Part shown: piece by piece, positions 1 to 41,393 of the stretch
Layout of the letters: every line of letters begins with the position of its first letter
How positions within the stretch are numbered: the stretch's first letter is position 1
Source: Gammaproteobacteria bacterium
GTDB lineage: Bacteria; Pseudomonadota; Gammaproteobacteria; Pseudomonadales; Litorivicinaceae
Length of the DNA: 41,393 bases
Direction of reading: 5' to 3'
Assembly: GCA_002714245.1 (NCBI GenBank)
Contig: PAWX01000012.1
Span: forward strand, 1 to 41,393
Program-made: the position numbers and the translations under genes
The notes under the pieces: generated by a model
What the model saw: the letters and a program-made list of their open reading frames with translations, nothing else
What the model was told of the DNA's origin: nothing
Database searches by the model: none

Positions 1-246
1 GGCGACCTTGTCCGCGAGGGCCTTGAGTCGCCTTCCATACTCGAGTGCGAGTTCGGTATCGTGGATAGAGCAGGGCCCGACCACGGCAATCAGACGCCGG
101 TCCTTGCCATCGAGGATTTCCTTCACAACCTGGCGGGATTTAGTGACCAGCTCCCGCGCTGATTCGGGTAGTGGTAGCTCCTCCTTCAGTTCGGTTGGGG
201 TTATTACCACCTGGTAATCCTCGATGTTCAGATCCGATAAGCGCAT
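1..246 (-). CDS. 3-deoxy-7-phosphoheptulonate synthase (DAHP synthase), N-terminal part, cut by window start
   Basis: Reverse strand reads MRLSDLNIEDYQVVITPTELKEELPLPESARELVTKSRQVVKEILDGKDRRLIAVVGPCSIHDTELALEYGRRLKALADKVA; VVGPCSIHD is the class I DAHP synthase signature. The + strand ORF 8..217 is its antisense. Confidence 0.93.
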   Translation of the reverse strand, partial: MRLSDLNIEDYQVVITPTELKEELPLPESARELVTKSRQVVKEILDGKDRRLIAVVGPCSIHDTELALEYGRRLKALADKVA

Positions 247-364
247 GACGTTTTTTCAACAGTTGTGGGTTAGAGCGGTTATTTTAGAGGTGATCGGGCG
301 AGAAGCAAGAAAATCTGTTGACACCAAGGCTAGAGGAAGTATATTCCCCTCCATCGTTGCTCTC

Positions 365-440
365 GGGTGGATAGCTCAGTTGGAAGAGCATCGCCCTTAC
401 AAGGCGAGGGTCGGGGGTTCGAGCCCCTCTCCACCCACCA
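365..440 (+). tRNA. tRNA-Val (anticodon TAC)
   Basis: Cloverleaf read by eye: GGGTGGA/TCCACCC acceptor, anticodon loop CTTACAA, GGTTCGAGCCC T arm, encoded CCA. Confidence 0.95.
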
Positions 441-463
441 AAACATTGGGCGATGGTCCGCAC

Positions 464-540
464 GGAGCGGTAGTTCAGTTGGTTAGAATACCGGCCTGTC
501 ACGCCGGGGGTCGCGGGTTCGAGTCCCGTCCGCTCCGCCA
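464..540 (+). tRNA. tRNA-Asp (anticodon GTC)
   Basis: GGAGCGG/CCGCTCC acceptor, anticodon loop CTGTCAC, GGTTCGAGTCC T arm, encoded CCA. Confidence 0.95.
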
Positions 541-620
541 ATAAATACAAGGGCTTCAGGCCTACAGAGGGTTCTCAGTGTGTAACGCATTTTGCGGAAA
601 AAATTACACAGGAGAACATC

Positions 621-1634
621 ATGGAAACACCGAAACGGGTCTACTGGCATCGTAATCAGTGGCATTACAGACCGACCCTGGCAGAGAGAGAACGGGGCCT
701 TAAGGCGTGGGAACCGTTAGGCACTGATCTGGGCAAGGCTCGAGACAAACTACGTCGGCTGCGTCTGATCGAACAGGAAGAAGACAGCACTGACACGTTC
801 GTCTGGTTAGCGAATTGGTATATGACGAAGGTCGCCCCAGATCGACTCTCAAAACGTACCATTGGTGATCGGATGGGATGCCTTCGGCAGCTCTTCAAAA
901 CCTTTGCGAATCGCAAGTACTAAGACATCGAGCCGCATGAAATTCAGCAACACATCATGGATCGAGCGAAGGTCGCACCGAGGCGTGCGAAGATGGAATA
1001 CACGACCATTCAGCAGATCTATCGTTGGGCAATCCGTTTTGGGCTTGCAGATAGGAATCCTGCTTCTGATTTATGGACGCCGCCACAGCGCCCCAGGGAC
1101 CGTTATATAACCCATGAAGAGCTACAGACGTTCTGTCACTTAAATCCCGAGTGGGGCGCTCCTATGGCGCTCCTGGGCTATGCCTTGGGTCAGAGGCTCG
1201 GAGATATTCTCGCGTTGACTTACAACGACAAGCAGCTGGTGTTTAAAACACAAAAAACGAGGAAGAGGGCGGCAATTGATATGACGCCATATTTGAGGAG
1301 CTTGATCGAGCAGATCAATCCAGGGATCGAAGCTGGGGAGTTAACCGTGAAGAATGCCAACGGACAGGAGTACGACCGGCACGCCTTCGGTCATCGGTGG
1401 AGGCGTTGCATGGATCGGTTCGTTAAGGCGGGTGGGGAACGGTTCACGTTCCACGATTTGAAGGAGAAATTTGTGACGGACTCGCAGACACTAGGACTAG
1501 ATCCGGTGAAGCAGGCGCTGCACGATTCCCCGAAGACTACACAGATCTATCTCAGGAATCGCGAGACTACCAAGGTTGAGTCGTTACGGTTGGAATCCAG
1601 TAACGTCATCATCGGGGCCTTCGCCGAAGGGTAG
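621..1634 (+). pseudogene. Tyrosine recombinase/phage integrase interrupted by an in-frame TAA (921-923)
   Basis: ORFs 621..923 and 957..1634 share a frame; read-through gives ...FKTFANRKY*DIEPHEIQQHIMDRAKVAPRRAKMEYTTIQQIYRWA.... Catalytic-type motifs: GQRLGDILALTY, FTFHDLKEKF, TTQIYLRNRE. Starts 80 bp after tRNA-Asp, same strand. Confidence 0.8.
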
Positions 1635-1907
1635 GGACGCAGACAAGGACTGCAGCGCGTCTGTGAGAGGGGCCGCTGCCAACGAAGCATTATATCTGGA
1701 AGGGTTCAGGGAATATTATCAGGGTGATTTGGGTGATCAGATTATCTGGTTGCAGCCTGAGCTGAACTTCACTTAATCGGTTTCTCGGTCAGAAAAAAGC
1801 AGTCCTTTTGTATCTAAAAAGTTTGTGGCTGCATGCCCTAAATCACCCAAACAAAGTAGATTTCGCCAGGAATTGAGCGGTTAGTCCAACAGGTATATCT
1901 TTAGAGT

Positions 1908-4076
1908 ATGAAACGGATTCGTAACATCTTCTCAGTTTTGCTGTTGGGCATTAGCCTGATGATGGTTTCTGCCCCGGGTTTCAGTGCTGACTTCCAGAAA
2001 GGTCTAGATGCTTACAATCTTGGAGACTATCAAGCGGCTTTACGAGAGTGGAGACCTTTGGCTAAGCAGGGTAATGCTGATGCACAAAACAATCTTGGCA
2101 GGATGTACAAAGATGGTCGTGGCGTAGCGCAGAGTCATACTGAGGCGGTGAAGTGGTTTCGCAAGTCTGCTGAGCAGGGTAATGCTGATGCACAAAACAA
2201 TCTTGGCAGGATGTACGAAGATGGTCGTGGCGCAGCGCAGAGTCATACTGAGGCGGTGAAGTGGTTTCGCAAGTCTGCTGAGCAGGGTCGTGCCGCCGGA
2301 CAAAACAGCCTTGGCTGGATGTACGATCACGGTCTTGGTGTTGCGCAGAGTCATACTGAGGCGGTGCAGTGGTATCGCAAAGCTGCTGAGCAGGATAATG
2401 CTGATGCACAAACCAACCTTGGCTGGATGTACGAACATGGTCGTGGCGTAGCGCAGAGTCATACTGAGGCGTTGCAGTGGTATCGCAAAGCTGCTGAGCA
2501 GGGTGATGCTACAGGACAACGCTACCTTGGCCGGATGTACCGATGGGGTCGTGGTGTTGTGCAGAGTCTTACTGAAGCAGTGAAGTGGTATCGCAAAGCT
2601 GCTGAGCAGGGTGATGCTACAGCACTACGCCACCTTGGCTGGATGTACGACGCAGGTCTTGGTGTTGCGCAGAGTGATACAGAGATGGTGAAGTGGTATC
2701 GCAAGGCTGCTGAGCAGGGTGATCGGATTGCACAAAACAGCCTCGGCTTAATTTTCGAACACGGTCGTGGTGTTACCCAAAGTTATACTGAGGCGGTGAA
2801 GTGGTATCGCAAGTCTGCTGAGCAGGGTGATGAATGGTCACAAAATCGATTAAAGAAAATGGGGATCGACTGGACTAAGCGCCAGATCGCAAAGGTTGAA
2901 CCAAAGGCAGTCAAACCAGCTAATCAAGTGAATGCCGATGAGTCGGAACGGGTCAAGGAATTAGAAAAACGCCTGGCACTCCTTGAAGCACAAACCAAAC
3001 AAACTGAACAAGCTATCGCTTCTGACACACAACCACCTTCACTGCGAATTCTTGGCAAATATACTGAAGACGAAAGTGGAGTTTTTGAGGGCTCAGTGAC
3101 TGATAACGTTGAGGTCGCTGAACTTCTAGTAAATGGCCGACCCATTGCATTTGACAGCTCTGGTCGTTTTACTCACAAAGAGTATCTCCCGTTGGGAGGT
3201 TCAGAGTTAACCATCGTTGCGATTGATCGAGCAGGACTGAAGTCTACGGAGACGGTCCGCTTGAACCGAGAAGCTCCGAAACAAATTGCAAAAGTTTCGT
3301 TTGATAGTCTCAACCCAACCACTCGTTACGTTAAATCCAACGGTAACGCCATTGCTCTCGTCGTTGGTGTTGCCGACTACGAGAAAACTACTGGAGCTGA
3401 ATATGCCGATCGCGATGCTCAGGTTTTCTATGACTACGCCAGACTGAAACTCGGTATTCCAAAAGAACGTATCCAGATGCTCATCAATGACAAGGCTGAT
3501 GTGGTCGGTATGCTTTCTGGCATCAACAAGTGGCTCAAACGCTCTGTGAAGCAGGGACAGAGCGATGTGTACATCTTCTTCGCTGGACACGGCCTTGCTT
3601 CCGATGACGGGGATACGGCCTACCTGATCCCCTACGACGGGGCTCCTGACTTCCTCGAGAGAACCGCAATATCCCGTGATGAAGTCTTCCTGGAGGTTTC
3701 GTCGGTGAATCCCCGTTCTGTGACTGTATTCCTCGATACCTGCTACTCCGGTGATACCCGTGGAGAAACTCGTTTGATTGACGGGAGACCCCTCAACATT
3801 AAGCTACAGGAGCAAAGCCTACCCGAGGGCTTTACGGTCCTCACAGCCGCTGGGGGCGACCAGATCGCCAAACCGCTGAAGGAAGCTCAACACGGAATGT
3901 TCTCGTACTTCCTGATGAAGGGTATGGAAGGGGATGCCGATAGCAATTACGATAACGCTATTACGGCTAGGGAACTTCATGCGTTCGTGAAACAAAACGT
4001 GATCCAGCAAAGCGGTGGCTCACAGGTTCCTGAGTTACAAGGGGATGCGGAACGGGTATTGGTACGGTTTAGATGA
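1908..4076 (+). CDS. Secreted Sel1-repeat protein with C-terminal caspase-like (peptidase C14) domain
   Basis: Signal peptide MKRIRNIFSVLLLGISLMMVSAPGFSA; about 8 Sel1-type repeats (AEQGNADAQNNLGRMYEDGRG); coiled coil; Ig-like segment; caspase-fold motifs IFFAGHG and VFLDTCYSG. Confidence 0.9.
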   Translation: MKRIRNIFSVLLLGISLMMVSAPGFSADFQKGLDAYNLGDYQAALREWRPLAKQGNADAQNNLGRMYKDGRGVAQSHTEAVKWFRKSAEQGNADAQNNLGRMYEDGRGAAQSHTEAVKWFRKSAEQGRAAGQNSLGWMYDHGLGVAQSHTEAVQWYRKAAEQDNADAQTNLGWMYEHGRGVAQSHTEALQWYRKAAEQGDATGQRYLGRMYRWGRGVVQSLTEAVKWYRKAAEQGDATALRHLGWMYDAGLGVAQSDTEMVKWYRKAAEQGDRIAQNSLGLIFEHGRGVTQSYTEAVKWYRKSAEQGDEWSQNRLKKMGIDWTKRQIAKVEPKAVKPANQVNADESERVKELEKRLALLEAQTKQTEQAIASDTQPPSLRILGKYTEDESGVFEGSVTDNVEVAELLVNGRPIAFDSSGRFTHKEYLPLGGSELTIVAIDRAGLKSTETVRLNREAPKQIAKVSFDSLNPTTRYVKSNGNAIALVVGVADYEKTTGAEYADRDAQVFYDYARLKLGIPKERIQMLINDKADVVGMLSGINKWLKRSVKQGQSDVYIFFAGHGLASDDGDTAYLIPYDGAPDFLERTAISRDEVFLEVSSVNPRSVTVFLDTCYSGDTRGETRLIDGRPLNIKLQEQSLPEGFTVLTAAGGDQIAKPLKEAQHGMFSYFLMKGMEGDADSNYDNAITARELHAFVKQNVIQQSGGSQVPELQGDAERVLVRFR
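2070..2840 (+). repeat. Tandem 108-bp Sel1 coding repeats
   Basis: Near-identical units, e.g. starting at 2070 and 2178 (ggtaatgctgatgcacaaaacaatcttggcaggatgtac...), spaced exactly 108 bp. Confidence 0.85.
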
Positions 4077-4083
4077 GAAAAGT

Positions 4084-4113
4084 AATCCCGCACTAAGCGT
4101 TTCGGGATTTTTT
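4084..4113 (+). terminator. Rho-independent-type terminator after the first caspase gene
   Basis: aatcccg-cactaagcgttt-cgggatt followed by tttt, 8 bp after the TGA stop. Confidence 0.75.
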
Positions 4114-4333
4114 GTCTATATTGTCTTCTGCTGTTAGCTGTTAGCTGTTGCGCAGGGGCGCAATTACACCATCTGTATGACAATTTGTGGGATTGGTGGT
4201 CAACAATGATAAAAGCTATCAATCAAATCAGAATTGTTTGTTTAATATACGGAGGTCTCTTTTTCCGCCGCCCGTTCAATAAAAACAGGCAATATGGCCA
4301 GTTTTTTATTTTTACCCGTTTTAAAACCACTTT

Positions 4334-6997
4334 TTAAATCGTAATTGGCTGATCTTTGCACTCGTCCATCAAAAATAGCTCAAATTGGTCTACTCCCGGG
4401 GCTGTGTAGAGACGTTCCTTGTCTTTTTCTCGTGGCTGTACCCAAACAGATTTTAGGAGTATCCAATCACCGTAGGAATTTGTGGCGAATAAGCTGTACC
4501 AAGTCTCGAGTATTCGGCTCGAATGTCGGTCGTCACACGAATTTTCTGGTCCAGTGTATATCAAGACCCCGTCAGCGGGGCTTTTGGGTGCATGAAATCG
4601 GTTCCTTACTAGGCTGACTTCCATGTTATCTGCACTCAGGTTCCAGTTAATGTGTGTGGAGCTCTCGAGTAGCTCTGCTTGCAATTTTTCGCAAATAATG
4701 TCCTGCGATAATCGTTGCGCAGTTGTATATGCAATTGAAAGAGAAACATCTTTTAAATTGTGAGCCCAAATTACTCGGGTATCCGTTATGCTGTTGCTGT
4801 CCGGAGAAGTAATTTGAAGAATCAACTTGAGTGAATCACTAGACCCAACAAGTGACTCGATATAGCTCAAGCCCTGCTCGTCAAAACGGAATATATGACT
4901 ATTTTGAATAATCAGATCCTGATCCGAAACTTCGTACCCAACAAACGACTTCTTTTCGCGAACTTTGACGCTTTCATAGGAATCAATTGATGTGTTGACG
5001 GCCTCAATAGAAAAGCGAAGATCGTGGGAATCCCTCAGTACCGAGAAATTAGTCAAGGTTAGTTGTGCTTCTGTGAGAATCGTACCAGTGGGAATGGCTC
5101 CAAGGTCGAAGTGAAGGCCACCGTATTGCTTATCACCTTGCTCGTCAAAACCTACTGAAAGATCTCCTTCGGACAATCTTTGTCGACTGATCGTTGCGAT
5201 CCGGGATGGATTTAGCGAGACTTCTTGTGGTTTATTGTAATAAGCAATCGTGAAATTTGGCCGGAAGTTTGTTCCACCCCCAAAAGGGCCGTCGCCAATG
5301 TCAAACTGGATAATTTGGCTACTTTCGCCGGTCGGTAGGTCGACCGGTCCCTCAACCCGAATGGCAATAAATCCCTTGGTCGCCACGGCAGTCAATTCAA
5401 CTAAATCAGATTTGTCTAATATCCATCGCTGCCATATTCCTTGGGTCATTGCATCTGAATGAATGGCCGGGCTTCTGGTGAGAACTTTTGCATCACTCAG
5501 TCTTGAATACTCGTAAATATCTGAGGGCTCACTCAATTCAACGAGACTTAAGCGCCACTCTCCAAAGTTTTCGATCGTCGCATTCACCCGGTTCATGGGA
5601 TAGATAGAAAATTGAGCGTCTGTAATTACAGCACTGTCAGCAATAATTGAGGCATCGAGCACGATGCCTCCGATACATTGGCCGTGCAATTTGCTCGCAC
5701 CGACAAACATCGAATACGTCCCAAAATGATCGTAATTCACGGGTCTGATTTTTTTGCAGGTTGTGCCAGCAAAGCCACGCTCAGGTGTAAGTGTGCACAA
5801 TCGGATCATTGGTCGGGTTCTTGTTCGTACCTTTACCTGAGGAGCGAATGGGCCTCGTCGCCCGGTACTGGTCTCTCGCGCTCTTACTTGGTAAAAGTAC
5901 AGGGTGTGCTGTTTGAGCGGATGGTCGAGAAAGCGATTGCTTCGAGTTTCTGCAATTAAGGTCGACGAGTCTGCCGCGAACTTGTGCTGTTCCGACCTGT
6001 AAATCTCAAAGACGACGTGTCTGTCGCTCGGATAATCCCAAGCTAATTGAATTTGGTCAAAACCAACCGCGAAAGGGGTGAATGATTCAGGACGAAGAGG
6101 TGAATTGGGTGCATGTGCTTTCGTCGTCTCCCAAGCCGTAATCAGGGCTGGGACATGTTCTAAAATGCTATGGCGCATTACTTTCATGTAATCGGGAATA
6201 TTGCGGCTACCGACTTCAACAACTGTCGAGAGAATACCTTTTGAAAAATAAAATTCTCTTGCGCTTCCATGCACCATGTTCGACGGAGGTCGGCCTCGGT
6301 GGATACCATAACTACGGCCTGTCACTTGATGAATTTTCTTTGCCATGTCTGCGCAAAGTGTATTGATATCAGTGCTTTCGATTTCAGCCTCATGGCGTCC
6401 ACGATGAGCCGGAAAAAAGACATTTCCTTGGGAATGGTAATCGAGTGCAATCGTGATATTAGGATGTGATTCGACAAATTGTGCCAGCGCATTCGATTCT
6501 GGCTCTGATAGCGGATGAGGGCCACCGTAAGTGTTCGAATTGGTATCAGTAGATTCTCGAAAGAACACTGGGAAATTTCGATTAAGGTCTACACCATAGC
6601 TTCCATCGCCATTATCACGTCGATTTTTCCTCCAAAACGAATAGTGTTTCCAAGAGTATTCAAATCCATCCGGATTGACACATGGGACGATGTAGAGTGC
6701 TGATGTTTTGAGTAAGTTGCGTATTTTAGGGTCAAAATCTAGACGTGATGTTACGTACTGCATGAAATAGGATAATAGCTCCACCCCGATCCACTCCCGA
6801 GCATGCATTGTTCCTTGTATTAAGATCGCTGGTAACTGGTCAGCCTTAACCTCGGGGTCGCTGAGTGTGACCGCATATAGTGGTCGTTGCTCGCAGCTTT
6901 TCCCAATGATTTCTATCGACACGTATTGAGGATAATGACTAACTAGCTCCTCGAGCAACGCTTCCAAGCGACTGAATGATAGATAACTAGACTTCAC
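4334..6997 (-). CDS. M14 zinc carboxypeptidase with FN3-like segment and long C-terminal beta-rich extension
   Basis: QGTMHAREWIG (HxxE), VPCVNPDGFEYSW, GVDLNRNFP, DYHSQGN and STVVEVGSRN are M14 motifs; about 550 aa follow the catalytic domain. Confidence 0.85.
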   Translation of the reverse strand: MKSSYLSFSRLEALLEELVSHYPQYVSIEIIGKSCEQRPLYAVTLSDPEVKADQLPAILIQGTMHAREWIGVELLSYFMQYVTSRLDFDPKIRNLLKTSALYIVPCVNPDGFEYSWKHYSFWRKNRRDNGDGSYGVDLNRNFPVFFRESTDTNSNTYGGPHPLSEPESNALAQFVESHPNITIALDYHSQGNVFFPAHRGRHEAEIESTDINTLCADMAKKIHQVTGRSYGIHRGRPPSNMVHGSAREFYFSKGILSTVVEVGSRNIPDYMKVMRHSILEHVPALITAWETTKAHAPNSPLRPESFTPFAVGFDQIQLAWDYPSDRHVVFEIYRSEQHKFAADSSTLIAETRSNRFLDHPLKQHTLYFYQVRARETSTGRRGPFAPQVKVRTRTRPMIRLCTLTPERGFAGTTCKKIRPVNYDHFGTYSMFVGASKLHGQCIGGIVLDASIIADSAVITDAQFSIYPMNRVNATIENFGEWRLSLVELSEPSDIYEYSRLSDAKVLTRSPAIHSDAMTQGIWQRWILDKSDLVELTAVATKGFIAIRVEGPVDLPTGESSQIIQFDIGDGPFGGGTNFRPNFTIAYYNKPQEVSLNPSRIATISRQRLSEGDLSVGFDEQGDKQYGGLHFDLGAIPTGTILTEAQLTLTNFSVLRDSHDLRFSIEAVNTSIDSYESVKVREKKSFVGYEVSDQDLIIQNSHIFRFDEQGLSYIESLVGSSDSLKLILQITSPDSNSITDTRVIWAHNLKDVSLSIAYTTAQRLSQDIICEKLQAELLESSTHINWNLSADNMEVSLVRNRFHAPKSPADGVLIYTGPENSCDDRHSSRILETWYSLFATNSYGDWILLKSVWVQPREKDKERLYTAPGVDQFELFLMDECKDQPITI

Positions 6998-7016
6998 GGA
7001 ACTCCAAAGTTTTTTT

Positions 7017-7931
7017 TTACGAATTCTCTTGAATGGATTGGTCGATTAGTTTGACGATGGCATTAATTTTTCGTTCATTAAAGTTTATACCCATGGCTTC
7101 TTGTTCGGGGGTAGCGAACGCTGGGATCCCGTTGACTTCAAGAACAAGATAATCTTTTGCATCAAGATCGTAAATGATGTCGACTCCGGCAATGTCCGCC
7201 TCAACGGCCTCAGTTGCTGCCAGGCTTAGTTCGATAATTCGATCATTGGGTTCTTTGAGAATAACTCGCCCTCCACTTGTGATATTAGTTTTCCAATCAT
7301 TTTCCGGTGCCTGTCGACCATAACACCCGATGAATTCTCCATTCACAATATCGACTCTGAAATCAGTCTTGTCGTAATTAACGAACCGTTCCAAATACAA
7401 GTGGGGAAGATCCAACCGTTGAATGAACGGGACAAGAACATCGACAGATCGCTCATCTTCGATTTTGAAAATTCCAGCGCCACCCCACCCTTCCACTGGT
7501 TTGTAAACGACTTGACCATTCCAGTCCTCTACGGCTCTTTTCAGACCCTCTACATCATCACGATGAATTAGGCGAAAGTCTGAAGTTGGAATTCCCTTCC
7601 GCGCAAGCAATGTACTGGTTAAATATTTGTCTTCGGTAACGCGAAACGCTTCAAATGAATTGATAGTTGGAATCGCTTTGTTGATGGCTTCATACAAGTG
7701 AACCTGGTACGGAGTTTGTTCGCCGGCGTTATAAGAGAAAAAAAGATCCAAGTGCTCCATAATGGTTCCGTTACACCATGTCTGCCCCATTTTGGAGCAT
7801 GCATCGGCTAAATTGAGGTTGCAGATAGGTGTTATTCCTAGATCGGATAAGTGAGTGACTAGAGCCTCTTCCATGGCCTGACCTCCACCGTTTTGGTACA
7901 TCCAGAGCCCTACGGTTGTCTGTTTTTTCAA
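7017..7931 (-). CDS. RimK-like ATP-grasp amide/peptide ligase
   Basis: VVYKPVEGWGGAGIFKI, DFRVDIVNGEFIGCYGRQAPENDWKTNITSGG, AGVDIIYDLDAKDYLVLEVNGIPA match ATP-grasp core motifs. Confidence 0.85.
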   Translation of the reverse strand: MKKQTTVGLWMYQNGGGQAMEEALVTHLSDLGITPICNLNLADACSKMGQTWCNGTIMEHLDLFFSYNAGEQTPYQVHLYEAINKAIPTINSFEAFRVTEDKYLTSTLLARKGIPTSDFRLIHRDDVEGLKRAVEDWNGQVVYKPVEGWGGAGIFKIEDERSVDVLVPFIQRLDLPHLYLERFVNYDKTDFRVDIVNGEFIGCYGRQAPENDWKTNITSGGRVILKEPNDRIIELSLAATEAVEADIAGVDIIYDLDAKDYLVLEVNGIPAFATPEQEAMGINFNERKINAIVKLIDQSIQENS

Positions 7932-8044
7932 TCCGCGTCCTCCCAGCGGTGAGACCCATAAATATAATTTTTTGCAATCGCTATGCCATTAGTTGGCAAT
8001 CTTCTTGCTTGTTATTTAATGGTCTATTCCGTCAAAGTGATGGT

Positions 8045-8059
8045 CGAAATAGTATTTCG
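8045..8059. promoter_or_regulatory. Perfect palindrome in the ATP-grasp/M20 divergent region
   Basis: CGAAAT-AGT-ATTTCG. Confidence 0.35.
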
Positions 8060-8097
8060 CAAAGGTAAGCGCTATTGGTGAGGAGAGGTGAATTAGG

Positions 8098-9261
8098 TTG
8101 GCAACAGTTTCATTCGACGAGTTAAGGCAACTCGTAGAGATAAATTCATACACATTTAATAAAGATGGTGTCGATACGCATGGGCACTTATTTTCGACAT
8201 GGATGCAGGATCTTGGGTTCTCTGAGGAGCGTTATTATCGAGAGACAATTGGAGATCATCTATTGTTCCGGTCACCTGTCGTGACAAACAAAAGACGCGT
8301 TTTATTGTTGGGGCATCTCGACACCGTGTTCCCTCCGGGTACGTTCGAAACATTCCGAGAAGATGAAGAGTGGGTTTACGGTCCAGGCGTTTGTGACATG
8401 AAAGGTGGGAACCTGATTGCTTTGCAAGCCCTGAGAGCTATTCAACATTCGGCAGGAGGAATTGCCAACATTGATTTCCTCTTGGTGAGTGACGAAGAAA
8501 AGGGCTCAGATGACAGCTCATCACTCACGCAATCGTTGGCATTGGATTATGACATCTGTTTCGATTTTGAAGCTGCTGGAAGTGATCATGAAGTTGTTAT
8601 TGGACGCAAGGGGATTGGCACTTACAAATTCGAAATAGAGGGCTTAGCCGCGCATGCGGGTAATCACTATGCGGACGGTATCGACGCGAATCGAATAGCA
8701 GCTCAGATTTTGCTAGAGCTTGTCTCATTAACCAATTTGGATGACGGGACGACAGTCAATCCTGGGAAGATCGAGGGAGGAATTGGTGCGAATACAATAT
8801 CGCCGAAGGCTGAGATTACTGTCGAACTGCGGTTTACGAAACCATCCGAGCGCGATCGTGTACTCAAAGAGCTTGAAGGTATTGCCAAAAGGGAGTGGTT
8901 GCCGGGCTCTAAATTAACGTATACGGGACGGTTACAGCGTGATGTCATGGAGCCAACCACGACTCAATCTGAGCTTCTTAACGAGATCTCAGAAGTTCTT
9001 GGGTACCCGCTTCCGACCGAAAAACGAGGGGGTGTGAGTGACGCAAATACTGTCGCCACGATGGGAGTGGCTACACTTGACGGTTTTGGACCGTATGGGG
9101 ATGGAGACCATAGCGTCAAAGAGCGTGCACTTAAATCCAGTTTTCAGCGTCGACTGAACGAAGTAACCCAAATATTAGGTCATGTTAATCAGTATGCGAA
9201 TTATTTAGTTCCAAACACGTCGCACGTATCGATAAAACAGATGGAAGCTTCTGGAAATTGA
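8098..9261 (+). CDS. M20 family metallopeptidase (carboxypeptidase G2-like), TTG start
   Basis: LLLGHLDTVFP, GPGVCDMKGG, LVSDEEKGS and a late GDGDHSVKE histidine are M20 metal/catalytic motifs; GGAG-type ribosome site upstream of TTG. Confidence 0.88.
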   Translation: MATVSFDELRQLVEINSYTFNKDGVDTHGHLFSTWMQDLGFSEERYYRETIGDHLLFRSPVVTNKRRVLLLGHLDTVFPPGTFETFREDEEWVYGPGVCDMKGGNLIALQALRAIQHSAGGIANIDFLLVSDEEKGSDDSSSLTQSLALDYDICFDFEAAGSDHEVVIGRKGIGTYKFEIEGLAAHAGNHYADGIDANRIAAQILLELVSLTNLDDGTTVNPGKIEGGIGANTISPKAEITVELRFTKPSERDRVLKELEGIAKREWLPGSKLTYTGRLQRDVMEPTTTQSELLNEISEVLGYPLPTEKRGGVSDANTVATMGVATLDGFGPYGDGDHSVKERALKSSFQRRLNEVTQILGHVNQYANYLVPNTSHVSIKQMEASGN

Positions 9262-9342
9262 TGAAGAAGGAACGCAAAAATAAACTAGGGCACAAACTTT
9301 GTAAAAGTTGGACCAATTTTACTTGATAAAAAAGGAGAAGAA

Positions 9343-9726
9343 ATGACTGCGCGAGAAGTTGCACTTCAAAGTTATCAACTATTCAAAAATGGAGACATAG
9401 AGGGCCTTAAAGCCCTGTGTCACGATGATTACACAATGACTCTGAATGGGATGCATAGGCTATCAGGTACTTACCGCGGAGCGGATTCTTTCGTTCAAGA
9501 TCTGCTTGCCAATATTCCGGCTGCACTTCCCAATTTCTCGCTAAAAGTCGTCGATTCTTTTGGTTCTGAGGATGGTACGAAGGCGTTCGTTATTTTAGAT
9601 GCCGAGGCCGACGGTTTGAAGGGACTCTTTGGTCATTATATGCGGTGTGAAGACGGCAAGATTGTGGAATTCCTCGCTTTCGATGACTCACAAAAGATGG
9701 CTCATGCGATGCAGGCGGTAATATAA
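9343..9726 (+). CDS. SnoaL/NTF2-like family protein
   Basis: ALQSYQLFKNGDIEGLKALCHDDYTMTLNG...GTYRGADSFVQDLL...KIVEFLAFDD is typical of NTF2-like ketosteroid-isomerase-fold proteins; ggagaag upstream of ATG. Confidence 0.8.
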   Translation: MTAREVALQSYQLFKNGDIEGLKALCHDDYTMTLNGMHRLSGTYRGADSFVQDLLANIPAALPNFSLKVVDSFGSEDGTKAFVILDAEADGLKGLFGHYMRCEDGKIVEFLAFDDSQKMAHAMQAVI

Positions 9727-9815
9727 AATTGAACGCTAGAAAAGTGTGGGCTAACACATTGGAAGACCGGATTAAGGCAATTGAAACGAAAGGCGTAACA
9801 ATCGCAAGGCCCTAA

Positions 9816-9986
9816 ATGAAGTTAGCTGTTCTGCCGATTGCCATCCTGGCCTTAACTGGCTGCAAGACCACACCGATCAACGAGCGCATTCGTACTTATG
9901 GGGATAGGACAACAATTCCGGAGTGGGCATGGCCTGTAAGGGTTTCAGCGATTTTCAAGCCCTGTCAATTGTCAGACTGTTGTTAG
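9816..9986 (+). CDS. Small putative lipoprotein (56 aa, below the ORF-track cutoff)
   Basis: Translated by eye: MKLAVLPIAILALTGCKTTPINERIRTYGDRTTIPEWAWPVRVSAIFKPCQLSDCC*; lipobox LTGC. Confidence 0.45.
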   Translation: MKLAVLPIAILALTGCKTTPINERIRTYGDRTTIPEWAWPVRVSAIFKPCQLSDCC

Positions 9987-10030
9987 GCCACCAGCACGTG
10001 ATCCAATCCGATCTAATTCACATCTCTGTA

Positions 10031-11782
10031 ATGCGGTTGCAGCGTTTTTTCTTGGGCTGTCCTGTAATGGCTGTTCTGTTATTGTTTTCGACCGTCAGCA
10101 TCGCACAGAATCAGGTACAGCCTGAGAATACGGTTGAGATTAACTCCAAAGCCGCGATCAAAACCGAAAGAGAAATGGTCGTCGCTGCACACCCGCTAGC
10201 AGCGGAAGCTGGCGCTGATATTCTCAAGAAAGGTGGGACGGCCATCGATGCCATGATCGCTGTTCAAATGGTATTGAATTTAGTTGAACCACAGAGCTCC
10301 GGGATCGGTGGTGGTGCGTTTCTGCTGTTCCACGATGCTCAATCGAATTCACTCATTTCATTTGATGGGCGAGAGGTAGCTCCAGTGGCAGCTGATGAAT
10401 CGATGTTTCTAGCCCCAGACGGTCGGCCCAATCGATGGTCCGAGATGGTGTCAGGTGGTCTTTCAGTTGGTATCCCGGGCACGCTTGCGCTGATGGATGA
10501 TGCGCATGCACGATACGGAAAACTGCCTTGGGAAACCTTGTTCGAGCATGCGATAAAGCTCTCGAAGAATGGATTTTTTGTCTCTCGAAGGCTTGCAAAA
10601 TCTCTCAAAGGGTATGGCGGCCAAAGATTGCAGCAATTTCCCGCTACAGCTGCTTACTTCTTTCCTAACGGCGAACCTCTTGCCAGTGGTGATGTACTCA
10701 CAAATCATCAGTTTGCAGAGACGCTGACAGCGATTCAACGTGACCGAGGAGAGACGTTCTATAAAGGATTAATCGCTGAGAAAATCGTGAGCACGGTGAA
10801 AGACTCGCCGGTGAACCCGGGGTTACTCGAACGTGTTGATCTTGAGGCCTACCGCATTATTGAGCGACCACCGATTTGTACGCAGTATCGAGGCCACTCT
10901 GTGTGTGGTATGGGACCACCATCATCTGGCGGCGTCACCGTGGCGCAAATCCTCGGGATCCTTGAGGCTTTCAACTTAAAAATGCTCGGGCCTAACGATC
11001 CGCTGACATGGCACTTGTTTATCGAAGCTGGCAAGTTAGCTTTTGCAGATCGAAATCTGTTTCTTGCTGATCCCGATTTCATTGATATACCCGTCGATGC
11101 GATGCTTTCCGAAGGTTATTTGAGGAGTCGGGCAAACTTAATCGATCTAAACACAGCACTGGAGGTCCCTGTCGCCGCAGGAAAGCCTCTCGAGGTTGTC
11201 AATTTATTTCCGGACACACGGGATGGGCTACCTGGTACAAGCCATGTGTCTATTGTCGATCGCTACGGTAATGCCGTGTCACTAACGACGACGATCGAGA
11301 GTGGTTTTGGTTCGGGCTTACTGACGTCCGGATTCCTCCTCAATAACGAGTTAACTGATTTTTCATTTCGTCCGCAAAAGCAAGGAAAGGTTATTGCTAA
11401 TCGGGTAGAGCCTCGGAAACGTCCACGAAGCTCGATGGCGCCAACGATCGTTTACGGACCCGATGGTTTTATAAAGTATGTACTTGGATCGCCAGGTGGT
11501 AGTCGAATTATCAGTTATGTTGCACAGACAATTATCGCCCTGATTGATTTTGAGATGTCGCCTCAAGATGCGGTGAATCAAGGCCGTTTGAGTAGTCGAA
11601 ATGGAATAGTCGATATTGAAATATCAACCGATTTGACGCAATTCGAGTCCGTTTTGGTAAATAAAGGAAACCAAGTCAAAGTAAGGGATTTGAACAGCGG
11701 TATCCACGTCATTAATGTCTTATCCGATCAGTTGGTAAGCGGAGCGGATCCTCGACGAGAGGGCATGGCCTCAGGCCGTTAG
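10031..11782 (+). CDS. ggt: Gamma-glutamyltranspeptidase (start moved from 9923 to the ATG before the signal peptide)
   Basis: MVVAAHPLAAEAGADILKKGGTAIDAMIAVQMVLNLVEPQSSGIGGGAFLL and PGTSHVSIVDRYGNAVSLTTTIESGFGSGLLTSGFLLNNELTDFS are GGT signatures; MRLQRFFLGCPVMAVLLLFSTVSIAQ looks like a signal peptide. Confidence 0.9.
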   Translation: MRLQRFFLGCPVMAVLLLFSTVSIAQNQVQPENTVEINSKAAIKTEREMVVAAHPLAAEAGADILKKGGTAIDAMIAVQMVLNLVEPQSSGIGGGAFLLFHDAQSNSLISFDGREVAPVAADESMFLAPDGRPNRWSEMVSGGLSVGIPGTLALMDDAHARYGKLPWETLFEHAIKLSKNGFFVSRRLAKSLKGYGGQRLQQFPATAAYFFPNGEPLASGDVLTNHQFAETLTAIQRDRGETFYKGLIAEKIVSTVKDSPVNPGLLERVDLEAYRIIERPPICTQYRGHSVCGMGPPSSGGVTVAQILGILEAFNLKMLGPNDPLTWHLFIEAGKLAFADRNLFLADPDFIDIPVDAMLSEGYLRSRANLIDLNTALEVPVAAGKPLEVVNLFPDTRDGLPGTSHVSIVDRYGNAVSLTTTIESGFGSGLLTSGFLLNNELTDFSFRPQKQGKVIANRVEPRKRPRSSMAPTIVYGPDGFIKYVLGSPGGSRIISYVAQTIIALIDFEMSPQDAVNQGRLSSRNGIVDIEISTDLTQFESVLVNKGNQVKVRDLNSGIHVINVLSDQLVSGADPRREGMASGR

Positions 11783-11915
11783 GAGACACTATCTACAGGG
11801 TTCATAACAGTCGTAGGGGAACAATAAGTTATCCTTGTGTGGATCGTCGAATCGATTTGTTTCAGGTTTAAGCCATACCAAAACCCCACTTTTTATGAAT
11901 CTCTGACATGGCTGG

Positions 11916-11953
11916 GTACCCTGAAACGTATCCACGATCCGCACAGGGTACCG
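11916..11953. promoter_or_regulatory. Inverted repeat upstream of aox
   Basis: GGTACCCTG (11916-11924) and CAGGGTACC (11945-11953), perfect 9-bp arms. Confidence 0.4.
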
Positions 11954-12013
11954 AGAACCTTTGCAAAATGTTTTCTTTTTATGTCGGGTCGGTAAGTAAG
12001 CTCATTCGGAAGT

Positions 12014-12032
12014 GAAAACAAGTAATGTTTTC
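12014..12032. promoter_or_regulatory. Second inverted repeat upstream of aox
   Basis: GAAAACA-AGTAA-TGTTTTC. Confidence 0.35.
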
Positions 12033-12139
12033 TTGGGGCTTCGTGCTTTGCGTTTTTTCCTATTTGAAATTTGGCTAGATGACTTGATTTCCGTCTTTGA
12101 TAACCTCAAGTCTTGCAATGCACAATATAGAGGTTTGAT

Positions 12140-12805
12140 ATGCAACATCGAAAGCCAATAGATTTTTCAGACCGCATAGCTTTGGGGATTACTCTAACTC
12201 TCAGATTCATAGCAGATACTTTTTTTGCGAAGAGATATGGCCACCGCGCTGTAGTACTCGAGACGGTTGCGGGCGTCCCGGGAATGGTTGCCGGCATGTG
12301 GCAGCATCTCAGAAGTCTGAGAGGGATGAAGCATGACTCACGTGGTTGGATCAAAACGCTCCTTGACGAAGCCGAGAACGAACGCATGCACCTCATGATC
12401 TTTATTGAAATCGCTAAACCTAGTCCGTTTGAGCGGTACGTCATATTGTTCACGCAGGCAGTTTTTTGGAACTTTTATTTTTTGTTGTATGTGTTTTTCC
12501 CAAAAATCGCACATAGGATGGTCGGTTATTTTGAAGAGCAAGCCGTCATAAGCTACACCCAATATCTCGAAGAGATAGAAGCAGGGAAGATTGAAAACAT
12601 TCAGGCTCCGCCATTGGCTATCGATTATTACGGGCTTGGGTCTGATGCAACGTTGAAGGATGTCGTCCTGAAGGTACGTGCCGACGAAGAAGGGCACAGA
12701 GACGAAAACCATGGGATGGCTGATTTACTCGTTAAAACCTCAGGGGAGCCTCTGGGAAATCGTTTTGAGAAAATCGAAGCGAAAGGTGCCGCCGACGCGG
12801 GGTAG
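12140..12805 (+). CDS. aox: Alternative oxidase (cyanide-insensitive di-iron quinol oxidase)
   Basis: LETVAGVPGMVAGMWQHLRSLR, DEAENERMHLM, FEEQAV and RADEEGHRDENH carry the LET, NERMHL-type and RADE-xx-H AOX di-iron motifs. Confidence 0.95.
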   Translation: MQHRKPIDFSDRIALGITLTLRFIADTFFAKRYGHRAVVLETVAGVPGMVAGMWQHLRSLRGMKHDSRGWIKTLLDEAENERMHLMIFIEIAKPSPFERYVILFTQAVFWNFYFLLYVFFPKIAHRMVGYFEEQAVISYTQYLEEIEAGKIENIQAPPLAIDYYGLGSDATLKDVVLKVRADEEGHRDENHGMADLLVKTSGEPLGNRFEKIEAKGAADAG

Positions 12806-12866
12806 ATCAAGTCTCTAGTGCACATTGTGATGTTTTTTGTTTACTATTCGACGTATCGGTTTGCGT

Positions 12867-12942
12867 GCGGGAATAGCTCAGTTGGTAGAGCACAAGCTTC
12901 CCAAGCTTGGGGTCGCGAGTTCGATTCTCGTTTCCCGCTCCA
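12867..12942 (+). tRNA. tRNA-Gly (anticodon CCC)
   Basis: GCGGGAA/TTCCCGC acceptor, anticodon loop TTCCCAA, GAGTTCGATTCTC T arm, encoded CCA. Confidence 0.95.
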
Positions 12943-12978
12943 GTCCGCTCTTATTTCGTAACACTTTTCCTAGCTGAA

Positions 12979-13920
12979 CTATTCGTCCGTGCCGCTGCCA
13001 AGTGCTTTATTTAGTTCAAGATGCGCGGTTTGGGTGAAGGTGTCTTGCATGATAAAAAGCCTCAGTTTCTCTTCACCTGGACTCTGTTTGGGTTGTAATG
13101 TGTAGCAATCTGCCTGGACCGGCGGATCGATGGTCCTCGGCACCTGCGGTAATCGCGAGTTCCCGAAATGGGGGGCGATCCATTGGTCTCTTTCGATTAG
13201 AGTCCAGCCGTATTCAGTGGAATAAGGCCGACTTAAATGTCTCATGGCAGCTAAAGCTTCAGAGTGGGTTGTCCAAAATGCTCGACGAACCTGCTTTGTC
13301 TGTTGTGGAATCTCGTTTATTTGTTGCCAGGGTTGGATCAGGTAGCCGTAAATCAACCCGATAGAGGACTGGGGAAGAGGTAGATCGGACAGGCCGAGAG
13401 CTCGCTGTCCGGATTCGGTAGAGCAGAGTTTGAGTTGGTGATTCAGTAGATGATTGATTTTTAGATCTAAGCGATCTCTGCAGCTTGGGCCAATCCAAGA
13501 TATGGTACTAGCTGGATCGCCCGGCTGACCGACCCCAGCGTAAAATTTAAACGCGACCTCAAGATGTAAGACTGATCTAGGAAGTTCTATAAGGTAATCG
13601 ATTTCACCGATGGTTTGCTTGTTGTCCCGGACAACGAGTCCGTGCTTTAGGAGTTTACAAGCGTCACTCTGCTCTAACATTGCCGTCAAGAGACTCTCGA
13701 ATCGTCGACCTAACCGTCTTGGCGCCCCGTACCAGGCCCATTCATTGGAAAGATTCTTGGCGATTTCCTCCACTGAACCTTTGCAAATTTTCTTCAGTGG
13801 CACACAATCGTGGTTTGTAGCAGACGACCACAAAGGATCAGCGGTCAATAGCCAGCTCAATTCCCTAGCTATTGCATCCTCATGGTTCGTCTTTGAGAAT
13901 ATTGTGTGAGAAATCGCCAT
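12979..13920 (-). CDS. DUF1853 family protein
   Basis: RRLGRRFESLLTAML...GEIDYLIELPRSVLHLEVAFKFYAGVG pattern characteristic of DUF1853. Confidence 0.75.
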   Translation of the reverse strand: MAISHTIFSKTNHEDAIARELSWLLTADPLWSSATNHDCVPLKKICKGSVEEIAKNLSNEWAWYGAPRRLGRRFESLLTAMLEQSDACKLLKHGLVVRDNKQTIGEIDYLIELPRSVLHLEVAFKFYAGVGQPGDPASTISWIGPSCRDRLDLKINHLLNHQLKLCSTESGQRALGLSDLPLPQSSIGLIYGYLIQPWQQINEIPQQTKQVRRAFWTTHSEALAAMRHLSRPYSTEYGWTLIERDQWIAPHFGNSRLPQVPRTIDPPVQADCYTLQPKQSPGEEKLRLFIMQDTFTQTAHLELNKALGSGTDE

Positions 13921-13940
13921 TAAGCTTCCAAGGAAAATCG

Positions 13941-14837
13941 GTGAGTAAATTTAACCGCGTTGCATTGATCGGTCGGTCAGGCCATCAGCAAGTGTCAGAA
14001 ACAATAGCACGATTGACCGAGTATCTGAGAGACGCTGGTCTTGAGGTGTGGATTGAGGACCAATTAGCTGAGTTAGGAGGGTTCTCGGAGTTTCGACACT
14101 GTGCGTTGGAGCACATCGGTCAAAAGGTAGATCTTGCCGTTGTCGTTGGTGGCGACGGAAGTCTACTCGGAGCAAGTCGCGCGTTGGCGCGATTCGATAC
14201 GCCGGTGTTGGGTATTAATCGCGGCTCATTGGGGTTCTTAACAGATATCCGTCCATCAGAGGCACTGGAAAAGGTTGGACAAGCGCTTCTCGGAGAATTC
14301 ACAGAAGAAACGCGGAGTTTAAACTCCGTTGAAGTAATTCGGGCGGATCAAGTCATCGCCTCCGCAACAGCGCTAAATGATGTGGTTTTACACAAGGGGC
14401 AAAGCGCTCGCATGCTAGGGTTTGACCTGTGTATCGATGACCAATTTGTCTACTCAAGCCGATCGGATGGTCTTATCGTATCAACACCAACGGGATCGAC
14501 CGCCTACTCACTATCCGCTGGAGGCCCAATCATGCATCCAAGGCTTGAGGCTTTGGTAGTGGTCCCCATGTTCCCCCATACGCTCAACGCAAGACCGATT
14601 GTTGTGCCGGCAAACTTCGTCATATCTGTTACGGTGACTGAAAAGCATCAGGCACTACCGCAGGTAAGTTGCGATGGTCAGACCCACATCTCTTTGCTGT
14701 TGGGGGACCAGATCATTATTCGGCAGTCGGATGAAAGGCTAACGTTATTGCACCCGCCGGGATATTCCTATTACGAGGTTTGTCGATCAAAATTGCAGTG
14801 GGGTGGACGTATCGAGCCTCAACAGGACAATGAATGA
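13941..14837 (+). CDS. nadK: NAD kinase (probable GTG start at 13941 rather than 13872)
   Basis: VVVGGDGSLLGASRAL, GINRGSLGFLTDI, SRSDGLIVSTPTGSTAYSLSAGGPIMHP are NAD kinase signatures. Confidence 0.95.
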   Translation: MSKFNRVALIGRSGHQQVSETIARLTEYLRDAGLEVWIEDQLAELGGFSEFRHCALEHIGQKVDLAVVVGGDGSLLGASRALARFDTPVLGINRGSLGFLTDIRPSEALEKVGQALLGEFTEETRSLNSVEVIRADQVIASATALNDVVLHKGQSARMLGFDLCIDDQFVYSSRSDGLIVSTPTGSTAYSLSAGGPIMHPRLEALVVVPMFPHTLNARPIVVPANFVISVTVTEKHQALPQVSCDGQTHISLLLGDQIIIRQSDERLTLLHPPGYSYYEVCRSKLQWGGRIEPQQDNE

Positions 14838-15100
14838 ACTCAATCGACGATCTGGTTTTCTCGCTAACGCCCGAGATGGCAGACGATTTGAAGCGAGCGA
14901 TCGAGCTCGGTAAGTTTCCTGATGGTCGTATTGTATCTGATCAGCAGAGGGAGCTAATGCTTGAGGCCACAATTATCTACGATTCATTGAAGTTGCCTGA
15001 ACAGGAGCGGACTGGATTCATTAATCGAAAAAAAACAGCGTCAGGCATACCTGATTCTGTCCCTGAAATTATTCCATTTAAGGATATCGATCATGATTGA
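14834..15100 (+). CDS. DUF1315 (YeaC-like) protein
   Basis: Short acidic protein MNSIDDLVFSLTPEMADDLKRAIELGKFPDGRIVSDQQRELMLEATIIYD; starts inside the nadK stop (ATGA). Confidence 0.8.
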   Translation: MNSIDDLVFSLTPEMADDLKRAIELGKFPDGRIVSDQQRELMLEATIIYDSLKLPEQERTGFINRKKTASGIPDSVPEIIPFKDIDHD

Positions 15101-17690
15101 TTCGCGTGCGATGAATGCCGCACCAAACACTACTCGACTCGCGGAATACGAAAGGTTTCCTTATACGGTTGAGTCGGTTGACCTCACCTTTGATTTACAT
15201 CCGTCAGAGACCCACGTTAGGCAGATCTCGACATGGAGAAAGATAATTCCGGGCGTCACATCACTGGAATTGAATGGAAAGGATTTGAAGCGGATATCCA
15301 TCAAGATTGATGGTGAGTTGGTGGACGAGAGTCGTCTGGTTGAGATCGACGAGAGCTTGCTGATCCGGCAAGTACCCGATGCGTTTACGCTTGAAGTCGT
15401 TACACAAATCAGTCCTGAGGCGAATACAGCGCTCGAGGGTCTGTATCTTTCTAATGGAATGTTTTGTACGCAATGCGAGGCTGAGGGTTTCCGGAGGATC
15501 ACCTACTACCCAGATCGTCCTGACGTGATGAGTATTTTTACAACACGGATTATCGCCGATCCTGGCTATCCGGTGCTTCTCTCGAATGGGAACTTAATCT
15601 CAGAGAATCAAATGGAAGATGGACGGCGTGAAGCGGTTTGGCAGGATCCCTTTCCGAAACCGTGCTACCTATTTGCGCTAGTTGGTGGAGATTTAGCGGT
15701 CGAGCGCGACAACTTTGTCACGATGTCTGGCCGAGAAATCGATCTGCGGATTTATGTTGAAAAGAAAGACCTGAACCGTGTTCGTTACGCACTTGAGAGC
15801 CTGAAGCGAGCGATGAAGTGGGATGAGAACGTCTACGGCCGTGAGTACGATCTCGATATCTTTATGATCGTTGCGGTGAGCCACTTCAACATGGGTGCAA
15901 TGGAAAACAAAGGGCTTAATATTTTCAACTCGAGCTGTGTTTTGGCGAGCCCTGATGCAGCCACCGATCAAGCGTTTCAGAGGATTGAGGCTATAGTTGC
16001 TCATGAATACTTTCATAATTGGTCAGGGAACCGTGTGACTTGCCGGGATTGGTTTCAGCTGAGTTTGAAAGAGGGTTTTACTGTCTTTCGGGACAGTGAG
16101 TTCAGTGCTGATACTAATTCACGAGCAGTTAAGCGTATCCAAGATGTGAACTTTCTCAGAAGTGCACAATTTACAGAGGACGCCGGGCCAACAGCACATC
16201 CGGTTCAGCCTCTTGAATATCAAGAGATTTCAAACTTCTACACCTTGACCATCTACGAAAAGGGTGCAGAAGTCGTGAGGATGATACGCACACTCCTTGG
16301 GCCCGAATTATTCAGACAAGGAAGCGACCTGTATTTTGATCGTTACGACGGTCAAGCCGTTACTATTCAGGAATTTGTGGGAGCAATGGCCGACGTCTCA
16401 GGTCGGGATTTCCGTCAATTCATGCGTTGGTACGAACAACCGGGGACACCAAGGCTTCGAGTTTATATGTCTCACGGATCTGCAACGGGGAAGTTGACAA
16501 TCCAATTCGATCAAAAGGCACCTGTCATTGCGGAAACCGATTCTCATGAACCATACCTGATCCCTATTTCGTACCAGCTGATCGATCGTGAATCCGGCCA
16601 GATATTGGTTCCCGAAACATTGTTCGAGCTATCAGAGATGAGCACGACTGTGACGCATGAGAACGTAACGGGCGTTCCAGTCATCTCCTTACTCCGGGGG
16701 CTATCGGCGCCCGTTAGGTTGGAGATGACCCGGCCGGTCGCCGACTTGATTGCCTTGGCTAGGTTTGATGATGATGGGGTTTCTCGCTGGGATGCGATTC
16801 AGGATCTTTACATCCAGTCCATCGGGCAATTACTTAAAGATCCAACCTCACCTGTTGATCAGGCTCTGATCGATCTTGTTTGTGAACTCATTCGCGATCC
16901 TCAGATGGAGCAAGATCCCGCGTGTCTTGCTGAAATGCTCGCACTGCCTCAAGACAATATACTCTGGGATGTGTTTCAACCAGCGGACCCTCAAGCGATC
17001 CTCAGCGCAAGAAAGCATCTTCGGCAGGCCCTAGCTGACGGTGCGTCGAAGTATTGGAAAATTTTGTTTGAAACGATGATGCCCGAGGGACCATACCAGC
17101 CGGAAGCATCGGCGATTGGTCGTCGGTCACTTGCGGTTACGGCTTTGGCATATCTGGCGAAAATAGAACCGGTAGATACGATCCTCGAGGACCTCTTTAC
17201 CAACGCGTCGAATCTAACAGAACGTTTTGCTGCGTACCGAATAGCGCGTAGCGACGCCGCGCCCGAACTATCTGACGCACTGAGCCAAAAATTCTTGGAT
17301 GGCGCCGATACCGACGAAGTGCTTGATCTGTGGTTATCGACAGAGGCCACAAATGAACGCACGGCGACCATCGAAAGGGTTAGGGAATTAACAGAACACG
17401 AAAGGTTCGAGTGGACTAACCCAAACCGCGTGCGTGCGGTACTTGGTGCGTTTGCAAACCGGAACGTAGAGGCTTTTTATTCCGCAGACGGATATCGGAT
17501 GCTTGCTGATTCGGTTTTAAAGCTTGATGCAATGAATCCCCAAATCGCAGCTCGTTTGGTTATGCCGTTGTGTCAATGGGCCAGGTTTGGGCCGAGTTAT
17601 CAGGATAAGATAAAATCAGAACTTCGCCGGATAATCGGTAGAAAGCTATCAAAAGATCTTGTTGAAATAGTCAGTAAATCAATTGATTAA
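15093..17690 (+). CDS. pepN: Aminopeptidase N (M1)
   Basis: HFNMGAMENKGLNIFNSS, VAHEYFHNWSGNRVTCRDWFQLSLKEGFTVFRD (HExxH-x18-E). Confidence 0.97.
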   Translation: MIDSRAMNAAPNTTRLAEYERFPYTVESVDLTFDLHPSETHVRQISTWRKIIPGVTSLELNGKDLKRISIKIDGELVDESRLVEIDESLLIRQVPDAFTLEVVTQISPEANTALEGLYLSNGMFCTQCEAEGFRRITYYPDRPDVMSIFTTRIIADPGYPVLLSNGNLISENQMEDGRREAVWQDPFPKPCYLFALVGGDLAVERDNFVTMSGREIDLRIYVEKKDLNRVRYALESLKRAMKWDENVYGREYDLDIFMIVAVSHFNMGAMENKGLNIFNSSCVLASPDAATDQAFQRIEAIVAHEYFHNWSGNRVTCRDWFQLSLKEGFTVFRDSEFSADTNSRAVKRIQDVNFLRSAQFTEDAGPTAHPVQPLEYQEISNFYTLTIYEKGAEVVRMIRTLLGPELFRQGSDLYFDRYDGQAVTIQEFVGAMADVSGRDFRQFMRWYEQPGTPRLRVYMSHGSATGKLTIQFDQKAPVIAETDSHEPYLIPISYQLIDRESGQILVPETLFELSEMSTTVTHENVTGVPVISLLRGLSAPVRLEMTRPVADLIALARFDDDGVSRWDAIQDLYIQSIGQLLKDPTSPVDQALIDLVCELIRDPQMEQDPACLAEMLALPQDNILWDVFQPADPQAILSARKHLRQALADGASKYWKILFETMMPEGPYQPEASAIGRRSLAVTALAYLAKIEPVDTILEDLFTNASNLTERFAAYRIARSDAAPELSDALSQKFLDGADTDEVLDLWLSTEATNERTATIERVRELTEHERFEWTNPNRVRAVLGAFANRNVEAFYSADGYRMLADSVLKLDAMNPQIAARLVMPLCQWARFGPSYQDKIKSELRRIIGRKLSKDLVEIVSKSID

Positions 17691-17862
17691 CCACCAAATT
17701 TGATTTTTTTTAAAGAAGCGCTGCATAAAATGAGTCGTTTTCGCGCCCGTAGAAACTTGTGTTAAACCGACGAGTTTTTGAGTCGCGGTATCTTGGTGGT
17801 TATTCATAGCCGTCAGTTCAGAGGTTCGATAAACTGCGCCTCGGTCCCACAAGGAAGACATC

Positions 17863-18864
17863 GTGTACTCGTTATTTAAGCCAGCGCTTTTTCGAATTAA
17901 TCCAGAAGCCGCGCATGATCTCACTATAAATTCGCTTCAAATTTTGGGTCATTGCCTAGGCGCTCTGAAGCCGATGCAAGGCCGTGCTTGTGAGGTCGCA
18001 GGATTACGTTTCGCAAACCCAATCGGGCTCGCAGCAGGTCTTGATAAGGATGCGCAGGCTGTCTCAGGGCTGTCACGTCTCGGATTTGGCCATCTGGAAG
18101 TCGGGACAGTCACGCCAAGAGCACAATCCGGGAACCCAAAACCACGCGTGTTTCGTCTTGAGAAAGATACAGCACTAATCAATCGCTTGGGGTTCAATAA
18201 TGCAGGTATTGATGCACTGGTGGCTCGACTGACAAACCAAAACTATCAAGGCGTAATCGGTGTCAACATTGGGAAAAATAAAGATACACCGAACGACGCA
18301 GCGTATCAGGACTATGTCACCTGTATTAAGAAGGCGGCACCTGTGGCTGACTATATCTCCGTGAATATTTCAAGCCCGAATACCCCGGGCTTACGTGATC
18401 TGGCCGGGGCCAATACGATTCTGGATGTTATCAAGCCGGTGCTCGAAGCGAGATCTGAGCTAAAAAATCGGAAGGGTACATATTTGCCGGTTTTTGTGAA
18501 ATTAGCCCCTGATTTTGGGGACGCTGATTTGAAGCAAGTTCTTGAGGTCCTCAAGGTAGCGAGCATCGACGCTGTAATTCTTACGAACACTACGGTATCT
18601 CGTGACGGGCTTCTCAGTCCTCATTGCGAAGAGGCGGGTGGTTTATCTGGTGCGCCATTAGCTTTGCGGGCAGAGCATTGCTTAAAACTAGCTGCGGAAA
18701 CGCTTGAGGGATCGTTACCAATCGTTTCTGTGGGAGGAGTGATGTCCGGTGAGGACGCCTGTAGACGGCTCGAGCTGGGAGCGTCTCTGGTACAACTCTA
18801 CACGGGACTTATTTATCGGGGCCCGGGTCTCGTTAAAGATGCAATTCGAGAAACGCGATGTTAA
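17863..18864 (+). CDS. pyrD: Dihydroorotate dehydrogenase (quinone), GTG start
   Basis: NPIGLAAGLDKDAQAV, FGHLEVGTVTPRAQSGNPKPRVFRL, GVNIGKNKDT, SVNISSPNTPGLRDLA, LPIVSVGGV. Confidence 0.97.
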   Translation: MYSLFKPALFRINPEAAHDLTINSLQILGHCLGALKPMQGRACEVAGLRFANPIGLAAGLDKDAQAVSGLSRLGFGHLEVGTVTPRAQSGNPKPRVFRLEKDTALINRLGFNNAGIDALVARLTNQNYQGVIGVNIGKNKDTPNDAAYQDYVTCIKKAAPVADYISVNISSPNTPGLRDLAGANTILDVIKPVLEARSELKNRKGTYLPVFVKLAPDFGDADLKQVLEVLKVASIDAVILTNTTVSRDGLLSPHCEEAGGLSGAPLALRAEHCLKLAAETLEGSLPIVSVGGVMSGEDACRRLELGASLVQLYTGLIYRGPGLVKDAIRETRC

Positions 18865-18912
18865 TTATGGACCTCAACCACACCCCTTGTGAGGGTGCGG
18901 CGCATTGGATCT

Positions 18913-19122
18913 CTATGAAGCGATTTGAGGGTCACAATGAATGCCTGATACGCCGGTTAGGCCATCCCAGGATGCGGCTCGACCGTCACGCCAACCCGAG
19001 AGCCAGGCGTCGCGGCCAAGACCTGAAACAGCGGGACACATTTCCTTCGACTTCCCTCCTATCCCAGCACGGTAGCCGCGATTATAGAAACGATCATTCA
19101 AGCTGCGTTTTATCGATTTCAT
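18913..19122 (-). CDS. rmf: Ribosome modulation factor, nested in the longer minus ORF 18913..19248
   Basis: MKSIKRSLNDRFYNRGYRAGIGGKSKEMCPAVSGLGRDAWLSGWRDGRAAS: RGYxAGIxGxSKEMCP and WxxGWR are RMF hallmarks; AAGGAGA precedes the ATG at 19122. Confidence 0.93.
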   Translation of the reverse strand: MKSIKRSLNDRFYNRGYRAGIGGKSKEMCPAVSGLGRDAWLSGWRDGRAASWDGLTGVSGIHCDPQIAS

Positions 19123-19184
19123 CGTATGAGATCTCCTTGGAGCCGGCGTCTCTGACCGACTCCTTATCCGTGATTTCCCTGTGA

Positions 19185-21332
19185 TTGCAAATGAACCACA
19201 ATACAGAACATAGCACAGGTATTTTCGCCATAGGAACACTTCTCGCAACAGATGATCTAGTTGCTGATGAAATTGTGTCTCAGCGCCTGGAGGTAAAGGG
19301 TCGTCAGTTGGGCTGGGTTACCGCTGAGGGCACGTTAGTTGACGCTTATCGGATGCTATTAACTACTCGCGTTGGTGATCGAGTGGTGTGGTTATTAGCC
19401 AGAGGAGAAGCACTTTCTGTCGACAAGTTTCGTGACTTGTTGCGGACAGTGGACTGGAACAACGCGCTCTATGCAGGTGGCGATGTTCGGGTGGACGTGA
19501 CCGGAAAAATTGGTTGGATGAAAGACACTCGCTTCGCGGGTCAGTTGGTTATGGATGCCATTCGTGATCAAGCGTCGCTGGCCAAACGGCCACGGCCGGA
19601 GTACGAGACCGATCAACCCGCAGTTCGTATCGCGGTCCGATTTGGCCGGGGTCAGGTGGATATCGGAGTCAATTTGAACCGTACGCCTCTGAATCAGCGT
19701 GGCTACCGTACCGAGGGTGGTGAGGCACCGCTCCGCGAGACGCTGGCTCAGGTGATGCTGGCCCGTTTGAGGGTCGACAAAAAGGTGCCGGCAATAATAA
19801 CTGACCCATGTTGTTGTTCCGGCACAATCCTTATAGAGGCCTGTATGAGGCTCCACAAAATCGCACCGCAGCGTTACAGGTCATCTGATCAGCTGTCCAA
19901 GTGGACTGGACTAGAACGGATCTCATGGACGGCCATTATTGCCGAGGAGCGCACCAAGGAGAGACAGAATAAAACTCGTTTCGTGGGTTTTGATATTGAT
20001 CCTGATGCAGTGACCAGAGCTCGTGCGAATATCGAGCGCGCCGGTCTTTCTGATCATATTTCTGTCGAGGTTGGTGAGATCAAAGATTTCTCCCCAGAGC
20101 AGCTGAATATCTCTGAAGCTGACCAGACTTGGATCCTGGCAAATCCTCCCTATGGAAACCGATTAGGGCGTGGTGATGATTTAGTCACTCTATATCGACT
20201 ATTAGGCGACCGCTGTAAGGCATTCGCTAACGCCAGTCTTGGACTTATTACATCGGAGCGAGAGCTGGTTCAGGCCCTTGGTTTACGCTCCAATAAAAAA
20301 TGGGAAATGCAGGCAGGGGGGCTACAGTTAAATATCGCTCGTTTTGAGCTGGGATTGAAGTCCGAGCAGATTAAAAACCAAGATAATACGACCCCCCCTG
20401 ACGAGGTGTTGCCGTTATTAAATAGACTATCAAAAAATTTAAAAAATAGATCAAAATTATTGAAACATAACAATATTAATTGCTACAGAGTTTACGATTC
20501 CGAGCTCCCCGAATATAACGTTGTCATTGATCGGTTTGCAGACTACTTACATATTCAGGAATACCGGCCGCCCAAAACGGTGGACCCAAAGAGTGCCAAC
20601 CACCGCCGTCAATTAATCCGTCAGTGGGTACCCAAGCATCTAGGGATACCTGTGAAACAGGCCATCTATAAAGAACGATTCCGGCAATCAGGAAAGTCTC
20701 AATATGAAAAGCGTGCAGAGCCCTTGTGTATACACGTCCACGAGAACGGAATGCGTTTTGAAGTTAACCTAACAACCTACACCGATGTGGGATTATTCCT
20801 CGATCATCGACCGTTACGCCGTCTACTGCTCGACTCCTGTCGTGGAAAGCGTGTCCTGAATTTATTCTGTTACACCGGCGCGCTGAGTGTCGCCGCCGCC
20901 AGGGGTTTGGCTCGCTCGGTAACAAGTATCGATATGTCAAAAACATATCTAACATGGGCGCACCGAAATTTTGAGAACAATGACCTAAATCCGAAGCATT
21001 ATCAGTTTATCCGGGCGAATATTCTGGAATGGCTGGAATCCGATCCCAGAGCCGAGTTCGATATAATATTGCTTGATCCACCGACCTTTTCGAACACTAA
21101 AAGTACGGAGCAAACGCTTGATATCCAGAGGGATCATTGTGCCTTGATAGACGCATGCGTTCCGTGGTTGGTACCCCAAGGATTCATCTACTTCTCGAAT
21201 AACCTTCGGGGGTTTTCGCTCAGTGATTCGGTTAAAGAGCGCTACTTGGTAGAGGATCTAACCCGCACCAGTATCGATGCTGATTTTGATCGTAAGCCCC
21301 CTCACGTGCTGTTTAAGCTTTCGCGGAAGTGA
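19185..21332 (+). CDS. rlmL: Bifunctional 23S rRNA (guanine) methyltransferase RlmKL
   Basis: THUMP-like N-terminus, TDPCCCSGTILIEACM, ILANPPYGNRLG, LFLDHRPLRRLL, VLNLFCYTGALSVAAARG, DIILLDPPTFSN. Confidence 0.95.
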   Translation: MQMNHNTEHSTGIFAIGTLLATDDLVADEIVSQRLEVKGRQLGWVTAEGTLVDAYRMLLTTRVGDRVVWLLARGEALSVDKFRDLLRTVDWNNALYAGGDVRVDVTGKIGWMKDTRFAGQLVMDAIRDQASLAKRPRPEYETDQPAVRIAVRFGRGQVDIGVNLNRTPLNQRGYRTEGGEAPLRETLAQVMLARLRVDKKVPAIITDPCCCSGTILIEACMRLHKIAPQRYRSSDQLSKWTGLERISWTAIIAEERTKERQNKTRFVGFDIDPDAVTRARANIERAGLSDHISVEVGEIKDFSPEQLNISEADQTWILANPPYGNRLGRGDDLVTLYRLLGDRCKAFANASLGLITSERELVQALGLRSNKKWEMQAGGLQLNIARFELGLKSEQIKNQDNTTPPDEVLPLLNRLSKNLKNRSKLLKHNNINCYRVYDSELPEYNVVIDRFADYLHIQEYRPPKTVDPKSANHRRQLIRQWVPKHLGIPVKQAIYKERFRQSGKSQYEKRAEPLCIHVHENGMRFEVNLTTYTDVGLFLDHRPLRRLLLDSCRGKRVLNLFCYTGALSVAAARGLARSVTSIDMSKTYLTWAHRNFENNDLNPKHYQFIRANILEWLESDPRAEFDIILLDPPTFSNTKSTEQTLDIQRDHCALIDACVPWLVPQGFIYFSNNLRGFSLSDSVKERYLVEDLTRTSIDADFDRKPPHVLFKLSRK

Positions 21333-21795
21333 TGAGGCGCACGAATGCGAAGTAACCGATCCAACACAGGGTAAGGATCAGAACCGTGGGTATAATGCCT
21401 AGCGGAAGCGTTAGGTCAGCCAGCCGCGCGCCGCCAACGTAGGTCGCAGCAGCCCCAGCGGCACTAAGCGGGATTAGCCACAGATGAGACCCCCAACACC
21501 AGCGAAGTCCATGATGCAACGTGGTGGGAAAAATCCCCCACAACGCGACAAGCCAAAGTGGCATGAAGGTTGTTGAAAACTGGAGGACCCCCGAAGCGGT
21601 CAGCAAACCGTCCATCATGAGTCCTAACGCGGCATAGATTGGCAGATAGAACCGCTCATGACTCGAGGCAAACCTCATCAAATGAAACAAAGCCCAAGCT
21701 ATTGCGATAACGACATAGGTGTCACCACCGAGTACCAATAGGAACCAGAGCGCCTGAAACACGCCCAAATTTCGAATCGTGGGCCACATCAGCAA
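21313..21795 (-). CDS. DUF2878-type small membrane protein
   Basis: 160 aa, hydrophobic multi-TM; overlaps the start of the cfa-like gene and sits in the photolyase/CFA cluster where DUF2878 is typical. Confidence 0.65.
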   Translation of the reverse strand: MLMWPTIRNLGVFQALWFLLVLGGDTYVVIAIAWALFHLMRFASSHERFYLPIYAALGLMMDGLLTASGVLQFSTTFMPLWLVALWGIFPTTLHHGLRWCWGSHLWLIPLSAAGAAATYVGGARLADLTLPLGIIPTVLILTLCWIGYFAFVRLITSAKA

Positions 21796-23078
21796 AGACG
21801 CAATTCTAGGACGGGCGGCTCCTGACGCGCCTTTGGTTTTGCCAGAATTAATTGCGCGAGGCCCAGTTGTCGTTCATGGAATCCGCCCTCGCAGTAGGCC
21901 AGGTAAAACTCCCACATCCGACAAAAACGCTCGTCATAGCCTAACTTTAGAATCCGTTGTTTCTCGTCATTGAACCGCTTCCTCCACTCTGCGAGCGTTC
22001 TCGCGTAGTGGCTTGCGAAATCCTCGAAATGAAGCAGTCGGAGGTCAGACGCGCGACCTATCGAGCGCATAATGCTCCCAACGGAGGGAATAAACCCGCC
22101 AGGGAAAATATAACGCTTAATAAAGTCGACGCTCTTGACAGCCAAAAGATACCGCTGCTCGACAATCGTGATCGCTTGAATCAGAGCCAGCCCTTCGGGC
22201 TTAAGCCGGTTAGATAACGTGTTGATATAGGTATCGAGGTATTGATGACCAACGGCTTCGATCATTTCGATCGATACAAGTTTGTCATACTGCCCAGTCA
22301 GATCGCGGTAATCCTTTTTCAATACAGTCACACGATCGCTAAGGTTGTGCCTCTGGACCAATTCGACCGCATGATCATACTGTTCTTCAGATATCGTTGT
22401 CGTCGTCACCTGGCATCCATAATTCTTTGCAGCGTGAACTGCGAATCCCCCCCAACCAGTGCCAATCTCAAGCACATGGTCGGTTGGCTTGAGGTGTAGT
22501 TTTCGACAGATGTGGTCGAGCTTCTCTAGTGACGCCTCATAGAGGTCTTTATCATTATCAGAGAACAACGCCGAGGAATACATTAATGTTGGATCGAGGA
22601 AGGTCTCGAAGAGCTGATTTCCGAGATCGTAATGCGCTTCGATATTGCGCTTAGAGCCTCGCACGGTATTTTTATTGAGCCAATGCACGGCCTGTAAAAC
22701 GATATAGAAAAACCGTGTGAGACCACTTTCCAACTGGTCGGTCAGGTGGCTGTTAGCGACAAAGAACCGGGTCACTTGATCCAGTGAGCTTGTTGTCCAA
22801 TATCCAGCCATATAGGCCTCTCCAGACCCGACCGATCCACGAAATGCAACATCAGACCAGACCTGTGGGTCAAGTATACTAACGTGCGCATCTGGTCCAG
22901 CTTCTGCCCCTTCAAATGAGAAGGTGTCTTCACCATCAGCAATAGTAAGGCGGCCGTAACGAACACATGCAAATGCTCGCAGAAGACCACGTCGGGCAAG
23001 TTTTTGAACGATCGTCAGATCCTTTGACTCTCGGATTGGTAAAGACTTCATTCCTGTTGTTGTTTGAGTCATGTCCAT
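21789..23078 (-). CDS. Cyclopropane-fatty-acyl-phospholipid synthase family protein
   Basis: NIEAHYDLGNQLFETFLDPTLMYSSALF, VLEIGTGWGGFAVHAAKNYGCQVTTTTISEEQYDHA, SIEMIEAVGHQYLDTY, YIFPGGFIPS. Confidence 0.93.
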   Translation of the reverse strand: MDMTQTTTGMKSLPIRESKDLTIVQKLARRGLLRAFACVRYGRLTIADGEDTFSFEGAEAGPDAHVSILDPQVWSDVAFRGSVGSGEAYMAGYWTTSSLDQVTRFFVANSHLTDQLESGLTRFFYIVLQAVHWLNKNTVRGSKRNIEAHYDLGNQLFETFLDPTLMYSSALFSDNDKDLYEASLEKLDHICRKLHLKPTDHVLEIGTGWGGFAVHAAKNYGCQVTTTTISEEQYDHAVELVQRHNLSDRVTVLKKDYRDLTGQYDKLVSIEMIEAVGHQYLDTYINTLSNRLKPEGLALIQAITIVEQRYLLAVKSVDFIKRYIFPGGFIPSVGSIMRSIGRASDLRLLHFEDFASHYARTLAEWRKRFNDEKQRILKLGYDERFCRMWEFYLAYCEGGFHERQLGLAQLILAKPKARQEPPVLELRLC

Positions 23079-23080
23079 CC

Positions 23081-23833
23081 TTAAGGGTGGGGGTGATAAC
23101 GAAGCCCCTTACGCCACAATGCGAAGGCCTCACGGTAAATGCCACCAATAACGAGTAGTGACTGTGGCCAAATTCCAGTAAATAAAGGTTTAATTGAGTG
23201 ACCATTAAACGGAATTAATCTCAATGAGAGACCAGCTTCAAACATTAGTTCATCTGCCCCGTCATTCTGTAACCCAAGATAAATCGAGACATCAGATTCC
23301 CGAGGCCACCGAGCTCTCGTTACATAGCGCTGGCCCATCGGATTAAAAGGAGATACGTGAAACTCTTTATCAAACCAAAAGGTATTGTTTTGGGCGATCT
23401 TTCTATATGGAATCACGTAACGATGGATCTCATTCCACGGCGTGTTCGACACCTCGTAAATTGCCGCGGCTGGTTCGCCCACCTTAGAATGCAGAAAGTA
23501 CACCGACAATGGATTAAATCCGATTCCCAAAAAATGCGGATTCGTAAGCAATTTGACGGGACCTGATACGTCGGTATCGATTACGTCCGCCACAAACTCC
23601 CTCGCTTGATTACCGCTCGGCGTAACGTTATCGCAGAGATGACGGTGGGTTTTGAAGCTAAGAATGCTGAGTCGATTGACAGCAAGCATGCTGTCTTGAA
23701 AATCAGACAACCTATCAAGGTCAAGTAAGACCATTGCGGTGCGATACTGAAACCGATGCTCTTTTGGCAGGAGCCTGGCGTGCCATGTTGATCCGTGACC
23801 GATAGCGTGAATAATCCCTGAAACCTCAGACAT
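23081..23833 (-). CDS. DUF1365 family protein (start moved to 23833)
   Basis: HGSTWHARLLPKEHRFQYRTAMVLLDLDRL...LLTNPHFLGIGFNPLSVYFLH...VSNTPWNEIHRYVIP, DUF1365 pattern; start overlaps the upstream FAD protein stop by 8 bp. Confidence 0.85.
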   Translation of the reverse strand: MSEVSGIIHAIGHGSTWHARLLPKEHRFQYRTAMVLLDLDRLSDFQDSMLAVNRLSILSFKTHRHLCDNVTPSGNQAREFVADVIDTDVSGPVKLLTNPHFLGIGFNPLSVYFLHSKVGEPAAAIYEVSNTPWNEIHRYVIPYRKIAQNNTFWFDKEFHVSPFNPMGQRYVTRARWPRESDVSIYLGLQNDGADELMFEAGLSLRLIPFNGHSIKPLFTGIWPQSLLVIGGIYREAFALWRKGLRYHPHP

Positions 23834-25106
23834 AGATACCCAGCGTTTTTTGCACAGCCGCAGCAGCTCGTTCACCTGCGACCACTCCGTCTTCATGGAA
23901 CCCGTTGCAACACCAGGCACCTGCAACAACAATCTTTGAACCTGAATTGATGTCCTCGATGCGAGATTGGACCTGCAGTGAATTCGGACCAAACTGTGGG
24001 TGTGCGTAGGTCCAGTGGCCTAGGATCGTGTCGGGATCAATTTGACCCGTATTGTTGAGGGTCACGAAAAACTGATGTGGTCCGGCAAGATTTTGAAGTC
24101 GATTCATATCGTAGGTGACAACCGCGCCAATGCCCTCGGGCTGTCTTTGGATTTGATAGTTCCAACTCGCCCATGCCCGCCTATTTTTGGGCATTTGCGT
24201 TTGGTCAGTGTGTAATACAACATCATTATTGGCGTATGGAATCCCTGCTAGAAGCCGCCTCAGTTCTGGCTCCCGATCATCGAGCATTGCCAGTGACTGA
24301 TCGGTGTGTGAAGCTAGTACCACCGCATCATAGAACTCGGTCCCGAGCTCAGAGGTGACAGCAATTCCTCGGTCAGTCGGTTTGACAGACCGGACCCGAG
24401 TTTTAAGACGGATACGGTCTCGAAACTCACGCGTGAGTGGCTCGATGTAGGTACTCGACCCGCCCGGGAGCGTGTACCACTGTGGGCGGTCAGTTACCGA
24501 TAGGAGTCCGTGGTTCTTAAAGAAGCGAACGAAAAACAGCGCCGGCATTTCATTCACATCAGTCAGATCGGAAGACCAGATAGCGGCCGCCATGGGTAAT
24601 AGGTAATGTGAGTAAAATAAATCAGTTAGGTTAAGTTTTGAAAGATATTGTCCGAGCGTTTTGGAGGGCTCAATCTGGCCGGCCTCAAGGTCCAAAATCG
24701 CCGTTTTATTAAAATGCATAATATCGAGAAGGAAACGGTAATACCTTACCGAGAGTAGTCTATGTCGCTGTGCGAAGAGGGTCGAGAGGTTTGTCCCAGC
24801 GTACTCAATACCTGTCGTTTCAGACATGACACTGAAACTCATATCTGTGTCTTGATGTGACAACCCAATTTCAGATAACAGGTTCAAAAATCGTGGATAG
24901 GTCCACTCGTTGAAGACGATAAATCCTGTATCTACCGCGTAAGAAGTTCCATCGACTGAGAGGTCTACCGTGTGGGTGTGCCCACCGATCCAGTCATTTT
25001 GTTCAAAAACGTCAATCTCAACCTGTGGGTGTAACCGATAGGCCGCCGTCAGGCCGGAGATTCCAGAACCAACGATCGCCACTCGGGGCCGAGTTTGGCT
25101 ATTCAT
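23826..25106 (-). CDS. FAD/NAD-binding amine-oxidoreductase-like protein (COG2907 type)
   Basis: RVAIVGSGISGLTAAYRLHPQVEIDVFEQNDWIGGHTHTVDL Rossmann start; VDTGFIVFNEWTYPRF. Confidence 0.88.
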   Translation of the reverse strand: MNSQTRPRVAIVGSGISGLTAAYRLHPQVEIDVFEQNDWIGGHTHTVDLSVDGTSYAVDTGFIVFNEWTYPRFLNLLSEIGLSHQDTDMSFSVMSETTGIEYAGTNLSTLFAQRHRLLSVRYYRFLLDIMHFNKTAILDLEAGQIEPSKTLGQYLSKLNLTDLFYSHYLLPMAAAIWSSDLTDVNEMPALFFVRFFKNHGLLSVTDRPQWYTLPGGSSTYIEPLTREFRDRIRLKTRVRSVKPTDRGIAVTSELGTEFYDAVVLASHTDQSLAMLDDREPELRRLLAGIPYANNDVVLHTDQTQMPKNRRAWASWNYQIQRQPEGIGAVVTYDMNRLQNLAGPHQFFVTLNNTGQIDPDTILGHWTYAHPQFGPNSLQVQSRIEDINSGSKIVVAGAWCCNGFHEDGVVAGERAAAAVQKTLGIYV

Positions 25107-26518
25107 GACTTGAGTTCCCTGAACGCGTCGATGGCGCGCTGTCTCGATGACTTGAGATCAACAATGGGCGCCGGATATCGATCTGGAAGCGTAGCCGACC
25201 AAGGCGAATGGCGCTTTTTGATTGGGACCGAGGCGAGCTCGGGTATAAATTGAGTCACATAATCCGCGTTCGGATCGTGTGTTTCTCCCTGACTCACGGG
25301 ATTAAACACCCGGAAGTAGGGGGCCGCGTCTGTCCCCGTCGAGGCACTCCATTGCCAGCCGCCATTGTTCGATCCTAAATCTGAATCCACAAGATATTCC
25401 ATGAAATGAGCTTCACCGATCCGCCAGTCGCAAAGTAAGTTCTTGGTCAGGAATTGCGCCACGATCATGCGGACACGATTATGCATCCAGCCCGTTGCCA
25501 CAAGTTCTCGCATACCTGCGTCAACGATCGGTATACCAGTTCTCCCGTTCTTCCAGGCATCAATATCCGAAGGATCATTGCGCCACCGTAAACCCTCAGT
25601 CTCTGGTCGAAATGCCTTATTTTTTGAAAGCTTGGGAAACCCAACTAATAAGTGCTGATAGAAGTCACGCCATATTAATTCGTTAATCCAAGAAAACGCG
25701 TGATTGGGGAATTCCCATATGGGCCGGTTAAGTTTAATTTCCGCAGCCCGCACGCATTGCCGAGGTGACAATAATCCACGGGCGAGCGCACCAGACAAAC
25801 GACTGGTTCCGAGTACCGAGGGGCTATTTCGATTCTCTTCGTAGTCTGTAAGCCGATTTGTGACGAATTCATCAAGTAACGCATTAGCATTGGCCTCGGT
25901 TGTCGGAAAAAGAGACAGGTCTGAGTCTGGGTGATTGCAGATTGGGTCCCAGCTGCTCGGCTTTACCGATTCTCGACTACGGCCGTTGACGTCGAATGGT
26001 CCTTTAGCATGCTCCTGATAGATTGACAGCCACCGCTTCTTGAACGGACTGAAAACTGAGTAATATCGACTGTCTCCAGTGAGGACCGTGCCCGGTTGCA
26101 GCAGGACGCGATCAATATAGGTATGCACAGCGACGTCAGGGAGACGCTTAAGGATCTGATGATCTCTGATACGCTCATTCCACTGATATTCCTGGTTTAG
26201 GAAAAGATCTGTGATGGATCGAGACTCACAATAGTCCGCGATCCAGGCAACCTGCGCTCGGTAGCTATCAAGCCGAACCACCTCGAGGTTGATTCCAAGG
26301 GCTGCAAGCTGAGCAGATAGGCTCCTCAGCAGCTGTTCGGTGTAATAGAGACGGTTTCGACCGTAGTGAAAGTCTTTCCAATCCGAGTCAGCGGTGAGAA
26401 ATATCGCAGAGATAACTGCGTCTGACTCGCAATCCAGAGCGGCCGACAATGCGGCGTTATCGTTTACGCGGAGGTCATCCCGAAACCAAACCAGACGATG
26501 TTGCATGTTTCTCCTCAC
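25103..26518 (-). CDS. phrB: Deoxyribodipyrimidine photolyase
   Basis: LVWFRDDLRVNDNAALSAAL; GTSRLSGALARGLLSPRQ; FSWINELIWRDFYQHLL; NGGWQWSASTGTDAAPYFRVFNPVSQGE. Confidence 0.96.
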   Translation of the reverse strand: MRRNMQHRLVWFRDDLRVNDNAALSAALDCESDAVISAIFLTADSDWKDFHYGRNRLYYTEQLLRSLSAQLAALGINLEVVRLDSYRAQVAWIADYCESRSITDLFLNQEYQWNERIRDHQILKRLPDVAVHTYIDRVLLQPGTVLTGDSRYYSVFSPFKKRWLSIYQEHAKGPFDVNGRSRESVKPSSWDPICNHPDSDLSLFPTTEANANALLDEFVTNRLTDYEENRNSPSVLGTSRLSGALARGLLSPRQCVRAAEIKLNRPIWEFPNHAFSWINELIWRDFYQHLLVGFPKLSKNKAFRPETEGLRWRNDPSDIDAWKNGRTGIPIVDAGMRELVATGWMHNRVRMIVAQFLTKNLLCDWRIGEAHFMEYLVDSDLGSNNGGWQWSASTGTDAAPYFRVFNPVSQGETHDPNADYVTQFIPELASVPIKKRHSPWSATLPDRYPAPIVDLKSSRQRAIDAFRELKS

Positions 26519-26640
26519 TTGCTTCTTGCAAAAAACAGTTACGCCATCGTCCGATCAGGCCTTATCCCCTAAGTTTCTCCTAGCCTGTTGGCAAACGCAA
26601 CGGACTCTGACACCCTATCGCTCTGGGAGAGGGTAAGCGT

Positions 26641-27063
26641 ATGTTCTTCGGGCGTTTTTTAATCATGCTGAATTGCGGTTTATATGCCGCGCTGGCGGTT
26701 TGGGCGGTAGTTTTACCAATAACACTGTTCGAGGCGCTCTCGATCACGGCATCTACCAGGGCTGCCGTAATTGAGTTACAGGTATTAATAGCTGGTTCGC
26801 TTTTAGGTTTTTGTTTCCTCGTGGGTGCCGGGATTATCGATAAACGGAAAACAAAGCGCAGTTTGGTTGGTCTGTTTATCATCAACGCGGCTTGGTTTTT
26901 TACCCGCTGCATCACCCTGCTCGAGGGGCTACCGCAACAGAATTCAACTTTTATATACATGGGCTTTGAGTTCGCGATGCTATTGCTGCTGCTGATCGCC
27001 TTGAGGCTTGTGACCGGTCCAAGGGGACGTACATTGTTTCGTCAGGAGGATGCGACCTTTTAG
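26641..27063 (+). CDS. Hypothetical four-helix membrane protein (DUF4345-like?)
   Basis: 140 aa with four hydrophobic segments; family not certain. Confidence 0.55.
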   Translation: MFFGRFLIMLNCGLYAALAVWAVVLPITLFEALSITASTRAAVIELQVLIAGSLLGFCFLVGAGIIDKRKTKRSLVGLFIINAAWFFTRCITLLEGLPQQNSTFIYMGFEFAMLLLLLIALRLVTGPRGRTLFRQEDATF

Positions 27064-28034
27064 CGATTTAATCGTTCTGCTGCCTCAATACCGCTGAGAT
27101 AGGCTCCCTCTACGCGCCCGCCCGCGAGGTAGTCTCCAGCAACCCACAATCCGTCGTCGATCTCAAATACACCCTTTTGGCTGGTCAATGCAGGGTCAGT
27201 AGGTCGCGCAAAGCGCCACCGATGCGCAATAATCGGTTTTACTGATACCCCGAAGGTCGTCTCCAATGCTGTGTTGATCTGGCTTTGCACACTTGCGGGC
27301 TCATCCTCGATATGGATGGCGGACCAATCAGGTTTTGCATGGGTGACCACATAGCTTGATTCTCGATCGGGTTTACTTCTTTCTGTAGAGATGAAATCAA
27401 ACACGCTGTGGTCGCCGCCGAATAGGGCGTCAAGCGGATCATCATGTCGATCCCTCAAAGTAGTCCCAAGATCTGAAACCACCGTCCATGTTGGTTCCAT
27501 AGTGAAACGGGAGGCAATGTCTCGTACATCATAAGACGGGAGTAGGCTGGTCATTTGATCGACTGGCACGGTGACCAATACCTGACTGGCGGTATATACC
27601 TCGCCATCGGTTGACGTGAGGTGAAATTGGTTATCCTGATGGAAGATTGTGGCGACCCGTAATTGCGTTGTAATGGTCAACGATTGCGCCAGATAACGCC
27701 CCATCGCATTCATATAGGGGGCCCCCACAAAGCGCTCTTGAGAGTCCGGTGATGCCGTCGCGTGGCCATCTATAAAGGTGCCCATGCGAGGCCTCCAACG
27801 CTTAACAAATCCCGTGTCGATAGCATCACTCACTATTTCCTGAAAGCGCGACTCACGGGCCGTAAAAAACTGCGCACCGATATCGACCCGTAAATCGTCG
27901 ACACGTTTCGACGCCAGCCGGCCGCCAGGTCCACGACTTTTTTCAAAAATCATGTAGTTCTGGGTGTCCAACGCACGTGCCGCGGCTAGCCCAGCGATAC
28001 CAGCGCCAACGATTGCGACTTCAAAATGTTTCAT
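27060..28034 (-). CDS. FAD-dependent NAD(P)/amine oxidase, renalase-like
   Basis: EVAIVGAGIAGLAAARALDTQNYMIFEKSRGPGGRLASKRVDDLRVDIGAQFFTAR; C-terminal DDGLWVAGDYLAGGRVEGAYLSGIEAAERL. Confidence 0.88.
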   Translation of the reverse strand: MKHFEVAIVGAGIAGLAAARALDTQNYMIFEKSRGPGGRLASKRVDDLRVDIGAQFFTARESRFQEIVSDAIDTGFVKRWRPRMGTFIDGHATASPDSQERFVGAPYMNAMGRYLAQSLTITTQLRVATIFHQDNQFHLTSTDGEVYTASQVLVTVPVDQMTSLLPSYDVRDIASRFTMEPTWTVVSDLGTTLRDRHDDPLDALFGGDHSVFDFISTERSKPDRESSYVVTHAKPDWSAIHIEDEPASVQSQINTALETTFGVSVKPIIAHRWRFARPTDPALTSQKGVFEIDDGLWVAGDYLAGGRVEGAYLSGIEAAERLNR

Positions 28035-28115
28035 AGAGTGGTCTTTTTGTGCCAGTAGAATTTAGAATGTTCGCCCCAATCAAAATATCAGGGCATTACA
28101 GGGTATTCTCAACTT

Positions 28116-28700
28116 ATGACAGATATCACAATCACAGAAAGTGCGCAGACCTACCTTGCGGGGTTGCTCGAGAAGCAAAATGTTGAGGGTATCGGGGTTC
28201 GGCTATTTGTTTCGCAACCCGGTACGATGTACGCAGAGACATGTTTAGCCTACTGTCGCCCCGGCGAGGAAAAGTTAGAAGATGAGCGGTTCGAGTGCGA
28301 TAACTTCATAGCATACCTAGATCAGCCGAGTCTGCCTTATTTAGATGAGGCTGTGGTTGATTACGTGGCAGACAAACTAGGCGGTCAGTTGACTATTAAG
28401 GCACCGAAGGCGAAACAGCCTGCGGTCGCGTTCGACGGTCCAGTGGAGCAACAGATTGTTGAGATTTTAACTGCCGAGGTTAACCCGGGGCTTGCGGCGC
28501 ATGGCGGCGAGGTTAGGCTCATCAGGTTGGAAAATGAGATCGCCGTGTTGCAATTCGGTGGTGGGTGCCAGGGGTGTAGCGCCGTGGACATGACACTGAA
28601 GGATGGTGTGGAAAAGACCCTGATGGAGCGCATCCCCGACCTGAAAGGTGTCAGGGATGTGACGGACCATAGTCAACGAGAAAATGCCTACTACAAGTAA
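28116..28700 (+). CDS. nfuA: Fe-S biogenesis protein NfuA
   Basis: A-type-like N-terminus plus [15 protein letters not shown]...[22 protein letters not shown] (CxxC Nfu motif). Confidence 0.95.
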
Positions 28701-29331
28701 TATTATTTCGAAGGTGGCGTCGATAGACGCCATCGTGTCAGAGATTCAAGACTTCTTGGAGGTGTCTACTCCTGAGGCTTGGGTCTCCCATGCCCTTGGT
28801 GACTTGGCTACCCTGTTGATTGACCACGCCAATTGTGAATACAAGGCGGCAGCGACGGGTATGAGTTTGATCACCAAGTATCGGAATAAGCCTCGCCTGC
28901 AGCGACTGATGGCTCGGTTGGTCCGAGAAGAGATGCTGCACTATGAGCAGGTCCTAGTGCTAATGGATCAGATGGGCGTATATTATCGGCCACTTACCGC
29001 TTCTCGTTATGCCAAAACCCTAAGGGATGCGGTAAGGTCTGACGAGGATGGCCGCTTGGTTGACGTGTTAATAGTCGGAGCAATTGTTGAGGCTCGATCC
29101 TGCGAGCGCTTCGCGACGTTATGGCCTCGACTCCCAACAAGGCTTGGCAAGTTCTATAAATCACTGCTCAGGTCAGAGGGTCGGCACTATCAGGATTATC
29201 TCTCTCTCGCACACGAGTTCGCCGATACATCGGATGTCGAGCAACGACTTATCTATTTCTTGAAGATCGATCAAACGTTAATTGAGACAACAGACGACGA
29301 GTTTCGCTTCCACTCGGGTGTGCCTGCGTAA
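28684..29331 (+). CDS. miaE: tRNA-(ms2io6A)-hydroxylase
   Basis: [61 protein letters not shown] di-iron ligands; overlaps nfuA by 17 bp. Confidence 0.92.
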
Positions 29332-30053
29332 CGCGTCCATTGTTCGGTTACAGTAGTATTGTCTGGTGACAGGTGGCACAAACTTACCGAAACCACATCA
29401 TCTCTGGTATCCACGAATACGCCAATACCGCTCAGGCCCCAGTCTGACGTCACGCAACGCAGGCCGGATGGGTGCGCGTGCACCGCTGGGCGGTGTGTGT
29501 GGCCATGGATTAGTAATGTGGAGCTAAACCGTTGTAGCCATTCCTGGATTTCAGACTCAACTGCGTCGCTTATGGACTCGGCACGATTGGCCTGAGTCTC
29601 ACGCGATGCCTGCCTTAGATTTCGTGCTATCGTTTGTCGCTCCGCGAGTGGTTTATTAAGAAAAGTGTCAGCCCAACTGGTCTTTCGGACCTTTTTTCGG
29701 AACTCCTGGTAATTATTGTCATTTGTGCAAAGCTCATCGCCATGAATCACGATGAGATCGGGACCTGTAATTTTTTCGACCAGAGAGATACCAAATGATT
29801 GAAGATAATCGCCCGTTATCAGGAAATCTCTGTTGCCATGAATGAACAGGGTATCGCCGCTATGACCCCCGCAGAACTCTAAGAATTTGAAGTCAAACTC
29901 AGTCGCACCATCATCACCGATCCATGTCTCAAAAATATCGCCGGCAAGGATTAGTTGGTCGCAGGGACACCTCGCTATCGCTTCAGTGGCCGCACGGTAG
30001 CGTGACGGGTCAATGGGATCGAGATGGAAGTCAGAAACAATCAGTTGGCGCAT
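29271..30053 (-). CDS. lpxH: UDP-2,3-diacylglucosamine diphosphatase
   Basis: LIVSDFHLDP, LILAGDIFETWIGDD, IHGNRDFLI, VIHGDELCTND, LIHGHTHRPAVH metallophosphoesterase motifs. Confidence 0.93.
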   Translation of the reverse strand: MRQLIVSDFHLDPIDPSRYRAATEAIARCPCDQLILAGDIFETWIGDDGATEFDFKFLEFCGGHSGDTLFIHGNRDFLITGDYLQSFGISLVEKITGPDLIVIHGDELCTNDNNYQEFRKKVRKTSWADTFLNKPLAERQTIARNLRQASRETQANRAESISDAVESEIQEWLQRFSSTLLIHGHTHRPAVHAHPSGLRCVTSDWGLSGIGVFVDTRDDVVSVSLCHLSPDNTTVTEQWTRYAGTPEWKRNSSSVVSINV

Positions 30054-30544
30054 TAAACAATCGATACTTTGGTAATTAGTACATCGTCAACGGGAACGTC
30101 AGAATGGCCAGCGCGGTGGGTCGTCGACACCGCTTTTATTGCGTCGACCGTTTCCATTCCGTCATAGACGCGTCCGAATACACAATATCCGAATCCATCT
30201 GATGTTTCTGAACGGAAATTCAAGAAATCATTGTCTGTGACATTGATGAAAAACTGTGCGGTCGCAGAATGCGGGTCCATGGTCCGTGCCATCGCGATTG
30301 TGCCACGATTGTTGGCTAACCCGTTGGATGCCTCGTTTTTGATCGGGTCACCAGTATCTTTTTCAGCCATCCCGGGCTCAAACCCACCGCCCTGGATCAT
30401 AAACCCGTCAATGACTCGATGAAAAATCGTCCCATCGTAAAAGCCGTCTTCCACATATTGTTTAAAATTAGCAGACGTTTCGGGCGCATCGGTCTCAAAT
30501 AATTCCAAAATGATGTTGCCAAGCGTTGTTTCAAATAGAATCAC
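30053..30544 (-). CDS. ppiB: Cyclophilin-type peptidyl-prolyl cis-trans isomerase
   Basis: [65 protein letters not shown]. Confidence 0.96.
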
Positions 30545-30604
30545 CGGTTTCTCTCCTCATAACACAAGGCGGTACTATACCGGTTTCACCACAAGGAATA
30601 ATGC

Positions 30605-31963
30605 GTGAGTTTGCAGATCTTCGACACCTTAGCCAGAAAAAAGCGTGATTTTCATCCAGTGGAGGCTGGTCAAATTGGTATCTATGTCTGTGGAATGACT
30701 GTTTATGATCGTTGCCATCTGGGTCACGGGCGTGTCATGGTCGCGTTTGACGCGATTGTGCGCTATCTCAGGTTTCGTGGCTTCGATGTGACCTATGTAC
30801 GCAATATTACAGACGTGGACGACAAGATATTTGAACGGGCGGCGGAAAGAAAAATTCCTTTCACTGAGTTGACAGCTGAAATGATTGGGGCCATGCATCA
30901 GGATGAAACACGCCTCGGGTGTCAGGCGCCTGATCTTGAGCCTCGGGCAACATCAAATATCGATTCAATGCTGGGGTTGATCTCAAGGTTGATTGAAAAG
31001 AATGCGGCGTACCAAGGATCTTCTGGTGATGTGTACTTTCGTGTAAGTGCATTCCCAAGCTACGGAAAACTCAATAATAGACGGCTCGAAGATATGATAG
31101 AGGGAGCTCGGGTTGCGGTCGCTGAGGACAAGGAAAATCCAGCGGATTTTGTGCTATGGAAGTCAGCCAAACCTGGCGAGGAATTTTGGGACTCTGAGTT
31201 TGGTGCAGGGCGTCCTGGATGGCATATTGAGTGCTCTGCGATGAGCATGGATACGCTTGGGGAGACCTTCGATATTCATGGAGGGGGTCCTGACCTTAAG
31301 TTTCCACACCATGAGAATGAAATTGCACAGTCTGAGGCGGCCACTGGATGCACGTTCGCAAGATATTGGATGCACGCTGGCGCGGTTCGAGTGAACGAAG
31401 AGAAGATGTCTAAATCGCTTGGAAATTTTGTAACTTTGGACGCGCTTTTCAATAACTTTCATCCAGAGGTAGTCCGGTTTTTTCTTCTGCAAAGTCATTA
31501 CAGGAGTGCTATTTCATTTTCGGATGATGCGCTTGTTCAGGCTGAGACCGCCTACAGTCGTCTGATTCAGGTCCTACCTGATGAAGCGACTATCACGAGC
31601 TCGGACGCAATTTTTGAGTTTCAAGAACTGATGGATGATGATTTTAATACACCGCGCGTGTTAGCGCTCTTATTTGAACTGGCCTCAAAAGACACTGAAG
31701 AGGCGGCCTCAAGTATTCTGGCTATAGGCAAGGTTTTAGGTCTTTTCACCACGGGCAAGGTCCAGTTCCTCGCAGAACAACAGGCATTGAAGGCAGCAAA
31801 CAGTGAGCTGAGCGATACTGCTGTCAATGCGCTGATAGACGCGCGTCAGAAAGCTCGAGCTAAACATGACTTTGCGGCTGCTGACAAGATTCGAGATGAC
31901 CTGGCTGCACAAGGAATCGTTCTTGAGGATGGCGCTGGTGAGACGTCATGGCGCCGAAAATAA
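30605..31963 (+). CDS. cysS: Cysteinyl-tRNA synthetase, GTG start
   Basis: [67 protein letters not shown]. Confidence 0.98.
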
Positions 31964-32862
31964 ATCGAATTGATGCAACGCTCTTCGCCGTCACCGTCTT
32001 AGCTTGGGGAACCACCTGGTACGTGATACTGGGACAATTCGGCGTGGTTCATCCGATAGTATCCGTCGGGTGGCGTTTTCTATTGGCGTCGATCACTGTG
32101 GTTGGGATTTGCAGGTTCCGAGGAGAGCGTCTCGCGTTGACCCTCAACGAGCATGCTTTGTGTGCGATCCTCGGATTATTTCTATTTTGCTTAAATTACT
32201 GGTTGTTTTATACGGCCAGTCTGACGCTGACCACCGGGCTTATATCTGTCGTTTTTTCTACGATGGTTTTTTGGAACACGCTCGGAGCTTACTGGTTCCT
32301 GAAGCAACCTTTGGATTATCGGGCACTCCTCGGTGGCGGGATTGGTGTCTTAGGTTTGATCATTTTGTTCCGTGTCGAGCTTCTTGGATTTTCATGGGTG
32401 AGTAGCGGCTCGATCGCTTTGCTACTTAGCCTGCTTGGCACACTGGCGGCCAGTGTTGGTAATCTAGTATCAGCAATATTGCAAAAGCGTGATCTAAACG
32501 TCTGGAATTCCACGGCTTTTGGCATGATGTATGGAACAGCTATCACTTTTATGTTTGCTTTGATTAACGGGTATCCTATCCGATTCGATTTTAGCCCGAC
32601 CTATGTAGCGTCCTTACTGTATTTGGTGTTCGTCGGCTCGGTGGTAGCGTTTGGTTCGTATCTGACGTTAATTGGTCGGGTTGGGCCAGGCAGAGCCGCC
32701 TATGCGACCGTAAGTTTTCCGGTAGTCGCGATCGTAGTCAGCGTTCTCTTTGAAGGATATGAACTCAGCTTGGCTGCCTCGTTCGCTTTTTGCCTTGTAA
32801 TGCTTGGAAACTGGCTAGCGCTAACGGAGCGACGTGCTCAAAAATCCCCTTGCAGAGCCTAA
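31948..32862 (+). CDS. EamA/DMT-superfamily transporter
   Basis: Ten hydrophobic segments, WGTTWYVILGQFGVVHPIVSVGWRFLLA; overlaps the cysS end by 16 bp. Confidence 0.85.
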   Translation: MAPKINRIDATLFAVTVLAWGTTWYVILGQFGVVHPIVSVGWRFLLASITVVGICRFRGERLALTLNEHALCAILGLFLFCLNYWLFYTASLTLTTGLISVVFSTMVFWNTLGAYWFLKQPLDYRALLGGGIGVLGLIILFRVELLGFSWVSSGSIALLLSLLGTLAASVGNLVSAILQKRDLNVWNSTAFGMMYGTAITFMFALINGYPIRFDFSPTYVASLLYLVFVGSVVAFGSYLTLIGRVGPGRAAYATVSFPVVAIVVSVLFEGYELSLAASFAFCLVMLGNWLALTERRAQKSPCRA

Positions 32863-32919
32863 AGTGGATGACTATACTGCGCCACCGGCAAAGAGCATCG
32901 TGATGTTCAGCCAGGTATT

Positions 32920-32996
32920 CGGGGTATAGCGCAGTCTGGTAGCGCATCTGCTTTGGGAGCAGAGGGTCGTTGGTTCGAATCCAGCTGCCCCGACCA
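32920..32996 (+). tRNA. tRNA-Pro (anticodon TGG)
   Basis: CGGGGTA/TGCCCCG acceptor, anticodon loop TTTGGGA, encoded CCA. Confidence 0.95.
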
Positions 32997-33007
32997 ATAC
33001 TGACCAT

Positions 33008-33084
33008 GCGCCTGTAGCTCAACCGGATAGAGCAACCGCCTTCTAAGCGGTAGGTTGCAGGTTCGATTCCTGCCAGGCGTGCCA
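33008..33084 (+). tRNA. tRNA-Arg (anticodon TCT)
   Basis: GCGCCTG/CAGGCGT acceptor, anticodon loop CTTCTAA, encoded CCA. Confidence 0.95.
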
Positions 33085-33097
33085 GCCTGGCCTCAAT

Positions 33098-33174
33098 GGT
33101 GGGTGTAGCTCAGTTGGTAGAGCCCCGGATTGTGATTCCGGTCGTCGTGGGTTCGAGTCCCATCATCCACCCCA
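33098..33174 (+). tRNA. tRNA-His (anticodon GTG)
   Basis: G-1 opposite C73, GTGGGTG/CATCCAC acceptor, anticodon loop TTGTGAT, encoded CCA. Confidence 0.95.
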
Positions 33175-33429
33175 TTAACTACTAGTTGTCCATAAACAGT
33201 GACTTATAGGTCCAATGATTGCTCATGTATGAACTTTGTATGAAGTATTTGAGAGCAAATCAATTCCTCCACCCCAACCCTGTGCAAGGGCCACCCCGGG
33301 TATCCCCTAAATCTACACTCAATCACACCCGCAATTTTATTTTTCCGGATTTTGGGTTTTGGCAGGGTTGCCCCAGAGGATAGGCGGGAAGGGTAGTTAT
33401 AGGTGTGTGGATGCGTGTATTGTTTAGGG

Positions 33430-33528
33430 ATGGAACAGAATTATTTGTGTAGAGCTATCCTGATCTTCTCTGCGGGAGCCAAGACCCCGACGATGTTGGG
33501 TGATGCGGGTAGGTGGGTGTTGTGGTGA
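33430..33528 (+). pseudogene. 32-aa ORF whose last 20 residues match the C-terminus of the caspase proteins (3' remnant or coupled leader)
   Basis: Translated by eye: MEQNYLCRAILIFSAGAKTPTMLGDAGRWVLW*; compare GRFSAGAQTPTMLGDAGRWVLR* at the end of 36104..37810. Confidence 0.75.
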
Positions 33529-36107
33529 AACGCGGATATTTCGGTCTCTTCGTTTTCCTGCTGCACGCAAGTGCGCTTTTAGTTCCCGTATCTACATGGG
33601 CCGCAGATTACCAAAAAGGGAAAGAAGCCTACATTCGAGGTGATTACGACTCAGCGCTTCGAGAATGGGGTCCTTTGAGTGATGCGGGTCACCCTCAAGC
33701 CCAAGTGGGGTTTGGTCTCATGCATGAACATGGTCTCGGAGTCGAACAAAATCTTACTGAGGCTGCGAGATGGTATCGGTTGGCGGCTGAGCAGGGTCAT
33801 GCTAGCGGACAAAAAAATCTAGGGACTATGTATGAGTTTGGCCGTGGAGTTGAAAAAAATCTCAAGGAGGCTGTGAGATGGTATCGATTGGCGGCTGAGC
33901 AGGGTCTTGCTAGTGGACAAAAAAATCTAGGGACCATGTATGAGTTTGGGAGAGGAGTTCAACGAAGTCTTACTGAGGCTGTGAGATGGTATCGGTTGGC
34001 GGCTGAGCAAGGCTATGCAGAAGGACAAACGAGTCTCGGTGTGATGTATGACAATGGGGCTGGGATCGATCAAAGTGTTACGGAAGCTATCAGGTGGTAT
34101 CGATTGGCGGCTGAGCAAGGTCATGCTCGAGCTCAAGTAAATCTTGGTAAGAGTTATGAGTTTGGTGACGGAGTTCAACGAAGTCTTACTGAAGCAGTGA
34201 GTTGGTATCGATTGGCGGCTGAGCAAGGCCATGCGGAGGGACAAACGAGTCTTGGCGTTATGTATGCAAATGGTGCCGGGGTCGATCAAAGTTCCAAGGA
34301 GGCCGTGAGGTTGTTTCGATTGGCAGCTGAGCAAGGTCATGCTCGAGCTCAACATAGTCTTGGTAAGAGTTATGAGTTTGGTGACGGAGTTCAACGGAGT
34401 CTTACTGAGGCAGTGAGTTGGTATCGATTGGCGGCTGAGCAAGGCCATGCGGAGGGACAAACGAGTCTTGGCGTTATGTATGAAAATGGTACCGGAGTCG
34501 ATCAAAGTGTTGCGGAAGCCTTGCGGTGGTATCGATTGGCGGCTGGGCAAGGTCATGCTCGAGCTCAAGTTAATCTCGGTTTAAGTTATGAGTTTGGTGA
34601 CGGAGTTCAACGAAGTCTTACTGAAGCAGTAAGTTGGTATCGATTGGCGGCTGAGCAAGGCCATGCTGAGGGACAAACGAGTCTTGGCGTAATGTATGCA
34701 AATGGTGCCGGGGTCGATCAAAGTTCCAAAGAGGCCGCGAGGTTGTTTCGATTGGCAGCTGAGCAAGGTCATGACCGAGCACAAAATTATCTTGGCCTGA
34801 TCTATGAGTCTGGTAGCGGGGTCACGGAAAGCCTCCAAAAGGCCATCAAGTGGTATCGATTGGCTGCGAATCAAGGTAACGAATCAGCAATAGATCGGTT
34901 AAAAGAACTTGATCGTGGTTGGACTGCGGGGCAGGGAGATAAGGAATCACCTAGAACGGTCAATCAATCGATTGAAACCGACAAGGAACTCGAAGAACTA
35001 AGACAGCGCCTTGCGCTTCTCGAAGCCCAGAGTAAACAAACTATTCAGGCTATTGCCTCAGATAACACCCCACCAACTATCCGTATTACGAGTCTGAATG
35101 TTGAGGGCTTGCGAGCTAGTATTTCCGCTGAAGTGACAGATAATTTGTCAGTTGGTGAGGTTACCCTGAATGGCTCATTGCCAAAGCAAATTAATGGCTC
35201 AACATATTTCTGGGAAACTTTTATCCCATCGGAGGGTCTCCCGGTCCTGATCGAAGCGGTTGATCAGAATGGTCTTATGGCCCGTAAATCGACTCGAATT
35301 GAGCGCGAGAAATCGACGGAGACAGTCACTCGGCTTGCCGCTCTTAATCCCCTAGTTGGCCCCAAGCAAAAGCCCTCCCGTGATCGTGCCGCCCTTATCA
35401 TCGGTCTCGAGCAATATGCCGACGCGCCGCCGGCTGACTATGCGTCGCGCGATGCCCAGATGTTCGCTGACTACGCCCGCGAGAAGCTCGGTATCGCTCC
35501 GGGGAATATCAAGGTGCTCATGGACACAGAAGCGACCCGTAGTGGTCTGTTACGTGCCCTGAAGGTTTGGTTACCTCAAGCTGTGCAGCCAAATAAAACA
35601 GACCTTTATGTATTTTATGCGGGTCACGGCATGGCATCTGATGACGGAGAATCTGCATATATCGTTCCTTACGGTGCAGACACATTCTTGCTTGAGGATA
35701 CGGCTATCTCGCGGGAACGCTTCTATGAGGAGATTGGAGCCGCTAAGCCACGTATAGCGACTTTCTTCTTCGACAACTGTTATGCAGGGACGACTCGATC
35801 GGAGGAACGCCTTCTTGCGCAGAGGCCCTTGAGTATCAAAGTGCAGGAGTCACCTGTACCCGACAACTACCTTGTCTTCACCGCCGGTGAATCCAATCAA
35901 ACTGCCGGAGTCCTCGATGAGGTGAAGCACGGGAGGTTCTCGTACTTTCTTTTCAAAGGTCTTGAGGGAGAAGCAGACGGCAACTCAGATGGGAAGATCA
36001 GTGCAGGTGAGCTGCATGCCTATGTGAAGCAATCTGTAGGGAGATTCTCAGCGGGTGCCCAGACTCCGACGATGCTCGGTGATGCGGATAGGTGGGTGTT
36101 AAGGTGA
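33525..36107 (+). CDS. Secreted Sel1-repeat protein with C-terminal caspase-like domain (GTG start at 33525 preferred over 33513)
   Basis: MKRGYFGLFVFLLHASALLVPVSTWAADYQKG signal peptide; about 12 Sel1-type repeats; coiled coil; caspase motifs VFYAGHG and FFDNCYAG. Confidence 0.9.
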   Translation: MKRGYFGLFVFLLHASALLVPVSTWAADYQKGKEAYIRGDYDSALREWGPLSDAGHPQAQVGFGLMHEHGLGVEQNLTEAARWYRLAAEQGHASGQKNLGTMYEFGRGVEKNLKEAVRWYRLAAEQGLASGQKNLGTMYEFGRGVQRSLTEAVRWYRLAAEQGYAEGQTSLGVMYDNGAGIDQSVTEAIRWYRLAAEQGHARAQVNLGKSYEFGDGVQRSLTEAVSWYRLAAEQGHAEGQTSLGVMYANGAGVDQSSKEAVRLFRLAAEQGHARAQHSLGKSYEFGDGVQRSLTEAVSWYRLAAEQGHAEGQTSLGVMYENGTGVDQSVAEALRWYRLAAGQGHARAQVNLGLSYEFGDGVQRSLTEAVSWYRLAAEQGHAEGQTSLGVMYANGAGVDQSSKEAARLFRLAAEQGHDRAQNYLGLIYESGSGVTESLQKAIKWYRLAANQGNESAIDRLKELDRGWTAGQGDKESPRTVNQSIETDKELEELRQRLALLEAQSKQTIQAIASDNTPPTIRITSLNVEGLRASISAEVTDNLSVGEVTLNGSLPKQINGSTYFWETFIPSEGLPVLIEAVDQNGLMARKSTRIEREKSTETVTRLAALNPLVGPKQKPSRDRAALIIGLEQYADAPPADYASRDAQMFADYAREKLGIAPGNIKVLMDTEATRSGLLRALKVWLPQAVQPNKTDLYVFYAGHGMASDDGESAYIVPYGADTFLLEDTAISRERFYEEIGAAKPRIATFFFDNCYAGTTRSEERLLAQRPLSIKVQESPVPDNYLVFTAGESNQTAGVLDEVKHGRFSYFLFKGLEGEADGNSDGKISAGELHAYVKQSVGRFSAGAQTPTMLGDADRWVLR
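33936..34799 (+). repeat. 216-bp higher-order tandem repeat (two Sel1 units each), four copies
   Basis: SYEFGDGVQRSLTEAVSWYRLAAEQGHAEGQTSLGV begins at 34152, 34368 and 34584 (exact 216-bp spacing), with a diverged copy from 33936. Confidence 0.85.
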
Positions 36108-37810
36108 GAGCACCTAATTGCGTCTTTTGGGGTGTTTTGTGCTATGCAATCATAAGTGGATGCTCGACGACACCCGAAATGATCCGAAAAGGTGATGTCC
36201 AGCTTGGAATGTCGCTCACGGATTTCAATAATACGATGTACTGGGGTACGTGGGCGGAGAGTGATCCCGGGCAGGTGTCTTGGGGTGGAAGTGGTTACGA
36301 TCGCTACTTTCAGGATCACTTAATAGTTTACGGCGGTGACAGAGAAAGAATTTTCATTTTTGATAATAGATCTGTTCTTGTGGCCATTACAGAAAGTATT
36401 GAGGAAGCTAAGAAACTTATCCTCAGGGCGCGCGCTACTAGCTCTAGTATCCAAAACCTGCAGGCTAAACCTGCGACGCGACCGTCTCGCGCGCCTGACC
36501 TGAGTGGTTTGGATTCGGATACGCGGTCGTCGATTGGAGTTGCTTGCGTTACGGCGAAATCCGAAGGGCCGGCAAGATATTACGAGTGCGTGAATGCACA
36601 GTTAGCCTCAATCGGATTGAATACGAACCAAGTTGCTTCAGGTGAGCCCAAAAAGATTTCTCAGCAACAAGTCAATCAAGACTCCGAGCGTGTAAAAGCT
36701 TTAGAGCAACGTCTGGCTAAACTTGAAGCAGAGAAAAACACCAAGCAACAAGCTATCGCTCAAGATACTCAAAACCCGGTCATTCGAATAATTAAGGTAA
36801 CCTCCGACGATGCCAAAGGAGTCATTTCGGGTGTAGCAACTGACAATACCGGTGTGGCTGAAATCCGAGTCGATGGCGAGGTAGTTCCAAGTGACCGTTC
36901 CGGACGCTTTACTTCAAATATTTTTATCCCTTTTGAAGGTAAATCTGTGGAGGTTGTTGCCTATGATTTGAATGGGCTCTCAACTACTGAAACTATGCGT
37001 TTGGAGCGCTCAAAGCGCACCCAACAAGGCAGCCGGCTTGCCGCTGTAAATCCTCTTATAGGACCAAAACAGAAGCCATCCCGTGACCGTGCAGCCCTCA
37101 TCATCGGCCTCGAGAAGTATGCACGGGCACCGACAGCAGACTTCGCCGCTCGTGACGCTCAAATGTTCGCCGATTATGCTCGAGAGAAGCTCGGCGTCCC
37201 CAACAACAACATCAAGGTTTTGACTGATTCTGAGGCTGAAGAGACGGCCATTCTTCGTGCCCTCAAGGTCTGGCTACCTAAAGCCGTTAAGCCCGACACA
37301 ACCGACCTGTACGTCTTTTACGCAGGACATGGAATGCCCACCGCAGATGGTACCTCTGCCTACCTCGTCCCCTACGATGGCGACATCCAGTTGCTTGAGG
37401 ATACGGCTATCTCCCGTAAACGTTTCTTCGACGAGATTAGTGCCTCGAAACCACGCTCAGCAACCTTCTTCTTCGACAACTGCTACTCCGGGGCAACTCG
37501 ATCCGAGCAACAGTTACTCGCCGCCCGTCCTTTAACGATTAAGGTTGAAGAGACTGAAGTCCCGGACAACTACCTCGTCTTTACGGCTGGTGAGACAGAC
37601 CAGATTGCTGGGGTAGAACTAGAGGTTAAGCACGGAAGGTTCTCCTACTTCGTCTTTAAGGGCTTAGAAGGGGAAGCGGATGCCAACTTGGATGGGAAGA
37701 TCAGTGCGGGAGAACTCCACCAATACGTAAGGGAGTCCGTAGGGCGATTCTCAGCAGGTGCCCAGACCCCGACAATGCTCGGTGATGCGGGTAGGTGGGT
37801 GTTGCGGTAG
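36104..37810 (+). CDS. Lipoprotein with BamE/SmpA-like N-terminal segment and C-terminal caspase-like domain
   Basis: GTG at 36104 overlaps the upstream TGA (GTGA); lipobox AIISGC; caspase motifs VFYAGHG and FFDNCYSG; C-terminal EF-hand-like DANLDGKISAGE. Confidence 0.88.
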   Translation: MRAPNCVFWGVLCYAIISGCSTTPEMIRKGDVQLGMSLTDFNNTMYWGTWAESDPGQVSWGGSGYDRYFQDHLIVYGGDRERIFIFDNRSVLVAITESIEEAKKLILRARATSSSIQNLQAKPATRPSRAPDLSGLDSDTRSSIGVACVTAKSEGPARYYECVNAQLASIGLNTNQVASGEPKKISQQQVNQDSERVKALEQRLAKLEAEKNTKQQAIAQDTQNPVIRIIKVTSDDAKGVISGVATDNTGVAEIRVDGEVVPSDRSGRFTSNIFIPFEGKSVEVVAYDLNGLSTTETMRLERSKRTQQGSRLAAVNPLIGPKQKPSRDRAALIIGLEKYARAPTADFAARDAQMFADYAREKLGVPNNNIKVLTDSEAEETAILRALKVWLPKAVKPDTTDLYVFYAGHGMPTADGTSAYLVPYDGDIQLLEDTAISRKRFFDEISASKPRSATFFFDNCYSGATRSEQQLLAARPLTIKVEETEVPDNYLVFTAGETDQIAGVELEVKHGRFSYFVFKGLEGEADANLDGKISAGELHQYVRESVGRFSAGAQTPTMLGDAGRWVLR

Positions 37811-37911
37811 TCCTCGTTGTCATTAATAGTGCTACTTTCGGATCACGAACAGAGGTATGTATCCCGAATGGATAGACTGGTGAGCTCGATTGTCGAGTAA
37901 TGGATGATTGA

Positions 37912-38898
37912 ATGAAACAGAAGCTAGTCTTAATAACTCAACCGGTACTCTTTACATGTATTTTTGTAATGAATTTGATAGGTTGCGGTGACGTCAAAGT
38001 TGTTGATGCACAGTCTACATTTGCAAAAGCTGACCCACTTAACGAGATAGTGGCCGTCAGCGCCGACCATGATAGGTTGGATAACATCGGTTGTTTGAAG
38101 ATCAAAAATGTGATTTCAGAAACCCATGTATTGCTTTCCGATGAGGACCCACAGGTATTCAAAAATGCGCTGAGAGCGCACTTGGCGCCCCTAAATTATC
38201 CTGTAGAAAAGAAATGTGGTAATTCGATTCAATTGATGGTCAATGAGTACAAGGTGCATGACTTAGTAGTGGCATCTCGTTTGATCATCGATATACACGG
38301 GTCCATCCAAGATGCCGCTGATAATGAGATCTGGTCTGCACAATATCGATTGACAGAAAATGCTGGAAACGTCCCTTTGGATCCAATTTCTGCGGGACTT
38401 GGCATGGCTTCATCGGTGCAGAATACTTCAGAAGATGCTAGACACAATGGCATCTACCTTGCGGTGAGGCGTTTATTGAGGGCGCTACCAGAGCATCAAG
38501 GGTTAGATGTCCCTATTATGGCGACAGAAATCCCAGGGCAAATTTCTAAAACAGAAACGACCAACACGGAAAAGCCCAAAACACTTGCAGATGCCTTAAA
38601 TCTCTGGGACAAAAAAAATTATGGTGACGCGCTAGAAATCATGGAAGGGTTATACCGGGCGAACCCAAGACCCGGCAACGGTTATCAGTTCGGTTTGATG
38701 CTTGAGGCAATGGGTGATCTCGACGAGGCGGCAAATGTGTATGCTGATACTGCAGTGGCTCAGGCTGAAATCCGTCAACCTGTAGCGGCATTGAGAACGT
38801 TACGCCGATTACAGCGGCTGAATGAGGCCAACAAGGAACGGCACAACCCACAGTTGAATCGTGCTGTTCAAGCCATCTCGGAAGTGCTGAAAAATTAA
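37912..38898 (+). CDS. Lipoprotein with C-terminal TPR-like region
   Basis: Signal/lipobox VMNLIGC; C-terminal LADALNLWDKKNYGDALEIMEGLYRANPRPGNGYQFGLMLEAMGDLDEAANVYADTA resembles TPR helices. Confidence 0.7.
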   Translation: MKQKLVLITQPVLFTCIFVMNLIGCGDVKVVDAQSTFAKADPLNEIVAVSADHDRLDNIGCLKIKNVISETHVLLSDEDPQVFKNALRAHLAPLNYPVEKKCGNSIQLMVNEYKVHDLVVASRLIIDIHGSIQDAADNEIWSAQYRLTENAGNVPLDPISAGLGMASSVQNTSEDARHNGIYLAVRRLLRALPEHQGLDVPIMATEIPGQISKTETTNTEKPKTLADALNLWDKKNYGDALEIMEGLYRANPRPGNGYQFGLMLEAMGDLDEAANVYADTAVAQAEIRQPVAALRTLRRLQRLNEANKERHNPQLNRAVQAISEVLKN

Positions 38899-39509
38899 CT
38901 TTTTTTCAAACGTTCGACCTCGGCTTCGAGTTCTTTGAACGCGTCGTTTTTGCGTGCTTCTTGCGCCAGCGCAGCATCTTTTTGTATCTGTATAACTAGT
39001 GCACGGTTTGCATCGCCAATTGGATACTCAATTAGAGCATAGGCTGTGACCTTACTTCCAGTCGCTGCAAATTTAACCTCTTTCACTTTGAGGCCCCTAA
39101 GGTTGGTTTCCGCGACAACTGTTTTGATTGCTTGCTCAACTTTGTCTGAATTACCTGTTGCGTCAAATGTGGATTCGTCAAACCAAACCTTGGTGGATTG
39201 TGAGAGGCGCGAATCAAGATTTTCTGCTATCTGTGCTTGGGCCTTAACGATGGCTGCACGACGGGCAGTACTCATGTCGGAATGTGTTGATGATCCTACA
39301 CCGTAAATAGCAAGATCAGACTCCGGAGGTATCTTTGCCCAGTCAGGTAGTGCATCAATTTTTGCTTGATTTATTTCTTGTGCTTTTTCTTCTTTCTTCT
39401 GTTGGATCAATGCCACGGACTCCGGTGATCCCGGTTTTGGTTGATTTACGCATCCACTTAGAATCAAGGTCGTCGTGAGCATGACCACGATAATATTTAC
39501 TATCTTCAT
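38895..39509 (-). CDS. LPP20-family-like lipoprotein
   Basis: Lipobox LILSGC; PDWAKIPPESDLAIYGVGSSTHSDMSTARRAAIVKAQAQIAENLDSRLSQ resembles LPP20/FlgP-type lipoproteins. Confidence 0.7.
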   Translation of the reverse strand: MKIVNIIVVMLTTTLILSGCVNQPKPGSPESVALIQQKKEEKAQEINQAKIDALPDWAKIPPESDLAIYGVGSSTHSDMSTARRAAIVKAQAQIAENLDSRLSQSTKVWFDESTFDATGNSDKVEQAIKTVVAETNLRGLKVKEVKFAATGSKVTAYALIEYPIGDANRALVIQIQKDAALAQEARKNDAFKELEAEVERLKKS

Positions 39510-40339
39510 ATTGAACCTCCTATGATTCGATAACTCATTTTATCCTGTGTCCATAGATCTCTTCTGAAGCTTTGAAGCCAAGAAAAAAATCCTGATTCTG
39601 AGATAGTTTCTGGCACATCCTTCAGCGGTTCCTTAAATGATAGGAGAATCAGATATTCGCGTGAAACGGTTGAATCTTGCGGGAGTGTAACATCTAGATT
39701 ATAAGTTGTTACCGCTTCGGCGCTTGGTATAGTTAACTGCTGCGATGCCATGGATTGTTTGTCAACGGCATTGGGGAATATTCGATAATAATTATCGCGA
39801 TCATGATAGGGTGCCCAATAAAAGACATAATGATATGCCGCCTTATTGCTTTTTATCCTAATCTGCGGCTGGTCCCCTACCCGAAGGATTAATCCTTCCG
39901 CGAGGTCTACCTTGGTTTGAAAAGAAGCGTCAGCCTTACCCGCAAACTCTTCAATAATGACCGTCCCCTTAACCTTACAAATATTCGCTTTTTGCAGCTC
40001 TGAGAAATATGGAGTCGATCGGAAGTCGGTTCCTTTTATATATCCATTGGAGTTAATTAACGACCATGAGCTCTCAAAAAGCTCACAGTCATTCCCGGTG
40101 GCTTTCTGGATTGATGCGTCGCATTCAAGCAATGATTTTTGGCCGATCAGCTCTCCAAAATGTTTTATGAGCGCATCCTTTTTCGCTTTTGATGCGGCTA
40201 ATTCACACGCCTGAGCTTGGGTTTCATTCGGACCCCATGCATGTTCACCAGAAGCAGATATTTCGAATGTTGAAACCGCGAAAGCTTTATTGAGGAGTAA
40301 CCACCAGACCACAATATTGAGCGCAAACTTATTCATCAA
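39506..40339 (-). CDS. Exported DUF4384-like protein
   Basis: Signal peptide MMNKFALNIVVWWLLLNKAFA; EGLILRVGDQPQIRIKSNKAAYHYVFYWAPYHDRDNYYRIFPNAVDKQSMASQQLTIPSAE matches the DUF4384 pattern. Confidence 0.65.
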   Translation of the reverse strand: MMNKFALNIVVWWLLLNKAFAVSTFEISASGEHAWGPNETQAQACELAASKAKKDALIKHFGELIGQKSLLECDASIQKATGNDCELFESSWSLINSNGYIKGTDFRSTPYFSELQKANICKVKGTVIIEEFAGKADASFQTKVDLAEGLILRVGDQPQIRIKSNKAAYHYVFYWAPYHDRDNYYRIFPNAVDKQSMASQQLTIPSAEAVTTYNLDVTLPQDSTVSREYLILLSFKEPLKDVPETISESGFFSWLQSFRRDLWTQDKMSYRIIGGSI

Positions 40340-41393
40340 TAGCTACAACCAAAACAACTTTTGAGCGGAGTGAACTGTAAGCATCTCTCGCACTCATAAT
40401 GGGCCTTGCATCTGAGGTTGGCGAGTGTTTAAAGCCTAAGAATCTGCGCCCCTCTTTGCCTTGAATTCCGATATTGATATCTTCTGGAATTGAGTTGTTT
40501 TCTTTCAGGAATTTGGTTTTATCGAGTTTAGCGACAGCTATACCTAGCACTCGTCCATCGACAGAAAAAATTGGTCCGCCTGAGTTTCCTTGATTCAAGT
40601 TTGCTGTGATTAGAAATTCCGACGCCTCATTTCGAAAGCCAGCCTCTTTACTCACAATCCCCTCGGTGATTGATGGATGATGTGCGCCAAGGACATCGGC
40701 CAATGGGTACCCCATCAAGAACAGTTCGTCTCCGCCGACAGGATCGATGATATCTGCAGGCGGTATGGCCTGACTGGCTGGGAATGGCTCGTGTAGAATT
40801 AAAAGAGCAATATCTTGATCTTTATCCAAATAAAATTCTTTGACGTATCGGACTTTTCCGAGGCCATCGCGCACAACCGCGCGGTCAGCCCTCTCAATCA
40901 CGTGTCGGTTGGTGATGATCCATTGCCCATTGTTCGTGATAAACCCACTCCCAGTGAAGATATCTCCCTCGGTTTCAATATTAATGGGCTCGATCTCAAT
41001 CTCGTTATTCTGGCTAGCAGGCGTGAGTCCGGGGCCCGGCAGGTTGTCGCGCTTTAACTTAGGCTCTTCCCGTTGAATTTCTGCCTTTGGTGAAGAGGCA
41101 CTTGAATCATTTTCTGGTTTCGACGGTGGTGGACGCTTCGCGAATTTCTTATGGATCTTTAGCCAGCGCCCGATTCTGTTGGCAGAAATGGTATTTCCTT
41201 CAGCGCGGAAGAGTGCCTGAGCATCTTGGAATAAACGATGCGCGTCATAGGGGTCTCCTCCCAGAAAAGCAAATCGGCCACGGTATTCAGTCATGATCCC
41301 AGTATCGCCTAACTCGATATAGGCTCGGTCTGCTAATTCTGTATTGTTTGGATCAAATCGAAGCGCTTGCTCAAGGTATGCAAGCCATACAGA
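40329..41393 (-). CDS. Trypsin-like serine protease, 5' end beyond the window
   Basis: GSGFITNNGQWIITNRHVIERA (His), DKDQDIALLIL (Asp), NLNQGNSGGPIFSVDGRVLGIAVAK (Ser). The frame stays open past the listed ATG (41294) to the window edge: SVWLAYLEQALRFDPNNTELADRAYIELGDTGIMTEYRGRF. Confidence 0.88.
   Translation of the reverse strand, partial: SVWLAYLEQALRFDPNNTELADRAYIELGDTGIMTEYRGRFAFLGGDPYDAHRLFQDAQALFRAEGNTISANRIGRWLKIHKKFAKRPPPSKPENDSSASSPKAEIQREEPKLKRDNLPGPGLTPASQNNEIEIEPINIETEGDIFTGSGFITNNGQWIITNRHVIERADRAVVRDGLGKVRYVKEFYLDKDQDIALLILHEPFPASQAIPPADIIDPVGGDELFLMGYPLADVLGAHHPSITEGIVSKEAGFRNEASEFLITANLNQGNSGGPIFSVDGRVLGIAVAKLDKTKFLKENNSIPEDINIGIQGKEGRRFLGFKHSPTSDARPIMSARDAYSSLRSKVVLVVAIDE

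Follow-up and report, generated by a model that had tools for sequence, protein, structure and literature searches.

The locus described here raises the question of whether two caspase-fold genes and the trypsin-like protease operon facing them form a unit, and what such a unit might do if its products leave the cytoplasm. The window, by which we mean the whole stretch of 41,393 nucleotides that was analyzed, comes from the draft genome of a marine gammaproteobacterium, of which Litoricola sp. M30B64 and isolate NP1444 are named relatives. Our preferred reading, to which we would give a probability of about 0.5, is that a mobile islet at a tRNA-His gene encodes an envelope protease module. The original prediction had named the six genes, and we could confirm all of them: two C14 caspases, a lipoprotein (LPX), and the genes for an LPP20-like protein, a DUF4384 protein and a trypsin-like protease. 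It had missed the Sel1 repeats of caspase 1, caspase 3 (1908-4076) and a caspase remnant (33436-33528), as well as two properties of the locus: that the set is a mobile tRNA-His islet, and that its caspases are members of a family that is multi-copy and dispersed.

Composition of the gene set and predicted location of its products

The features discussed are these:

957..1634, + strand: piece of a tyrosine recombinase beside caspase 3, with an in-frame stop (~921) upstream
1908..4076, + strand: caspase 3, with signal peptide, Sel1 repeats, Ig-like domain and C14 domain, at a tRNA Val/Asp site
33155..33177, + strand: left attachment-type repeat, the tRNA-His 3' end plus 3 nt (GAGTCCCATCATCCACCCCATTA)
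33178..41393, continuing to ~42058 beyond the window: islet after tRNA-His
33436..33528, + strand: remnant left from the 3' end of an upstream caspase gene that has been deleted
33513..36107, + strand: caspase 1, 864 aa, with signal peptide, 11 Sel1 repeats, Ig-like domain and C14 domain
33737..34814, + strand: 108-bp tandem repeat, 10 copies, coding for the Sel1 repeats of caspase 1
36092..37810, + strand: caspase 2, 572 aa, with lipoprotein signal, Ig-like domain and C14 domain
37912..38898, + strand: lipoprotein LPX, modeled with a PelC/GNA1162-like domain and C-terminal TPR-like helices
38895..39509, - strand: LPP20-family-like lipoprotein, lipobox LSGC
39506..40339, - strand: DUF4384 protein (Pfam score), predicted to be exported by a signal peptide
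40329..41393, - strand, the 5' part running to ~41885 past the window: TPR and trypsin-like protease (HtrA-type, without PDZ), predicted to be exported
~42036-42058, outside the window (L034:12037-12059): right copy of the repeat, 21/23 identical

Two adjacent caspase-fold genes with a signal peptide or lipobox had been predicted, and both are borne out: caspase 1 matches Peptidase_C14 with 50.9 bits (2e-13) and caspase 2 with 45.3 bits (1e-11), against a cut-off of 21.4, and inspection of their N-termini gave a type I signal peptide (...VSTWA/A) and the lipobox IISGC, respectively. The Sel1 repeats of caspase 1 are matched by Pfam at 1e-107; NCBIfam matches to MerG, ExoR and MotX fall below cut-off and were rejected as cross-matches of these repeats. 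The Ig-like domains of the caspases have sub-threshold matches to Pfam Ig-type families, and a PDB sequence search with caspase 2 gave no match. The catalytic residues H413 and C464 are invariant in 13/13 members of the caspase family, as are D355 and D462, which may be the acidic S1 pocket residues of the metacaspase type and would then predict specificity for Arg/Lys.

The protein encoded after the caspases had been called a TPR-like lipoprotein, and this description stands, with a lipobox (LIGC, by inspection) and a weak C-terminal TPR match (0.0056, in a homologue). Using a moderate-confidence model (mean pLDDT 65), a fold search placed the N-terminal half of LPX with PelC (E 8.8e-6, TM 0.68), and the fold neighbors of the model core are PelC, GNA1162, FlgT and CsgG; in the model, LPX has a PelC-like domain together with TPR. 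PelC, GNA1162, FlgT and CsgG are outer-membrane or periplasmic assembly proteins.

The facing genes likewise agree with the kinds proposed. The full protease gene, followed on the contig past the window, encodes 518 aa with a signal peptide, matches Trypsin_2 at 1e-22 and has DegS/HtrA1 as its best sequence matches. Its N-terminal part consists of TPR-like helices, its His-Asp-Ser triad is kept in 3/3 members, and no PDZ match was found, the residues after the protease domain being too few for one. Both the trypsin triad and the caspase dyad are therefore unbroken in the set. The DUF4384 protein scores 30.5 bits against a Pfam cut-off of 27, all three of its homologues match as well, and a PDB sequence search with it returned nothing. 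The LPP20-like protein has no Pfam LPP20 (PF02169) match of its own and is assigned through its homologues only, two of three of which match (best 3.4e-5), its AlphaFold model being too poor for a fold search; sub-threshold Pfam matches to a phage capsid protein and an esterase were rejected. LPP20-type proteins belong with the FlgP/FlgT fold group (PMC12222027).

By inspection, all six proteins, the full-length protease included, begin with a signal peptide or lipobox, in agreement with the proposal that the components are exported or lipid-anchored. Export and lipidation are here predictions from N-termini read by eye and from a simple pattern script, and on these an envelope location of the module proteins is well supported. 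The caspases and lipoprotein form one gene group and the protease, DUF4384 and LPP20-like genes another; the two are convergent and do not make a single operon, and scans for sigma-70 promoters gave no match.

A tRNA-His islet and its inheritance

Its ends and its flanks show that the whole gene set is one ~8.9-kb mobile islet integrated in tRNA-His. The right 23-bp repeat lies ~150 bp past the protease start, just beyond the last gene, and the match score of the repeats was reached by 0/300 random sequences. In the sister genomes G005 and G012 the tRNA-His site is empty, with a small gene followed by tRNA-Leu-tig-clpP-clpX; in an alignment to the unoccupied G005 site, the left flank of the islet shows identity until a few nucleotides beyond the tRNA end, and the right flank resumes at the repeat. 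There is no integrase reading frame within the islet, and the nearest one, beside caspase 3, is broken: it is probably a pseudogene, given the in-frame stop upstream, and has no relative within the genus. Other relatives carry different cargo between tRNA-His and tRNA-Leu, which by inspection of N-termini looks metabolic or repair-related.

This interval (L164-L174) is an insertion hotspot, and in G015 it holds what appears, from N-termini only, to be an Lhr-type helicase/ligase set. A second tRNA-adjacent insertion (Val/Asp) lies at 541-4334 of the window, where the broken tyrosine recombinase stands with caspase 3 and the homology of the flank to relatives ends at the tRNA-Asp end.

A related complete module with extra caspases follows tRNA-Asn in the Litoricola genome G020, at a site that is empty in G001, G005 and G009, and in G012 the module adjoins tRNA-Gly, at a site unoccupied in the window. 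Caspase or lipoprotein genes are also found near tRNA-Lys, tRNA-Ala and tRNA-Leu in G004, G019 and G015, making seven loci near a tRNA in total, while several other loci are cut by contig ends. At Val/Asp, Asn, Lys and Gly, repeats of the tRNA end did not reach significance. Two further traces were seen: G020 has two tRNA-Asp genes ~1.1 kb apart (L179:470-1723), which suggests a past integration, and in G019 a caspase gene is separated from tRNA-Ala by an inverted partial copy of this tRNA (L029:2008-2051).

Of 58 genomes, exactly three (G000, G012 and G020) have the protease, DUF4384 and LPP20-like genes at full strength, always beside caspases and the lipoprotein; the three species keep the gene set at three sites and in two different gene orders. 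LPX is found in the same three genomes and, alone, in G015; only caspases are present in G004 and G019, drafts with a completeness of 60 and 72%, and caspases without the partner genes also stand at other tRNA sites. Values of dN/dS are 0.14 for the protease, 0.09 for the DUF4384 protein, 0.09 for the LPP20-like protein, 0.26 for the lipoprotein and 0.05-0.13 for the caspases, which indicates purifying selection on every gene tested.

Caspase arrays and exported caspases across the class

The caspases of these genomes are a dispersed multi-copy family, to which caspase 3 also belongs. Directly upstream of caspase 1, the remnant preserves ~29 codons from the end of a caspase gene that was lost, and its stop overlaps a possible GTG start of caspase 1 as GTGA, an arrangement repeated between the caspase 1 stop and the caspase 2 GTG; the starts in question are possibly an in-frame GTG at 33525 and a GTG at 36104. 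Since similar GTGA-like junctions follow caspase genes in G020 and G019, the caspases form tandem arrays, probably coupled in translation, with gain and loss of copies. The caspase tree, in which some joins are on long branches, contains at least two caspase types common to different species. Shuffling of N-terminal cassettes was therefore rejected, tandem duplication and deletion being the simpler account. One caspase-1-type gene in G020, in a long-contig assembly, is broken into several reading frames (L022:11295-14247), through either decay or sequencing error.

Across 274 genomes of the Gammaproteobacteria, 24 of the 37 DUF4384 sites have a C14 caspase site no more than 10 kb away, where 0.56 would be expected, and 21 genomes have both DUF4384 and C14, against 5.2 expected; the caspase counts are lower bounds, as the first-look search with PF00656 missed the caspases of the window itself. 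No close match to the DUF4384 protein of the islet was found in the 273 other genomes of the class. Neighbors at several of the class-wide sites include OmpA, FlgO, CsgG/FlgT/LpoB, peptidoglycan-binding and autotransporter proteins. With export signals, by the simple pattern script, on 17 of the 21 uncut caspase genes sampled, exported caspases beside DUF4384 appear to be a broad theme in the class. The original prediction of a recurrent extracytoplasmic module with two protease classes, for which the absence of co-occurrence would have been damaging, is supported by the trio in 3/58 genomes, by this linkage and by the export signals. It had also contrasted the locus with cytoplasmic caspase effectors, and the contrast holds for the characterized systems but not for the family, since most sampled caspase genes of the class carry export signals and caspase export is not unusual.

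Related arrangements were seen elsewhere. L132:6078-11239 encodes a caspase, a zinc-finger anti-sigma-like protein and an exported FlgT_N-like/DUF4384 protein of 276 aa, the size of the window protein. In four loci of other gammaproteobacteria (L114, L115, L116 and L117) a caspase of ~860-900 aa adjoins a Ser/Thr kinase-like protein with a C-terminal DUF4384; three of the four caspases have a lipoprotein signal, and the kinase is identified by Pfam in L117.

Known systems and possible functions

A close precedent is provided by alphaproteobacterial QC pseudo-orthocaspases, in which trypsin, p20 and DUF4384 are joined in one chain (Klemencic et al., 2019; PMC6426788), a fusion that argues for the three domains acting together. 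The same domains thus occur together and the trypsin triad is intact, but in those proteins the caspase His is replaced by Gln, so that with the QC dyad the caspase domain may not be catalytic, whereas the islet encodes separate, predictedly exported proteins with the His kept, two extra lipoproteins and a mobile setting. Prokaryotic metacaspases are known with Sel1 in 6%, and with an N-terminal helix and Sel1/TPR (Asplund-Samuelsson et al., 2012; PMC3501461); the part of that survey drawn on here also reports possible signal peptides and operons with up to three metacaspases, as in the islet, but describes neither a trypsin–DUF4384–LPP20 module nor a tRNA-integrated islet. The Canu caspase-nuclease defense (PMC12799240) resembles the islet in its Ig-like caspase, in TPR proteins of related loci and in its mobile or hotspot settings, but combines an MBL-fold pro-nuclease with an Ig-like fold at the C-terminus, where the islet has no nuclease, an N-terminal Ig-like domain and export signals throughout. 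The gasdermin gene of the caspase/trypsin–gasdermin systems is absent from the islet, which has no further gene. The envelope proteases HtrA/DegS share the periplasmic trypsin-like domain, but the islet protease lacks PDZ and has N-terminal TPR-like helices; PelC, the GNA1162/CsgG lipoproteins and FlgP/LPP20/FlgT are probably alike in lipoprotein fold and LPP20-like family, but LPX stands outside Pel, curli and flagellar loci and is fused to TPR-like helices. The domain partners and exported metacaspases have been described before, but the literature searched contained no module that is encoded by separate genes, bears lipoproteins and is integrated at a tRNA.

We infer that LPX, with its PelC-like domain and TPR, would form a scaffold beneath the outer membrane together with the LPP20-like lipoprotein and the DUF4384 protein. 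The caspases would be held there by lipid or by their Sel1/Ig domains, and would share substrates with the HtrA-like protease and its TPR. Most likely, an envelope disturbance would lead one protease to license the other through limited cleavage, and the caspases would then cut envelope proteins after Arg/Lys. The PelC-like fold, the HtrA-like TPR protease, the caspase anchors and the trypsin–p20–DUF4384 fusions all point to such an outer-membrane-anchored complex; the convergent gene groups, the QC dyad of the fusions, the poor LPP20-like model and the pLDDT of 65 for the lipoprotein model count against it, and the caspases may act independently of their partners, as they are also found elsewhere without them.

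The main rivals are defense and surface-protein processing. Characterized defense caspases act in the cytoplasm, which weighs against the proposal of an envelope-located defense module. In this reading, which we rate as unlikely, the lipoproteins and the N-terminal parts of the caspases would detect adsorbing phage, incoming DNA or a competitor's toxin, and the proteases would then kill the cell, arrest it or cleave the receptor. PADLOC gave domain-level matches only (RT-Protease, LmuA, caspase) and no system, the islet lacks a nuclease, a pore and a nucleotide sensor, other cargo at the same tRNA-His site looks metabolic or repair-like by its N-termini, and no relative was found in viral contigs. 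A sporadic, mobile distribution at tRNA hotspots with changing cargo would nevertheless suit defense, as would multi-copy caspases with varied N-termini, and caspases and trypsin-like proteases are known defense effectors (PMC12799240).

We consider it unlikely that a PelC/LPP20-type ring in the outer membrane aids the export of a surface protein or polymer that the two proteases then trim. The fold neighbors of the lipoprotein (PelC, GNA1162, FlgT, CsgG), the rings formed by FlgP, which is of the LPP20 fold (PMC12222027), and the autotransporter, OmpA and CsgG proteins near caspases across the class are consistent with this, but the islet encodes neither a barrel nor a polymer synthase, and no exported substrate is obvious in it. 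That unrelated genes merely gathered at a tRNA hotspot, the caspases and the convergent protease operon acting apart, would fit the convergent operons, the caspases alone at other tRNAs and the lipoprotein alone in G015, but is very unlikely because the same set recurs in three species, three sites and two gene orders with purifying selection on all genes, and DUF4384 and caspases are linked class-wide.

For the envelope protease module, a bolder version, which we hold to be quite improbable, is a mobile, tRNA-targeted, outer-membrane-anchored immune or death switch, in which a lipoprotein ring would sense attack from outside and the HtrA-like protease would activate the extracytoplasmic caspases. 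The known bacterial caspase systems have been worked out in the cytoplasm, while most sampled caspases of the class carry export signals and many have DUF4384 and outer-membrane proteins as neighbors. A mobile module that is compact and has all its parts offers a tractable entry to the role of extracytoplasmic caspases, and its separate proteins make the trypsin–p20–DUF4384 link testable. If the envelope switch were real, the verdict would be reached in the periplasm and not in the cytoplasm.
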